From Effrenium voratum (taxonomy: Eukaryota > Sar > Dinophyceae > Suessiales > Symbiodiniaceae), in contig CAUJNA010000455.1 of NCBI GenBank assembly GCA_963377175.1, forward strand, positions 161,572-225,571: a stretch of 64,000 bases of DNA, in the 5' to 3' direction. Of this stretch, positions 1 through 64,000 are shown piece after piece. The notes under the pieces are model-generated. The model searched no databases. It had not been told where the DNA came from and saw only the letters and a list, made by a program, of their open reading frames with translations. Both the position numbers and the translations under genes were made by a program. Every line of letters begins with the position of its first letter. Position 1 is the stretch's first letter.

Positions 1-44
1 TGAAACAGCTGCTACACCCCAAACGATCTATAGGCAAGTTTGCA

Positions 45-1824
45 TCACTGGCCTTCCTCGATGAGGCGCAACGCGCGGCGGAACGAGGCAACCTCGTTTC
101 CCTGCCACGGGACACGCTTGTCCACGCGATCTCCCTTCCTAATGAACACGCGCCAAGACATGGTGCGATCGCTGCGGTGAACTTTCCCGCCTTTGTAAAA
201 AAAGGTGCCCTCCCCTTCTTTGGGAGGGGTGAGCTTTGCCACAAGCGGCTTGGCCGCCTTTTTCGGCGCGGTTTTGGCCACAGCCTTTTTGGGGGAAGCC
301 TTTTTGGGGGAAGCCTTTTTGGGGGAAGCCTTTTTGGGCAAAGCCTTTGCTTTCCCTTTCGCTTTGGCCTTGGCTTTAGCCTTGGCCTTCGCCTTGGCCT
401 TTGGCGCTTCAGACTCCGGAGCACCCTCCTTGCAAGCGGCCCTTTCCTCAAAGGCAGCCTTCATCGTGCGGAACTGGTGCTCCGCCGTGGTGTTCTCCGG
501 ATTTGCTGCAGGCGCACTCAAGTCGAACAAGTGGTGCTCCGCAGGGCTGCCCACAGTGCTCGGCAGAGACGCCGCTTGCAGCTCAGGGGTAGGCTGTCTG
601 CGGACTTGGTCTGTCAGGGCAGGCGCGGCCTGGGTCTGGCTCCCTGAATCCGGGATCTCCAGGCCCTGCACGGCCTTGTTCTGCCTCTGGTTCTTGAATA
701 CCTGCAAGTTGGATAGGTCATGTGGATCTGCAGGGCGCCCCTGCTGCATGAACATGGCCTGCATCATGCCCATGAACTGCTGCATTACAGGCATGGTCGC
801 CTCCACACTTGTGCTGTTGCCCCTGACCAGCTTGGATGTTTTGCGTGCTGCGATAGCGGAGGTGGCCATGCCAGTGTCACCGCCCATGTTGCTCGGCTTC
901 TCACCCTCTCCTTGTTTGGAAACAGTCTCCAAGAAGTGGGCGTTGATGAAAGGGGTGTCCACGCGTGCTGAGTGCACACATCATGGATGTGTGGGCACAA
1001 ATATAGTGTGTCTGCGCGCGCGTATGAATGCATATGTAGACACAGACTATCTATGTATGTGCTTGTACACTTTCCAGATAATGGGACTTGAGTTGTCCTG
1101 CACGTGGGTTTGTGCACAGCATAGACAAATGTGACAACACATTCCCTGTGGGTCAAACAAATGCCAGGTGACCATAAGCAGCGGAGCACAGCTCCTGAGG
1201 CAAGTCGTTTGGATCAGCAGGGTACTTCGCCAAGTGGAGGTCCATGGGAAGTCTCTGCATGTGCTTGATGCGGGCCTCGAGCTGGACCTTGAACTCTTGA
1301 AGCGCATGAAACTTGGCGTCAGCATTTGCGGCTGACAGCCCCTGCAGATCGCACGCGCCGGCTATGATGTGCTTCACCGTGCCTTCTGCAGGAAGGTGCA
1401 GCCCCAGCGCCACGCACCTATTGACAAGGCATTGTAGCTTCACGCTATCATGTGTTGTCTGATCTTGCAAGATGCCAATCTCAGCCTCCGTCAAGTAGTT
1501 GGCAAAGCCATGCAGGCATTGCAGCGGACGGCGTGCGGGCGTTTGCGCCGCAGAGCCTCCCGCCAGCGAGCCAGACAGCTTGTTACCCAACATCTGCTGC
1601 TGGATAGGGCTCCACGGGCCCTCCGCCACGGTGGAGGCAATGGCCGCAGCCTCCTCTGTGCTGATGCTGCCGCTCAGGGTATCCAAGCGCTTGCCAAACA
1701 ACATAGCCTGAGCCTCCAGCATGTTGGTGAAGCATTCAGCTGACAAGATGCGCTTCTGAGCGGCCAGGAAGCTGTGCATGTGCACCGTGTCTTTCACGAA
1801 CTCCCCACCGCGAGACATGGCCAT
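45..1824 (-). CDS. Two-exon hypothetical protein with Lys/Ala-rich linker and basic C-terminal domain
   Basis: Exon 1 is 1173-1824 and exon 2 is 45-967. The 205 bp intron (968-1172) has a GT donor after TATG and a CAG acceptor, and the phase (1) matches, giving 524 aa. The start is the first ATG (MAMSRGG) after a likely trans-splice acceptor, CACAG at about 1860, leaving a 35-nt 5' UTR. The N-terminal half is Ala/Leu-rich and helical. The middle of exon 2 is Met/Gln-rich, then an alternating Ala-Lys stretch is followed by four PKKAS repeats. The last 55 residues (FFYKGGKVHRSD to RVFIRKGDRVDKRV) form a compact basic domain that I recall from many dinoflagellate hypothetical proteins, so nucleic-acid binding is a guess. 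Last gene of the minus-strand series. Function unknown. Confidence 0.7.
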
Positions 1825-1863
1825 GCAAAAGAACCGAATACACAAAACACAGCCTGAACCTGT

Positions 1864-1920
1864 GCGAGCGAGCCGTATTAGCAGCCCAGCTCTGGCGAGC
1901 TCAGAGCCCAGCCAGACGGC
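1864..1920 (-). repeat. GCTGGGC/GCTCGCC motif pair upstream of a gene start
   Basis: Read on the minus strand this carries GCTGGGC, five bases, GCTCGCC, then a second GCTGGGC and GCTCGC, ending at the putative trans-splice acceptor of the gene at 45-1824. Same motif pair as the arrays at 2962 and 7603. Confidence 0.5.
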
Positions 1921-2148
1921 CCCTTTGTGGAAAGGTGGTCATATTTCCAAAATGGAACATGCAAATAGCAATTTGGGATTGGTTCACTGCAAGGTCTGAT
2001 TGGCTGTGCTGCTACATGTGGAGCATTCACCAACCGAGCTTATTGCACACCATAGGTATAGACAGCGTTCTTTTATCCCAATTGCGGTTCGCCATGTGTT
2101 TCAAGAATCCAGGCCGCCTATATAGGCAGCTGAGCAACTTGCTTCACC

Positions 2149-2706
2149 TCAGTTCATCCGGCGCCTCTTGACGGCAAACCCGTCAATCGTGTCGACCGGC
2201 ATGAAGAGATAGGCGCTGAACCCCACATCATTCATGTAGGACAGCTTCACTTGGCGCGAGTACATGTTCATGTCAGCAAGGAGCTCCCGGAGGTCCTGCA
2301 AAGCGGATGACTTTGTGGGAGCATTGTTGGCGAAGTAAATCTTGGAGCACAGGTGTTTCCCTGTCAGCGCCAATCGCCATTTGAGCGCCACGAAGCGGGA
2401 ATCCTCCGAACGGATGATGTCGCAAATCACCACGAGACCTCCCTCACCCACAGCTTTGATCAGCAGGTCATCCCAGCGGCCGGTGCAGCTGCTGTACTGC
2501 ATCACCTCCTTGTCCCCCACAGTGAGGGTCCTGACAAAAGCAAATGGTGTCGCGCTCATTTGCTTTCCGGTCATGTTGATATGCACCTTCTGCTGGTTCA
2601 GGACCTTGTTGGTGTGCCAGCCGCCCACAGGCTCCCACTTGTCCGCGTGCGGCAGCGAATCACCATTCCAGTCATGAGGTACGGACGCACGCTCGAAGCG
2701 AGGCAT
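2149..2706 (-). CDS. Hypothetical protein, 185 aa, single exon
   Basis: Open from ATG (MPRFERASV) to TGA. The composition is balanced and protein-like, with Trp-rich N-terminal text (DWNG, KWEPVGGWH), a central region resembling a small alpha/beta domain, and a basic tail (KRRRMN). AG acceptor candidates lie within 30-60 bases upstream, directly after a motif pair at 2761-2818. Its stop lies 325 bases from the start of the next gene (1824), in the same direction. I do not recognise the family. The clean frame and codon use, compared with neighbouring sequence, support real coding. Confidence 0.6.
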   Translation of the reverse strand: MPRFERASVPHDWNGDSLPHADKWEPVGGWHTNKVLNQQKVHINMTGKQMSATPFAFVRTLTVGDKEVMQYSSCTGRWDDLLIKAVGEGGLVVICDIIRSEDSRFVALKWRLALTGKHLCSKIYFANNAPTKSSALQDLRELLADMNMYSRQVKLSYMNDVGFSAYLFMPVDTIDGFAVKRRRMN

Positions 2707-2760
2707 GCTTTCGCGACACTTCAAGCCAACACAACTGCATGCCACGCAGCAACTCTTTGA

Positions 2761-2818
2761 ACCAGGCGAGGCACGCGCCCCAGCCCGAGCGAGCAATGTG
2801 TTTGCCCAGCAAAATGGT
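2761..2818 (-). repeat. GCTGGGC/GCTCGCC motif pair, 5' of the gene at 2149-2706
   Basis: On the minus strand: GCTGGGC, seven bases, TTGCTCGC, then GGCTGGG and CCTCGCC. It sits immediately upstream of the gene's presumed acceptor. Confidence 0.45.
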
Positions 2819-2961
2819 TGGAGGAGGCAGCCTGAAAGAACACATAATTTTGGGAACATCGCCATCCATACAACAGCTGGACAAATTGGACAAAGAGCGG
2901 GGCTGGCATGAGAATAGCAATCAGCAATGGCGGTGGGACTGGGCAGGCAATTGGTGCTGCT

Positions 2962-3150
2962 GGCTGGGCAAAATGCTCGCCGCATATGTGCTTGCATGGC
3001 TGGGCCACGGTGCTCGCCACATGTGTGCCAATGGCTGGGCATGATGCTTGCCGAAGGTAACACTGGCTGGGCACGATGCTCGCCGAGGGTACATCACTGG
3101 CTGGGCATGATGCTCGCTGCATGTACTTTATACTGGCTGGGGCTGGGCGC
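2962..3150 (+). repeat. Tandem minisatellite, 32-36 bp unit, five to six copies
   Basis: GGCTGGGC starts at 2962, 2998, 3033, 3065, 3099 and 3135. In most units it is followed 4-5 bases later by TGCTCGCC or a one-base variant. The rest of each unit is poorly conserved, so only the two 7-8 base words are constrained. Orientation is opposite to the flanking single pairs. Confidence 0.75.
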
Positions 3151-3783
3151 GCATCGCAGCAATGCAGAACACTTGACAGAGCTTGAACATGATATATACC
3201 GCCAATCACAGGGTCAGCTCAATAAGGAAAATGATGCGACGGGTGATCAAAACATTTGACGGCACTTTGACACCAAATGCCACGATCGAGGAATGGATTC
3301 AATGTCTTAGGGACACAAACCAAGTTTCTCAAACACATTAGCAGGTGCGGAAGGGGTACAATGTCAAACACTGCCCCAAACAACACAACACATGACGGTT
3401 GCATGATTGGTACATGCGCTGACTAACCTCCAGCCTCATGACAGACCTCACACACGTGCTCATTGGCTCTTTCATGCTTAACTGAGTTGGGCCTATCAAA
3501 AGGCATTACTATACATATCATGTAGTTGATGGTGGTCCCTCATTAGCATCAGCTGACCTATACCCCACATGCACGACTCGAAGTCCATCAGGGCAAACAT
3601 GAAACCTCATGCCTCAGCCTAACGCCTTCCACCTGCCACATGGTTCACCTCGCCGTCACACAAATGCCAGTGCTGGCCACTCGAGCAAACAGTTTTTTTC
3701 GCACCTTGCGGGCGAGATATCCTGCCGCGCCAAGCCCAGCTCCCACAGAAGGGATGAGACCAAATGTTTGGGAAAACACATTT
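3151..3783. other. Non-coding stretch between genes
   Basis: No open frame with protein-like composition and no repeat recognised. It lies between the minisatellite and an inverted-repeat element. Confidence 0.5.
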
Positions 3784-3934
3784 GTATAAATCTATAAAAA
3801 ACAAACTGTGCACGCACCGTTTTTTTATCAATCTAGAATGGTCCGTGTACAAGCAAGCCATTACGTGAACAAACTGTTATAGATTGGTAAAAAAAACGTA
3901 TCTCCCAGACCAGTTTTTTTATAGATTGATAAAC
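3784..3934. mobile_element. Short nested inverted-repeat element (MITE-like)
   Basis: The outer arms (ATAAATCTATAAAAAAC at the left, the complement of TTTTTATAGATTGATAAAC at the right) pair. An inner pair (GTTTTTTTATCAATCTAG with TATAGATTGGTAAAAAAAAC) also pairs, so about 150 bases can fold into a double hairpin. No coding capacity. Confidence 0.5.
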
Positions 3935-4318
3935 TTCTGTGTTTCCCCATTTCCAGCGTACGTTCACTCACTCCGATTTCCGTGGTCACTCCTGGCTGCA
4001 ACCATGTCAAACAGGTCGTTGCCATGGGTCATTGCTGTTGTTTGGAGCATGGTACCGTACCGATCACTGTTTCCGGGGGTTGAAATGGCTGTCAGCCAGG
4101 CGCCCGGTGCACACCTATGCATAAAACCGCTCGCAGCAAAACCAAAAGCGAAAACTAGCGACCACACATGGTGGCTGTACACCTGCACGGATGGAGCGCC
4201 TGTAGTGCCATTCAGCAAACCATGCAAACCATGCAGTGAGTCCAACCACTAGCCCAGTCATTCTATGACATCCCAGCGCACTTGGCATCATCCGCGCCCC
4301 AAAATGCCTCTTTGAGGC

Positions 4319-4457
4319 TCACTGCGCAGGCCTCGGCGCAGCCATGGCCGTGACAGCCCCAGCCAACGCCATCACCGCATCGAGAGCCTTGTCGACTCGG
4401 TTCTCCTGCGCGATCTGGCTGCCTCCGCGTGTCCGTCCTCTGGTGCGGCCCTGTTGG
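4319..4457 (-). CDS. Possible 3'-terminal exon, Arg-rich, about 46 aa
   Basis: On the minus strand a good acceptor (CACGCCCAG) is followed by an open frame (IQQGRTRGRTRGG, then an Ala-rich helix ending APRPAQ and TGA). It could be the last exon of the Gly-rich gene at 4936-5664, using a GC donor near the GRV codons there, which would give a compatible phase. This is an inference from splice signals alone. It could equally be an orphan exon or chance. Confidence 0.3.
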
Positions 4458-4935
4458 ATCCTGGGCGTGTGCGCAGGCCATGCAGATACAGCACGGACAC
4501 CAGACGCACATCCAGATGCCACGCAAATACTCAACACAACACAACAATGTATGAGTCAAGACGTCATCTACAATTGATGCACCAGATCATCATGGGTAAC
4601 AACCAAACACATATGATCCTGGTCACGTTGCCCCGGCACAAACACGGCTGAACACACTAGCATGAGAGCCGCCAATCACAGCATCCGTGAATGACAGCAT
4701 CCAGTTAGACCTCACCACACCGAACAACTAAGTGAACATGCGTTCGACACTCAAAGCACATGCATAGACACACACATAAATGACAAATTACTTGTGAGGC
4801 AAAATGGCTTTAGGTATCATTGCAAGCAACACTACTGAAGAGAGCACATGCAAGTGTGTACTACTAATTATACACGTATGATGATGTTTAAGTACAGCAC
4901 CAACGCAAACAGACCACTGAACAAAAAACAACACC

Positions 4936-5664
4936 TTACAATTGAGTAATGTCGAGTGTCGGCTGCACTCGCCCCCAGGAGTCCATGTAGCCAGACCCAT
5001 CCGGGAGATAATAGCCGTGCCCCTTCCTCTGTTCGCCTTTGCCCTTCTTGCCGAAGGACTTGCCGCGGCCGAAGGACTTGCCGCCACTGCCACCGCCGCG
5101 CCCGCCATAGGACTTGCCCTTGTTGATCGTGGTGGATTTGCCTGTGGACGTGCCCTTGCCGCTGCTGCCATGGCCTGTCTCCTCCCACCAGCCACTCCTG
5201 CTCTGATTCCAGCCTCCGCCGCCTCCTCCGCTGGACCAGTTGCTTCCGCGCCAGTCGTCGTGACGCCATGCGCGGTGCCTCTGGTCCCACGCCCACTTGT
5301 TCGCAGGGTCCTCTGTCTCCGGCAGATCGGCAGCCTTCTCCATGGTGTCCGGGCCACTGTCCTTTGTCTCCTCGTTCTCCACCTCTTCCTCCTGCTCATC
5401 CTTCACCGCCCACCAGCTATAGTGGTCCTCGCCGTCGTCCGGCTCGGTCTTCACTGCCCAGCTGTCCCACTCGTCCCAGCCCGCTTGGTCTGCATGGCCA
5501 GCACTGGGCTTTGCGCCCTCTTCATGGCCGTCACCTTCATCTCCACCTCCATCTCCAACATCCATCCTAGCTCGCTTCGGTGTTGGAGACCGATCCACCG
5601 TGTAGGGGTCCACCGTGACCTTGGTCTCATCCTCCTCAGTGTCCAGATCCTCGCGGTGCTCCAT
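4936..5664 (-). CDS. Acidic N-terminus/RGG-like Gly-rich C-terminus protein, 242 aa
   Basis: ATG (MEHREDLDTEEDET) to TAA. Residues 1-100 are strongly acidic with EEVENEE runs and a possible nuclear signal (PKRARMD). Residues 130-165 are Trp/Arg/Asp-rich. Residues 150-220 are Gly/Ser/Lys-rich with GRGGG, GGKSFG and GRGKSFG, like RGG/FG-type RNA-binding disordered tails. A TGTGTAG acceptor lies 30-40 bases upstream of the ATG, with a palindrome CCTATATAGG between them. The role is probably RNA-associated, but this rests on composition only. The 3' end may instead splice to an exon near 4457. Confidence 0.6.
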   Translation of the reverse strand: MEHREDLDTEEDETKVTVDPYTVDRSPTPKRARMDVGDGGGDEGDGHEEGAKPSAGHADQAGWDEWDSWAVKTEPDDGEDHYSWWAVKDEQEEEVENEETKDSGPDTMEKAADLPETEDPANKWAWDQRHRAWRHDDWRGSNWSSGGGGGGWNQSRSGWWEETGHGSSGKGTSTGKSTTINKGKSYGGRGGGSGGKSFGRGKSFGKKGKGEQRKGHGYYLPDGSGYMDSWGRVQPTLDITQL

Positions 5665-5699
5665 GGCAGGCGTGTGCTCCTATATAGGTGCACGGCTAC

Positions 5700-6435
5700 A
5701 CAGACAAACCAGAACTTGTGATAAGATGTTTCACCTTGAAGCTTGCTATAGTATACTATTATACTCAGTGCTAGTTGCGCCAGCCTGTATGAAGCTGTAT
5801 GTGTAATTTATTTGTGCATGTCCCTATACAACTATACATATATGTGTGTAGATATATGTGCACTTCTATATGCATTGCCGCACGGCGCGGCATGGAGCCA
5901 CGCATTGCCTGCAGAGCACACTCTCAAGTTGCACACGAGGCCCCACGACCGACGCATCCTGAACCCTTAAGCACCTGCATGCAATTGCGTGTCATGAACA
6001 AGTCACTACATTGATCTCGAGAGGCGCTGCCCTATCCCTGGAGTGGATGCTCAGGGAGCCGAAATGAACATGTTACAACACACGGGGTCCGTTGGTAGTT
6101 CCTCAATTGCCAGTTGACTGGAATCGCGACCAACACTTGACACAATGGTGTCCTATATAGGTTTCCTCAACAAACAAACACGCACGGACGCACGCACACA
6201 CACACACACAACTGAGACATCACGGTCACAACAGCTTAGTTTAAGCGTAAGTGTAGCCATCACGCAGCCAGCATCGATCGCACTTGAAGCCAATTCGGAA
6301 GCCATGTGGTAACAATAACCCCACCTACAGCCGTGAGTGTGCAGCGTGTCTTCTCGTTTCGGTCACATTGATTCATAGGCCGTCTCGCAAGATGTAGAAG
6401 CGTGTAATCTAAAACAATGCAGTTGATGATGCGCC
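5700..6435. other. Intergenic stretch with a short CA microsatellite
   Basis: AT-richer than its surroundings. Contains CCTATATAGG again near 6153 and an ACGCACGGACGC/(CA)n tract at 6181-6213. No coding region supported. Confidence 0.5.
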
Positions 6436-6439
6436 ACCC

Positions 6440-7371
6440 TCACTGACAAACTATTGTGGAATCCTCTGCAAAAACAACCCGTGAAGTGAGGAAGCCAGGA
6501 GCAATCTCAAAGCGGGTTTCAACTTGACCAGGCATGCTTTTCCACGTCTCACTGACTGCTACATTGTTCTGCGCCCCCCACTGCAAATTATGTGATGTAC
6601 TGAGCTGTGGGTTTGCGCAATGAAGAGCACTGCGCACACAGCCTTGCACTTGCAAGTGTGCCCCCGCGTGCGAAAAGTTCTATATGAAGGCTTCCTTGCA
6701 ACCACGGCATCCCAGACAGTGGCCACACATACCAAGCAAACACAGCAAACAAAACAATCAGCCCAAACAGCGTATCCACACATGATTCAAATTGAATGTC
6801 ATGGCTCTTGCACACACCTATCACAATGCTTTCCTCACACAGGGCCCTAGGATTGCGTGCCTCCTCAGGCAAAGGCTCTGCTCTGCTAGGCTTGCGCTTC
6901 TTAGCGTTGCGCTCGTGCTCAGGAATGCCCTGCATGATTCCGGCCTTGAGGTGCACCATGATGTCTTCGCTCATTTCAAGCCAAAGGTGAGGCGACTTAA
7001 CGGACCATAAGCATTGGACCTCCCTCTCCGGATGCCAGGCATCCTGATCGACACCACTGCAGGTGCGACTGCCGAGTCAGATTGCCTGACTGTGCGCCTG
7101 CGGCTTGGCTGAGGCGGCTCTTCGCCTTCTTCTCGGCTGTTCTTGTTCCTCTCCGTGACCAGGTGCTCCATGTAGTCGCCGCTCAGGCAGTGCCCTTTGC
7201 CCTTGCGTAGGTCCAAGGCCGCCCCGTGACGTACCTTGTCAAGTCTCGGGACCAACGATGCAGTTTGATGAAGTCGGTCCCCTGGACGGTCAGAACTTCC
7301 GGCTTCCACTGGTGCTTCCCAAGGGTCTCCGATGTGATGACACAGACCTTACTGATCTTCGTGTCAGCCAT
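6440..7371 (-). CDS. Multi-exon hypothetical protein, basic, with a frame problem
   Basis: Starts MADTKISKV at 7371, directly after a GCTGGGC/GCTCGC pair. The first block (LGKHQWKPEVLTVQG, then FIKLHRWSRDLTRYV) is followed, in another frame from about 7215, by GAALDLRKGKGHCLSG and a long Arg/Glu-rich region to about 6971. A further block starts MSEDIMVHLKAG and ends at a candidate donor near 6850. A last exon after TTTGCAG (about 6584) reads WGAQNNVAV to TIVCQ and a TGA at 6440. The early part resembles, from memory, a small dinoflagellate-expanded domain. The shift near 7215 has no room for a normal intron, so this may be a pseudogene or carry a sequence error. Confidence 0.45.
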
Positions 7372-7374
7372 GCT

Positions 7375-7440
7375 TCAGCAAGCGAGCAAGATTGCCCAGC
7401 TTGTGGCGAGAAAGTCCCAGCCACCTGCACCACCTTTGAG
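7375..7440 (-). repeat. Two GCTGGG/CTCGCC motif pairs 5' of a gene start
   Basis: On the minus strand GGCTGGGACTTTCTCGCC is followed by GCTGGGCAATCTTGCTCGC, ending a few bases before the ATG at 7371. Confidence 0.5.
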
Positions 7441-7602
7441 CCTGCTCGAGGAATGTCAGGCAAACACATTGTTCTCAAGCGCCAACCCAATGAGTTGTTT
7501 CATTGGTTTCATGTCAAGAATCATGAACTCTGTACTGACGTGCTTGGAAATGTGGTCTGGTGCTTTGAAAGGGGCTGGAAACACTGCAGGGCAATGGCTC
7601 GC

Positions 7603-7790
7603 TAATTGTCAACTGGAGCTGGGCTCTGTGGCTGGGCAGTTTGCTCGCCGTATGCAACTGAAGCTGGGCTTAGCTCGCTTCTGCGGCTGGGCAGTTTGCT
7701 CGCCATATGCAACTGAAGCTGGGCTTAGCTCGCTTCTGCGGCTGGGCAGGTTGCTCGCCATGCGCAACTGAAGCTGGACTTAGCTTGCTT
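7603..7790 (+). repeat. Minisatellite, 55 bp unit made of two half-units
   Basis: GGCTGGGC at 7630, 7685 and 7740 alternates with AGCTGGGC at 7662 and 7717 (diverged copy at 7772). Each is followed by a GCTCGC word. Spacing alternates 32 and 23, so the 55 bp unit is a duplicated version of the roughly 32 bp unit seen at 2962. The last units are diverged. Confidence 0.75.
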
Positions 7791-8212
7791 AAGATTGTGA
7801 AGCCACAGTTTGAGCACCCCTCACCAAACCCGCTCAGCCCTCCAAGAGAAGTCTGCATGCAAGAAAGACACAAGGCAGAAGATTTTGTGCATGATACTGA
7901 ATACTGTGCAGCTGGGCTCATATGCTCGCTGAAACAATGCCGTGGGGCTATCCAACCGAGCCACAGGCAACTCCGTATGTTTGGGTCCCTGCGTGATGCG
8001 TTGCAGCAGTCTCCGTTTTACACGTAGCCGGACCGGTCAAGACAATCTGCGCAAAGGCTTGTGCACGCCGACAGCTCGCCCAACTCGTAATTCACAGAAG
8101 CACTGAAGCAAACATGCATGGCAAGTCAAAGCTAACTTTAACAGCAATGATTGCAAACCCTGTTGGACTGCTGAGATTCGGCACAAACTGTCTATATATG
8201 AAGTCGCTTCTT

Positions 8213-10734
8213 CTAGTCAGCCGATTTCACACGGCGACGCTTTGCTGGCGCAGCCGAAACTATGTCCTCCAAATCAGGAACCTTAGTTTCCTTGACACGA
8301 AACACCTTAAGCTGCTCACCAGCTTTGATCGGGCGCGTGTTCTTCATCACGGGCACCTTGATGGTGACCTGGTGGATCAGCTTGTCGGATTCGTTGTGGG
8401 AGCCCAGGTCCGGAGTCACCTCCATGTTGGCCTCGTCTGGTTGCTCAGTTGTCTGGACCAGCCAGAAGGGCGCGATCATCCCTCTGGGTGAGGCTTTGGC
8501 GCCGCAAAGCACGGCACCAACCAAAACGAAAGGCCGCCTTCTGGGCCAGCCATGAGCTCTCCCAGAAGCTGTGCGCCCGACTTCTGCAACTGGGTGCTGA
8601 TGCGGGTGGTCATGGGCACCAGGACCAGCTTGTTGGTTGCAAAGTTCTTGGTCACAACCACTTTTTTGAACGGTTTAGCCTGGATGGTCAAGTGCTGCAA
8701 GGTGTCCAAGTGCTTGAGCTCTTCCTGCAGCAACGCAGCAGTGATCTTGCCCTTGAGATACAGCACTCCAAACTCCACATGGCTGCCAATCCGGTGCTGC
8801 CAGTGCTCCTGCAAGTTCCAGTTGGCCAAAACTGATTCAAACCCCTCCAACAAATGGAGTAAAAAAGGCGAATTGGAAACATGCGCAACTGCCCTTTATA
8901 AGGGCCCCAGGCTCCTGCACCTTCTCCACCTCCTTCTTCGCAGCACAGTGGGTCCATTCCTTCTTGGAGAAGGATTTGGCCAAGACTTTAGCCGTCCCCG
9001 AAATGAGACCGGATTCGATGCGCAAAATCACATGCGACTGCGTGAATCCGGAAATGGTCGCCGCGACTTTATCCGCGCGCCGCATGACAGCGTCCCCGGC
9101 ATTGAACCCTAGCTCGTTGACAATGGCCTCGCATTCGGCAAGCTCTCCGTGCCGGTCGTACGTCAGCATCCTGATGGCCCGAGAGGTGAGCAAGTCGCGA
9201 GCTTTCCTAAAAGCCCAGCGCTGGCGAGCTGTTTGGCCCAGCCGCACACATCTGTGCTGTTAACGAAAATGCGGACGGATCCCAAAACAATACATAGTTA
9301 GGTCGTCTTGGAAAAGCGTGTTTTTCAGCAAAGGATCACTGAAGGGGCAGCTGAATCGGGGCGAGACGGCCCTGCCACAGCAGGCTTCTCCACGGTGAAG
9401 GCACTCCACTTCTCAGTCAGCAAGGGGCCGCCTCTCTCCTGCACTTTCACGATGAAGGCCTGGGCGGCGTGCTCCATGCTGGGCAGGCGCCCTTTCCTGT
9501 CCAGCAACTGTGTGACGATCTGATGCTCAAAGCGAAGCACCTCCTGATGCAAGTCGGAGGCCAGGGTGATGCGACCGAGCTCCCGAACGTCTTGCATCAG
9601 CTGTTCTGCTGCAGCTGCATCGTTCGATCTCAGCAGTCTCCTAAGGTCACTGACTGACAACGGCTTCTCCTCAATGTAAGACACACGCAGGGCAGCGTGG
9701 CGAAGGCGAAGCAAATGCTCCCCACCTTTGCCAGGCAAACTCACGGCGAACCGCCAGCCCTTTTGACAAACTGCTCGCTCTCACGAATCCACTGGCCATC
9801 AGCCCCTCCTCCATACCTGAGGATGAAGGTATACATGAATGGCGCAGCATTGCTGCAAGAGGGCTTGGTGCGCAGCCTTGCTCCGGATCTCCTTGAATTG
9901 GACTTGCGTGTCTGGCTTGGACTTGGCCTCCTGCTGCCAGGCTCCCAAAAGGCGGAGGCATATCTGCAGTTCGCCCTCTTGGCGCTGCAGTTGCGCTCCG
10001 GTGTTCATGGCCTGTTGCAACAAGCCGCATAAGGCGGGGTAGCGCGTGATGACAGTGGAGCTGATTATGGACCATGTCAAGCCGTTCTCGGCGGCGTCAG
10101 CGTATGCAGCGTCCTTGTCCCTGAGCTGGTGAAGGGAAAGCTTGCCCTTTACGAGAAGATCTGGGTTGCCGTCGTGCAGGCAGGAGGCAGCAAACAACCT
10201 CAGCGCACAGTTGGTGTGCGAGGCACTCAAAGATCCGTACCGAATGGTTTCTTTGATGATGGGCGCCAGCTTCATCGTGTCATCGACGTGGGCATCAAGC
10301 TCTTGGTTGAACTTCACCACCGAGAAAATCTCCTCGTCATAGAGCTCCACGCACAAAGCCCGGATCTGGGCCCAGTCCCAGCCGCACTCCGAGATGTCAG
10401 AAGCCAGCTCGTGGACGCAACTTGGGCTCACCCCGGAGCCGTCCCGGTTTGCCGGGTGGACCGCGACCCACTCTGGCTTCAGCCGAGCACGCCAGCTGAG
10501 ATGTGCATTCCTGAGCTGGCATCAGTTGCCTTAAGGAATGTCCTCATTAAAAAGCAACATCCAGGCTTTGACCCTTCCTTTTAAGATTCCATACAGGAAG
10601 CAAACACATTTGCTATACCGCAGGCCAAATGTCTCCAAATCAACCATCAATGCCGCCATGGACTGCACTATGGACCCACTTTCGGCCTTGGCGATGTGGG
10701 CTTCAATCTTTGCACACAGCTCGGGTGTGATCAT
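8213..10734 (-). CDS. Large multi-domain dinoflagellate-type hypothetical protein, frame-broken
   Basis: Exon 1 (10619-10734) reads MITPELCAKIEAH to GLR. The intron 10496-10618 is GT-AG and phase 2 fits exon 2 at 10495, giving LKPEWVAVHPANRDG. Then follow a helical block (to about 9876), a block with FILRYGGG and ESEQFVKRAGG, a block EHLLRLRHAALRV (9325-9720), a block ELGFNAGDAVMR (about 9172-8900), a block LQEHWQHRIGSHVEFG (8853-8550), and a C-terminal part MIAPFWLVQTTEQPDEANM to a basic tail KRRRVK and TAG. The domain order matches a large hypothetical family I remember from dinoflagellates; its function is unknown. Single-base frame changes near 9873, 9745, 9722, 8545 and 8530 interrupt it. 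The joins between blocks are inferred. Confidence 0.5.
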
Positions 10735-10799
10735 TTCGCTGCGCACCGCTCCTATATCTACCAAAATCAAAGCTTGTCCCAAATAGCTGCAGTGCCTTC

Positions 10800-12411
10800 A
10801 CAATGGCTTGCGCGCATGCGCCATTTGGCCTGCCAAATGGCGGGTCCAGAAAGCGTTGTCTGATCTGATTAGACCTTCATGTTCCAACACCGGTAAACAT
10901 GGCAAATTCTTGCAGTTGACCCTGCACATGGGCATGTGGCTTACGTGTGACCGTGGGTTTGACAACCCGCAAGCAGCCTTCAGCATGAGTGCACAACCCT
11001 TCTCAATCGCATCAGGGCATCAATGAGAAACTCCCTAAAATGGAGGGTTGTTGGACCCCATGAATGGGTGTAACTATTCACTTGCCTTTTTCCCCATGAC
11101 TGTTGCGCGGCAAGGTCCACGCTTCTAATTGGCGGCATGTCGCCAGCTTGGATGGACTCATGCACATCCTTTCCTTGCGGCTGCATCTCTCATGGCAGAC
11201 CGCCACCTATACATGAGGCGCTCCCACTCTCGTTTGCTGCCTGCATCTTCCGGTCGAGGGGTCGTTGGTTGTCCATCTGTGGGTTCCGTCTTGTACTGCT
11301 GGTACAAGCTTGAGGCCTTTGTGAACTGCAGCGCAGTCTGCCGTTTCTTCAAGATGTGGTCCCCCCTGCTCGGCCGACTGCATGGCTCAAGGTGGTCTCA
11401 GTATTGCGCCGAAACACTTCGGCGCACGCTTGGCATGCGAGCTAACGCCCAGCATGCATAGAGGCGAGCTCTCATGCCCAGCCACGTGTTTCACAGCTAC
11501 ACAACAAATTTGCACTTCAAGCAACCAATGTTTCTTGTTCGGGTCCCTTAGAAACAGTGGCCCCCCAAACAAGCCCAATGATGCATTGCATTTTGAGGAA
11601 TTATCAACTAGCAATCCCCTATACCAGCAACTTGAACCTACCCACGACCCATGACGAATCACAACGCAATGAAACTCCTCCAAGACGTTAAGCCCATGAC
11701 ACGTTTCATGCACCCAAACACAAGCCCTGAAAACTATGCTCAAGTTCCCACGCAAGCCCGGCCTACGGGGTCAAAACACTTTCCTACGATGTACGTTTGG
11801 GTTTTCCATGGCAAATCTATTCAAGGAGATGCTTTTTGCAAATGGTTGTTCGGCGGCATGATGACACACGTGTAAATACACATGCCAAAAATGAAAACAT
11901 CTCCAAGAATCGCTCTGTCAAATTGGACGCCTTTGTCCTATATTTGCCGAACAAATGTCAGAGTGCACGGTTTGGGGAAGTTATATAAAGCCCATGAGCA
12001 AAACTATACAACCAGCACACATGTTATAACTCCTTGTAGCTTTGCATGTAAATAGGGAGTTGTAATATAACCGTGGCTTTGCCAATCTTTTTGCGGCGAC
12101 GCTGCCCCCCCCCCTGTCGATCCCAGTGGCCGTGCCTGCGTTGGCAGTGGCCCCGCCGCGCAAACCGGCGCGCAGCGTTTGCCTTTCACAAACTTGTATG
12201 GGCGGCGCGCAGTTGCTTATATAAATGGGAGGGTTAGGTTGGGGAAAATGTGTTTTTAACATGTGTGGGCACGCATATAGCTATACATGTTGCGCTTACA
12301 CGTTGTTACGCGACCAAAAACAAAATATTTTCCCAGCATTCGTGGCAGTAGCTGCACGATATGATTTGTGAGTATTGTTGTGGATATTCATCCAAAAAAC
12401 ACGCCTCTCGG
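10800..12411. other. Gene-free stretch with one motif pair
   Basis: No convincing coding region. The only structured piece is a minus-strand GCTGGGC/GCTCGCC double pair at 11432-11482. The sequence becomes AT-richer past 11.9 kb. Confidence 0.5.
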
Positions 12412-12515
12412 CTTACTTAGCGAGCTTGCTAAGTATACCCGGCAAACATATAAGTATGGCGTGGTCAACTTACTAAGTAGGCCGCGGTCAACTTACTAAG
12501 TATGTCTTGGCGCAC
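12412..12515. repeat. Short repeats of GGTCAACTTACTAAGTA
   Basis: The 17-mer occurs twice in tandem (about 24 bp unit) and is flanked by related words (CTTACTTAGCGAGC, TTGCTAAGTA) with inverted character. It may be a recombination or promoter site upstream of the recombinase gene, but nothing proves this. Confidence 0.4.
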
Positions 12516-13094
12516 TTAGCTATGTCTTCCAAATATATTACTTAAGTTCGCCAAATTCCTTGTCCCACATATAGCTATCTTAACTTATATGTTAGCCATG
12601 TGTTTGTCCTATATGGTAGGTACTTGCCCTAAGACTGGCTACTTACTATCTTGTGCTGTCCATGATGGCTGAATTACACCAACTTATAACTCATGTTGGA
12701 GGAAATATAACTGCAGATAGCTTAGTCAGTAAATGCGTCATGTAAGCCATCTAGATAGCAACACCGCCGAACATCCAAGTAGGGGTCGGCCGCGGCGGGG
12801 GAAGCGGGCACAGACACCGCAAGCTGTCTTGCAAAAGGGGTCGGGTCTGTGGAGATTTAAGGAAGGAAAGGGAAGGATCAGGTAGGTAAGGAAGGCAAGA
12901 GGGGACCCTAGGGAAAATCGAGGGAAGGAGGGTCCCCCCCCGGTTTTCACAGGGGGACTATATAAGGTTTTGGCCCGTTTTGCCATACCGCTGAGTTGCA
13001 TCATCAACCGATTCTCGCGTGCCGGCCAGCAGCGGGGCTCGATGACGGGGTCAGAAGTCGAGGTTTGGGCCCATGAGTCCGTAGATGCCCAGCC

Positions 13095-13325
13095 ATGGAC
13101 ATTCTCTTGCTGCTTGCCGGCATCGGGTTGCTTCGGGTCGTCCAGATGGTCTGGAAGACGGGCGAGGCATGCATACGCTACTGCGACGACCAAAGCAGCG
13201 AGCCCGCAGTGAAGCACCGGATCACGGTCGAGGGCTCCATGGCAACCCCTCGCGGCTTCGCCAAGCGCCGACTTGGGGGGCGAGGGGAGACGCTCAAAGA
13301 AAAGCAAATGCCAAAGCCATCCTGA
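13095..13325 (+). CDS. Possible small membrane-anchored ORF, 76 aa
   Basis: ATG followed by a hydrophobic segment (MDILLLLAGIGLLRVV, residues 1-18) that could be a signal anchor, then a basic tail. It lies 0.6 kb upstream of the recombinase gene in the same direction and could be an accessory ORF or 5' exon of the same element. No homology recognised, and a GC-rich chance frame is possible. Confidence 0.3.
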   Translation: MDILLLLAGIGLLRVVQMVWKTGEACIRYCDDQSSEPAVKHRITVEGSMATPRGFAKRRLGGRGETLKEKQMPKPS

Positions 13326-13949
13326 AGGAGGAAGAGAAGTTCTCCCCGAACCTGGGACGGCTAATTCGGAGGCCGAGACGGATCAGGTAAAAGGAGGAGG
13401 AGCACAGCATGAACTTCGGGCACCTCCCCGACAGGCACGAGGTGACGAAGGCACCTTATTTCCTGACGGAGCTCGAGTTGACGAAGGTGCCTCCCAGGGC
13501 AGATCAAATGGAGAAGTTAGACCCCTGCACCCATTGATCCCTTCCCCTGAGCAACCTCCTCGTGGCGAAGGTTTGGGGGGGGGGGGCGAGCAGTAAGGAT
13601 AACTGGAGTTTGAGCCCACAAGGGAAGAAGGGCGCCGGGGCAGTCAAGGGATCCTCGGCGTACACCCCCTCCTGGCGGTCAGGAAGATGATGGAGGAAAG
13701 GACAGGCTTCACGGGACTGCCAGCCAGCGGGGGGCCCTCGAAAGGCGTTTGGGTGAGGCCAGCTCTCAGCTGGATTGCAGGCAAGCTGAGCCCGAAGAAG
13801 TCATCGGAGGAGCCGGGCAACAAGAACCATGAGTTCCCGCCTTTGAATACCAAAGGAGTGCTAGGAAGGACTGCCCGGTTAGGAAGAGTGGCCTCAAGAC
13901 CGACAGAGAAGCGGCACTGAAGGCCATCAGAGACCCTTGGAAAAGGAAG

Positions 13950-15173
13950 ATGGCCATCAGAGAGCTGGAGAAGGACTTCTGCGCCAACTCTTCTAGAAAG
14001 GCAAAGGCAGCAAGGAGGAACACCGTCCGGCGCATAGCAGAATCAGCGGGCTTCGCGGTCGCACCTCTGGATGCTAACAAGGTGAAGTGTTTAGCGGCAA
14101 GCCTGAAGTCAGCCGGCTACAAGTCTGCCCACATTTACCTCGCAGAAGCCAAGCTCATGCATGTCGAGGCGGGGAAGGCGTGGAGTGATTTGCTAGCTGG
14201 GGTCATGAGGCAGTGCCTTATGGCGGTGTCGAGAGGCGTGGGCCAGAGAGGACAGGCGCCCGAGGTGCCAAGGGACACCATCCAAGGGGCACAACTCCCC
14301 AAGAGGTGGCAAGCACAGCGGCGCCTGACGGACCCGATCGAGATCTTCATTTTGGGAATGACCTGGATGTTGAGGGAAGTGGAGATCGCCGCACTCAAGA
14401 AGGGCGACTTGCTGGTCAATGACACGGCAAAGAGGGTCACGCTGGTGCTGCACGAGAGCAAGAAGGATCAAGAGGCCAGAGGAATTAGGCGGGTCCTGCA
14501 GTGTCTTTGCCAGGGGGATTGTGGCTGGGACTGCCCTTACAGGAACGCCAAGAAACTGGTGCACTCCGGCCAGGAGGTCATGGAACTTGATGACGCCCTT
14601 TGCAAAGTAGGCAGCGGCGACGTAGCAACAAAGGCGCAGGTAGTTGCTTCTTGGGCCAAGGTGTTTGGCATGAGGGTTGGTGGCCATTCTGCGCGACGCA
14701 CGGGAGCGCTGACCTACATCAGACAGGGTTGGGCGATCCCACAAGTCGCGTACCTGGGCCGCTGGAAATCAAACGTTATCTACAGCTACGCTGAAGAAGC
14801 CTTGGAAACCATGCCGGTCAATGATAAGTGCGGCCCGGTTCGACATGGTAGCGAAGGCCCGGGTTGGGACGCAGTAAGGAATCAGTTAGCCCTCGAGGTA
14901 GAGGCCCTGAAGCTGGACACGGACGCCATGCGAGACAAGCTTGACGCCGAGGTAAGGACATGGAAGGAGAAGGTCGAAGCCGGCAACGGTGAGCTGCCAT
15001 CCTTGGTGAAGAACGTGCATGGCTCCGTGATCCACATCAACGCCAGCATGGTGGCTTGTTCCCCTCCGGCCACGTGGAGGACCAGATGTGGCTGGTATTA
15101 CGGCTATGCATCTTTCATCTTCATGCAGGGGAGCAAGCACCAGGTGTCATGCTTGAAGTGTAAGAGCGGGTAA
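13950..15173 (+). CDS. Tyrosine recombinase (Crypton/DIRS-type integrase family)
   Basis: 407 aa from ATG; the frame is open back to 13833, so the N terminus may be longer or spliced. Residues 1-110 form an Arg/Lys-rich core-binding-like helical domain. The catalytic set is visible: Arg142 (LREVEIAAL), Lys171/172 (HESKKDQ), His246-x-x-Arg249 (GGHSARRTG), Trp272 (LGRWKS) and Tyr278 (nucleophile candidate; Tyr280 is the alternative). A Cys cluster at 185-195 (CLCQGDCGWDC) interrupts the fold. The C terminus holds a coiled coil (310-345) and a C-x-W plus CLKC motif that may be a zinc site. Such enzymes cut and rejoin DNA through a 3'-phosphotyrosine. All catalytic residues are present, so it may be active. 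Confidence 0.85.
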   Translation: MAIRELEKDFCANSSRKAKAARRNTVRRIAESAGFAVAPLDANKVKCLAASLKSAGYKSAHIYLAEAKLMHVEAGKAWSDLLAGVMRQCLMAVSRGVGQRGQAPEVPRDTIQGAQLPKRWQAQRRLTDPIEIFILGMTWMLREVEIAALKKGDLLVNDTAKRVTLVLHESKKDQEARGIRRVLQCLCQGDCGWDCPYRNAKKLVHSGQEVMELDDALCKVGSGDVATKAQVVASWAKVFGMRVGGHSARRTGALTYIRQGWAIPQVAYLGRWKSNVIYSYAEEALETMPVNDKCGPVRHGSEGPGWDAVRNQLALEVEALKLDTDAMRDKLDAEVRTWKEKVEAGNGELPSLVKNVHGSVIHINASMVACSPPATWRTRCGWYYGYASFIFMQGSKHQVSCLKCKSG

Positions 15174-15179
15174 GCCGCG

Positions 15180-17060
15180 CCAGAGCAAGGAGGTGGAGAA
15201 GGGCGGCAAAGTTGTTTCTTGAGGCCCCTCCCCCCACACTTCGAAAGACTGAAGGTGTGTGGGGGAGGGAGCCTGACCAATGCACAGGATCCACCAACAC
15301 CGCAAAAGGTGCGTGTTCTTGGGAGGGAGGGTGGGTCTGTGCCATGTCCCGATCATCTCCCATGTTTCGAAGAGGATGCCCCACGGCGGGTTTGGGCCAA
15401 AATGTCATGGGAACAGGCAAAAAATGCATGCGCACGATGAGGACGAGGACACGAAGACTTGGTAAGTTTCCCTGAAGTGAGCCAGAAGTTTATAGAGAGT
15501 TGTGGGCGTTCCACACGATTCCATTACTCGTTTACCTCCCAAAGGACCTTGAACCAGTTGTCTGGCTCATGTACGATGAGGTTGCTTCAGCTCGCTCCTT
15601 TGGGAGGCTTCCCGCAACATGGAACCACAGGATGCCTGGCAGTGCTCACAACCCTGCAACCCCATATTGCAAGTAACTCATTTTCATGTCTGGGTGTTTC
15701 TTTTTGAGGGTACCCCTTTTTGCGGTGTTAGAGGGCAGAAGGAACACCGAAGCCATTTGGGTGGTCTTTGCAAAGACGCGCCCATTTTCCGAAGAAAGCG
15801 TCGCACCGTTTGCCCCATGGGCTCAGGTGGCTAGCCGGACCTTGAGCAACCTCGGAGCCAGTGCCCAAAGTCGGGAGGGTCGTTTGGGGGGGGGGGTCGG
15901 ATACACCCTGTGTTAAGGCAAATGGCCACGACTCGCCTAAGGGGTCCCTGCTTTTTCAAAGCCTACAAAGAGTTCTAATCATGCAGTACCCAGACTTTTC
16001 GCAATCGCGCGCTCAGCAAAACATCGTCCTGTTCCCTCAGCTGATGGATCAGACGCTGCATCATTCTGTTCCACATGCATCGTTTGTCCCACATGCATCG
16101 TTGTTTTTCTTTTCTTTTTTTTTCTCGCACTCATCGTTCTGTTCAATAGCACCGTGCTTTCCCATTTTTTCGAAGTTCGGTGTCCCCTCGGCGGTCCGTT
16201 TTTCCCGCTGTTTTTGTTAGCACCCTGTTGGGGACACGTGGAATCTGGGAACAGAATGGGGTAATCGGGCTCCACCTGCCGAACTCCCCGTTCTGTTTGT
16301 GCTATCGTTCTGTTTGCAGAGATCGTTCTCTTCGGTTTGGACAAGGTTCAACCATAGACGCTCGTTCGGGGGGGATCTCCCAGTTCGGTCACGTGGCTAT
16401 GAAAGCCTGTTGGGCGGTGTGGGCACGGGTTGTGGGCTTGTAGATGTTTGCGAAGGCCCTTTTGCCCTCTTGGCAAAAACATGGTAATTGCGTATCAATG
16501 TAAGGGGAATAAGTTAGAACAGCTAGTCGGAATGGGTAAGGTGACCTTAGAAAACTTTCTTTTTGGGCGGTGTTGGATAGGGATGACTGTGGGAAATGTG
16601 TGTGTGTGTGTATGTCAAAGCCAGGCAGCACCTTCTTAAGGGCGGTGTTTTTGAATGCCGAACTTGCGTTGACTGATTCCCAGAGCATCCAAATTCAAAT
16701 CCCCTTCAGATGAAGTAGCACGCCCATTTTGGGGAACCTGTGTGGATTCCAATTGGGGAATCACTGGGCCGGCGCCCCACCCACTGACGATGCAAGTCCA
16801 GGTTGGCGTTCCGGGTATTCCCGAAATCACGTGGGCGGAAGAATGTTTTCTGGTGTTACTCCCTCAGCGAAATCTGGCACTCCGATTCAGCATGGGAATT
16901 CATCCTGTGTTCCATGTCTGATAGGGATAAATTAGTTCAACCTGGTTTTCGTTTGCCGGTGTCGTGTGCCCTCTAGACTCAGACCGTTTGTTGTCCCGAC
17001 TTGGTGTGAGCTGTAAATCTGGCGTGCGGTTGAGCTCAATAATATTTACCTGTAGTTTAA
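15180..17060. other. Non-coding stretch downstream of the recombinase
   Basis: No supported gene. Small G tract near 15890 and a short GT run near 16598. No terminal repeat matching the region upstream of the recombinase was found by eye. Confidence 0.5.
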
Positions 17061-17066
17061 TGCTCC

Positions 17067-17780
17067 TCATAAGTCCAACAAAGCTCTGGGCAGAAGAAAG
17101 CAACAGTCATACCGAAAGCATGACCCAAGACCCGCAGAGGGTTTTTCTGTTAAGGATGGCAGGCAGAAAGCTGCGACCAGTGGGGTCACACCATACAGGC
17201 GAACTTCACGTGGCATAGTCCAGTATCTCGACAGCGGCGTTTGCGTGCTGACGGCTTCCGAAAGTGAAGCTTCACGCTCATGGCGTCCGCCTCCTCTGCT
17301 CTCGCTTTTAGTTTTTGCAGATTCGTCGGATACAGCGAGCGAGGTTTCAGTGCAACGTGTTGAGGCTTCAGGGTGCCATGCGCCTGTGGTGTTCGATGCG
17401 GGAGAGTGCACTTTAGAGCATGTCTTGCCCATGTCTTTCTCTTTAAACTTTCTTTCAGAGAGCCGCATCCTCGCCAGCGGCAGCGTGTAGCAGTCGACGG
17501 CAGCCAGACCGATGCTGCCCAAGTAGTGGCAGCGGCTCTGGCCGAAGCCAAAGTGGGCGCAGTCCTCGATGCGCTCTTCTGTGCCCATACAGCGGACGTG
17601 GTCTAGCCACATGGGGTTGGCCGCGTAGCTGGTGTTGCTTGGGGTCCAGTAGCCGAGTGTTTCTGTGGTGAACTCAATGCTATTGAAGCCCAGCTGCCTG
17701 CAGGCGACCACGGCATTGGCTTGACACCACTCATCCGCACAGATGTGAGCATCCGCGGCTCGGACAGCGACGCCTCACGC
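17067..17780 (-). pseudogene. SRCR-domain exon (scavenger receptor cysteine-rich)
   Basis: On the minus strand, from about 17760, the frame reads HICADEWCQANAVVACRQLG, then PMWLDHVRCMGTEERIEDC, HFGFGQSRC and AAVDC. This is the group-B-like SRCR pattern with the expected cysteine spacing, ending near 17490. SRCR domains are extracellular protein-interaction modules common in algal and protist surface proteins. The upstream half of the domain is in a different frame (near 17775) and no full gene can be assembled around it, so it is probably a gene fragment or one exon of a decayed gene. The 3' part (to 17067) is open but low in recognisable features. Confidence 0.6.
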
Positions 17781-17789
17781 TGGTGGGAG

Positions 17790-18111
17790 ACAGTGATGGG
17801 CTGCTTCACCTGGCGGAAGTAGCCACCGCCTGAGTACTTTGCAAGACCAAACGTATCGCCAACGCTGAAGGTGTCTGGGATGCCCAGGCGCGCCAACCCG
17901 GATCTAACCCGCTTCACATCGTTCGCGTCAAGAGTGAACAAAGCCTTGCTGAGGACACCCTTGAAGCGCCCAGCATACTCGTGTCCAGCACGACTTTGAA
18001 GCGATCTATCCAATGCCAGGCATCAAGCTTTACCCACAGGAGGGCGCCAGTCAGCGTGCACGCAGAGCTGTCCGCCCTCCGAGATCGACACGTTAGGCCA
18101 CTGTTTGCCAA
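17790..18111 (-). pseudogene. Decayed coding remnant 5' of the SRCR piece
   Basis: Two frames alternate. One reads ALLWVKLDAWHWIDRFKVV; the next reads YAGRFKGVLSKALFTLDAND and continues into GIPDTFSVGDTFGLAKYSGGG. The KLDxxHWxxRF pattern reminds me of DDE-type transposase-like proteins expanded in dinoflagellates, where an Asp and His lie in a beta strand before a helix. The assignment is weak. A frame change near 17970 joins the two parts. Confidence 0.3.
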
Positions 18112-18239
18112 CTACACTATCCAGGAGTGTTTGTGTATTGATGCGAGTAGCGAGCATGCAGTCAAGCATGACCGCGGTGGCAGTGGCCAAACGTGGATGT
18201 GTCGAGCGAATGATGGGAGCAGGTGATGGATCGATTGTA

Positions 18240-20658
18240 GTTACAATGTTAACTTCAAACTACTTTTGTGCCGCTTGGCGCTAGCCTAGATCCCTTCCGC
18301 CACACACCTGCTTCCCAGAGATCTCCATTATTTGCTTCCGCATCCATTAGGTCCTCGTAAGGTCTTCGGTGACCTTAGTATCGCCCGTGTGAATCCCCAC
18401 ACCTGGACACTCAAGTCAAGGTCAATCAAGTTTTTCTCGTGAGTTATTTGTTTTTTCGAGCAGACGTTCCCTCCTTGCCATTGGTCGGCACGACATATCG
18501 AAAAGCATCTAGTTTTTGCAACGAGCTTCCAGCGGGATGGTGTGAAGAAGAGGGCGCTTGAGCATGTTTCCATTGCTTGAGGTTCCTTCTTAGCTGTCCT
18601 TGCGAAAATATGCGATTCGGGGGCGCCTCAAGCAAATGCGAGCTATGTCACGCCTTGTGTACTTGGACAACCTCCAAAAGGTTGCTGTCATCTTACTTTC
18701 CCTTGACAACCGCTTCAAAAAGGGACGCCTTGACAACACACCAGAGGGACGCAGAGCTCCAGATCTCACATAAGGTCCTTGAGCGTCGGAAATCCAAGGC
18801 GCGCTGCTACAACCGGGCGAAAAACTCGGTAGTCGTATCCTTTGCCGGCAAATCGACCTTTTGACCTTTTGGCTTTTCCTGTTTGGTCCACTTCTAGGAA
18901 AGGTCCCACAATGTTAACCTTTTTTTTGTTGTCAGGTCCTTTGGGCAAGTGAGGTACCGTTTCAGGTTGACAAGCCCGCGTTTGCTTGTCCTGCTGATTG
19001 TGGTAGGCAAGTTTGTGGAGAAAGCAGAGCTTTGTGATTCCTTGGCTGTTGTTATTCTTGCGATGCGTTAGCTCGTTGTGACGTTCTGCATGGCTGGTTG
19101 TCAAATGCTTGGACTATGTTTCAGATCTCGCCCTTTATACACTTGCTCGATGCCTGGGCACAGGCCGAACGTGAACCATCTTCCTAGGTAACAAACCAAA
19201 ACCACCCCCAAAGCGTCCAACTTGGTGGACACATGCCTATCCAGGAGGACGATATCAGCATTTTGGGTTGGCAGGCTAGCCCTTTTGTGGCCAAGGGGCC
19301 GACTGGGCAACGGATGGATTGGCCAGTTGCTGTCACCTTATTGCTGCGCGCCATGAGCCTTAAACACCATCCCCTACGAGAGCCGCTCCGATTGATGCGT
19401 TCCCATGTGGCTGTGCTGTTCTTTTCCTTGGTAGGTTCGCTTCGTAAGGCGGGCAGGAGACTTTCCTTTTTGCCGCTAGCCCCGCTGAAGGGCATGCTAG
19501 GCGCGGTAATGTTGACCCAGGATTACTAAACCCGTCCCATTATTTGGGGGGTGTTTCTGAATCCCCACTAAAAGGGGACACCCCCCAATCAACAATCCAC
19601 CAGGGGTTATTAATCGCCATGAATCAGCCACGGGTTCTGCTTAATCCGAGGTTAACATTATGCCTTTGTGCATGTTGCTTGGGCCAGGTGCAGCTCACAG
19701 AAGCTCCCAAGAGCTTCGTCAAGAAGGAGGCCGACGGCTTGTGTGCTTCATTTTGTGCAGAGAGCCACAGGCTGCAAAGTGAAGAGTTTGACAGATGGGA
19801 GGCAGTTTGCGCTTTGGAGTTGTTGGTGTTGTGTCAGGACATTACCCATCGTGAAAAAGACTTTCGAGTATGGCACACCTAGTCAAGATGGGGCGGTTAC
19901 ATGGTGGCTAGCCGTCAAGCAAGAGGGGCCAATACCCCGAAAGTAAGACCCAACTGGTATGAACCCCACTTTGCCAACTGGTATTGCCCGAACATAACCC
20001 CAAGTTTGGGGTTGATGGCACTGTGAAGCACCTTGCTCATGCGATCAATGTGGGTGTTTCAAGGAGAAGTATGATACTGCAAACATGGTTTATGTATTCT
20101 ACCGACTAAGTCGCACACATATGTTTCTATTTCCTAGTCATCGGATGCGCCGGTGACGTCCTGGGTCCGACGCTCAGGACGAGGACGAGGAAGACGAGGA
20201 TGTGAATGCCTGGGACTTGGACTCTTTGGGCGGACTCTAGTGGGATTCTCTGACAAGCGGAGGGTTGGGCAGAATTATTGAATACCCACTGGCCACCTGA
20301 CTTAGAAGGTGTGACAATTGCAAACGGGGCTTGGCCCAACTCTACAATCCATCCAATCAATGCAAGCTTTTTGCCTTCTGCTAAAGTGTGGTTGTGTTCA
20401 CACAAGACATCGAATGGAAGTTGAACATGTTTGATGTTTTTTTTGAGTTTGGCAAGCAATGGGAAGTTGATACTAGTCCATGAGAGAAGGAGAGCTTTGC
20501 AATGGATGTGTCAGCCTAGCTTGCAGGTAGAGGCCAAGCGCTCCTTTCTTTGTGCGTTCATGTTGGCATGTTCGCGTCCGGCGCAAATTAAGGCGAGCTC
20601 ACTCAACAGGGGAGTTGTTTTTTTTTTTTTTTAGGTTTGGACCCCGTGATTGGCTGTA

Positions 20659-20695
<37 letters not shown>

Positions 20696-23600
20696 ATATG
20701 TAGGTTCATTTTCCAGGTGCATTCAGGTCCTCGAAGAAGTGGTGGTACATGTGGCAGAGTTAAGGTCGGTGCGGGTTTCTCAGAGCTCACCTACAACGAG
20801 CTCACCTGTCAGGTTTTGGAATTAAGTCGCGTGAAGATAGCGATGAGAGAGGGTCTTGGTAACTTGGACGCCGTAACGGGTTTGGACTTCAGGCACTTGC
20901 AGGCAGCAAAACAGCCCCGTAAACTTGACTTGTAAACCGGGTGTGCGCCAACCCAAAAAGCAAAACTGCGCGATCCCCTTTTAAAAGAGGTGTTACGATA
21001 GATGGCACTAGTTGTTCGCTCATTTACCAGAGTTGGCAATTTCCGAAAAGGACACGGAGGAGAGTGATCATGTGTTAAGAAGATGTCGCAGCTCGCAAGG
21101 ACGACGAGGTAGAGGAAGAGGATGAGGCTGGATGGATGGGCAGCGGAAGTACTTGCCTCCGAAGCCCGAGCCAAATGGAAACCCGAGTAGAAGCGGCCGA
21201 TCAACTGAAATGGAAGAGATCGCTGGAATTGCTTGCGTTGGCAGTCGACTCCTTTGCGGAGTTTGGTCCGGTTCAAGGTTGCTTCCCCAAGGCTTCCGAA
21301 AAGCAACCAACGAACGCTGAATGGCCCAATTCCCTGCTTGCGTTTGCATTATTTTGGGGAGCGACCCTGTAGTCGATTGGAGTTAAATTAGAATCTCTGT
21401 GATTGCATTATGGTGTGTGCACAGCCCGTTTGCCCAATTGGGCCCTCCACAGCAGGGTTTCTACACTTCCAGGCGTCCCCTTATTGTCAAGCTGCAAAAT
21501 AGGTCGATCATGTTCGGTGTCCCCTAGAGACTGAGGCCTCCACCCCCAGTACCTCAACACACGTCAGACACAGCCGAAAAGGGGCGTTTCGAGCTACTGT
21601 GGGTGCAAACGTCTGGGTCCAAGTCTGGCCCTTCTGGAGTATATGAACCCTTCTCACTTTGTTGAGGCGCGATTTTCCGTTAAACAAAAGCCGTTCTTTG
21701 AGCCAGGTTGACATGCCTCCGATCAAGACACTTCTGAGTGGGGACCCGTCACCTCGGGCTGTAGCGAAATCTGAGCATGTCCTTGCGAGGAATTGCAGGA
21801 ACAGTTGGACATGTCCCCCTCCGCCGGTGTGGACATGCTTTAGAGATCCTCACGCGATGAATGAATGAAGATCAGTGCGTATCGCGCCCCAACAAAGTGA
21901 GAAGGCTTCATATACTCCAGAAGGGCTAGACTTGGATTCGGATTCTTGCATTCACAGTGGCTCAATGCAAGGATTCCCAGGCTAATATAATTGTCCACAG
22001 GATAGAACTTCAAGGTACTGGTTCATTGACATGATCGGCAGCCTTTGCCGTTCCCAAAAGTGTTTCTTCCATTTAAGAATATGTGTTATTTGTTTGTCTC
22101 GTGGTTTAGAGGGAATCGATCACTCCTGGAAAGATGTCTATTTCTCCAAGAACTTAAGCAGCTGGAAGGTTACCATCCCCTATCTTCCACCAGGGGACAT
22201 TCACCATGGCTGGCTGGAAAAATTGTCTCGCCCGAGGGAAAGGCGGCGAGCGAAGAAAAGGAAGTCGAAGAGGCGTCGGGAAGTGCCATGAGTCAGGGCT
22301 TGAGGCTTCGACATTTTTTGAACATGTGACATGAAAGGCGTTTGTCTGTTTCCCCAGCCAATTCTTTGGTTTTGGGGGGAAAGAGCTGCTTTCTCACCTA
22401 GTGGAGAACTTGGGTCTGCTGTAGACCAACCCAACTGGGTTCCCTGGGCCCCTGATTCGTTCTCCCGACTGGGGATGGCCGGGGGTTAGTGCCTGGGGTT
22501 AGCCAGTTTGAATCACCAGGCGCGGCCCCTATTTTCGGAAGCATCCATTTAGCCGTGGCCCAATTAGAGGCCGATGTTTGTTTGTGAACATGATGGAAGA
22601 CTCTTACTTGTGACCATGGCAAATCCACCGATCGATTTCTCCAAATACTTTTTATGTGCATGACCCTCACACGTTCTTTCTACCGCAGGAGGAAGAGATG
22701 GAGGAGGAAGATGAGGAAAAAGCGCCGCCACGAGGTACCATGCGTTGGTTGCTCTGGCCACTTCAGCTTGTGATAGATCACACGGATGGTATGTGAAGAC
22801 CACGGGGCATGCTTGCATTAATGACTGAACGCCAAAGGTGAAATATTGATTTGGTTTGCTGTGGCTTCCGGTCTGCAGCAACCCTGCTGATGCTATGCAT
22901 GAAGCAATAAGCACAGCACCACATGCTTGTGTCTGCAAGTACCTTCTTGTTGTGGTTTCGACTAAGTGCACCAAACAACTTTCTCAGGAAAGCGGGCATG
23001 GGGGCAAGTTTAGATACATTCAAAACCAAGCAGACATTCTTCGCAGGATCAGGACTTCCTTCCTTGGGCATCAGACTCAGTGATGAGTTGGCCCAGTGAC
23101 TCGTCCGTGACACAGCAAGGCTCATGGATTGGTTCCATGAGATCCGAAGATGAGAAGCGAGAGCGCACCGGGGATGACACAAAAGAGGACAATGATTGAG
23201 CTATTCCAGCTCTGTCCGTGTTGAGAATTGGGATTCCCGTGGCTTTCGTAATAGCTGCCATGGGGAAGTCTGAAATGCTGATCCCATTGTTTTAGGATTC
23301 TCATTGCACGGTGAAATCAGATGAGCCATTTGCAGCTAGTAAAGCCTCCTCATTCTGGACCACGGGTCATGTTCCTTCTTGGACCTTAAGAACAGCATGT
23401 CAACATGACCCATGAAAAGGCAATCAACCAACAGGCTAACCCAAAGTCATTGACCACTTTAAAGCACATCCTGTGAGAGCCAGCCTTCCCCTCCCAACAC
23501 CCTCAGACATGTTTGGGTGCCACTAGGCGACCGTTTCGGTGTTCGCTCCTTTGCCAGGCAAGGACCGCGAGGCGCAGAGAAGTTGTTCTGTGTGTCGTTT

Positions 23601-24582
23601 TGTGGTGCCTGTTTGGGGGTGAATTAAAGGGAAGCCAAGAGGAGAAAATACAAGATGATATTTGTTTTATGTTTTTTCAGAAAACCTAAAGAGCAACAAC
23701 GCATTTGCCAGACTGGATATGTACTACGGTCAGAATACCTCTGTTTAGGTTTGTTTGTTGACCCGGTCGTTTTTTGCCAAGCGGGTGGACATGGTTGCAA
23801 GATGTGGGACTGCATGCATGCCCGCAAGGTTTGCGGAAGGGTTTGCCTCGCAGCTCCGCTCAAGGTGTTTGTTTTTAAACAGCATAATCAAGTTGTACAC
23901 GTGAATTCGCGCATCGCATGGTGGTCAACCGTTATGGATGAGGCCAATACGCAAAAAACACATAATTAAGTTGCAACAGAAACATGCCCGCGGAAGCAAT
24001 GGTTCACGCCGCGGAAGCTTGGTGGAAAGGGAAGCAGATTGTTGACAAATGTCTCAAGAAACGTGAGAGAGCAAAAAGGAACCTCAGGTGGCATGTTAGC
24101 GAGCATACGAATTTGCCTCAAACGAAACACAAAGGGGGCTTGGCCCGGATTTGCCCATGTCCTGTTGGGGAAGCGAGCAATTTGGTTTGTTGCCTGAATG
24201 AGCAGCTCTCAAAACCCCGAGACAGTTCTACTGTCTGGTTTGCAAGTGTTTGCCCCTTGAAGGTCCATATTTGGGTTTGGTAACTAAGAACCTGACAATG
24301 AACTCCGTTCGGAGCAAAGGTAAAGCGTGCACATTTACAACGTGTGAGCGTGTTGGAAAATCTCAAACCCCATCCTCTTGGCAGGTGGCTTTCCTGGTGA
24401 ACAGAGGTGCATTTTTTCCCTTTGGGGGGCTCATAACAAGGATATATGACAGGTAGCTTTCCTTTTGAGAACCCTCGTCACTTTCATGGCCCCGCCCAAC
24501 AGATGTGGCTGAGTGAATTTGTTGGCCGTTCCAGGCAGAGGACCACAGGCCGGCCGGCGGGCAGCAGGGTTTGTTTGATAAA
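18240..24582. other. Gene-free 6 kb stretch
   Basis: Long frames here lack protein-like composition and overlap in all directions. A GGGGGGTGTTTC/GGGACACCCCCC hairpin lies at about 19546-19588. No gene, RNA or family repeat beyond the poly-T/AT tract is supported. Confidence 0.45.
20616..20697. repeat. Poly-T tract followed by (AT)n microsatellite
   Basis: A run of about 16 T is followed by a uniform AT dinucleotide run near 20660-20697. It could mark an old retroposed 3' end, but no source gene is visible. Confidence 0.7.
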
Positions 24583-24722
24583 TACGGTGGATGGTTGCAA
24601 ACTCCTCTTGGGCATCACCTAAGAAACCCAAAGGAATGATTCGATTTCCCTGTAAATACCAACACACGTTATGGTTTCAACCATGGTTTCAAAGTGGTGT
24701 AGGATTTCGTCCATCCACAGTA
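24583..24722. mobile_element. MITE-like element, ACAGTGGATGG family, copy 1
   Basis: Ends ATACGGTGGATGG and CCATCCACAGTAT are inverted repeats. Internal words (AATGATTCGATT, AATACCAAC, TTCAAAGTGGTG) are shared with the copy at 37281. No coding capacity. Confidence 0.6.
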
Positions 24723-24729
24723 TGTCTCC

Positions 24730-26278
24730 GGGAATTGTTGATGTTCCCTTCGCACGGGCAAATTAAAGCCATAGTTCTCACAAAGGGATTACAAGCTTGC
24801 GACTGATTTCTCTCCATGAAGGCTCTTGTCTTGTGCTTATTTCAGGTTGGCGAATGATACTTCACAAAGGATAGTTCGACTTGGGGTCAATACCTTCTTT
24901 CGCGCGAATCCCCGGCGGGATGAGGCGTCTCCTTTTGAGTACTTTTGAGTACCTCTTTGGAAAAAGAGGTGCCTCCCAGCTAAGCATCTAAAATTCATGT
25001 GCCGCGCGTGTCCAAAATATGGCGACGAAACTTGCAAGTACCAAATCTATGCAAGCGCCTTTCAAGCAGCTATCCACAGGCCTTTCTTATTCAATCACTG
25101 GATTGTGGGAGCTTGCCCAACAGGCCACAAGAGGATAGATTCGGTTGTCCCCAGAACCACTAACTGTCACCTCTGGGTTTACACCATTTGAAGATGATTG
25201 ATCAGAGTCCCCTCGTCCACGACTTTTGTAGCCACCGAAGGGATTGATCATCCTAGCGACCTTGCACAGGGCGTGTGCGAGCTCGCCCATGACGATTCCT
25301 TTGCAAGGACCCCTCGTCTTGGATTGGTGAGTTGACAAAACCATTCGCCCAGATACTTGTTCAATCTGTTCAGACCCTTCATTTCATGACGCACCCGAAA
25401 GAGTGCCATTCGCTAACCTGGATTGAAAAAGAAATTGAAGGAAGTATTCGGGGTGTTGGTAGCTCCTACGCTTGGTTGCCATGTTTCTTTATAAGCACCC
25501 TTTGTCCGGTCGCATCTTGCTTTGTGGACAACTTGCAGTGCGTTTGGCATTCTAGGCGAAGCAGCCAAAGGCAAACCTCCAGCAACATTTCGGGGTTCCC
25601 AACAGAAGCCTACGCAGTGCTTTTCTTTTTTCCTGGAACCCGGCCAGGCGGGTCCGGGGGATGCATGCGGACCGGGAGGACCGAGGCGGGAGTTGAGCAC
25701 ATCGGGCTTCTTTGCTTCCAAGGGGGACGAACCCAAGCCATGGCCGGTTTGGACTATACCCCCGGTTTTCTTTGCCAACATGAGAACGAGACGCCCCAGA
25801 AACTCAGCTGTTCTGGGCAGCACGGCAGCACCATGGCGCTTTCCTGAGTGTGGTCCCTTGGACTTGCCGACTTGCCATGTGACGTGGCCACTTCACAAGT
25901 CGAGACCATGTCTAGGGACCGAGGCCGCGAGGCAACGCTCGGCGAGGCTCCAGGCACAGGGATCCCAGTCCAGCAGCCGTGGGGCTATTTCAGACCCAAC
26001 TTTCCCAGAATGCCAGAAGGCCGGAATTTCAGTTCTCACTTCCTGAGTTGCTGGAGTCTACAATTGGACAAACCATCTTAGTGACTTTAGTGGCAAACAA
26101 GTTTGGACTTGTTTTGGCCAATCCACTCAGGAAGTGAGGCGATCAAATGACCCTATATAACTAGCAGTTCAGACAAACCAAGGCCTCCTTGCGTCAGGCC
26201 GGCGCCGGGAGTCCCCTCGCCGGGAGAGGCCGGTGGTTGCCTCGTTGCGTGGCCAGTTGGCAAGCTGGAACCCTGGCT
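24730..26278. other. Non-coding stretch
   Basis: Nothing recognisable. Open frames around 25.4-25.9 kb have uneven composition and no family resemblance. Confidence 0.45.
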
Positions 26279-26386
26279 GGGTCCCCCAGTGGTGCCCTTC
26301 TGCCCTTTTGTGGGGGAGGGTTCCCCTACTAAAGTAGACTACAGCAAAAAGGGTACCCTTATTGTAACCTCTCTACTGAAGGACCT
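26279..26386. mobile_element. MITE-like element, GGTCCCCCAG family, copy 1
   Basis: About 108 bases with inverted ends (GGTCCCCCAGTGG / CTACTGAAGGACC). The core has GGGTTCCCCTACTAAAGTAG and AGGGTACCCTTATTGTAACC, shared with two other copies. Confidence 0.75.
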
Positions 26387-27586
26387 AGCTGGTTCTCTTC
26401 TGCTGGCTTGGGGTTGTCGAAAATGAAACGTGCGGCGAAGAAAAACACGAAAGGCAAGGCAAGTCCGTTGGTTGCTCATGGGGGTTGTGTAAGGCAACAT
26501 CTTTGCCCTTGGAATTACAGCGGGAAAAGGAGAAAGGATGCGAACCCAAGGTATATGATTCCTGACCTTTGCATACTGGCTATGAGTTGGATAAATTCCC
26601 CCAACTCCGCGGGTAGTGGTTTCAGTTTGAGTCGCCAGGACCAGCAGAGTGAACAGCGAACGGGGTTTGGTCAAGGATCGCTTCCGGGATTCATGCAGGC
26701 ACCGTTGTTGAAAGGTTCTCAGTACAGGTTTTGAAGCGGAGTGGTCATGGAGTGGTCTGTTTGGATCCGGTTTTGGAGCGCTCAAACATTGGCAAAGGTG
26801 TCAAGCTTCACGGTAAAAATGGCCGTAAATGCAAGCAAGTCAGTTTTCGGCGCAGAGCAAACGCCGAAATGTTCACACGGACACCCCGTGACAACCACTG
26901 TGAGGCTTCAATTGCCTCTTTCTGCAAACAACGTTCATAGACTGGGCCCTTTGTGTTCGCTGTTTTCAAGGCAAGTCAACGACAGAGACAGTGTCCCTTC
27001 AGACCTACCTCTTAAACAATGTCGAAGTGGGGATTTGACAAATTCAATCCAGTCAAACAAGACGAATGATTAGTCGGGTCGCAGTCTGGGGCTAATTTCT
27101 CGGGGTCGAGCATGGACCGCGTATATTCCGACCGTTCCAGAGTGCACTACATTCCGAAAAAAGGCTTCCAAGGTTGACGCCAATATGTACATAGTCTGCA
27201 GGTCATCTTAGGACCCCTTTCCCGACTGTAATGGAGCTAAAGCTATGGTCAGGAAAAGACGGCGCCGCAGAGCCGCAGTGGAAATCCCAAGTTCGACCTC
27301 ATAGTGGAATCGCAAGACTAGACAAGGATCCCGTCGTTTCCTCGCGCAAACAAGGCTCCTTAGTGCATGCCTTCCCTTGGTCTATGGAATGAATTTGTCC
27401 TGTGCGGTACTGGACGCGCAACAATGGAGAGCTGAATTGGCCACCCCTTCATTTTGGAAACAACCCTTTGGCCAATTTCTATGAGGGCTACACAAAGCCG
27501 TAGGACCACTTTGGTAGAGCCCTTTTTTTTGCACGTGGCCTTCCCAGAAATGGAGCATCGAGGCGACCATGGTTTGAACATAGACT

Positions 27587-27701
27587 AGGTCCCCCAGTAG
27601 TGCCCTTTTACGAACTTTTTTTGGGGGAGGGTTCCCCTATTAAAATAGACTACACAAAAAGGGGTACCCTTATTCTACATAACCTCTCTACTGCAGGACC
27701 T
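27587..27701. mobile_element. MITE-like element, GGTCCCCCAG family, copy 2
   Basis: 115 bases. Ends AGGTCCCCCAGTAG / CTACTGCAGGACCT form a 14 bp inverted repeat with two mismatches. It carries a small TACAT insertion relative to the other copies. Confidence 0.8.
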
Positions 27702-28405
27702 AGTAGAAGGATTGCCAGTGGTGTCTTCGCAGTACAAGACTCGGCAAGGTGCACGTGACTTGTTGCAACACGGCTCATCTGGCAGGCGCGAGGCCCGTGA
27801 CGCCCGTGGCGCCCGTGACGCCCGTGACCGGGCACGGCGCCTCAGAGTCTGGTCGCCAAAATCGCACCTGGACCTTGGGTTGAACGTGGGTGTCTCCAAA
27901 ACGGAGACCCTTACAAGCGCTTGGTTTCTTCTGGTCCAGACTTTTCGACGCGATCTGGGTTGGTCTGAGTTGCATGTGGGGTAGACATCCCTCTACATAC
28001 GGGGTGCAACTGCCAGGTTCTGCTGTAGCTTCTTGAGAAGCTAGGCCTGGGGAAATCTTCAAGCAAATCAGCTGACGTATTTGCCTTGTAATGCGGAGAG
28101 CGTCCAAAAGGGATGGTTTCATGTCAACCTTCAATCTGACCATCATAAACCGTCATCCACTGTAGCAAAGGCCCAGACATGGGGGACAGTCACCAAAACA
28201 CCTTTAGAGTGAGAAAGTTTGCTCGCCCAGATTCCACTTGAGGGACCTGCTTAACAATCGTGGCTTACCTGTTTTTTTGCATGAAGCCGCCTTTGAACTG
28301 CTTGCTAGAGACGATTATCATGTTCCTAAAGTCTAATGGGTCTGTGTCTTTTTACCGTGTCAGTTCTTTAGTCTTCGTGGGAGGTGGGGCTTGGGCGAGC
28401 CATAC

Positions 28406-28460
28406 CCCCGAATCATACCCCGAACCATACCCCCGAGCCATACCCCGAGTCATACCCCTT
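28406..28460 (+). repeat. CATACCCC minisatellite, array 1
   Basis: Four to five units of 12-13 bases of the form CATACCCC(C)GARYC, ending CATACCCCTT. Confidence 0.75.
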
Positions 28461-28703
28461 AAAAAAACGCAAAAAAGAACTTGCAAGAACTGTGGCATTA
28501 ACTTCAAATGAAAAAGGGGGTCTTGTCAAGAAACAGTGTTAGAGAGCTTGACATGTGGACCGATGCCAGGGGGTAGGGACTGCAAAGTCGTGCCTGGTTC
28601 ACTTGTGCTTCCTGGATCTATTCTTGAGTCTGCGATGCTTGCATGCTTGGGCTCTGATGTCATGGGGCCAAGTACAGTTGACATGTCCACTCACACACTC
28701 GGG

Positions 28704-28719
28704 GCCATTTTGGCTCAAG
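28704..28719 (+). other. Relict dinoflagellate spliced-leader sequence
   Basis: GCCATTTTGGCTCAAG matches 16 consecutive bases of the 3' end of the 22-nt dinoflagellate spliced leader. The upstream five to six bases differ, so this is a truncated relict and not an SL RNA gene: no donor GT or Sm-site context follows. Relict leaders in genomic DNA are known to mark cDNAs reinserted after trans-splicing. The downstream sequence (to about 28872) is open but unrecognised. Confidence 0.6.
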
Positions 28720-29035
28720 CGGTGTTCCTTCACACCCACCTCGGTCTCGGCTTGCGATTTTCAATGGAAAGTGCCAATGGATGGAGTTATAGAGCAATCC
28801 TGCGGATGTCCTGGTACTAGAGTTGTCTGTAGCATCCGTGGTGCTGTGGCGGGGGGGTGCAGCTTGACGTAAGACTCTGGGACTTGCAGGGCGCTGTGGC
28901 GGGGGGTGCCGTTGCTTCCTGCAGCCTGTCCGACGCGGTGGAAACAGCTGTCTGTCCTGGGCCACTGTCGCAGTGAAAAACAAGCTGTCTTTGTGCTCCT
29001 GGGGTACTCTTGGTGTCTTTCCGGTCGAAAAAATA

Positions 29036-29092
29036 CGTCCCCCGATTCATACCCCCGATTCATACCCCGATTCATACCCCGATTCATACCCT
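29036..29092 (+). repeat. CATACCCC minisatellite, array 2
   Basis: Four nearly identical units of CCCCGATTCATA, the most homogeneous of the three arrays. Confidence 0.8.
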
Positions 29093-29675
29093 TCTGCTGC
29101 CATTTGCAGCCAAGAGCCTCTTGCGCTCTGGGCAGTACTAGCGAAGCTATGCCGCCCAAATCCTCAGAAGACACAAAACTCAAAATCAAGCACTGCAGGA
29201 ACCAGCTCGCTTTTCGCAGAAGTTCGCCAGAAGGTGGGTTTGAGGCTTACTGCGATGCATCAAGCGCGACACGGTGTACCACCTGTGAGAGGCCCACTAG
29301 CCTCTGCGCGGCTGCCATTTGAGGATGTCACGCTGTCTTGCCCTTACGCTGGTTCGTGACTGGTGCGGGTGGCGGGCCTGACTGGGCCGCGGCGCTTCCC
29401 CTTAAGCAACGCTTGCTTGGGTCTGTGAGCACGCGGGTCGCTTGAACTCCAAGTGGAGGTGGCAATGACGTTCGCCTCAGGCAGTGCCTTTCTATGTAGC
29501 CCAGCAGCTTTCGCTAACCCACTCACGCAGAGTGGCAGCTGTCTAGTTCAGGTCACTCACAAGCGCCCCAGGCTGGCTTGTAGCAACTAAGCGGTCCAAA
29601 GTCTCACGGCTATCCAGTTGTGTGAGCTTTGCAGTGTCCAAAGCCACAAAGCAAGAGTTCAGAGGCGCGCGAGCC

Positions 29676-29736
29676 ATACCCCGAATCATACCCCCGAGCC
29701 ATACCCCGAACCATACCCGCGATTCATACCCCTTAT
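29676..29736 (+). repeat. CATACCCC minisatellite, array 3
   Basis: Five units with RYC variants, ending in the same CATACCCCTT as array 1. Confidence 0.75.
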
Positions 29737-29963
29737 ACCAACCTCCCGGCACGGCCACGTCAAAAAAGCACATACCCTAATGGCATAGGGAATAGACTGG
29801 TCTTCCAACCTGGCTTTGGTTGGTTGCTTCTGGGCTTCCGTTGAACATCCACCACAACAATCCGGCAGGAAGTGGGGAACAGCAGGGATAAGGAATAGAC
29901 TCTCTCACAGCTGGTTCGTCCGCCCGCATCCTCTCCTAACCACTGTTGTTCTACCGGTTCATT

Positions 29964-30060
29964 CCCCATTCTTTTGAAGCATCATTCTTTTCAAGAACCA
30001 GCTGTTTCCCCTGCGTGTTTGATGGTTTCCTGAAAAGAAGGATTCCTAGAAAGAATGGGG
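29964..30060. mobile_element. MITE-like element, CCCCATTCTTT family, copy 1
   Basis: Ends CCCCATTCTTTT / AAAGAATGGGG are inverted. The interior holds TCAAGAACCAGCTGTTTCCCC and TTTCCTGAAAAGAAGG, shared in part with the copies at 34779 and 58928. Confidence 0.7.
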
Positions 30061-33000
30061 AAGCTTCCCCTGACCATCTCTGCCAACCTCACTCAAAAGG
30101 GTGGTTTGACCACGGTACATGTAGCAATGCAAACGGCCATCCTGTTCACAGCACCCGTGTCCGAGGGCTTGGCAACTGGGTTGCTTTCCGTTGCTTCCGC
30201 TGTTCCAAGTCAGCAACTCGGTTTCTAAGAACTATTTTGCCATGCTTTCAAGTGTGTCGACACCTTACTTGCCTTAGGTGAAACAGCCTACACTCTCTGT
30301 TCTCAATGAAGTTGGACAGGATTGGCCAAGCCCTTCCAACCATCCACTGAAAGAGAGTACTCTAGCGGCAAGCTGGAGTGACCTTTGCAAGGCCCAAATC
30401 AGGCCTGTTCAAGAACTGTTCTCTTGAGCTAGCTCTGTTTCATGGCAGGGCTCGATGTACGGCCCGATCACTCCCTGCCATTAGAGGCACACAATGCTCT
30501 GAACGGCTGTCAAAGGCAGTTGGAGGGTGGTTCCGCCCCTTTCGAGAACCTTAGTTATTATTTTTGTTTGACCCTTTGTTGGTACATGGCCAAAGGGCTC
30601 TTGTAATTGGAGTGACCAAGCTCTGTTCAAACTCTGGAAAGGTTTTGGTGAAAGGATCCAAACGGAACATCTGAGGTCCAGGAGGAGGGCCCCCCAATAG
30701 GTTCAAGAGATGTCACCGCGTGAATTAGCCGGTATGCGCCTGAGGGGGCCCCTGCTGGCCGTGATAGAAGGGACCAGCGTCTTGGCGTGCAGTCAGTTGG
30801 CACAGGCGTCCTTAGGTCTCATTCTTTGAGTGGTTCAAAATAACTATCAGAGTTTATTTCAATTCCAATCAGTGAGTTTCTAGTGGTTGTGCAACTATGG
30901 TGAATTGCCTGCTGGTGCGGTGGTGGTTTCAAATAAACGTCACCTTTTGGCTCATTTCCTCTCCCACGAGCATGGAAGCGCACCCGCTTTTCAAAGACAT
31001 GCATAGTCTTGGAGGGCTGTGGCCTGTGCTCTTTCATGTTTGTTGGGAGGGTAGGTGAGTTGCCTCTTGGCGCGGTGATGTGCAAAGAGGAAGAAGGAAG
31101 GAGACTGGTTGCACAGCCAGGAGTTCCTAAGTTACTTAGTGTCCGACCTCCAAAAGTGGCGTCGTGTCACTGGCACCAAAAAGCCGGCAAATCCCAACCA
31201 CTTTTTTTTTTGGTTTTGTTTTTTTTCTCAGAAAGGGACTCAGAAAGCTACCGAAAGGTAGCTTTCTGAAGGCTTCCGGAAAGGAATTCGTTGGCATTTG
31301 TTGTCATTTGTAAACCATCTCTGTTCAGAAAACATTGGGAAGACATAGGACCTCGGCCGCAAGGTTCCAAGTCTCTGCATGGAATTCCGCTCTGAACCCC
31401 AGAAAAGTGCAGGGAAGTTCACACGCGCAGGCTCAGGGTTTCGCAAATATTTGGGGTGGAAATGTGGGAAGTGGTTCTCTCAGCCGCTTTTGGGGGTTGT
31501 CATTCAAGCTCTACTCATGAATTTGGGGTCAGATGTCGTCATGTTGTCCGTTGCCCAGTGAAAAGCACAGTGTCGGCTTAAAGTCCCGGTGTTGTGTGTG
31601 TGTGTGTGCCGCACGCAGTAAGTATCAAAGTTCTTTGAGAAAGCCTTCAAGAGGAATTGCAGAGGTTGTGTGACCCCTGCATTTCATGCATAGCTGAGTA
31701 AGTCTCCTTGCGCGGAAGGTTCAAATGGAACTTGAGATTCCAGTTCCTGCCCCTCACTGCAACAGGTTGGGTGGCCAAAAGGATGAACATGCAGCACACC
31801 AATGATGCGAGTGACCCAACTGCTTGCAAGCTTCGCATGTTTGATTCCCGGGTCAAGGTACATTCAAAAGTCTTTTTCTCGTGATCCGAAGCTGGGCGTC
31901 CAGTGCCCAGGCGGCGCCGACATGAAGGCCGGAGGATCTGTCAGAGCCATCCTCCCAACAAGTAACAGCCAGGATCTGACGTTCGGGGGTCCCTTATAAA
32001 TGAACGTGTTTTGCCCTGGTCAGGTTCCAGGTTAATTGGTGGGGTACCCCTTTACAGGCTGGTCCAACCAGAGGGGTGAGGACTGGACTTGACAAGCAAC
32101 CACGGGGTGGGGGGTGGGGGGGGGGTTATGTGGGAAAGATTCATGTTGTGAACCATGGAGAAATGCAGTGCCTGTCTTTTTCACACCCACTTGTAATCGA
32201 ATGAACCACGGGAAGAGCGCCCGGGGAATTGCAGTATCCCTACTAGTTGGGTGTGAATAAGTGACTACCTACCCCGATTTTCCGTTGGGTGTCCCTTTAA
32301 AACCAGAAAAGCGGACACGCCCACAAGCTGCAGACCATTCACAACCCATGAACAACTGCATGGATACTCGTGCCCTCACTTGCGCCAGGCCGGCGAGACG
32401 AGCGGAGGCGCCAATTCGCGTCGCATTTGGATGCTTCATCGGGATGCTCCGAAACCCGGATGATACATGGGTAAAACCCATATCCCAAAGCCAGTTCATG
32501 TGCCTACTTTTGGAATCAGTTGTTCCTTGATTCATTTCTGAGTGAATCAATCAGCTGCACCATGATGGACAGGACACTATTTGTGGACAGCATTGTGCAT
32601 TCTGACTGCTAAACGCGTGCTTGTTACCCCTTAAAACTTTGGATGGGACGCAAGTCTGAAGCATTACCACCATGCTGTGATGACGTTGCTACCCATGAAA
32701 ACCCTACACTACCTTTGACTAGGCAAACGTGAATAAACAAGTTGCAGGGGACAAATTGCACAGCCAAACAGTGAGTCACGCCAATGGGTCAATGCAAGGC
32801 AATGCAAGGCATCTAGACCCTGCGAGCCCATAGGGCCAGGCACCGCTTTTCAGATCCACTTGAGTGGACTTTGACACATCATGCTGGTCCAAGGTTTTGA
32901 GTTTCCTTTGGGTTGAAGTTGAAGAACCGCTGAATGGGAAATGCAGGGTACACTGTGACCCTTTCGCAGGACAAGAAACCAACATAAATCAGTCCCTGAA

Positions 33001-34778
33001 CCGGCGGGGCTCTTTTGCAGGCAGCCAGATCGCGCAGATCGCGATCGCAGGAGGCCACTTCGGGAGCGAGTTGCAGCTTGGAACCGGGCAGTTGCATTGC
33101 TTAAGTGCATGTCGCCGTCGGGAACTTTTATTGTTGGCCCGCTCAACCCCATAAGTCTAAACATGAACCGCTGTCCACTCGGCCAGCCAAGAAACAAGCA
33201 AGTCAACCTTTGACCGCGCAATGCCTGGACAAGCGCCCTAAAGTGCGTGAGCTTGGCCTACGAGCACTCTCCCCTTTCCAGAGAGTGTGCACGACTCGTC
33301 ACCTAAATCGACACGCCACGTGCAATCTTGTAGCTTCTGTTCATTTCTCTTTTGATATCCCGCTGTCATGTTTCCCTGCAGTGTTTCTTTACCGCGGATC
33401 AGTTGGTAGTGCAGGGTTGACTCCACAACATAGTCCAGCTTCCCAAGCCAGTTTTCTTTGCCATCTTTGTTGGGGTTCATGTCAATCAAACGTGAGTTGC
33501 CTCGCGCATTCGCTGCCTTTGCCAGCGAGCTGCGTCTCTAGATTTCCACTGAAAAGTGCGCCTAGCATTTGTACCATGGTCAAAGACCGATTCCTTTACT
33601 ACGGGTTGACAGGGATGGTAATCAACCTGGTAGTGGGAATCCTTAATAATTAATAATCATTGTAGTGATTTCCTTACCAGGAACCATGACGATAGGCCAC
33701 AGAAACGGAGTGTTGACCGTGGCTCATGTGTCTTTTCTTTGTTTGTGATCGGTGTTTTGAGTGTCAGCAGCCAATTCAGTTGCTGACGTGCCATTGATAA
33801 GAACGGTAAGAGTTTGCCAGAAACTTCCGCATTTCGTCGCAACCACATGACATGGCTGAACCACGTACCTTCTAGAGAACCCGTTGAACATATGCTGCGC
33901 ATTTGACTATATAGAAAGTATTGACTATATAGAAAGTACGTACATCATACATTTGACTTGCCCAGAGCCGCTGTTGACCTTTTGGTGTTTCCGTGTTTAC
34001 CTTTTTGTCTCCGGACCGCTTTGGCCAAGTGCAGTGTGGTGGATATCTGTAGCACAGGGGCTGACGCATTCTAGTTGCATTTGTCACTGTTTCCTGCGCC
34101 AGGGAACTTTGTGATGGTAGATTGACCTGTTTTCGTTTCAAAAATAACTGAGGCTAAAAACTTGGCTGTGCCATTGCACAGCTTTTGGTTGGGACTCCAA
34201 GTTTTGCTTGAAATTCAGGGAAAGAAGCGGACGTATTGGTGCTTTCTCGTCCAAGTGATGCTCACTCAGGTGGCTTGGATTTGTCGGATTGGCTTGAAAC
34301 CTGCGGTTGGGAGTCTCCCAAGGGATCAAGCCAGTCAGGATTTGTCATCCGGCCGCATTTGTCGGTGGAACCCCTCTACTTTCTGCCCAAAAGGGAGCCA
34401 ACTGGCAAAGACTCTTGTTTTATGTGCATAGGTATCCATTTTAATTTAGTTTGGTTAGAAATGGATGACACTATTGTTTAGATTGGTTTTACTCCCCATT
34501 TACCAGGGCCATCTATTCTACCAAAAGGACACTATGGTTGTGTGTGTTGTGGTTTCCCCCTCCCCATCCAGTGCGCTTGGCTCCCTTCCAAGAGGCAAAT
34601 GTTGGCTTGCTCAAAGGGCACACGCCCAAGCTCCGCACGTCGCATCTCGCGAGCGTCTTCAGGCGGGAGCCGGAGCGGGACCGCTCCAGGCGACGGAGGC
34701 GCAGTCGAATATTCGGATCCGATGCGCGGATTTGCGAAGTGGCACTGCCAGGATCTGCTATATTTCTACTGGTTGATT
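30061..34778. other. Gene-free 4.7 kb stretch
   Basis: No supported gene. Short (GT)n near 31590, T-rich tract near 31203, G tract near 32105. Confidence 0.45.
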
Positions 34779-34878
34779 CCATTTTCATTCTTTTCAACCA
34801 TCGTTCCTTTCAGAAACCAGCAGTTTCCCCAAATTTTGGGTGAATTTGTAGAAAGAAGGCTGCCTGGAAAGAATGGGG
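34779..34878. mobile_element. MITE-like element, CCCCATTCTTT family, copy 2
   Basis: Begins with a degraded left end (CATTTTCATTCTTTTCAACCATC), contains CAGAAACCAGCAGTTTCCCC and ends GGAAAGAATGGGG. Confidence 0.65.
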
Positions 34879-36751
34879 AAGGTACCCCTAGCATATTGTT
34901 GCATATCTGAAGTCGAACAGGATTTGCTCATCCTTCAAGTCCAAAAGGAGAAGTTCTAGGATTGTTTTTTTGCACCCGCACCAATCAATTCGTAAGGTTT
35001 GTGTGCTCTGAGTTGTGCGTCATGGAGTTGTGTTTTTGCTTCTTGCCATCTGGTTCATGTCGACTTGACAGCAAAATGCGACTTTGCATCTTCAAGTTCA
35101 ATAAATATGCAACAGCCTCTAAGAGAAATGTTGTTTGCTTGTGCAAAAGCTGAGGTAGAATTTGTAGTGGGCAAACCTCAGATTCATACTGGGCAGTCGG
35201 AAACCGAGGTTTGATGATCCTTCGGCATTCCGAGCTTCACTGTGTGTGACTTTTCCGGAAGACCTGTCTCGAAAGACGAGCACAGCCCACCGCCATTTGA
35301 ATATGGGCCGGGGTTGTACTGCATTGGAGAATTGTAGTCTGGCCTACATAAACCTCTATGTAAATAGAAGTATCTTGGTATCCAAAAACCCTCCAACATG
35401 CCATTTGAGTATACCTCTTGCCTCCACCCTTGTGTGAGGATTCCTTTCAAAGGGGTTCCAGGCTATGCTGAAAGTTTTGCCCTGGGGGTAGTCGTTTGTT
35501 GGTAGACACCATTTGGGGAATCGACAATGCACACATGTGAGCCGGGAGCCCGGTGATTCCGACGAAACGGCAGGTCACGCAGCCGCCGCGCGCGGGCGAC
35601 TGGGATTTTTTCAGTGGGTTGAGTCGAGGCGTTTGGAGGAACCTGACCTCAGGCGAATCAATGTGTTGAGCAAACTATATATTCTAACCGCAGATCAATT
35701 GTCAGGCCAGTGCAGACCCAGGGGAGCGGTGCGAGAAGACAACCGCCTCAGCCGTGTATTTTTGGAGGATGACTGACACGTTTCTCAGGAATGCCCAAAT
35801 GTCAAATGGACGAAGTCCTCTACTAAATGCTACAAGGACAAGCAAATCCACAGGGCTTTATGAATCTGAAGTCGGTGTCAACATCTGGTGGCTTCCCCTT
35901 CAGAGGCCAAGTATGTCGCTGGTCAGTAGATATATTTGTTGGCACCTTTACCCGTGTTCTTTGTTTCACTACAAGCAAATTATGTTTGAGAGCTTTGGTT
36001 TGCGAACAAGCCCATGAAGGTTTCTTCAAACATTTGACGTGGGGACGTGCCGCATTAAACACGTCCAGGTTTGGTCAGTCATGCGTCAGAAAGCTGGAGG
36101 ATTGGCCAACTTGACGGGGCTCCTTTCACCATAAGTGGGGTGTCCTTTCCTTGGGTACCCCCTTTTGGATGACCTGTGAAGGGAACGAACGGGAAAGCGT
36201 GATGGGCGCTTCCTAGCAGGTTGACCCATTTCGATTGCACTGGCTAACCCATTCCCAACGCTAGCCCTAAGTAGCCCCATGTTTGCTTTTGTTGCTTTTG
36301 AAGTTCGCACGGGCTTCATCATTGGAACCAGATTTCGCACACCAAGAGCAACTTCACAAGGCTTGTGAGGCTCACATCATGCTGACACCTTCTTCAGGCC
36401 CGGAGGCGCATGATTTCAACCTGTGGCTCCTCCCAACAAACCGATGCAACGCCACATGTTCAAGCGCAGATAGACTGCAACACGAGAGAGTGATATACAG
36501 TGGCTGAACCTTTGTTTGAAGGGCCACAAGCCACACCTGTGCATAGAAAGAAAATATGCTTGGTATCGAAGGATTCCAGTGTGAAGCGGAAAAGACCAGC
36601 CGAGGTTGCCCGATTTTGTTTGTTTTCTTGGCTTCCATTTGGTTAAGGATATTTATTTTCCCCTGTTTGTAAGGGAATCTATGACTGGATTTGTTTTTCT
36701 TATTTCCAGGGGACTGAAGCAAATGGAGGGCTTCGGCTTCAGGAAGAGCCC

Positions 36752-36815
36752 GAGCGCCGGGAGCGGCAGGAGCGGCGCGAGGAGCGCCAGGAGCGGCGCG
36801 AGGAGCCGAAGACGT
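36752..36815 (+). repeat. GAGCGGCGCGAG purine-rich minisatellite, array 1
   Basis: Three to four imperfect units of about 12-15 bases, GGAGCGGCGCGAGGAGCGCC-like. The same word array recurs at 37555. Confidence 0.6.
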
Positions 36816-37280
36816 GTGTCGCTGTGAGTCTGGTTTGGGTTCAGTTGCCCAGTGGCGCCCCTATTTCCTTTTTTTTGGGGGGAAGGGTTCCCCTTTAAAC
36901 TCAACCAACCAAAAAAGGATGCCCTTTTTTCCCATGGCCGCTGGGCATCTGTGGTTCTGAGGAGCCAACTAGTTGGAATGGAGTGGGGTATTTGTAAGTC
37001 AAATTCGGTGACGGGATAGTGATAGTTGGGCAGTGACTCATAGTATACTCCTATCATGCTGGATGTAGTTTTAAAGCCGCCCACATCATTCAGTATGTAG
37101 GCCCTTCCAGTATGTTATTGGGTGGTAGGTTGCCATGCCGTGTAACATGGAACCCACCAGAGGCTGGACTGGAAAACTGTTTTCCAAGACCCCCTAAGTA
37201 AGCCTCCATAGAGGAAGGGAGCGTGTGTGTCATCGGATTTTGCGTACTAGGTTGGTCTTGGTGCATTGTTCCAGTCCTCG

Positions 37281-37409
37281 TACAGTGGATGGACGAATTC
37301 CTGCACCACCTAAGCCACCCTGGAATGATTCGATTCCCATGTAATACCAACCAACATTATGGCTTCCCATAGCTTCGAAGTGGTGCAGGATTCTGTCCAT
37401 CCACAGTAT
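37281..37409. mobile_element. MITE-like element with about 29 bp inverted ends, copy 2
   Basis: Left end TACAGTGGATGGACGAATTC continues to CTGCACCAC. The right end GTGGTGCAGGATTCTGTCC continues to ATCCACAGTA. The two pair over about 29 bases with few mismatches. The interior matches the copy at 24583. Confidence 0.75.
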
Positions 37410-37554
37410 GTTCAAGCGTACTTCCCAAATGGCGGACTTTGCGAAGTGACTTGTTGGGAAGGCCAAGGTAGCGGGAATTAAACCGTAGACTTGTTTGGGC
37501 CACTCCACCCAGGAAGCGGGGCATGGCCAGGGCGCCCTGGACGCTTCGGTTCGC

Positions 37555-37632
37555 ACCGCGAGGAACGGCGGGACGAGCGGCGGGAGGATCGCAAGGAGCG
37601 GCGCGAGGAGCGGCGCGAGGAGCGGCCGAGGC
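37555..37632 (+). repeat. GAGCGGCGCGAG purine-rich minisatellite, array 2
   Basis: Repeated GGACGAGCGGCGGGAGG and GGAGCGGCGCGAGGAGCGG units followed by a poly-T run at 37650. Read on the minus strand it gives an Arg/Ser/Ala-rich frame that should not be taken for a protein. Confidence 0.65.
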
Positions 37633-38263
37633 GGAGGCAATCGGGCGTTTTTTTTTTTTTTTTAATGGCCGCATCCATGTTGGTTGACCAGCAGTCGTCC
37701 GAATTCCAGCTCATTCATAGGATTTCTGGTGGCTCCTTGAATTGTTTTGACTGAAATCGGTCGTTTGGGCCGAAGGAAATCGACCGTGTTTCGAGGTCAA
37801 CCTTTGGCAAGGGAATTCACCCAGAAATGCTGCCGATTTGGAGAGACCCCAACGATACCACTGGTTGTAGGTCCATTTGATTGGTGGTTGTCCCTTTGTG
37901 TTGTTCGTCGCTGAGGCCAGTGTGAAGCGCGCAGTGTCAGTTTGATTTCTGTCAAAGCAGGCTTGGCCTCTTTACCCACGCAAACAAAGGGACGGTTTCT
38001 TCAAGTTAATCCCCCTGTTTTCTCCCAAAACGAAACTCAAGAGGCTTGACAGGCTCAGACAATCAGCCTCCGCGTGGCCTGATGCCAGAAATCGTGTGGA
38101 AGATTGAACTCCTAGTGGTATATTTGCGTAAAGGTTGGTTCCTGTGTTTCATATGTTCCAATATAAATTCTTGTATCTCATGGCCTTTTGGGAGTTCACA
38201 TAGACTCATAAACTCAGACAAAGGTGATAGTGCCCGCAGATGTGGCGCTGGACTTTTTCAGGT

Positions 38264-38470
38264 CTGTCCCGCGAGGGGGGGGTCCACCACCACCCCCCCC
38301 CCCGCAGCACCCCCCCACCCTTAAAGAAGGGGGGGGGGGTCCACCACCACCCCCCCCCCCCGCACAGCAAGCCCCCCCACCCTCAGGGACCACCACCACC
38401 CCCCCCTGCACAGCAAGGGTGCCCCCCCCGCGCAACTTTGGGGGGGGGGTACCACCACCCCCCCCCCACC
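38264..38470. repeat. Alternating G-tract and C-tract block
   Basis: Runs of 7-11 G and 7-11 C alternate with CCACCACCACC. Each strand has several G tracts, so G-quadruplexes and G-C hairpins could both form. Pro-rich frames here are compositional artefacts. Confidence 0.8.
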
Positions 38471-38645
38471 TTGAGCAGCTGTGCAGCTAAATCTTGGTGC
38501 CACATGTGAGCAGGGGTGCAACTAAATCTTGCTACAAAAAATCTTCAAAAGTGGCGGGCAGCCCCCCTATGATGTTTCAAGGGTGAAGGTGTGATGATTC
38601 AAAGAGGGCGGGCGGATGTTCGAAGTGATGATTCGAGTAGAGGCG

Positions 38646-39215
38646 CAGTTAAAGCTTGTTGCAAAATGTACTAAGTAGCGGGGGGGTTGGGGGGGGGCGG
38701 CAGCCCCCCCCATGATGCTCGAAGAAGAGCTTGTTGCCAAATGTCCTAAGTAGCGGGGGCCATGATGCTCGAAGAAGTGATGATTCAAATAGGCGCGCAA
38801 TGCAAATCAAAGGAGTGATGATTCAAAGATGTTCGCCGGAAATGTTAAAGGATGTTCCCGCAGTTAAAGCTTGTTGCCAAATGTACTAGTAGCGGGGGGT
38901 TGGGGGGGGCGGCAGCCCCCCCCATGATGCTCGAAGAAGAGCTTGTTGCCAAATGTACTAAGTGGCGGGGGGGTTGGGGGGGGCGAAGCCCCCCCATGAT
39001 GCTCGAAGAAGCGGTGATTCAATTAGGCGCGCAATGCAAATTCTTTTTTTTCAAGGGTGAAGGAGTGATGTTGCAAAGATGTTCGGAGAAATGATTCGAG
39101 CAGGGGCGCAGCTAAATCTTGTTGCCAAATGTACCAAGTAGCGGGGGGGTTGGGGGGGGCGGCAGCCCCCCCATGATGCTCGAAGAAGAGCTTGTTGCCA
39201 AATGTACTAAGTAGC
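38646..39215 (+). repeat. Interspersed 70-130 bp repeat with a GGGGGGTTGGGGGG hairpin core
   Basis: At least five copies of AGCTTGTTGCCAAATGTACT, then AAGTAGC, a G7-TT-G7 tract, GGCAGCCCCCCC and ATGATGCTCGAAGAAG (starts near 38652, 38730, 38869, 38940, 39187, diverged at 39117). The G tract and C tract in each copy can pair, giving a hairpin. Confidence 0.75.
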
Positions 39216-39279
39216 TAGCAGCAGTCGTTTCGGGTGTTCCACAGTCTTCTTCAGGCAAGCCCGAAAAGTGGTGATGGAA

Positions 39280-39645
39280 ATGGAGGGTGGTGGTGGTGGT
39301 TGCGTGGGTAGTGGTTGTGGAGGGGGGGGGTGGTGGTGGTGGTGATCATAGTTGGGCGGGGGGGGGGGGGGTTCTAGCGAGGGAAAAGATGGTGGGGGGG
39401 GTGGTGGTGGTCTAGCAAAGGAAAGATGTGGTGGGGGGGGGGGTGGTGGTTCTAGTGAAGGAAAAGATGTGCAGGGTGGTGGTGGTGGCGGCGAAGGGGT
39501 TGGGGTTAGACATTGAGGTGAGTCAAAGGTAAGAAGGGGGGGGGGGGTGGTGGTGGTGACTGGAAGCAACGCAGCGAGAGGGGGGGGGGGGGTGGTGGTG
39601 GTGACTGGAAGCAACGCAGCGAGAGGGGGGGGGGTGGTGGTGGTG
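39280..39645 (+). repeat. GGTGGT and G-tract purine-rich block
   Basis: Mostly (GGT)n and G7-G12 runs, with two near-identical tandem units CTGGAAGCAACGCAGCGAGAG near 39560 and 39605. Strong quadruplex potential on the plus strand. Confidence 0.75.
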
Positions 39646-39899
39646 CTGACGCCTGACCTTCGTGGTGATCACGCCTGAAAAACAGGAACTCTCACAAAGG
39701 TGGATTCAAGCGAAAGCCCGGGCACCGAAAGTGGGGGGGTGCAGACTCTGAGATGGACATGTATAGAACCGGATTTCCTGCAGCGAGTTTCCTTCGGTAG
39801 GGGTCATGTTTTCAGGGGAAGATAGCGCACAACGTCAAGATGAGAAGCTTGATCATCTACGGAGCCCGTGTCAATCGATGATTTTCCGCGGTGGTTTGT

Positions 39900-39985
39900 T
39901 GGTTGACTCGCAACAACAACAAACACCAAACACCAAACAACAACAAACCAGAAACAAAATAACACAAACAACAAACAACGATAGA
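39900..39985 (+). repeat. CAACAA/CCAAACA simple repeat
   Basis: Low-complexity C/A tract with repeated CAACAA and ACACCAA words. Confidence 0.7.
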
Positions 39986-39989
39986 CGAG

Positions 39990-42900
39990 TCGTCGTGTTT
40001 GCAGTCACGAGTGGCACATGCTTGGACTGAGGGACGAGCGGGCTGCTGCGGGCGTCGGGGTCCCGGCCGACGGGAGGTCCGTTTCAGCGCGGAAAGCTAG
40101 ACGCCATGAAAAAGCCGAACGCTGATCCAGAGGAAAGTGCTATGTACAATGCTCCTTTTGAAGGAACGTATGAATGGTCCCAAGTTCACTTGGGTTTGGT
40201 GCGAGGGCGCTTTTGATTTCGAAGTAACTACGTGTCTAGCTTAGGGGATAAGTGCCCAGTTGTTCAGTGGTAAGGCCATCTTTCTCGTATTCAGCGCCTA
40301 TTTGACCCATGACAGGATGTATGTTCAAGGTAGAGCGCGTGCCCGTTGAAGGTTAGTGCCGGCCTGTCGCCGGTCACGCTGCGCTGCTTGCGTTTTGAGT
40401 CGGAATGGCTCGATGGCGCTGTCTGGTTTGTCGCCATAGGTGCCCTTTTGGGCTGTTTTGATAGCAATTAGCAAAGAAATGATGGCCCTGGACAGTGGAG
40501 TGAGACATGTCATCTCGCAACAAAGGGCCATGAACCCTGGAGTGGGGCGGGGGAGGGTGGGGGTGGGGGGACCTGCAAAGCCGCTTGCTGGGGAAACTCC
40601 CAAAGGATCATGCTGCTTCCAAACGGCGGAAAAGGAGGTATGCAATCTGAGGCCATTGGGTTATCTACTGTGGACACCTCATAAGCAAACTGCGACTAAA
40701 AATGACAAGTACCCCGCGATGACCTGCTGCGAAGTCGGCGTGGCGAGTTCTCCAAGATGACAAACGAACAAAGGTTGTTTCCATGAGCTCTGCCGGTTGC
40801 CTTCTGGAAACGATCAGATGAGCAAGCGAACCCAAGGCCCTTCAACTGATACGTACGGTTAACTCACACAATTTGTGCACGTCCTTACTTTCAATGTAAT
40901 ATAAGGTCACGCACTGTGCAGTACACCAGACGACACTTTAGCCAAAAACAACCGCACCAGTATTGGCAAGGAGGGGAAGAGCAACAGCTGATTATCAGAT
41001 GACATGGGAGTCCTGACTTGCTCAAAACCAAGCGGTTAACTTTTGGAGATGTCATTTGTTCTTTCTTTGGTGGGTGGGTGGAACCAACCCTTATATGGAG
41101 CAAGCAACAAGAAGCGTTTAAAGCTATTTCCCACCAGTGACTAACATATCTCTTTGAATGTAGAGGCAAACCGGAAGTTCAAGCTTTAAACATGTCTGGG
41201 ATGTTGAGACGGACCAGGAGGCACGTGCGTGGGGTACTCCAAACAACGCCTCGAGGAGCGCACGGAAAAGCTCCTTGAGACGATGCAAGGCCCGGCGCGA
41301 GTCTGGGGTGGCAGGCAAAAACTGGGGTTGAGCAATTGGTTTCGGCCCGCAGGAGTTTCCAAGATTGTTCTCGACTAGACAACGATGAACTTACAATAGG
41401 TTTGAACCAACTGGCATGTTTACAAGGAGCAGGGTTAAAGGCACACCCAAAGTAGAAGACGATGTGTACCTGGCAAGGTCGAAGATTTTGGAAAGGATTC
41501 AAGTTATGTCCTCGTCACCACTCTCTGGGGGAGCTAGAAGGATTCTCCACACCCAGCAAGTGTAGACATGTGCTCGCATGCACCTTGGATTTCAGAAACT
41601 TTGCCACCGAGTTTTTTGTTGGTTTTCGTTTTCACACCATCTGACAAATTAAAGGGTGCCAGATTTTAGGAGCCGGCGGGGTTGCCAATGCTACATGAGG
41701 TCATTCGTGCTCCGATGTCTTTGATGATTGCAGCTGGATGGCTTCTGTCACGCCTCACTGACCATGCTGCATGCTGGATGAATTTGGTCACCATATTCAA
41801 CAATAAGACTTTGGTGCATTTTGCTTGGATGTTAGGACTTTAACTTTTTGCCAACTAATGGGTTTTCCATTAAACCACTAGAAGTTAAACTTTTAACAGG
41901 GGATAAGAAAGCAACCGAGAAGAAGCGGTATGCTTTGATTGTTTGACGAAATGCAACTCTGCAGTTCTCATGCACGTTGGATAACCACTGAAGTTGACAG
42001 GTCTACGTGCTTGCAGACATACGTGAACCCAGATCTGACCCGGATCTGCTTGCTTCGAGCATTTGTCCCTGTTTCTGGCATGAGCTTACACGTCGAGGAT
42101 ACGTAGATGGTCGAGGGGTCCAAAAGAGGATCCATAACGTTGAGACCCCCCCCCCGGCCGTGAAGTCAAGCAGGTTTCGAAAATGGGTCCTGGACCCTCA
42201 TGCTTCCCTTTGCTTCCCTTCAACACGGCCCAAAGATGGCACGAGAGATGGGTGCTGAAATAGTCAGTTGCAAATTTCCCCAAAAGGCGCAAAGGGGACG
42301 GATATGTTTCACTTGTTCAAGAGCCCCCTGATTTTGCACCTAGACAGGGTTAAGCCACCCAGCCTTTGAGGGGCCCCCCTCTTGGGGCGGGGCTCCGTGC
42401 AAGGAACTCGGGAAAAGAAGCGCGAGTCGAAGGCTCGGGCATGGACTCGGAAGGATGGAGTTCTTGGTGTCTGGAGTTTGGATCTCCCCTTTACAAAACT
42501 TGGCAAACTACCAAAAAAAGGGAGATCCCCTCTTATGTCCTAAAGGATGATCTCCTTTTACAGTGCACTCAAAAAACTTACAAAGTTAATATTACTAAAA
42601 AACGGTGCACGTTTTTCAATGGCCACTGGGGGTCCGGGAAGCCGTGCTTTTGAGGGTACAAAAGGACAAGCAAGAAGTTGTTCAAGACCCCTTCGTGTTT
42701 TTTTTTGGCCTGTTAGTTAGCAGTGCACACGGGGAGTTTTTTGTCGGCTGATGACAAACCACGCGTTCCATCAGCTCATTTCCTCGAGGTCCGGTGCAAG
42801 CCAATGCTCCAACCCCGCTGCCTGGGCTGTTCTCGAGAAAACCACATTCTACGAAGACCCTAAATCCAAGAGTTCGCCAACGGTTGTCGCAAGCCTACAA

Positions 42901-43357
42901 ACGTCCTTTGTGTCTTTGCCTATTGGGAAAAACAAAATGTGGTCACTTGCGCATCCTCGACATGCTCTGAATGTATGCTCCACCGAGTGTGCCTGAAGGA
43001 GCCAATGGCAGTGTCTTGGGGTTGCTGCGTTGCCAATGCGCTGCACCACCAGAGCGAAGAGCGTGATTGCAAAAACGGCCAAAGGCTCGTCTTTCGAGTC
43101 CGAACTGCACCTTTAATTGTTTTCAAAGCAGCCTTCGGCATCTTTAGGCATATCTGACCTCAAAATGGTGGCCGCCCCTGCCCAGGTCCTCCTGTCTGTC
43201 CCCCGTCCCCCTTGGTTGGTGTGTGAAGGGAAGCCAACGAGGTCCCTTCCAACGGAATCATCCCGCTGCAAAAGGAGACTTTCAGCAAGCTTCACGCCAA
43301 GAATTGGAGCGAAGTGGGCCTGCCTCTTTGTGCCTTGAGGAAACCCCTTTGTGAGCT
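39990..43357. other. Gene-free 3.4 kb stretch
   Basis: No supported coding region, RNA or family repeat. Short GGTGGGGG tract near 40550. Confidence 0.45.
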
Positions 43358-43468
43358 AGGTCCCCCAGTAGTGCCCTTTCTCACCCTTTTTTTGGGGGGA
43401 TCCCCTACTAAAATAGACTACACAAAAAAGGGTACCCTTATTATTCTAACCTCTCTACTGGAGGACCT
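43358..43468. mobile_element. MITE-like element, GGTCCCCCAG family, copy 3
   Basis: 111 bases with ends AGGTCCCCCAGTAG / CTACTGGAGGACCT (one mismatch). TGTGAG occurs just outside both ends and could be a target duplication. Confidence 0.8.
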
Positions 43469-43531
43469 TGTGAGTGTATCCCCCTGGTCAATGAGGAACG
43501 TCCTTTTCTGGAAGTTCCACTCAAGAGAACC

Positions 43532-43676
43532 TCAGATGAGCCACAATCAAAACCTGGGCAGATGGATGTTAGTAAGGGGGGATCCCAACCAGAAATAGCT
43601 GCGGCCGCCTTCTTAATTCTTTACAGGGTTCTGGGTCAACCATTTTTATACCAGGTTTGATTTTGGCTCAGATGAG
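43532..43676. mobile_element. MITE-like element, CAGATGAGCC family, copy 1
   Basis: Inverted ends CAGATGAGCCACAATCAAAA / TTTGATTTTGGCTCAGATG. The interior GTTAGTAAGGGG and TGCGGCCGCCTTCTTA is shared with the copy at 60350. Confidence 0.75.
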
Positions 43677-44389
43677 GATATATTTTTTGGGGAGATGGGT
43701 GTCCAATGATTGGGATGGCTGTTTGAACCATCGCTTCTTGACGAGTTCTGGTTTATTCACAGACTGAACCTCCTCGGTGCTATATTATAACTCCAACTGG
43801 TGGTTGTCCTTCTGGTTTCCCTTTGAGCCAACCTGCGAAAGGTACCCTCAAGAAAACACACATATGCCAAATGAAGTACTTTGCATTGCAGATTTACATA
43901 TGAATTGGCAGTGTTGAGACACCTGTTATTGAGCATTTGAGTTACTATGTTTTCTTTGCGGAGGGAATGTAAGTGTCCGTAGAACAGGCTCAGCTTGCTC
44001 ACCTTCAAGGGTTCCAAAATGTTCCAAACAAACAGTAACCCCACCCTTGAAGCCACCACCCAAGAAACATGCGGCAGAAGTAGAATTCGGAACTCCTTTT
44101 TGGGTATTCACCCTGCTCCCTTGAAAGCGGTGGCACGCGGGTTCGAGGGGAAGACGCGGCTTTGAAGACGCGGCTTTGAAGCCCCCCCGCCAGGCGACGA
44201 AGCAGGAGCCGGATAACAAACAGGCGCAATGGCAGAAGTTTTGGTTGCGCAAAGTGGGTGTGGCTCAAAATGAACCAGGAGGGATTACGCAGGTTTTGGT
44301 CCATGTTTCCACTTACCAGGGTTCCATTTTGGTACCGGAGCAGTCGAGAGCATCTTCAGGCGTGCGTCTGGAGGGTATAAAGGTGTTAT

Positions 44390-44543
44390 GGTTGTTTGCT
44401 TGTTTGTTTGCTTGTTTGCTTGCTTGTTTGTTTGCTTGTTTGCTTGCTTGTTTGTTTGTTTGCTTGTTTGCTTGCTTGTTTGCTTGTTTGCTTGCTTGCT
44501 TTCTTGCTTGCTTTCTTGCTTGCTTTCTTGTTTGCTTGCTTGT
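44390..44543 (+). repeat. (GCTT/GTTT)n tetranucleotide microsatellite
   Basis: About 150 bases of alternating TTGC, TTGT and TTTC tetramers. All three frames are open across it only because the repeat lacks stops. Confidence 0.9.
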
Positions 44544-45534
44544 TATTGAGGATATCCTTTTGAAGGAACCGACATGCACTGAAGGGGTATGATATTAGTA
44601 ATAATTAGCAGCCTTGCAAGCGTGTATTGGTTTTATACAAGCCTCCATGCGTCAAAACCCCATACCTGGAAATGCCAACGAATCATGTGGAAAGTACGTG
44701 CATCACAAGTTGGGTGTTTCTTCTTTCACTAGTTGGATTTGTTGGGTAGGGTTCTCAAAGTTACCTGTGGCCGGGAACTCTTGAAACCACCAGCATAACT
44801 TCCGGTGGATGGTGTCAGGTGGGAAACCCCAGTTCGCTCATTTGGCCATGGGTCAAAACCCCAGACCCCCAGTGAAGATCCCAATCCCCACTAAAGTAAA
44901 ATGGGTGGTGCACCTACTCCAAAATGGTACCATTGGTGTTGACCCATGGCCATTTGAAGATAACCCGCGCCAGGCTCCGGCAGTGCCCTTTGTGGCCACC
45001 CGGGCCAAGGCCGCTCCCAGGCGCAGGGTTTTAAACGGGGAAGGTGAGTAGATTCCAGCGAAATCTCGGCACCTTACTCATGGTCAATCCCGGTGCCCTG
45101 TCTCCGCCAGGTCCACCAGTCAAGTGAAGGGTGCTACATAACCCTCAATAGAAAAGCAAGAGTCAATATTTGGCGTCCGCAGTCAAGGAGATGATATTGG
45201 GTACACTCTCCAAATTACCATTAGGAAATTAGGGGGTTACTTGCAACATTATACGTAATGTCAGTTAGGAGGACAACAAATATTGACCATTGACCTTGGC
45301 CTATTTCCCATAATAATGTCCACCACAGGGTTCTTCATCAAATTTCACAATCATGTGACTCACTGAAATATGTTTGGTAGTTTGGTGTTGGTTTAGCACG
45401 TTTGTTGTTCTTTGAATCCCCAAGAACAGAATTGAACAGGCAAGCTTGCGGGTTAGTGGCGCGAGCCGATTGCCAAGACCTTGGACGGAAGGCTGGCATG
45501 TGGCAGACACCTTTGCCCGCGCGCGCGCGCGGGC

Positions 45535-45537
<3 letters not shown>

Positions 45538-45613
<76 letters not shown>

Positions 45614-45633
45614 TGCGTGGGTGCGTGCGTGGG

Positions 45634-45682
<49 letters not shown>

Positions 45683-45842
45683 GTGTGCGTGCGCGTGCGC
45701 GTGCGCGTGCGCGTGCGCGTGCGCGTGCGCGTGCGCGTGCGCGCGTGTGCGTGTGCGTGTGCGTGTGCGTGTGCGTGTGCGTGTGCGTGTGCGTGTGCGT
45801 GCGCGTGTGCGTGTGCGTGTGCGTGTGCGTGTGCGTGTGCGT

Positions 45843-45875
<33 letters not shown>

Positions 45876-46170
45876 GGTGTGGGTGTGGGTGTGGGTGTGG
45901 GTGTGTGTGGGTGTGGGTGTGGGTGTGGGTGTGTGTGGGTGTGGGTGTGTGTGGGTGTGTGTGTGTGTGTGTGGGGCGTGCGTGCGTGTGCGTGTGTGCG
46001 TGTGTGTGTGCGTGTGCGTGTGTGCGTGTGTGTGTGTGCGTGCGTGCGTGCGTGTGCGTGTGTGTGTGTGTGTGGGTGTGTGTGTGTGTGGTGTGCGTGT
46101 GCGCGTGTGCGCGTGTGCGTGTGCGTGTGCGTGTGCGTGTGCGTGTGCGTGTGCGTGTGCGTGTGCGTGT
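45538..46170 (+). repeat. Long compound (GT)n microsatellite, left flank of the retroelement
   Basis: Blocks run (GT)n, (GTGC)n, (GTGCGC)n, (GTGTGC)n, (GTGTGG)n and back to (GTGTGC)n over 630 bases, preceded by a (GC)n tract. Alternating purine-pyrimidine sequence of this length is a strong Z-DNA candidate. It directly abuts the first terminal repeat at 46171. Confidence 0.9.
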
Positions 46171-46516
46171 GTGTGTGTGCGGAGTGACAGAATACCCTGT
46201 CACCAACATCAAGCTTTCACCTTTACCACAGGGGGCACGGCGCCTGATTTCCAAGCCGTGCCAACGAAGCTACGGAAATCGGGTGGAGGAGATGCTGGAC
46301 GCAGCATCTTGTACCTGCTTCAGTGATTCTGAAAGTCCTTTTGGCCCCTTGGTTGCGGCGCTGTTTGTGCTTCCTGTTCTTTCGGGTAACGTGTTCGCTG
46401 CTAGAGGGAAGCCGAGTGCATCGCGAGCAGAACCCAGTCGAGACTCATCAGTTGTACTCGAGGCTCATCAGTTGCACTCGAAAGATTAGCACCCTCCATC
46501 TGGAGTTTAAGTGTGT
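46171..46516 (+). repeat. 5' terminal direct repeat (pseudo-LTR), 346 bp
   Basis: Starts GTGTGTGTGCGGAGTGACAG and ends GAGTTTAAGTGTGT. It differs from the 3' copy only at 46374 (C against T) and 46463 (G against A), 99.4% identity. Near its end two 20 bp units of the form GAxCTCATCAGTTGxACTCGA lie in tandem. Both ends carry GT repeats like the target. Confidence 0.9.
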
Positions 46517-46793
46517 ACACCCCATTCATGGGGAATCCTCGGGGGTACCCATTGTGTGACCCCGGGCCGGCTTTGTCGGAAAACTCAACGTACTTATCAT
46601 AGAACAGCGGAATTTCACATTTAACCAGGAACGAGGTTTCACTAAAGGGAAGACAGCCGTCAGATCATAGAGACGTCTCACCATTGCTGCTGATGGCTGC
46701 TGACTTAAACTTGCAACTTGCATTGACTTGCATTTTGTCGGATTCGTTTCTCTCAAGATTGAGGTGTTGCGGTTGTGAGTTGGTTGCGCCACC
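46517..46793 (+). promoter_or_regulatory. Leader between 5' repeat and ORF1
   Basis: 277 bases without ORF. Ends with a TTTCTCTCAAG acceptor-like site (AG at 46756) and a GCGCCACC context before the ATG of ORF1. No tRNA primer-binding site was recognised after the repeat. Confidence 0.4.
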
Positions 46794-47978
46794 ATGTCTC
46801 GACGTGATGATCGTGACAGATCCAGGACTCGGCGCAGACGTGATCGGAGTCCTTCCCCTCAAGCTCGTAAAGCACGCCGACGTGAACACAATGACAACCA
46901 GGTCTCGGAGGGCATGGATTGGAACAACCTGGTATCCTGGCAACACAATTCCGGCTACAACTCCGGCAACAATTTCCCGGTGATGCCGAGCAATTATCAA
47001 TCGATTCCAAACCCCACGCAGCAGTTCCATCATTCACCGGTCAACTACATGATGCCGGTTCCTCCAGAGCCCACGCCAGCGAAGTTCATGACGCCCGTGA
47101 TGCCACCACCGGTCACTCCCTCGCAAGCTACACCATCACCTGGATACCCTGCAGCCCTGCCAGTTCGACCTCAGAAAGCCTGGCTTACACCATCGGTTGA
47201 CTGGACACCTGGAGATGGCATGCTAGACATCAACCAGCTCTACAACTTCAGCCTGCCCATGACGGTCGCCAACACCCCGCACAACAACCTACGTGACATG
47301 TCCGGCATGGACATTCGTGACGTTCGCCTGGTTCAGATCATTCACGGGGGCATCACCAACTGGCTGCTCCGACCGTTTGCTCACGGCAGATTCGTGATGT
47401 GGGAAGGCTTTCGCACTCGCACCGAGGCCTTACTTTGGAGTACCTGTTCCAAACTACTACGACGATCCCAGTCGATCAACCTGCTTACCTTGGAAAAGGA
47501 CCTTGCCAGCTCACTGGGGCTCAACCTGGACGACTTCAATCAGCGGATCAAGGTTCATGACCATTTGGCCAACTTGGTGCTTCAGTTTCTTCAGCAACAC
47601 CACGCCACTCTCACGCCCTCTACCCAAACGGATGACATGGTCAAGAAGTTCAATGATCTAAATCGTGCTCATGAGTTGCTCCAGGCTCAGTATTCAGCAT
47701 CGTTACGCGCTTCGACTTCCCCCACGGTGCCAAACCAGAAGGATGATGCAGAGTTGGTTACACCACCACCGGCCAACCACACACAATCTTCGTCACCTCC
47801 CAGCTCCCTCCCTACGGTCAGCGCAGCCGCCCTTGATGGCAAGTCGTTTGATGGCGCGGTGCAACCCCGGATCATTCAGTCTCTTCACGGACTTTCTTCA
47901 CCGCCTTCCAAGCCGGCGGCGTCAAAATTGCTCACCATGCACAGCACGCCGGATGACGTCATCAAGTACTACACATGA
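46794..47978 (+). CDS. Retroelement ORF1: Arg/Ser-rich, gag-like protein, 394 aa
   Basis: ATG in a good context (GCCACCATG). Residues 1-35 are an RS/RR-rich basic segment (MSRRDDRDRSRTRRRRDRSP). Residues 50-140 are Pro/Met-rich and probably disordered. Residues 170-290 are helical with Leu-rich heptads (LLTLEKDLASSLGLNLDDF). The tail is Ser/Pro-rich. Composition and position 5' of the RT suggest an RNA-binding ORF1/gag-like role, but there is no zinc knuckle. The frame ends in TGA yet stays open for another 94 codons with protein-like sequence. Confidence 0.65.
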   Translation: MSRRDDRDRSRTRRRRDRSPSPQARKARRREHNDNQVSEGMDWNNLVSWQHNSGYNSGNNFPVMPSNYQSIPNPTQQFHHSPVNYMMPVPPEPTPAKFMTPVMPPPVTPSQATPSPGYPAALPVRPQKAWLTPSVDWTPGDGMLDINQLYNFSLPMTVANTPHNNLRDMSGMDIRDVRLVQIIHGGITNWLLRPFAHGRFVMWEGFRTRTEALLWSTCSKLLRRSQSINLLTLEKDLASSLGLNLDDFNQRIKVHDHLANLVLQFLQQHHATLTPSTQTDDMVKKFNDLNRAHELLQAQYSASLRASTSPTVPNQKDDAELVTPPPANHTQSSSPPSSLPTVSAAALDGKSFDGAVQPRIIQSLHGLSSPPSKPAASKLLTMHSTPDDVIKYYT

Positions 47979-48260
47979 ACTAGTGATCAGCCACGCTTGT
48001 ATCTCAAGCAATCGCCCACAACCACCACTTTGGCGTCATTGATCAAGTGGGCCAATCACCCGTCCCGTCTCAACGGCAACAAGTCCTTGGATTCCATGGC
48101 GATGCAACTCCTTCAGGCGCGTCAACGCATGCCAAAAGGAGACGCACCTACGTTTGCGGCGATGGCGGCTCTGTGGGGACTGGAGCCTGGCTACCTCACC
48201 AAGCTCACTGACAAGGCGCTGTGTCACCTCATCGTGACCGCCCGCTTACTCAGTGGGTGA
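47979..48260 (+). CDS. In-frame extension of ORF1 after a TGA codon
   Basis: The same frame continues without another stop: TSDQPRLYLKQS, then LIKWANHPSRLNG, a Met/Gln/Leu-rich helix, GDAPTFAAMAALWGLEPGY and LTDKALCHLIVTARLLSG before TGA. The composition is that of a folded helical domain, so the first TGA is either a readthrough codon, a point mutation in this copy or a sequence error. Confidence 0.45.
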   Translation, partial: TSDQPRLYLKQSPTTTTLASLIKWANHPSRLNGNKSLDSMAMQLLQARQRMPKGDAPTFAAMAALWGLEPGYLTKLTDKALCHLIVTARLLSG

Positions 48261-48448
48261 GCAGTTCCCTTCGATCACTTATGAGCCCGGAGCGGCAGCT
48301 GAGTCACGATAGGTTCAAAACTCGTACGTCCTCTTCTTGCTTTGCACTTGTTTGATGATGCGCTTGTCTGTGCTTGCGTTGTCAATTGCTTGGTATTAAT
48401 TGCCGCTTGCATTCATGTCGCCGCCACACTGTAGATTTCATTGGTTGC
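48261..48448 (+). promoter_or_regulatory. TG-rich spacer before ORF2
   Basis: Contains CTTGTTTGATGATGCGCTTG and TTGCTTGG words and ends in CACACTGTAG (AG at 48433), 15 bases before the first ATG of ORF2. Confidence 0.4.
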
Positions 48449-49228
48449 ATGTTCACCATGTTGGCTGAGCTTCGCCGCTGTGGAATCTATGATGTTGTTG
48501 CACAATGGCATTCCTTAGACACCTTTCTGCACTCGTTGACAATGTTCTCTACGTGCTGGCAATACTGCTTTCCTGGACTTCCACCACCGTCGATACCAAT
48601 GGATGAATATGAGTCAGTTGTACAACTACCTTGGTTGGGCCGTATTCTGGAAGTACTAGTTGTGGTCCGGATTGCACTTCAGATTCCGATTCATGCCATG
48701 TCACAGTCTTACCACACTGTGGCCAACAGGTATGAACTTCACAGGTGCCGGTGCACGGCCTATTTATTGATCAGTTTCTTGCAGCGTCTCATTTCTCAAG
48801 ATTATGGATATGTCCCGCCGTTCTTCGAGGTTCTTCACTTCTACAAGACGTCTCTGTTGTGTGAAATTATGCATTCCACCTTTGCAGACACAAGACATCT
48901 TCGCTCATTACGGACACGTTTCCCGGACCTCTATGACTTCATTCACGATCCAGGTCACCATCAACAACCATGCGTCTACATCCGACTTTCTCCATGGCAC
49001 ACTCCATACTACGTTGGTGCAACTGATCACGACGAGAACACTCACGCAGTCGCAAATTTCTACAACTACTTCGGGGACGTCATGCCTTCTTCGAACCTGC
49101 ACTTCACTACTGGAAGCGCACTAACACTTACTGGCTTTTCTGTGCCATTCCGGTTGAGATCAAACTTCCCATTTCCTCGGTTTGGGTCCAGGAAAGCAAG
49201 TGGCAATACTTGCTGCGTCCGCATTTGA
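48449..49228 (+). CDS. Retroelement ORF2 part 1: N-terminal region and first half of GIY-YIG nuclease
   Basis: Start MFTMLAELRRCGIYDVV. After about 170 helical residues the GIY-YIG signature appears: CVYIRLS ... PYYVGATD at 48971-49027. The homologous continuation (SRREHSRSRKFLQ) lies one frame back, so from 49027 this frame (HDENTHAVANFYNY) is probably not the real protein although it stays open to 49228. GIY-YIG enzymes cut one DNA strand using a Tyr-Tyr-Arg-Glu set; here it would open the target for priming. Confidence 0.6.
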   Translation: MFTMLAELRRCGIYDVVAQWHSLDTFLHSLTMFSTCWQYCFPGLPPPSIPMDEYESVVQLPWLGRILEVLVVVRIALQIPIHAMSQSYHTVANRYELHRCRCTAYLLISFLQRLISQDYGYVPPFFEVLHFYKTSLLCEIMHSTFADTRHLRSLRTRFPDLYDFIHDPGHHQQPCVYIRLSPWHTPYYVGATDHDENTHAVANFYNYFGDVMPSSNLHFTTGSALTLTGFSVPFRLRSNFPFPRFGSRKASGNTCCVRI

Positions 49229-50172
49229 ATGCTCCCTGGGCACATAGACTTCTTCGAAAGGTGGGCTTCCGGGAGCATCTAGTTGACTTTCGACGTCATT
49301 CGTTGTCATCTCCCACCTCACTCGGGCTACACAAACGTTTTCGACGACGACTACATCCAGATCTTCAACGGCAATTACGACCTGAAATGTTGGATGACAT
49401 TCAAGCGCATTACTCCTCTCTTTATCAGCTGGGATCCAACACAGGCGCGTCGTTCCAGGCCATGCGAGACTTTCTGTCGGCGGCTTTTCCTCCCACTCAG
49501 CTCTACTACTTCCTGCGACTCTCCGTCTTCGTCAACGAGCCCTTTCGTTCAAAGGCACAGAAGCTCCTCGCCCAGGTGATGCGCAAACGACAGCTCCAAT
49601 CACCAAGCACTTTGACACAACTACTTCTACCACCTCTACATGTACGGAATTGGAAAGCTCAGCTTGGCACGTGGTTACAACGTTGGGTCGCTTCACATCG
49701 TGACTTGTTCCCCTCCCTATTTCTTCCAAAGATCCGGGTGGTGGAAACTCGCAGTGCCACTTTGGGAGACAGGATCTACAACTACCGCACATGGCAACGC
49801 AGATGGACTCCTGACATGTCTTTTCCGTGTCGCTGTTCGGACATTGATGATCACCACCTACACCGTGCACATGAACATGTAGTCATGGTAGATGAGTTCT
49901 CACGCATCAATGCGGACATCGACATGGACATCATGGCTGCGTGCATGAAGGATCAGTATTTCGGCGATGTTGACTTGCTGCACCAGCGTTTTACCACACA
50001 GCTTCGCAAACTAGCTCGTCGGTGGCATGTACATGGCTCCAGTCTTCTTACTGATCTACGGCCTGTTTTGACTCAGTTGATTGATACCCATCGATCCAAC
50101 CTTCAAGATCGTGCTTACTGGACATCCACATCACTACACGCACCGTGGCTTCTCTGTCCTCGTGGGTTGTAA
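49027..50172 (+). CDS. Retroelement ORF2 part 2: second half of GIY-YIG domain and RT linker
   Basis: This frame opens right after a TGA at 49024-49026 and supplies the missing nuclease residues: Arg in SRREHSRSRKF, Trp-rich HYWKRTNTYWLFC, Glu in VQESKW and Asn in LRPHLNAPW. All five positions expected of a GIY-YIG active site are thus present across the two frames. The following 250 residues (Arg- and Leu-rich, with FPCRCSDID and a Cys/His-poor linker) join to the RT. It ends LHAPWLLCPRGL, overlapping the RT frame by about 70 bases. Confidence 0.6.
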   Translation, partial: SRREHSRSRKFLQLLRGRHAFFEPALHYWKRTNTYWLFCAIPVEIKLPISSVWVQESKWQYLLRPHLNAPWAHRLLRKVGFREHLVDFRRHSLSSPTSLGLHKRFRRRLHPDLQRQLRPEMLDDIQAHYSSLYQLGSNTGASFQAMRDFLSAAFPPTQLYYFLRLSVFVNEPFRSKAQKLLAQVMRKRQLQSPSTLTQLLLPPLHVRNWKAQLGTWLQRWVASHRDLFPSLFLPKIRVVETRSATLGDRIYNYRTWQRRWTPDMSFPCRCSDIDDHHLHRAHEHVVMVDEFSRINADIDMDIMAACMKDQYFGDVDLLHQRFTTQLRKLARRWHVHGSSLLTDLRPVLTQLIDTHRSNLQDRAYWTSTSLHAPWLLCPRGL

Positions 50173-51128
50173 TTCCAGCGGATCATTTTCCCTCTCGTGC
50201 ACATGTGATTTGTCCTTCGTTGTTTGCCATACTGATGCACAAGACCTTCTGCTCGGGAGAAGTCTTTTCGCTGTGTCGGGAATCTGCAGCATCCTTTCGC
50301 TCCGAAGTGGTCACTACGATACCTTCCCTCCTACATCAGCGCTACGCGTGGGGACTTCGACTTCAAGCACCGTTGCCTACAGCTCGCATCCTTCCAAAGC
50401 CGACCAAGGACTGGCAGAAAGCGAGACCCATCATTTCTTTCTTTCGCACGTGGGCAGCACCCTTCCTCACGGTCTTCGGCGCCCTCATTTTTGAACTTAC
50501 CAAAGTTACCTTTCCTGACATACCAGGTCAGCTTTCGGTCCAAGAACTTGTCCAACAGCTCTGGGATGCGCTGTCAAAGGCAGATCCCGCCGAATACATC
50601 CACCTGGTGTCTCAGGTCCTGTCCGGTTTCTTCACGTCCATTCCCACGGAGCGTTTCCATCAGGCACTACAGGTGCTTCTTCATCTTTATGACCAAGTAG
50701 TTGGCCTCCGCCGATCCTCACAATGGTCGGTGTACGAATTGAAGTCAGATCATCGACGCCGTATGTTCAAAGGAAAATGGCGCCGCCAAACTAAGGTCCC
50801 TCGAACCTTTCGTGAACAAGACCTTCGTTACCTCCTTGACTTTGTCATTGACAACAGTCACTTCGAGATCAATGGCTACTTGTTCCGGCAAGAACGTGGA
50901 GTCGCTATGGGATCACCTGCAGCACCACCTCTCTGCAATCTGGTTGCCACGGTGGAGGACTTCTTCTGGCACCAAACAATGTGTTCTTTACGTTTTCGCA
51001 TGCCCGATGTCGGGGTGATCTGGCACGAGCGTTATGTCGATAATCGTTTCATCCTGCTACGTGATTCTGCCCCACAATCACCGGTGCTCAGGAATTTCTT
51101 TCCCTGGAATTTTATCGTCCACCAGTGA
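50103..51128 (+). CDS. Retroelement ORF2 part 3: reverse transcriptase fingers and palm
   Basis: Motifs in order: VVIPADHFPSRAHV; RT1-like ARILPKPTKDWQKARPIIS (about 50380-50440); motif A region HLVSQVLSGFFTSIP with Val at 50616-50618 where the catalytic Asp is expected; motif B QERGVAMGSPAAPPLCNLVA (about 50890-50945); motif C RYVDNRF with Tyr-Val-Asp-Asn at 51033-51044. The MGSP and RYVD boxes are typical of Penelope-like RTs; I recall YVDN as the usual form in a dinoflagellate RT family. The Asp-to-Val change (GAC to GTC, one base) should abolish activity. Confidence 0.75.
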   Translation, partial: SRSCLLDIHITTRTVASLSSWVVIPADHFPSRAHVICPSLFAILMHKTFCSGEVFSLCRESAASFRSEVVTTIPSLLHQRYAWGLRLQAPLPTARILPKPTKDWQKARPIISFFRTWAAPFLTVFGALIFELTKVTFPDIPGQLSVQELVQQLWDALSKADPAEYIHLVSQVLSGFFTSIPTERFHQALQVLLHLYDQVVGLRRSSQWSVYELKSDHRRRMFKGKWRRQTKVPRTFREQDLRYLLDFVIDNSHFEINGYLFRQERGVAMGSPAAPPLCNLVATVEDFFWHQTMCSLRFRMPDVGVIWHERYVDNRFILLRDSAPQSPVLRNFFPWNFIVHQ

Positions 51129-51616
51129 TGCTTGAGTTTCAGGATGATGACAAAGTGCTGGGTTACCTCTGTGATTCTTCGTCCAGGACTATTACACCAC
51201 AACTACCTGATCATCCCTCTCAAATTAAAGGGATTCGGAGTGCCAACGATCAGATGTTTACTTACTCTTCGTGGTCTTCTCGCTCGTGGCTCATTATACG
51301 TGGTGCACAACCTGCGGTTCAGCAAAAACATGAACTTAACGCTCTCAAACGCCTTTATGAGGCCAAAGGCTTCGATCCCCATCTCCTTCGTGATGTCCGG
51401 CGACGACTCGAGACAAAATCTGCATGCTGTCTTGTTGCTGTGTTACTTGTGGTGTACGCTTGTGATTGCTTGTCGGAGCGTCTTGTTGTGTCTGCATGCA
51501 GACGGCTCGGAGGTGTTGACCCTTGCATGGCGGCGCCCCTTGTTAGAACATGGCGGAGTATGTTGTCACCAGTCTATTACGCCCAGACGGCACGGTCCAA
51601 ACCACGAGCCAAGTGA
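51065..51616 (+). CDS. Retroelement ORF2 part 4: RT thumb region
   Basis: One frame back from the palm: EFLSLEFYRPPVMLEFQDDD, KVLGYLCDSSSRTITPQ, PSQIKGIRSAND, SSRSWLIIRGAQP and a helix ending LYEAKGFDPHLLRDVRRRL. This matches the post-motif-C order (LG, RSA, SR, ARG, GF) of Penelope-type RTs. The remaining 60 residues are hydrophobic, TG-rich spacer translated by chance. The real stop may be missing or removed by splicing. Confidence 0.55.
   Translation, partial: FCPTITGAQEFLSLEFYRPPVMLEFQDDDKVLGYLCDSSSRTITPQLPDHPSQIKGIRSANDQMFTYSSWSSRSWLIIRGAQPAVQQKHELNALKRLYEAKGFDPHLLRDVRRRLETKSACCLVAVLLVVYACDCLSERLVVSACRRLGGVDPCMAAPLVRTWRSMLSPVYYAQTARSKPRAK
51420..51549 (+). promoter_or_regulatory. TG-rich spacer before ORF3
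   Basis: Repeats of TTGTTGCTGTG and CTTGTGATTGCTTG, then GTCTGCATGCAG (AG at 51500) about 50 bases before the ORF3 ATG. Confidence 0.4.
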
Positions 51617-52722
51617 CGCTGGATCACCTTCCAAACTTCATCAATGGCAATGAGATGCAACTCTTCGTCCAGACACACGGCCTGGTACATCAGCACAATG
51701 TGCAGGCGCACAGCTCTTCCCGTGATGTTCCAGCACTTGGATCATCGACCAACATCAGAGCGGTGCGCAATCATGCAATCGGGAGGCGCTCTCGCTCTCC
51801 TAGATCCCGACGCTCCCGGGTCAAGCTCACACCGGGACCACAAGGGATGTCGGAAGACGAAGAGGACTGGGGAGAATGGAAAGGTGATGGTCTTCGCGCT
51901 CATGATGATCAGAGGAGACCTCGATCGCCTACACTGCCGCCTACTCACTTCAGGGCACCTGTGAACCAGATTGAGCTGCTTCATCTCCCTGTTCGCCAGC
52001 ATGTACCTGACTTGGGCAGTCACCGTTTCACGCTCCGCACTGGCTGCCGGATCGAGGAAATTGCCATCCTGGTTGACGGTGTTCTTTACTACACGTTGCC
52101 CTGCATTGCCACCTTAGTGTTTCCTGAACCTGACAAGTGGAAGAAATCTTGGGAGACGGTCTACAGGAGCCTCATGCCGCATCGCCGCAACATCATCGAG
52201 GATGAGCAGCGGGTGAAGTCCGTCTCAGAACTCCCATTTTCTCCGTTGCCCCATGGTATCCCAGGCCCCTGGACGGCTCATGTTGTCAAGGAGATTTCCA
52301 GCCATTTCCAGATCTCCCCAAAATCCCTGCCGCCACAACTCATTGTTCAGCTTGGCATCTGCGAAGAGGGCTGGCCATATATTCGCAAGACCACACGGAC
52401 GTATCACCAGTTCTCGCCCGACAAGAAGAACGCCCAGAAGAACCTCTTCGGGATCCTCTTCTCGTTCGTGCCTCGCCGATTGCTACCCGATAAGCATCGC
52501 ACACAGTCACACTCGACGTTTTTCTGGGCCCATAATACCAATATGCAGGCTGCCATCAGCATTCTGCGAGATGAGGAGCTGATCAGACCCTCGAAATGGC
52601 AAGAGCAGCCTCTTCCCAATCGCGACTACACAAACTGGAATGAAGTGTGGTTGCCTCCGATGGGCTTCTACTGCAGAGGCAGCCTTCAATCTCATGAAGC
52701 GGCGGTCAAGGCGGCAGCCTAG
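51550..52722 (+). CDS. Retroelement ORF3, 390 aa, possible ADP-ribosyltransferase-like C terminus
   Basis: N terminus hydrophilic; residues 80-125 RS-rich (GRRSRSPRSRRSR) with an acidic patch (SEDEEDWGEW). The middle (residues 145-300) is folded-looking with Pro/Trp. The end, residues 325-385, reads FFWAHNTNMQAAISILRDEE, LIRPSKW, then MGFYCRGS. A His followed by a two-residue turn, ISIL-x-E-x-x-IRPS and GFY is the arrangement of ART/PARP-like and Tpt1-like NAD-using folds. The frame stops early; a better continuation (SREYTLIAPCASVDL to 52945) lies in the next frame. Function uncertain. Confidence 0.5.
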   Translation: MAEYVVTSLLRPDGTVQTTSQVTLDHLPNFINGNEMQLFVQTHGLVHQHNVQAHSSSRDVPALGSSTNIRAVRNHAIGRRSRSPRSRRSRVKLTPGPQGMSEDEEDWGEWKGDGLRAHDDQRRPRSPTLPPTHFRAPVNQIELLHLPVRQHVPDLGSHRFTLRTGCRIEEIAILVDGVLYYTLPCIATLVFPEPDKWKKSWETVYRSLMPHRRNIIEDEQRVKSVSELPFSPLPHGIPGPWTAHVVKEISSHFQISPKSLPPQLIVQLGICEEGWPYIRKTTRTYHQFSPDKKNAQKNLFGILFSFVPRRLLPDKHRTQSHSTFFWAHNTNMQAAISILRDEELIRPSKWQEQPLPNRDYTNWNEVWLPPMGFYCRGSLQSHEAAVKAAA

Positions 52723-52924
52723 TTCGCGGGAGTACACACTGATCGCCCCATGTGCATCGGTGGATCTGCAAGACTCCGGCAACCTCATTGCGCTATTCCC
52801 CGAGGCGGCACGCACGCCGACATTGCTGCCTCCCACCAGTCTGACACCTCCTTTTGCACTGGCCCACCGTGGTTTGTGCCCAGGTTTTCGTGGTATACAT
52901 CATGACGCTCCTCTTCCGGAAAAA

Positions 52925-53056
52925 GCGTGTGGGGTTGCTGCATGATCATGTCTTGGTGCTGTTTGTTGCATGCTTGTCGTATTGCTTGCTGCCTCCGCAG
53001 TTTGAGTTGTCCACTGATTGAAACGCCCTTCCTTTCCAGCCATATTCTACACTGGA
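52925..53056 (+). promoter_or_regulatory. TG-rich spacer before ORF4
   Basis: GTGCTGTTTGTTGCATGCTTG and ATTGCTTGCTGCCTCCGCAG: the clearest polypyrimidine-AG of the series (AG at 52999), 57 bases before the ATG. Confidence 0.45.
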
Positions 53057-53620
53057 ATGGATCATGGCGACCTTTTACGAGAATGCCGGCTTATGCTGCG
53101 TGCCATGTCGTCGCAGATCAGTATTCTTGTGGCTGGACTACAACGTCTTGAAGGTCAGCAACGGCATCCACAGCCGCCACCTCCACCACCAGTACCGGAC
53201 GGGCAACAACCGCCGCCACCCCCACCATCATCGACACCTTCGTCCGTGCCGGCCACATCGGTCCGACCAGATTATCCGACGGTACCAGTCACTCTTGTGG
53301 CCACCTCAGACAACCGGATGGAACACACTGCTCATGTTCATACGGTGAGTGTCAGCACTTCCCGAGAACGCAGACGGAGAAGAAGGTCCAGACACCGGGA
53401 CCCTCATCGGCGTCGGTCACGCAGCCGCAGTCACCACAGGCGTCCTCTTGGCCGCCCTGCCAACGCTGGTTCCACGTCCCACCATCGCACCTTCACGCCA
53501 AAGCACCCACCGCAGTCAAGGCCATGCCGGCGTGCCGACCATCTGGTCTTTCATATGACCGTTGACGGACTACCAGCGGCAAAAGGTCCTCAGCACATCG
53601 ATGTATGCATGTTTTGCTAA
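53057..53620 (+). CDS. Retroelement ORF4: helix, polyproline and RS-rich protein, 187 aa
   Basis: Residues 1-35 are a probable coiled coil (MDHGDLLRECRLMLRAM), residues 37-70 contain two proline runs, and residues 100-150 are Arg/Ser/His-rich with RRRRRRSRHRD and RRRSRSRSHHRR. It shares the layout helix, low-complexity, basic with ORF1 and ORF5, suggesting repeated duplication of an RNA-binding accessory protein. No zinc ligand pattern. Confidence 0.55.
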   Translation: MDHGDLLRECRLMLRAMSSQISILVAGLQRLEGQQRHPQPPPPPPVPDGQQPPPPPPSSTPSSVPATSVRPDYPTVPVTLVATSDNRMEHTAHVHTVSVSTSRERRRRRRSRHRDPHRRRSRSRSHHRRPLGRPANAGSTSHHRTFTPKHPPQSRPCRRADHLVFHMTVDGLPAAKGPQHIDVCMFC

Positions 53621-53685
53621 CATGAGGTTTATGCTGTCCCGCAGCCTTTCTTGCTTGGATTGTCCTTGCAGTGATTTCATTTGCC

Positions 53686-54413
53686 ATGCAGTTCTCAGTG
53701 GAGTTCGTAAACAACCTGGTGGCGGTACTCAATGTCCTCGCATCACAAGTAGCGACTGCTCTGGACACCCTGAACTTTGCCCTGGCGACCGAGCGAAACC
53801 AGCAGTCCGACACCCGAGTGTCCCCCAGACCCCACGCAATTCCAGGCACGGACTGCGCCCTCGCATCATCACAGAGGGCATCTCGTCTGATCGATCTCGC
53901 TCTCCTACTCGAATCCGAACCCGGCCTGTGGATACTTCCTCCACCTGGTATATACCGGCATTATCCCCGCCTCGTGCGGCACATCGGGATGCCACTGACA
54001 GCACTTCTGGTCGCCGCCCAGAGTCAATGTTGGATCGGTTGCCACCGCCAAGACCTCTTGTTCCCCTACCCCCTCGCAGTGGACGCGAACCAGGACAGAC
54101 ATCGCCTACCACACCTGATTCGGATTCGGATGGTTCAATTCGTCGACATCCAGGTGCTTCATCGTTCCGTCCATCTCCCACGGTGGTTCATGGACCTCAG
54201 GAACTTCTACAAGAATTCACTATTGCCCTTCGCAATGCACATCTTGAACCTTTTACGGCGTGGACACAGGGTGAGCTGGATGAGATGGTCAGACGGAAAA
54301 AGGACAAGGATTCCAGGCCCACCTACAAAACCATTGCCCGTTTCCTTCAGAAGCCCATAGAGGAAGTCAAGCACGCCTGGAAGGTCCACCAGCAACTTGA
54401 GGCTCGCGCTTAG
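53686..54413 (+). CDS. Retroelement ORF5: helix plus Pro/Arg-rich protein with helical C-terminal domain, frame-broken
   Basis: Starts MQFSVEFVNNLVAVLNVLAS, a coiled-coil-like helix, after TTGTCCTTGCAG (AG at 53670). At about 53800-53880 the sensible frame moves back by one and continues RIITEGISSDRSRSPTRIRT, PPPRPLVPLPPRSGR, TTPDSDSDGS and a C-terminal domain ELLQEFTIALRNAHLEPFTA, MVRRKKD, YKTIARFLQKPIEEVKHAWK. The last part looks like a small helix-turn-helix-type fold. About 240 aa in all if the frames are joined. Confidence 0.5.
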
Positions 54414-54688
54414 GGCACTGTGCATCGAAAGAACCAGCGACTACCGGAGGACTAGTCCGTAGGACGTGGCAGTGCATTCTGTGAGCGTTGCATGTTGTCG
54501 AGATGGCTTGGATTGCAGACATGGCAGATCGCATGATTCTTTTCTTGCTTGCTTGCATGACATGGCTGGCATACTTTGCAGTAATGACTTGCAGGACCTA
54601 CATGACATTTCTGCCAGTGAGGGCATTGTTGGTTGTCATGGAAGTTGTTGATGACTTGGATTTCATGCATGGCTGAGCTGCTCAGATC
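54414..54688 (+). promoter_or_regulatory. Long TG-rich spacer before ORF6
   Basis: 275 bases with GCTTGCTTGCATGACATGG and two acceptor-like sites, CATACTTTGCAG (AG at 54590) and GACTTGCAG. Short palindrome GGACTAGTCC near 54450. Confidence 0.4.
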
Positions 54689-55258
54689 ATGTTGGAGCAA
54701 GATGTGCAGACATACATCGCTTGGACCCATGGAGCGCAGCCGACGTGGTTACAGTTTCACGGGCCTGGCACATTGCTTGAAAGACCAGTTCGATGGACTG
54801 CTTCACCTCCACCCCCGCCAAGGTTTCCAATACTTCTTTCACCTCCACCTCCTCCACCGCCACCACCACCGGTGATTCTACACCCACAGTTTATGCCCTC
54901 ATTGCGTGCCTCCTCGAGCCCTTCTCCTCAAGGACAGTCCTGCCCTGCCACAGTGAAATCGCAGCGCACACGCCGCTCGATATGCAGCGCTGACCAGTTC
55001 CGTGATGATGATCTACGCAGTCTCACGCGTTCTCCGAAACGCTCTCGAAAAGCATCCGCTTCTGCCCTACGGAGATCTCGGCGACCCTTCACCGTGTTCC
55101 CTTCAAAACGAGCCACCCGTCCATCGCTGTCCCCAGTGACAAGTTGCAAGCATTACTGTCATGCCTTTCTACATCATGGACGGAAGTGTCTTTCTCCCTG
55201 TGCTCGTCGCCGACCAGGACATTACCATTGCAGGTGTGTGCGGCATCAGCGGCGGTGA
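54689..55258 (+). CDS. Retroelement ORF6: Pro- and Arg/Ser-rich protein with a diverged PG motif, 189 aa
   Basis: The N terminus (YIAWTHGAQPTWLQFHGPG) resembles the EWIRIYTPG segment of the four small ORFs downstream but lacks their YREW/YRDW motifs. Residues 40-65 hold two proline runs. Residues 80-150 are RS-rich (RTRRSICSAD, RSPKRSRKAS, ALRRSRRPF). The tail is Cys/His-rich (CKHYCHAFLHH, CHCRCVRH). It may be a fusion or intermediate between the basic proteins upstream and the Trp-rich family. Confidence 0.5.
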   Translation: MLEQDVQTYIAWTHGAQPTWLQFHGPGTLLERPVRWTASPPPPPRFPILLSPPPPPPPPPPVILHPQFMPSLRASSSPSPQGQSCPATVKSQRTRRSICSADQFRDDDLRSLTRSPKRSRKASASALRRSRRPFTVFPSKRATRPSLSPVTSCKHYCHAFLHHGRKCLSPCARRRPGHYHCRCVRHQRR

Positions 55259-55443
55259 AGCATAGGTGTCGTATACTATAGACCTTGTGGATTCGTCCCG
55301 CCTTCAGTTTGAAAAGTTGCCTTGCATTGCGTTGTTCAACACATTCTCATTGCGTCGGGGTTGTCATGGCATGAGTGTTTCGCCGCAGATTCAGTGGCTT
55401 TGCGGTTTCTTTCAGCGGCCCTGTGACGACCCATTTTGCTGTT
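55259..55443 (+). promoter_or_regulatory. Spacer before the first YREW paralogue
   Basis: GTTGTTCAACACATTC and GTTTCGCCGCAG (AG at 55387), 56 bases before the ATG. Confidence 0.4.
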
Positions 55444-55865
55444 ATGTACCCGCACTATTTTGAGTACCACATTGAGAGAGGAGTGGAATGGATTCGAATT
55501 TACACACCGGGCGCGTGGCAACCCGTAGCCACAGCTACTCTGGGACGTGCCCCAGACTACGCTTCCACGTATCGGGAGTGGCGCAAGTCATATCACTTTG
55601 ACGTGTACTTGCCCGCAGACAGCACCGGAGGAACAGCTGCGGACCCTAATGTCATGCCCATTTCGTATGTGTCACACCACGTGTGGGAGTACCGAGACTG
55701 GGAAACACGAGGTTATCCACGCCTTGGCATTCCACTACCAGCCATTGGATCGGCGCGCTCGTGAATGAAGAAGTTACTTCCTCGTCGGAGTCTTCAGTTC
55801 CGGATGGGGCGTGGCCGGAACCTTCTCCCCCACCATTCTATGATCCTTGGAACGAATCGGATTGA
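55444..55865 (+). CDS. YREW-family paralogue 1
   Basis: MYPHYFEYHIERGVEWIRIY begins the family core: EWIRIYTPGAWQPV, YREWRKSYHFDVY, LPADSTGGTA, EYRDWETRGYPRLG. The frame closes at 55764, but one frame back an acidic tail (VNEEVTSSSESSVPDGAWPE, PFYDPWNESD) is open to 55865 and parallels the Ser-rich tail of paralogue 2, so a one-base break lies between about 55700 and 55760. About 140 aa if joined. No signal peptide, no membrane segment. Family unknown to me. Confidence 0.55.
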
Positions 55866-56010
55866 TACTTGAGCAACATGTCGGTTAAAATGATGCGATT
55901 GTGCCTGATTTGATTGCTGCATCAACTTGGGTTGTCTTGACTTGTGTTGTGCTTTCCGTCTCCATGTTTTCGCCGCTCCCTTTTGCCTCAAAGCGGCTTC
56001 CCTGGTTGAT
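55866..56010 (+). promoter_or_regulatory. Spacer before the second YREW paralogue
   Basis: TTGTCTTGACTTGTGTTGTG, then a pyrimidine-rich run ending TTTTGCCTCAAAG (AG at 55992), 17 bases before the ATG. Confidence 0.4.
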
Positions 56011-56454
56011 ATGTTCAATTCTACAATATATGGCACTGCAAGATGGACCCTACCACGCTACTTTGAGTACGACATCGTCAATGGCCCTGCGAGCACAAGC
56101 GTTGAATGGATTCGGGTCTATGTACCTGGTCCGTGGCAACCAGTCGCCGAAATCACCTTGGGACCGGCCCCGGAGGACACAACCACCTATCGGGAATGGC
56201 ACAAATTCTACCACTTCGACGTGTATTGGCCTAGTGACAGCACGGGCGGCACCAATATGGGCTCTGTTTCCCAGCCAGTCTCATATGCGTCCTTTTATAC
56301 ATGGCAGTATCGTGACTGGGTCAGCAGAGGATATCAACGGCTCGGTCATCCGCGCCCCAACATTGCACGTCCAGTTTTCGCTTCGGGATCACCAGACCTC
56401 ATGTACGCTGGACTGTCCTCTTCGTCGGCATCCTCGAACTCAGATGGTGGCTGA
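56011..56454 (+). CDS. YREW-family paralogue 2, 147 aa, intact
   Basis: The best-preserved member: RYFEYDIVNG, VEWIRVYVPGPWQPVAEITL, YREWHKFYHFDVYWPSD, STGGTN, QYRDWVSRGYQRLG and a Ser-rich tail (SSSSASSNSDGG). It aligns over most of its length with paralogue 1, including the FDVYxPxDSTGGT insert, which paralogues 3 and 4 lack. So 1 and 2 form the younger pair. Confidence 0.65.
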   Translation: MFNSTIYGTARWTLPRYFEYDIVNGPASTSVEWIRVYVPGPWQPVAEITLGPAPEDTTTYREWHKFYHFDVYWPSDSTGGTNMGSVSQPVSYASFYTWQYRDWVSRGYQRLGHPRPNIARPVFASGSPDLMYAGLSSSSASSNSDGG

Positions 56455-56633
56455 TGTTCGTCCTCGTCTTTCCTGGATATTCAATTCAATTTGATTGGGG
56501 CGAGTGACTTTGACACCTGAGCCGCGCCTTGCTACAAAAGTGTTTGCTTGCATGTTTGCTGTTGTGTCACATTGTAGTACTAGTAGCCTGCAGCCGTACA
56601 CCTCTCAATTTGTCATCAAGGGTTTGAGTTGTC
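56455..56633 (+). promoter_or_regulatory. Spacer before the third YREW paralogue
   Basis: TTTGCTTGCATGTTTGCTG, then GTTGTGTCACATTGTAG (AG at 56576), 57 bases before the ATG. Confidence 0.4.
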
Positions 56634-57215
56634 ATGCCGTGGCTGGAGTGGTGCCCGGATCCTCAACAGCCAGATGCCCAGTGGGTCAAGATCTTTCACC
56701 CGGGATCATGGACTCCACAGGACGAACATGATGCTCCGCCTCCGCCTCATACATACAGAGAGTGGAAGGAGTTCTATGTCCCAAATCCTGATCAAGAAGG
56801 TGCGCAGCCCGACAACAGCATTTGGTACAAAAGGGACTGGGCCACAGAGGGCTATCGGCGAGTCGCTGCCCCTCAAGCTGGTCACGACTTCGATTCGATG
56901 TCTTTTCCTGATCAACATAGCGTGGCCACGCAATCCTCGGCTTTGTGTATGTCACCGCAAATGTTGAATGCGATTCTTAGATCATCGGATGCGGCGGCTT
57001 TCTCCACTGAGGATCTCACTCGTCTTCAAGATGGGATCTCTCAACAACTGTCGGATCGCGCACGTCATGCATCCCAACAACACCAACCAGTACGTGCATC
57101 TCGTGGAGTTGCACCACCAGAGTCTATTGGGGTCTCTGATCCATACCTGCCTACGACCCAATCATGCAGCTCCACCGCCAAGGAGAAGCCTATCTTCGAG
57201 CTAAATGATGAATAG
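56634..57215 (+). CDS. YREW-family paralogue 3, 193 aa, intact
   Basis: MPWLEWCPDP then QWVKIFHPGSWTPQDE, YREWKEFYVPNPDQEG, IWYKRDWATEGYRRV. After residue 80 comes an extra domain absent from paralogues 1 and 2: MSPQMLNAILRSSDAAAFST, LTRLQDGISQQLSDRARHA, helical, followed by a Pro/Ser-rich tail ending IFELNDE. Short, Trp-rich, no Cys pairs. Role unknown. Confidence 0.65.
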   Translation: MPWLEWCPDPQQPDAQWVKIFHPGSWTPQDEHDAPPPPHTYREWKEFYVPNPDQEGAQPDNSIWYKRDWATEGYRRVAAPQAGHDFDSMSFPDQHSVATQSSALCMSPQMLNAILRSSDAAAFSTEDLTRLQDGISQQLSDRARHASQQHQPVRASRGVAPPESIGVSDPYLPTTQSCSSTAKEKPIFELNDE

Positions 57216-57358
57216 ACTGATGGCACAAAAGGGTGCTTTTCATGCTTGTGCTTCCTTGCTTGGTTGCTGATTGTGCATGTTTGTACATGGTGACTGTTTC
57301 TTTGCTAGCTGGATCTGAACCCGCGGTACGTCCTGTCTCTGAGATCTCTCACTTCGGC
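57216..57358 (+). promoter_or_regulatory. Spacer before the fourth YREW paralogue
   Basis: GCTTGTGCTTCCTTGCTTGG and CTGTTTCTTTGCTAG (AG at 57307), 51 bases before the ATG. Confidence 0.4.
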
Positions 57359-57870
57359 ATGGACATCGAGGATGCAAAGCAGTACCCATGGCTCGAATAT
57401 TCGGTCTGGCAGGATCAGGAGTGGGTGCGGATCTATACTCCGGGACAACCTCAACGGTGGCAACCAGGAGAAACCGTACCTGACCTACCAGACAACTCGT
57501 TTCGGGAGTGGAAGCGGGTAACTGATCCCATTGTGGGACTGGAGAACACAATCAGGCGTGGACCATTCGCGACTGGCAGCATCAAGGATACCAACGCATT
57601 CTTTCTCGCTGGGAGTCCTTCTCCACACATCATGCCCGTGATCAATCACTTGTTGACGTGCAGAATTCGGACGCAATCCGAGTTGAGGAAATGTTCACCT
57701 ATGCTCCCCCTATTTCTGACGGTGATCGCTCGACTGCTTTGCAATTCCCTCCAGTCTTCTATGGCGACACCCGTAATGCTCATCGTGGTGATCTTTCGTT
57801 CCCGTCTTCTGAGCGGCTTAGGGCAGTTTCGCGTTCCCCTCGCCGCGGTGGATATTTTGGCAAACGATAG
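57359..57870 (+). CDS. YREW-family paralogue 4, one frame break
   Basis: MDIEDAKQYPWLEYSVWQDQ, EWVRIYTPGQPQRWQPGE, FREWKRVTDPIVG, then one frame back from about 57530-57565: WTIRDWQHQGYQRILSRWE, EEMFTYAPPISDGDRST and a basic tail (RAVSRSPRRGGYFGKR) to TAG. The family motif spans the break, so the join is well supported. It starts with the same PWLE opening as paralogue 3. About 170 aa. Confidence 0.55.
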
Positions 57871-57916
57871 AGACACAAGTTGAGCATGTGATCTTCCTGC
57901 AGAAAAAGAGACTTCT

Positions 57917-57935
57917 CGCCCCTCACTGAGGGGCG
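57917..57935. terminator. Perfect GC-rich hairpin just before the 3' terminal repeat
   Basis: CGCCCCTCA and TGAGGGGCG are exact complements around one base, ending at the first base of the 3' repeat. It could be a processing, termination or priming structure; the label is a guess. Confidence 0.4.
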
Positions 57936-58280
57936 TGTGTGTGCGGAGTGACAGAATACCCTGTCACCAACATCAAGCTTTCACCTTTACCACAGGGGGC
58001 ACGGCGCCTGATTTCCAAGCCGTGCCAACGAAGCTACGGAAATCGGGTGGAGGAGATGCTGGACGCAGCATCTTGTACCTGCTTCAGTGATTCTGAAAGT
58101 CCTTTTGGCCCCTTGGTTGCGGCGCTGTTTGTGCTTCTTGTTCTTTCGGGTAACGTGTTCGCTGCTAGAGGGAAGCCGAGTGCATCGCGAGCAGAACCCA
58201 GTCGAGACTCATCAGTTGTACTCGAGACTCATCAGTTGCACTCGAAAGATTAGCACCCTCCATCTGGAGTTTAAGTGTGT
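57935..58280 (+). repeat. 3' terminal direct repeat (pseudo-LTR), 346 bp
   Basis: Same 346 bases as 46171-46516 with two substitutions. Its 3' end, GTTTAAGTGTGT, runs straight into the right-hand (GT)n flank. Confidence 0.9.
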
Positions 58281-58385
58281 GTGTGTGTGTGTGTGTGTCT
58301 CCGTGTGTCTCTGTGTGTCTGTTTGTGTGTGTGTGTCTGTGTCTGTGTCTGTGTCTGTGTGTGTGTCTGTGTGTGTGTGTGTGCG
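58281..58385 (+). repeat. (GT)n/(GTCT)n microsatellite, right flank of the retroelement
   Basis: GT dinucleotides with CT interruptions for about 105 bases, the counterpart of the 630-base GT tract to the left. Confidence 0.9.
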
Positions 58386-58506
58386 TAGCCTGCTGTATTT
58401 CAGTTCAGCTCACTACTCAGATTTTCTGGCTTCGCTTTGTGTTGTAAGTCAACTTTGGGGCATAGCATACTTTGGTGTTCAACCAGAGAGCGGTGCCACA
58501 GGAACA

Positions 58507-58639
58507 TACCCCCTACTCCAAATACCCTCTTTTTCTAGGGTATGATGTCGACCCTCTACTAAAAAGGATGCATTTTCCATGGAAACCCAGGTTTTTCAAG
58601 AAATACCCCAAACAACGTGGGTATTTGGAGTAGGGGGTA
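58507..58639. mobile_element. MITE-like element with 21 bp perfect inverted ends
   Basis: Ends TACCCCCTACTCCAAATACC(C) and (G)GGTATTTGGAGTAGGGGGTA are exact complements over 21 bases; 133 bases overall, no ORF. Confidence 0.8.
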
Positions 58640-58927
58640 CTCTATGTGAGGTTCAGAAGCCCTGCTCTACCCCCAAAGGCTTCGGCGCTTTTGTGTGTGT
58701 GTGTTTCGGTATCTGTGGGAAACTTTCAAAAGGAAAGGGCTTGCAACCCGAAATCGCGAAAGCCCAAAAATATTCCCTCTTTATGTATGTATTTGTGATT
58801 TTTGTGTTAGTGTTTTTTTGGGGGGCCCTTTATTTCTAGGTTGGATCAACTCACGTGCTCCTTTGGGACGTTTTTTTCTATGCTCAGGCGGCCGCAGGCA
58901 GGCGCCCCGCCTGCGCCCAGGCAGGGG

Positions 58928-59003
58928 CCCCATTCTTTCCAACCATCGTTTCCCTGGGTTTCCGGAGGTTTTCTGGAAAGAAGGATCCCTGGAAAGAATG
59001 GGG
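58928..59003. mobile_element. MITE-like element, CCCCATTCTTT family, copy 3
   Basis: 76 bases. CCCCATTCTTTCC at the left pairs with GGAAAGAATGGGG at the right, a perfect 13 bp inverted repeat. It is an internally shortened version of the copies at 29964 and 34779. Confidence 0.75.
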
Positions 59004-60349
59004 AAGGTGGCACTAGAAAAGGGGCTCCTGAGTGTGACACGGCCAAGCGACCCACTAGGGAGGCTTGGAGAAACTGCCACGGTTGCCCTTCGGTGCCGTC
59101 TTGCTCTCGAGAGAGAGAGTGCTGGGAAAGGGGTCATGGGGGAGCATACCCAGTTGTCCATGTCCGTTTGTGTGTGGTGGGGATGGGGGACGGATGATAA
59201 AGCTGGTTTCTAAACTCCCGCAACACCCTAATTTTCAAAGAACCAACAAACGCAGGAACACTAGAACGGACAAGCGCGATAGTGCTTCCCGAAATAGACC
59301 CCCAGAAACATGATGGTTGGTTTACAGTGCTAGGCGCAACCCATCGAGGGGGAGTATAGGTCATCCGCACGAGGACAGCTCCTTTTTGATAGTTGGGCAG
59401 CGTCCAACACCGCTGTTGGTCACCGGCTCAACTACCAGATTTGATATGGATCTTGGTAAGGCCAAACACAAAATCGTTGAAACCACCTAGAATCACATGT
59501 CTAACCGTACCGTCTTCATGCTCACTCACCCCTGCAACTCTGAGTGATTTCTCAAGCACACCAAATGAACATGTTGGGGGGGTCAACCTTGGCAACAACG
59601 TCAGTACGATCGGGCTCCACGAGAGAGAAAACCTGAGGACAAGCCTTGTGCCCCAGGCACTGCTTTATTCTAGGGCAAGCTTCCTCTTTCCGAATTCCAA
59701 CCATCGAACATTTGCGGAAACGACTGGCGTTCGAAAAGCACGATCCTTTAAAAGAGTGGGCAGGCGTGTCTCAAAATAGGGAACCCCGCAGAAGAATGGT
59801 GCTCCCTCTGGTTTCCCTTTTCAGCAACCCCAAAACGGATACCCTTTGCAAAAAGGCAGACCTATTTATGACCTTCGGCGTATGGCCGGTCCCTCGCGCA
59901 ACTGTGGTCCGACAAACTCTACGAGGCCCAAGGTGCCAGCGCGTCCAGTGGGAGCCCAACTCTGGGGAGAGGGGAGGCATCCGTTTTTGGTTTTCAGTCA
60001 TCCAAATGAGAGGCCCATGGTAAGGCAAATTTGGGTTGACTCTCATGTTTTGTTTGCTAGCGTGTTGTGTTCATGCTGCTTTGCGTTTCTGTTCTTCTGA
60101 TGGTATGGTTTGTTTTGTTCGGCCTGGCTTGGTTTGACGTGGTCGGGCGTGGCTTGGTTTGTCTCTGTTCAGCTGATTATTTGTTGACTTATTTTCTGGC
60201 AGGAGTCGGCAGCGATGCTGGGCGGCCAACAGACAACAATTAGTTGAGGAGCCAACAAGTGAATGGACATGGACAAACTGCGATCTACTGTTATAGGGGG
60301 GGGACACTCACCTAGTTGCAAATATCAAAGAAGCTTGTCCGCAGTCAAG
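59004..60349. other. Non-coding stretch
   Basis: No supported gene. G/T-rich imperfect repeats (GGTTTG, CGTGG) near 60100-60165. Confidence 0.45.
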
Positions 60350-60495
60350 TCAGATGAGCCACAATCAAAACCGGGTAGATGAAGGTTAGTAAGGGGCAGT
60401 CCCAGCCAGAAATAGTTGCGGCCGCCTTCTTACTTCTTGAACATGGTTCTGGGTAGACCATTTGACTACCGGGTTTTGATTACGACTCAGATTTT
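60350..60495. mobile_element. MITE-like element, CAGATGAGCC family, copy 2
   Basis: Same order of words as the copy at 43532 (CAGATGAGCCACAATCAAAA, GTTAGTAAGGGG, TGCGGCCGCCTTCTTA, GGTTTTGATTACGACTCAGA), about 80-85% similar by eye. Confidence 0.75.
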
Positions 60496-63400
60496 CAGAT
60501 GGGGACACACATGAATATTGCCAAAAGCAGCTAGGGGGACTTGTGGCAAAAGAGAGCACAGCCGCACGCTTGTGGCGGCATCCGTGAGTTTGAAATGTAG
60601 AAGCGGTCTACTTGGGATGGGTGATGGGCCTTTTTTGAGGGGACGCACAAAACGGTTGGTGTTCCTCTTGGTTTTCCAATAAAACCAATGAAAAAGGGCA
60701 CAAAAAGATGCCAACTCCAAGAGAGGACTTGTTGGTTCCTAGGGAGTCATCCCAAAGTTGGTGTCACACCGAATCCAGGGTGATTTTGCATGCAAGCCCT
60801 GCCCTGAGCTCCTTGAAAAGCGCAAAGGTCCTGAAGGCATGTCCCAAGCATGTGGGCCGGAAGTGGCATCCATCAATCCTTGGCACCCAACAAGTACTAG
60901 TTCGGTGCTTGGACTACTCAAGCAAAGGCGGGGACAACAAGTTCAATTTGCAGGGTGTTGGGCTTACTGGATATTCTGTGTATAACATCAAAAAACATGT
61001 GTGTGTGTGCATTAATAATGTGTGTGTATTACAGGTGTGTAGTGTATGTATATAATATTAATATACATGTGCTAATGTTTCCCGGATAACATGCCGGGCT
61101 GGTTCAAAAACAACTGCCAAAAGGAAACCAACCATTTGGAGGGGTCATTCATTTTAGGATGTACCCATGATAAATCGTATAGCAGAACAAGTGCAGTAAC
61201 CCATGAAGCAAGTGCATGTATTACCGTGCCTTTATATTCCCTTTTCACACGCAAGCCAACTTCATAAAGCCAAGGCACATGACTAATCCAAACAGCCGAT
61301 TGTTCAACCAGATCACTTGCTCGACATCAACATACTGGAACAATGCTACCGGGGTGCGTATAGAATGTGCGTTGCTTTTTCACATTGGAGTCCTTATGCT
61401 GCATATGCCTTTTTGTGGCTTGAACATCACTTTTTCGGCCCTTTGCCGCCTTCAATTCAAGGCGCCGGTGGCCTCTAAGGCAGGAATGCATGGGGGGATG
61501 CAGAAGCTGCTCTTTGATTTGCACTGGAGTCGTCATGTGTCCTCGTCCCTTCCAGATGTGGTCCTGGTGAGTATTGCTTGAGCGGAGACTCAGCTCGTCC
61601 TCAGAAACAGCATGTGGGTCTGTGTCAAAATTGGAAACCCAACAAAATGCTGGGTGTCCTTTCGGTTTCCCTCTAAACCAAAGTGAACCAGGGTACCTGA
61701 GATCTTCCACAGCAACAAACTACTGTTCGCCGCGTGCGATGGTGAAGCGTGGTGGTCCCTTTGAGAGAATACATCAGGGTGCGCAGACACAAGAGTACTA
61801 GCAGTCGTGCGTCTACAACACATTTAACAACCAACCAACCAACCATCTGGACATGTTCTGTTTTATGTGTCCCATGGCAAGCTGAGCCATTGTTTGGTAA
61901 GCTGCCCGTGATCCTAAAGTGATTGTTGTCAACTGGCCTGATGTCCACTTCGTAACACAGATTCCCCTTTCGGTGGGATCGATCCAGGGTCACAACAGCC
62001 TCCCAAGAGTGCCGTCAGCTGCATCCCCATCCAGCAACTCAAGATTGACTCATCCGAGTCACATCCGATCAAATCAGCAGGCTTCTATGAGTCCTGGCTA
62101 CCCATGAATCGCTGCTTTTCCTGAACCGGGGGACGCCAGGAGCTAAGCGTTGTAGCCGGCAAACCTAAGGAAATGGGCAAGTGCGAAGCGCGCACTGCGA
62201 CCGACGCAGGGCTTTGCATCTTTTTCCTGAACACCACCCCGAATGGAAGCTTCCAACAGAAAGGTTGCACAGTCACCGAATTCTACTCTCCCACCACCAA
62301 CTCACATGGAAGTCCAGGAGGAAAAGTATTGTCTTTCACTGGGTCTGTGCACTTCCATGTGGCTATGGGTCAAAAAGGCGTACCCAAAACGAAACCCGGG
62401 TAAATGGAACCAAAGACTAAAAAATGGGGTCGCCTGGTGGTTTTATTTTGACCCATACCCTTGCTAGTCGGTGAGAGGGCAATCGGTGTCACTCGGAGTG
62501 GAAAGTGGTCGAGCCGCCAGGCCAAGGCAAAAGCCGCTGGCGCCGCGGACAACGTGCCCGGAGCGCCCAAAACGCGCACGTCAGGATCTTTCCGGGTCCA
62601 AAGGGAAGCCAGCTGCTTGCTTTTGTTTGTTTGGTTGGTTGGTCGGTCGGTTGGTTGGTTGGTATTGTTTTGTTTTGCTTTGTTTTGTTTTGGTTCGGTT
62701 GTGTTCTATGTCTTGTGTGTGGCTTTGCTACTTCCATGCTTTCTTTCCTACCAGTTTGTCAAACGGACATCTCGGGTCCTGACATTTGACTCGCCTTCGA
62801 TAAGAAAGCTTGACCTTTCAACGCAAAGGCTTCTAGGTGTGTATGTTTAGCAGTTTCAAAGTTTCAAAGGGCAACCAATAGGAAACCGCGGCATTTAAAT
62901 CCGATTTCCTGTGATTTTAAGACACACCCATGTCTCGAAGTCGAGTTCGACCGCTTTGAGGTCTGAATACACCTATACAGAGGCGTGGGGCGGCTCAGAG
63001 CTGTCAGCCTGGCTCGGAGGTGGTGCTTTGAATCGTTTCGTTTCAAAGAGAAGGCTTCTGGATGATTTTCTGGATGTCTTTTGCTCTTTCTGTTTTGTTT
63101 AGTATGGTTTGAACGGTTTGCTATGACTTGCAAGCTTTCAACTTGTTGAGAATGAGCGTCGTCAACCATGAACCAGCGAAGAGTATTGTTTTGGAGGAGA
63201 CAAACAAGCCTTGCGATGTGAGGCTGTGTTGTTGTTCACAAACATGTAGTGCTGGATGATTTCTTTGAGGCTCAGGCAGTGCCATCGCAACGGTGGTGGC
63301 GGGTCTGGATGCAGAACCCTCGTTAGCTGCAGACAACATTGCCAGTTCACTCAACAGTAGGAATACAGTGGGATGTAACGGGGCAACTTTGGGGACCCTG

Positions 63401-64000
63401 TGTTTTGAATGCAACTTCGTAAACAGAGGGTCGCCAACAGAGAATCACTTGTTGGAATCATTTGACATGTGGCCCAAGTTGTACGAATTGAAAGTGAAAC
63501 CTGAAGTCGTATAGTGTCTGCTAGATAGGCCACCATGCCTCCATTGCAACTGAAGAACTGGTTATTCAGAACCCAGCAGGAAGGCCGCCAAACATGGAAT
63601 CTCCCGTTTTTCACGCAGTTCATCTTTGGGAAGGTGCCCAAAGACCCGCCTATTGCCCCTCTGAAAGCGAAGCCAAAGTGGGGGTATGCTTTGAGACATG
63701 CCTCCACGAAGCCAAGTAGTCCCTGGAAGACAATTCAGTGGCTGTCAGGGACTTGGCGGATTCCCGAAATATACCAACCACATGCAAGCAGAAACCTGAA
63801 GATTGCTGCAAGGATTACCCTTAGTCTTGCAATGAAATTGACCTACTTTCAGTTTCAACAAGGGATGCAATTTCTTGCATTGCCCACGACCCGACAAGGC
63901 CGCAGCAGAGTTTTTGTTTGGCACCGCCTCTTAACGGGAAAACCGTGAGGCCTTTCCAAGTCTTTCAATCCAAGCAGAACCCAAAGACAACGCGAGTTGG
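60496..64000. other. Gene-free end of the window
   Basis: No recognisable gene. A 137-codon frame at 63535-63948 starts in a GCCACCATG-like context but has no family resemblance. A (GGTT/GGTC)n and (TTTTG)n microsatellite lies at 62625-62700, and short GT runs near 60995-61035. Confidence 0.45.

Follow-up and report, generated by a model that had tools for sequence, protein, structure and literature searches.

A repeated ten-gene mobile element, probably Penelope-like, in the dinoflagellate Effrenium voratum

Introduction

Penelope-like elements (PLEs) are presented as a poorly understood class of eukaryotic retroelements with an ancestry in common with telomerase (PMC6431247, PMC3846280), and a canonical member is described as 4-6 kb long, carrying one ORF or two (PMC6431247). 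Does a locus of Effrenium voratum that exceeds this size, with 12.1 kb and ten ORFs, belong to the same class, and do its ORFs travel together as one mobile unit? The question was raised by an earlier note on the window (the whole stretch of 64,000 nucleotides analysed here), which proposed a giant Penelope-like multi-gene element. Our analysis indicates that the window copy is probably a dead member of a repeated ten-gene dinoflagellate mobile element, likely mobile as a Penelope-like retrotransposon. Its features are collected in Table 1.

Table 1. Features of the element copy in the window (positions of the window)
Feature	Position	Strand	Remarks
GT-rich microsatellite left of insertion (left limit approximate)	45532..46170	+	(GT)n resumes right of 58280
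5' terminal direct repeat (pseudo-LTR), begins GTGTGTGTGCGGAGTG, ends AAGTGTGT	46171..46516	+	Same ends in copies examined, one-base variants at start
Non-coding cis region, 166 nt, starts ACACCCC	46517..46682	+	Retained in miniature derivatives
ORF1 region, interrupted here by a stop at 47978 (other copies: about 490 aa); Arg/Ser-rich N-terminus, proline-rich middle	46794..48258	+	dN/dS 0.17
ORF2 region: GIY-YIG-like nuclease, CxC box, RT-like domain, thumb-like C-terminus; three frameshifts	48359..51616	+	dN/dS 0.10
GIY-YIG-like block (PCVYIRLSPWHTPYYVGAT ... LRPHLNAPW)	48968..49239	+	Motif core 48968-49024, domain end near 49239
CxC box (SFPCRC)	49819..49836	+	C-R-C invariant in 10 aligned relatives
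RT-like motifs: KARPII, LSGFFTSIP (motif A), GVAMGSPAAPPLCN (motif B), RYVDN (motif C)	50418..51044	+	Motif reading
ORF3 region, interrupted here by a stop at 52722 (relatives: about 425-470 aa)	51550..52836	+	dN/dS 0.19
ORF4 region, about 170 aa, proline- and RS-rich	53057..53563	+	dN/dS 0.20
ORF5, about 240 aa, RS-type repeats	53686..54411	+	dN/dS 0.13
ORF6, about 190-230 aa, proline tract, Cys/His-rich C-terminus	54689..55256	+	dN/dS 0.39
ORF7 region, about 140-160 aa, first of four paralogues	55444..55863	+	dN/dS 0.43
ORF8, about 150-160 aa, second of four paralogues	56011..56452	+	dN/dS 0.25
ORF9, about 193 aa, third of four paralogues	56634..57213	+	dN/dS 0.26
ORF10 region, about 170-230 aa, fourth of four paralogues	57359..57868	+	dN/dS 0.34
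Hairpin GCCCCTC-ACT-GAGGGGC adjoining 3' repeat	57918..57934	+	22 of 23 right-hand ends have the strict hairpin; present in miniatures too
3' terminal direct repeat (pseudo-LTR)	57935..58280	+	Repeat comparison

Results

The unit and its copies

The two terminal repeats of the window copy measure 346 bp each and are 99.4% identical; the distance from repeat start to repeat start is 11,764 bp and the entire unit spans 12,110 bp. The interval between them is filled by plus-strand ORFs, and ten coding regions, all on this strand, are marked by codon-level selection across copies. The direct repeats around 12.1 kb and the set of at least ten ORFs on one strand, both announced in the earlier note, are thus borne out.

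In the genome, 13 repeat pairs were recognised among 41 repeat matches, corresponding to eight full-length copies, one 8.2-kb deletion copy and four miniatures. The full-length copies possess both repeats and the whole interior, are colinear and share 77-98% identity. A second subfamily includes two copies that keep the ORF order, with 72-80% identity over aligned stretches and 61-91% identity between ORF proteins, and four further copies, two of which have both repeats complete and 100% identical. Several full-length copies with a common ORF order, sought as a check on the first proposal, exist. A single capture of host genes by two neighbouring insertions of a short RT element has nothing in its favour beyond the caution expressed at the outset. 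This reading is refuted because the eight full-length copies, with both ends, repeat a common interior with conserved coding frames and because the second subfamily keeps the order; we give it next to no probability. Nor do the other repeat pairs all bracket only an RT, since eight hold the full interior and the four miniatures are devoid of the coding part.

Repeats within one copy are 98.5-100% identical in all 13 pairs, despite the 2-23% divergence between full-length copies, as found for the direct pseudo-LTRs of PLEs, which are renewed at each insertion.

Insertion target and copy ends

The element is found in GT-rich DNA. The share of GT/TG in the 20-nt flanks is 0.50 and 0.55 against a background of 0.147 (17 left and 18 right junctions), an average value, the GT stretch being short at some junctions. 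CA/AC accounts for 0.06 over 40-nt flanks, which indicates that GT tracts are entered in one polarity. Such a microsatellite bias is a PLE property.

PLEs are reported to be often 5'-truncated (PMC9033089), and tandem or partial-tandem copies occur (PMC11167929). No 5'-truncated copy was seen among the 13 pairs and 11 single repeats, one single (L031) being interrupted by N; many such copies would be missed, since the search was seeded by repeats and 40 of 1,613 candidates were scored. One full copy (C3423) adjoins the 3' end of an older copy, and a solo repeat was found at C1780. Two candidate head-to-tail tandems (C3297 and C350) were dropped and are not claimed because of an N gap at each join.

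Precise ends on both sides, near-identical repeat pairs, the solo repeat and the lack of observed 5' truncation would suit an LTR retrotransposon, or a relative, that captured several genes, its repeats being true LTRs and the GIY-YIG-like block incidental. We consider this unlikely: protease, RNase H and integrase gave no Pfam match in the ten ORFs, the repeat termini read GTGTGT...GTGTGT and not TG...CA, insertion is tied to GT tracts in one polarity, and the nuclease-like block precedes the RT within a single ORF. A tyrosine-recombinase retroelement of the DIRS/Ngaro type could also combine direct terminal repeats, several ORFs and a short repeated sequence as target, yet it appears very improbable, as Pfam detects no recombinase domain in the ten ORFs and the repeats form simple terminal duplicates with no split arrangement.

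ORF2 and its assignment

In the window the RT gene seems split into several ORFs, an appearance due to damage by three deletions, one of 10 bp near 49028 and two of 1 bp near 50138 and 51094, all private to this copy among nine aligned and missing in the other eight. Introns or programmed frameshifts were rejected on this ground. In copies C174 and C311, ORF2 is open from about 48360 to past 51600. The motif-A Asp is moreover replaced by Val (SQVLSGFF for SQDLSGFF in relatives). Judged from the three frameshifts and the lost catalytic Asp, the window copy is dead. The frame is open, without stops, in 44 of 44 scored relatives, a count that favours intact ORF2s because these were the top scorers among 2,150 first-look candidates.

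The order GIY-YIG then RT, proposed from the start, stands as a motif order within one ORF (48968-49024 before 50418-51044), but neither domain passes the Pfam cut-off. Between them lies the CxC box expected of PLEs, FPCRC being invariant in 10 aligned relatives. No match for RT or GIY-YIG of ORF2 was obtained above threshold in Pfam, NCBIfam or PDB. RVT_1 appears below threshold in one of 10 relatives (P0005, E 0.0032) and in one of 36 other ORF2 relatives (E 0.26), and the top PDB match is an RT with E 1.1. U9-ORF, an unrelated Pfam family, comes up in more relatives than RVT_1, also below threshold (in 5 of the 10 and in 11 of the 36, with E 0.0089 at best). Motif C reads YVDN; the usual RT motif is YxDD. 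The GIY-YIG-like block aligns at YxGxT...R with a GIY-YIG ORF from this genome (hhalign E 0.03, equalled by 2 of 200 shuffles; E 0.24 with the full profile), while Pfam GIY-YIG gave no ORF2 match at E up to 10. Other GIY-YIG ORFs of this genome were considered as a bridge to known PLEs and discarded; the one family retrieved, C738, is virus-like and not PLE. The AlphaFold model of ORF2 failed, with a mean pLDDT of 31. Protein searches listed 16 hits for ORF2, all unnamed and without Pfam domains, as are the best 120 of 157 matches to the RT region.

PLE membership is thus the weak point, the putative RT and GIY-YIG being assigned by motifs and sub-threshold matches, and both activities of ORF2 are predicted from sequence. 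Of the initial proposal, the giant multi-gene mobile element with genuine cargo in a dinoflagellate is retained; its assignment to PLEs is putative, and the RT matches stay sub-threshold.

An Rfam scan of 45900-58600 in the window copy found no hammerhead, in agreement with N-terminal GIY-YIG PLEs, which are not known to carry a canonical one; the only two hits (E 0.013 and E 0.22) both fall on the TG repeat.

The cargo is under selection

All ten ORFs are kept by purifying selection, with dN/dS of 0.10-0.43 in 10 of 10 ORFs against 0.72-2.7 in other frames (8 copies, 28 pairs). Apart from ORF2, the remaining nine proteins could not be linked above cut-off to any described family, with Pfam run on the ten ORFs and NCBIfam on seven. 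ORF3, joined in frame to ORF2 in some copies, displays an RS-rich middle and a conserved C-terminal domain without known relatives; the 67 hits listed in its protein search are all unnamed and without Pfam domains. A sequence pattern had suggested an ADP-ribosyltransferase/KptA-like fold for ORF3, which is unsupported (hhalign E 0.41, no PDB profile match, structure model with pLDDT 44). The C-terminal stretch of ORF5 is weakly Myb-like (Myb_DNA-bind_6, E 0.21, below cut-off), and ORF7-10 are four diverged paralogues.

Ten maintained ORFs, basic RS-rich proteins fit for RNA packaging and an array of four paralogues might also evoke a virus-like genome, an endogenous RNA-to-DNA virus with ORF1 and ORF7-10 as structural proteins. 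This seems quite unlikely, given that no virus-like domain was found above cut-off (Pfam on ten ORFs, NCBIfam on seven) and that none of the protein-search hits listed is named or domain-bearing.

A 21-nt piece of the dinoflagellate spliced leader occurs 251 times in the genome without mismatch, which marks the host as a dinoflagellate. Pyrimidine-rich tracts ahead of the ORFs were considered as trans-splice acceptors, a weak case with means of 0.50-0.69 against 0.54 (sd 0.06) across all windows.

Miniatures delimit a cis region

The four natural miniatures (1.75-1.89 kb) share none of the element's coding part. Their element sequence consists only of both repeats, the 166 bp after the first and the 33 bp before the second, matching to the element ending after the 166-nt segment in all four. 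The most conserved part of the element lies at the junction between first repeat and 166-nt segment, where the top six of 598 windows (166 nt each) start at 46431-46531. For the 166-nt region, an RNA fold backed by covariation was rejected, as 0 of 42 base pairs covary.

Discussion

We lean towards a giant, nuclease-bearing element of the Penelope type whose mobile unit is a genome of ten genes, all selected, four of them forming a family expanded inside the element. Under this moderately favoured reading the miniatures point to an RNA signal, made of the repeat and 166 nt, for the start of PLE reverse transcription, and, as far as the literature was searched, no multi-gene PLE would have been described before outside rotifers, and no PLE at all from an alveolate.

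The putative GIY-YIG-like nuclease of ORF2 would nick (GT)n microsatellite DNA, and the nicked target end might pair with GUGUGU at the repeat end. The RT-like domain would then copy the element RNA starting at the repeat/body junction, and initiation inside a template running past the repeat could produce repeat-body-repeat units. The 166-nt segment may be the binding site of the ORF2 protein on this RNA, by analogy with the Anolis PLE PAc, which requires the first 172 nt of its ORF, proposed as protein-binding RNA (PMC11167929). ORF1, ORF3-6, several of them RS-rich, and ORF7-10 may work for the element itself, perhaps by packaging its RNA, targeting it to the nucleus or dealing with host chromatin. 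The ten ORFs could be expressed from one long transcript, putatively divided by spliced-leader trans-splicing, by which the dinoflagellate host could express ten same-strand ORFs.

An abundant ten-gene PLE version with many open ORF2 frames would be a case of selected, not merely captured, cargo, and its miniatures would provide a natural definition of the cis signal. Since nine proteins are unmatched above cut-off and ORF2 is known by motifs only, the element may also be a source of new protein families.

In N-terminal-nuclease PLEs a single ORF encodes GIY-YIG, CxC box and RT in this order; these elements have pseudo-LTRs and a microsatellite bias, and are not known to carry a hammerhead. 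Among them, Naiad and Chlamys were reportedly described by Craig et al. in 2021. The present element resembles them in its CxC box, pseudo-LTRs and microsatellite bias, in the lack of a hammerhead hit in the Rfam scan and, as far as motifs show, in the putative order of GIY-YIG and RT. It departs from them by its length and ten ORFs, compared with a few kb and one or two ORFs, by an RT too diverged for Pfam, by its YVDN motif and by its dinoflagellate host.

The earlier note also drew a parallel with Terminons, which holds for size and gene number alone: both are giant units with many accessory ORFs, the present one probably of PLE type. Terminons of bdelloid rotifers, reaching 40 kb, are described as telomeric, with an RT unit without nuclease and an attachment to telomeric repeats beside a hammerhead (PMC6431247), whereas here the RT ORF includes a GIY-YIG-like block, insertion is into (GT)n and a hammerhead was looked for and not found. 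The accessory functions listed for Terminons in that source are unmatched here above cut-off.

With Poseidon PAc of Anolis the element shares the pLTR-body-pLTR layout and probably also the need for RNA just downstream of the pLTR and internal initiation, both reported for PAc in PMC11167929 and proposed here. According to the same source PAc has a C-terminal GIY-YIG, one ORF, a hammerhead and an AT-rich target. Its start site, 111-118 nt inside the ORF, shows no homology to the cut DNA (PMC11167929), unlike the repeat-end pairing suggested for our element.

Chlamys PLEs of the brown alga Ectocarpus also lie outside animals and plants; they were presented in 2025 as an extension of PLEs to the stramenopile-alveolate-rhizarian group, where PLEs were previously unreported, and that account describes no multi-gene unit (PMC12477816). 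Penelope elements of Adineta vaga likewise have terminal repeats that frame and mobilise extra genes, but these are reported as host genes moved in trans as separate units (PMC3846280), whereas the nine extra genes here are integral in every full copy examined.

Copies of the element in the genome

The earlier note described 346-bp direct repeats enclosing coding ORFs on one strand, and both points hold: the repeats are 99.4% identical, and all coding ORFs within the interval that they bound lie on the + strand. In the genome (1.156 Gb, 3,699 contigs), the 40 best of 1,613 first-look candidates from a repeat search were scored; the 41 matches listed comprise 13 repeat pairs and 15 single repeats. 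Spacing within pairs is 11.4-11.9 kb in seven cases, 21.9 kb in one, 7.8 kb in one and 1.4-1.5 kb in four. The eight long copies align colinearly with the window copy throughout the interior, with pairwise identities of 76.6-98.2%. Since the repeats inside each copy are 98.5-100% identical (13/13 pairs), the pair is renewed at every insertion.

Positions of the element's parts and of related loci
Feature	Sequence	Position	Remarks
Whole unit	window	46171-58280	12,110 bp
GT/GC-rich microsatellite	window	45532-46170	~640 bp, immediately left of the insertion
First terminal repeat	window	46171-46516	346 bp
Second terminal repeat	window	57935-58280	346 bp
Starts of the six most conserved scan windows	window	46431-46531	repeat-body junction
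ORF2 motif C	window	51030-51044	YVDN
Solo terminal repeat (L030)	C1780	859707-860053	within GT tract
Locus with two ORF2 copies (L064)	C350	175600-177100	same strand, 11.2 kb apart
GIY-YIG ORF locus (L063)	C738	129000-133400	224-aa ORF
Spliced-leader array	C722	109307-122977	one strand, dense

One of the 15 single matches lies beside the copy on contig C3423 (L029, L014) and belongs to an older, abutting copy, ~74-79% identical, which ends exactly where the full copy starts; in this arrangement the full copy is inserted head to tail at the GTGTGT end of an element already resident there. Of the other 14, 11 were inspected with ~1 kb of flank to either side: six are next to full-element body (one of them rearranged), three adjoin the middle of a miniature, a short derivative keeping both repeats, one (L031) has a 33-bp match to the body before running into N, and one (C1780) is a solo repeat, 98% identical to the window repeat. 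On C350, the interval between the two ORF2 copies runs from late body through an N gap of 100 bases to a partial repeat and a further body, a possible tandem with the gap at its join. Identical left flanks mark C868/C3179 and C1477/C919 as duplicate loci of one insertion. The pair spaced 21.9 kb contains a 10.1-kb LTR retrotransposon, which sits in ORF2 of the C3209 copy (L021-L022). Its LTR-like ends are 97.5% identical, and a frame of 1,917 aa in it looks gag-pol-like by eye; a separate 555-aa ORF at this locus resembles RNA 2'-phosphotransferase (PF01885, E 1.2e-5, 25.8 bits, just under the cut-off of 26).

A genome search with the ORF2 relative P0002 revealed a second subfamily. All 44 places scored, the best of 2,150 candidates and thus a sample favouring intact copies, are open, with frames of 1,038-1,518 aa that are 94-98% identical to P0002. 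Two copies recovered over most of their length share 72-80% identity with the window copy over aligned stretches and keep the ORF set and order unchanged, and protein identity between the subfamilies is 61-91% per ORF. Both have runs of N close to their left end, of 100 and 1,386 bases; among four further copies whose ends were retrieved, two have complete, 100% identical repeats and two are cut on the left by N. ORF2 and ORF3 are fused into a single frame of 1,493 aa on C1779 (L053-L054) and into one of about that length at several other places in this subfamily; they are separate frames in other members.

Ten coding regions under selection

Sliding windows and per-ORF counts recovered ten coding regions. 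The dN/dS values come from eight copies forming 28 non-independent pairs, and the selection that they record acted on lineages ancestral to the copies; stops were counted in the reference frame only, frameshifts excluded. The remaining two frames of the same copies gave dN/dS of 0.72-2.7.

Selection and reference-frame stops in the ten ORFs (eight copies)
ORF	dN/dS	Copies with a stop
ORF1	0.17	1/8
ORF2	0.10	0/8
ORF3	0.19	1/8
ORF4	0.20	0/8
ORF5	0.13	1/8
ORF6	0.39	3/8
ORF7	0.43	3/8
ORF8	0.25	4/8
ORF9	0.26	0/8
ORF10	0.34	5/8

Frameshifts are also present in several copies. ORF2 of the window copy is shifted by three deletions, and its motif-A aspartate is replaced by valine.

ORF2 and the cargo proteins

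ORF2 displays in order a GIY-YIG-like block, a CxC box, KARPII, SQDLSGFFTSIP, GVAMGSPAAPPLCN, RYVDN and a thumb-like end, motifs that we take to resemble those of Penelope-like elements (PLEs). Motifs A and B are separated by ~90 residues, which would presumably fit the insertion in fingers of telomerase-like RTs. Motif C is also YVDN in P0113, a distant relative (58% to the sequence that heads alignment A6); the usual form is YxDD. Support from profile searches is thin: one of ten ORF2 relatives matched RVT_1 (E 0.0032, 17.6 bits, below the cut-off of 29.6), its predicted protein missing part of the interval from motif A to motif B, and one of 36 others did so at E 0.26. The unrelated family U9-ORF matched more relatives than RVT_1 (5/10 and 11/36), below cut-off where shown. 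When the RVT_1-matching relative was searched against PDB, the sole match was an RT, at E 1.1, aligned at motifs A and B; the other PDB searches gave nothing or weak unrelated matches. The GIY-YIG block lines up, precisely at YxGxT...R, with a genuine GIY-YIG ORF from this genome (hhalign E 0.03; 2/200 shuffles equally good), and the full ORF2 profile hits the same site at E 0.24. On C738, the neighbours of a GIY-YIG ORF are an ATPase-like frame and a fibre-like one of 815 aa, and by eye the locus looks like a virus-like integrated element; many other GIY-YIG ORFs of equal length occur elsewhere in the genome.

ORF7 to ORF10 form a group of paralogues, with blastp values as low as 3e-41 and, for all six pairs, hhalign probabilities of 93-99.9%. 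In 20 hhalign comparisons of other ORFs with these four, ORF3-ORF10 reached a probability of 70% (E 4e-5), so that these two may be distantly related, and the remaining 19 stayed below 2%. Arginine/serine-rich stretches are found in ORF1, ORF3, ORF4 and ORF5. Nothing exceeded the cut-off in Pfam (ten ORFs) or NCBIfam (seven ORFs); below it were a Myb-like match in ORF5 (E 0.21) and a Reelin-repeat match in ORF10 (E 0.023). A large protein search with ORF3 listed 67 relatives at E up to 10, none named or with a domain.

Ends, targets and proposed mechanism

In the copies examined, the repeat starts with GTGTGTGTGCGG, with one-base variants, and ends with AAGTGTGT. The GT/TG share of the 20-nt flanks, counted without the duplicate loci L033 and L035, is 0.50 on the left (n=17) and 0.55 on the right (n=18), against 0.147 in the window outside the element; it is at least 0.6 in only 5/17 left and 7/18 right flanks. 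CA/AC accounts for a share of 0.06 over the 40-nt flanks, and the target tracts are thus GT on the element's coding strand. At some junctions, such as the right side of C174 and C224, there is a short GT stretch alone. A hairpin, GCCCCTC-NNN-GAGGGGC, adjoins the 3' repeat in 22/23 ends.

All that four miniatures of 1.75-1.89 kb have in common with the full element is the two repeats, the initial 166 bp of body sequence and the 33 bp that precede the second repeat; their middle, ~0.9 kb, gave no match to it. In a conservation scan (598 windows of 166 nt, 23 divergent pairs), the top six windows are conserved at 0.94-0.97, against a median of 0.85, despite the segment being non-coding. According to PMC11167929, the 172 nt at the start of the ORF, the proposed site of a protein-binding motif, are required in the template of PAc, the Anolis Poseidon PLE; its reverse transcription begins internally on that template, at 111-118 nt of the ORF, a site not homologous to the cut DNA. 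The place marked here by the miniatures and by the conservation peak is of the same kind as the RNA required by PAc. From this likeness we propose that a GT tract would be nicked, the nicked target would pair with GUGUGU at the repeat end, and synthesis would run back through the repeat and then the body. The element would thereby differ from PAc, as described there, in using homology.

The ten same-strand ORFs could be expressed through putative spliced-leader trans-splicing; the pyrimidine signal for it is weak. A 21-nt query, which we take to be a stretch of the dinoflagellate spliced leader, has 251 exact copies in the genome (reversed control, 0), and C722 carries an array of them. Dinoflagellates have a canonical 22-nt leader (PMC3101222).

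Comparison with known Penelope-like elements

A 2025 statement (PMC12477816) holds that PLEs were unreported from the stramenopile-alveolate-rhizarian group before Ectocarpus. By title and abstract, the matches listed from the open-licence literature include no dinoflagellate or alveolate PLE. Host genes have been mobilised by Penelope terminal repeats in a rotifer (PMC3846280). Terminons, as outlined in PMC6431247, reach up to 40 kb, are telomeric and have an RT unit without nuclease. By the same account, PLEs are typically 4-6 kb long and have one or two ORFs, whereas the element described here extends over 12,110 bp and carries ten.
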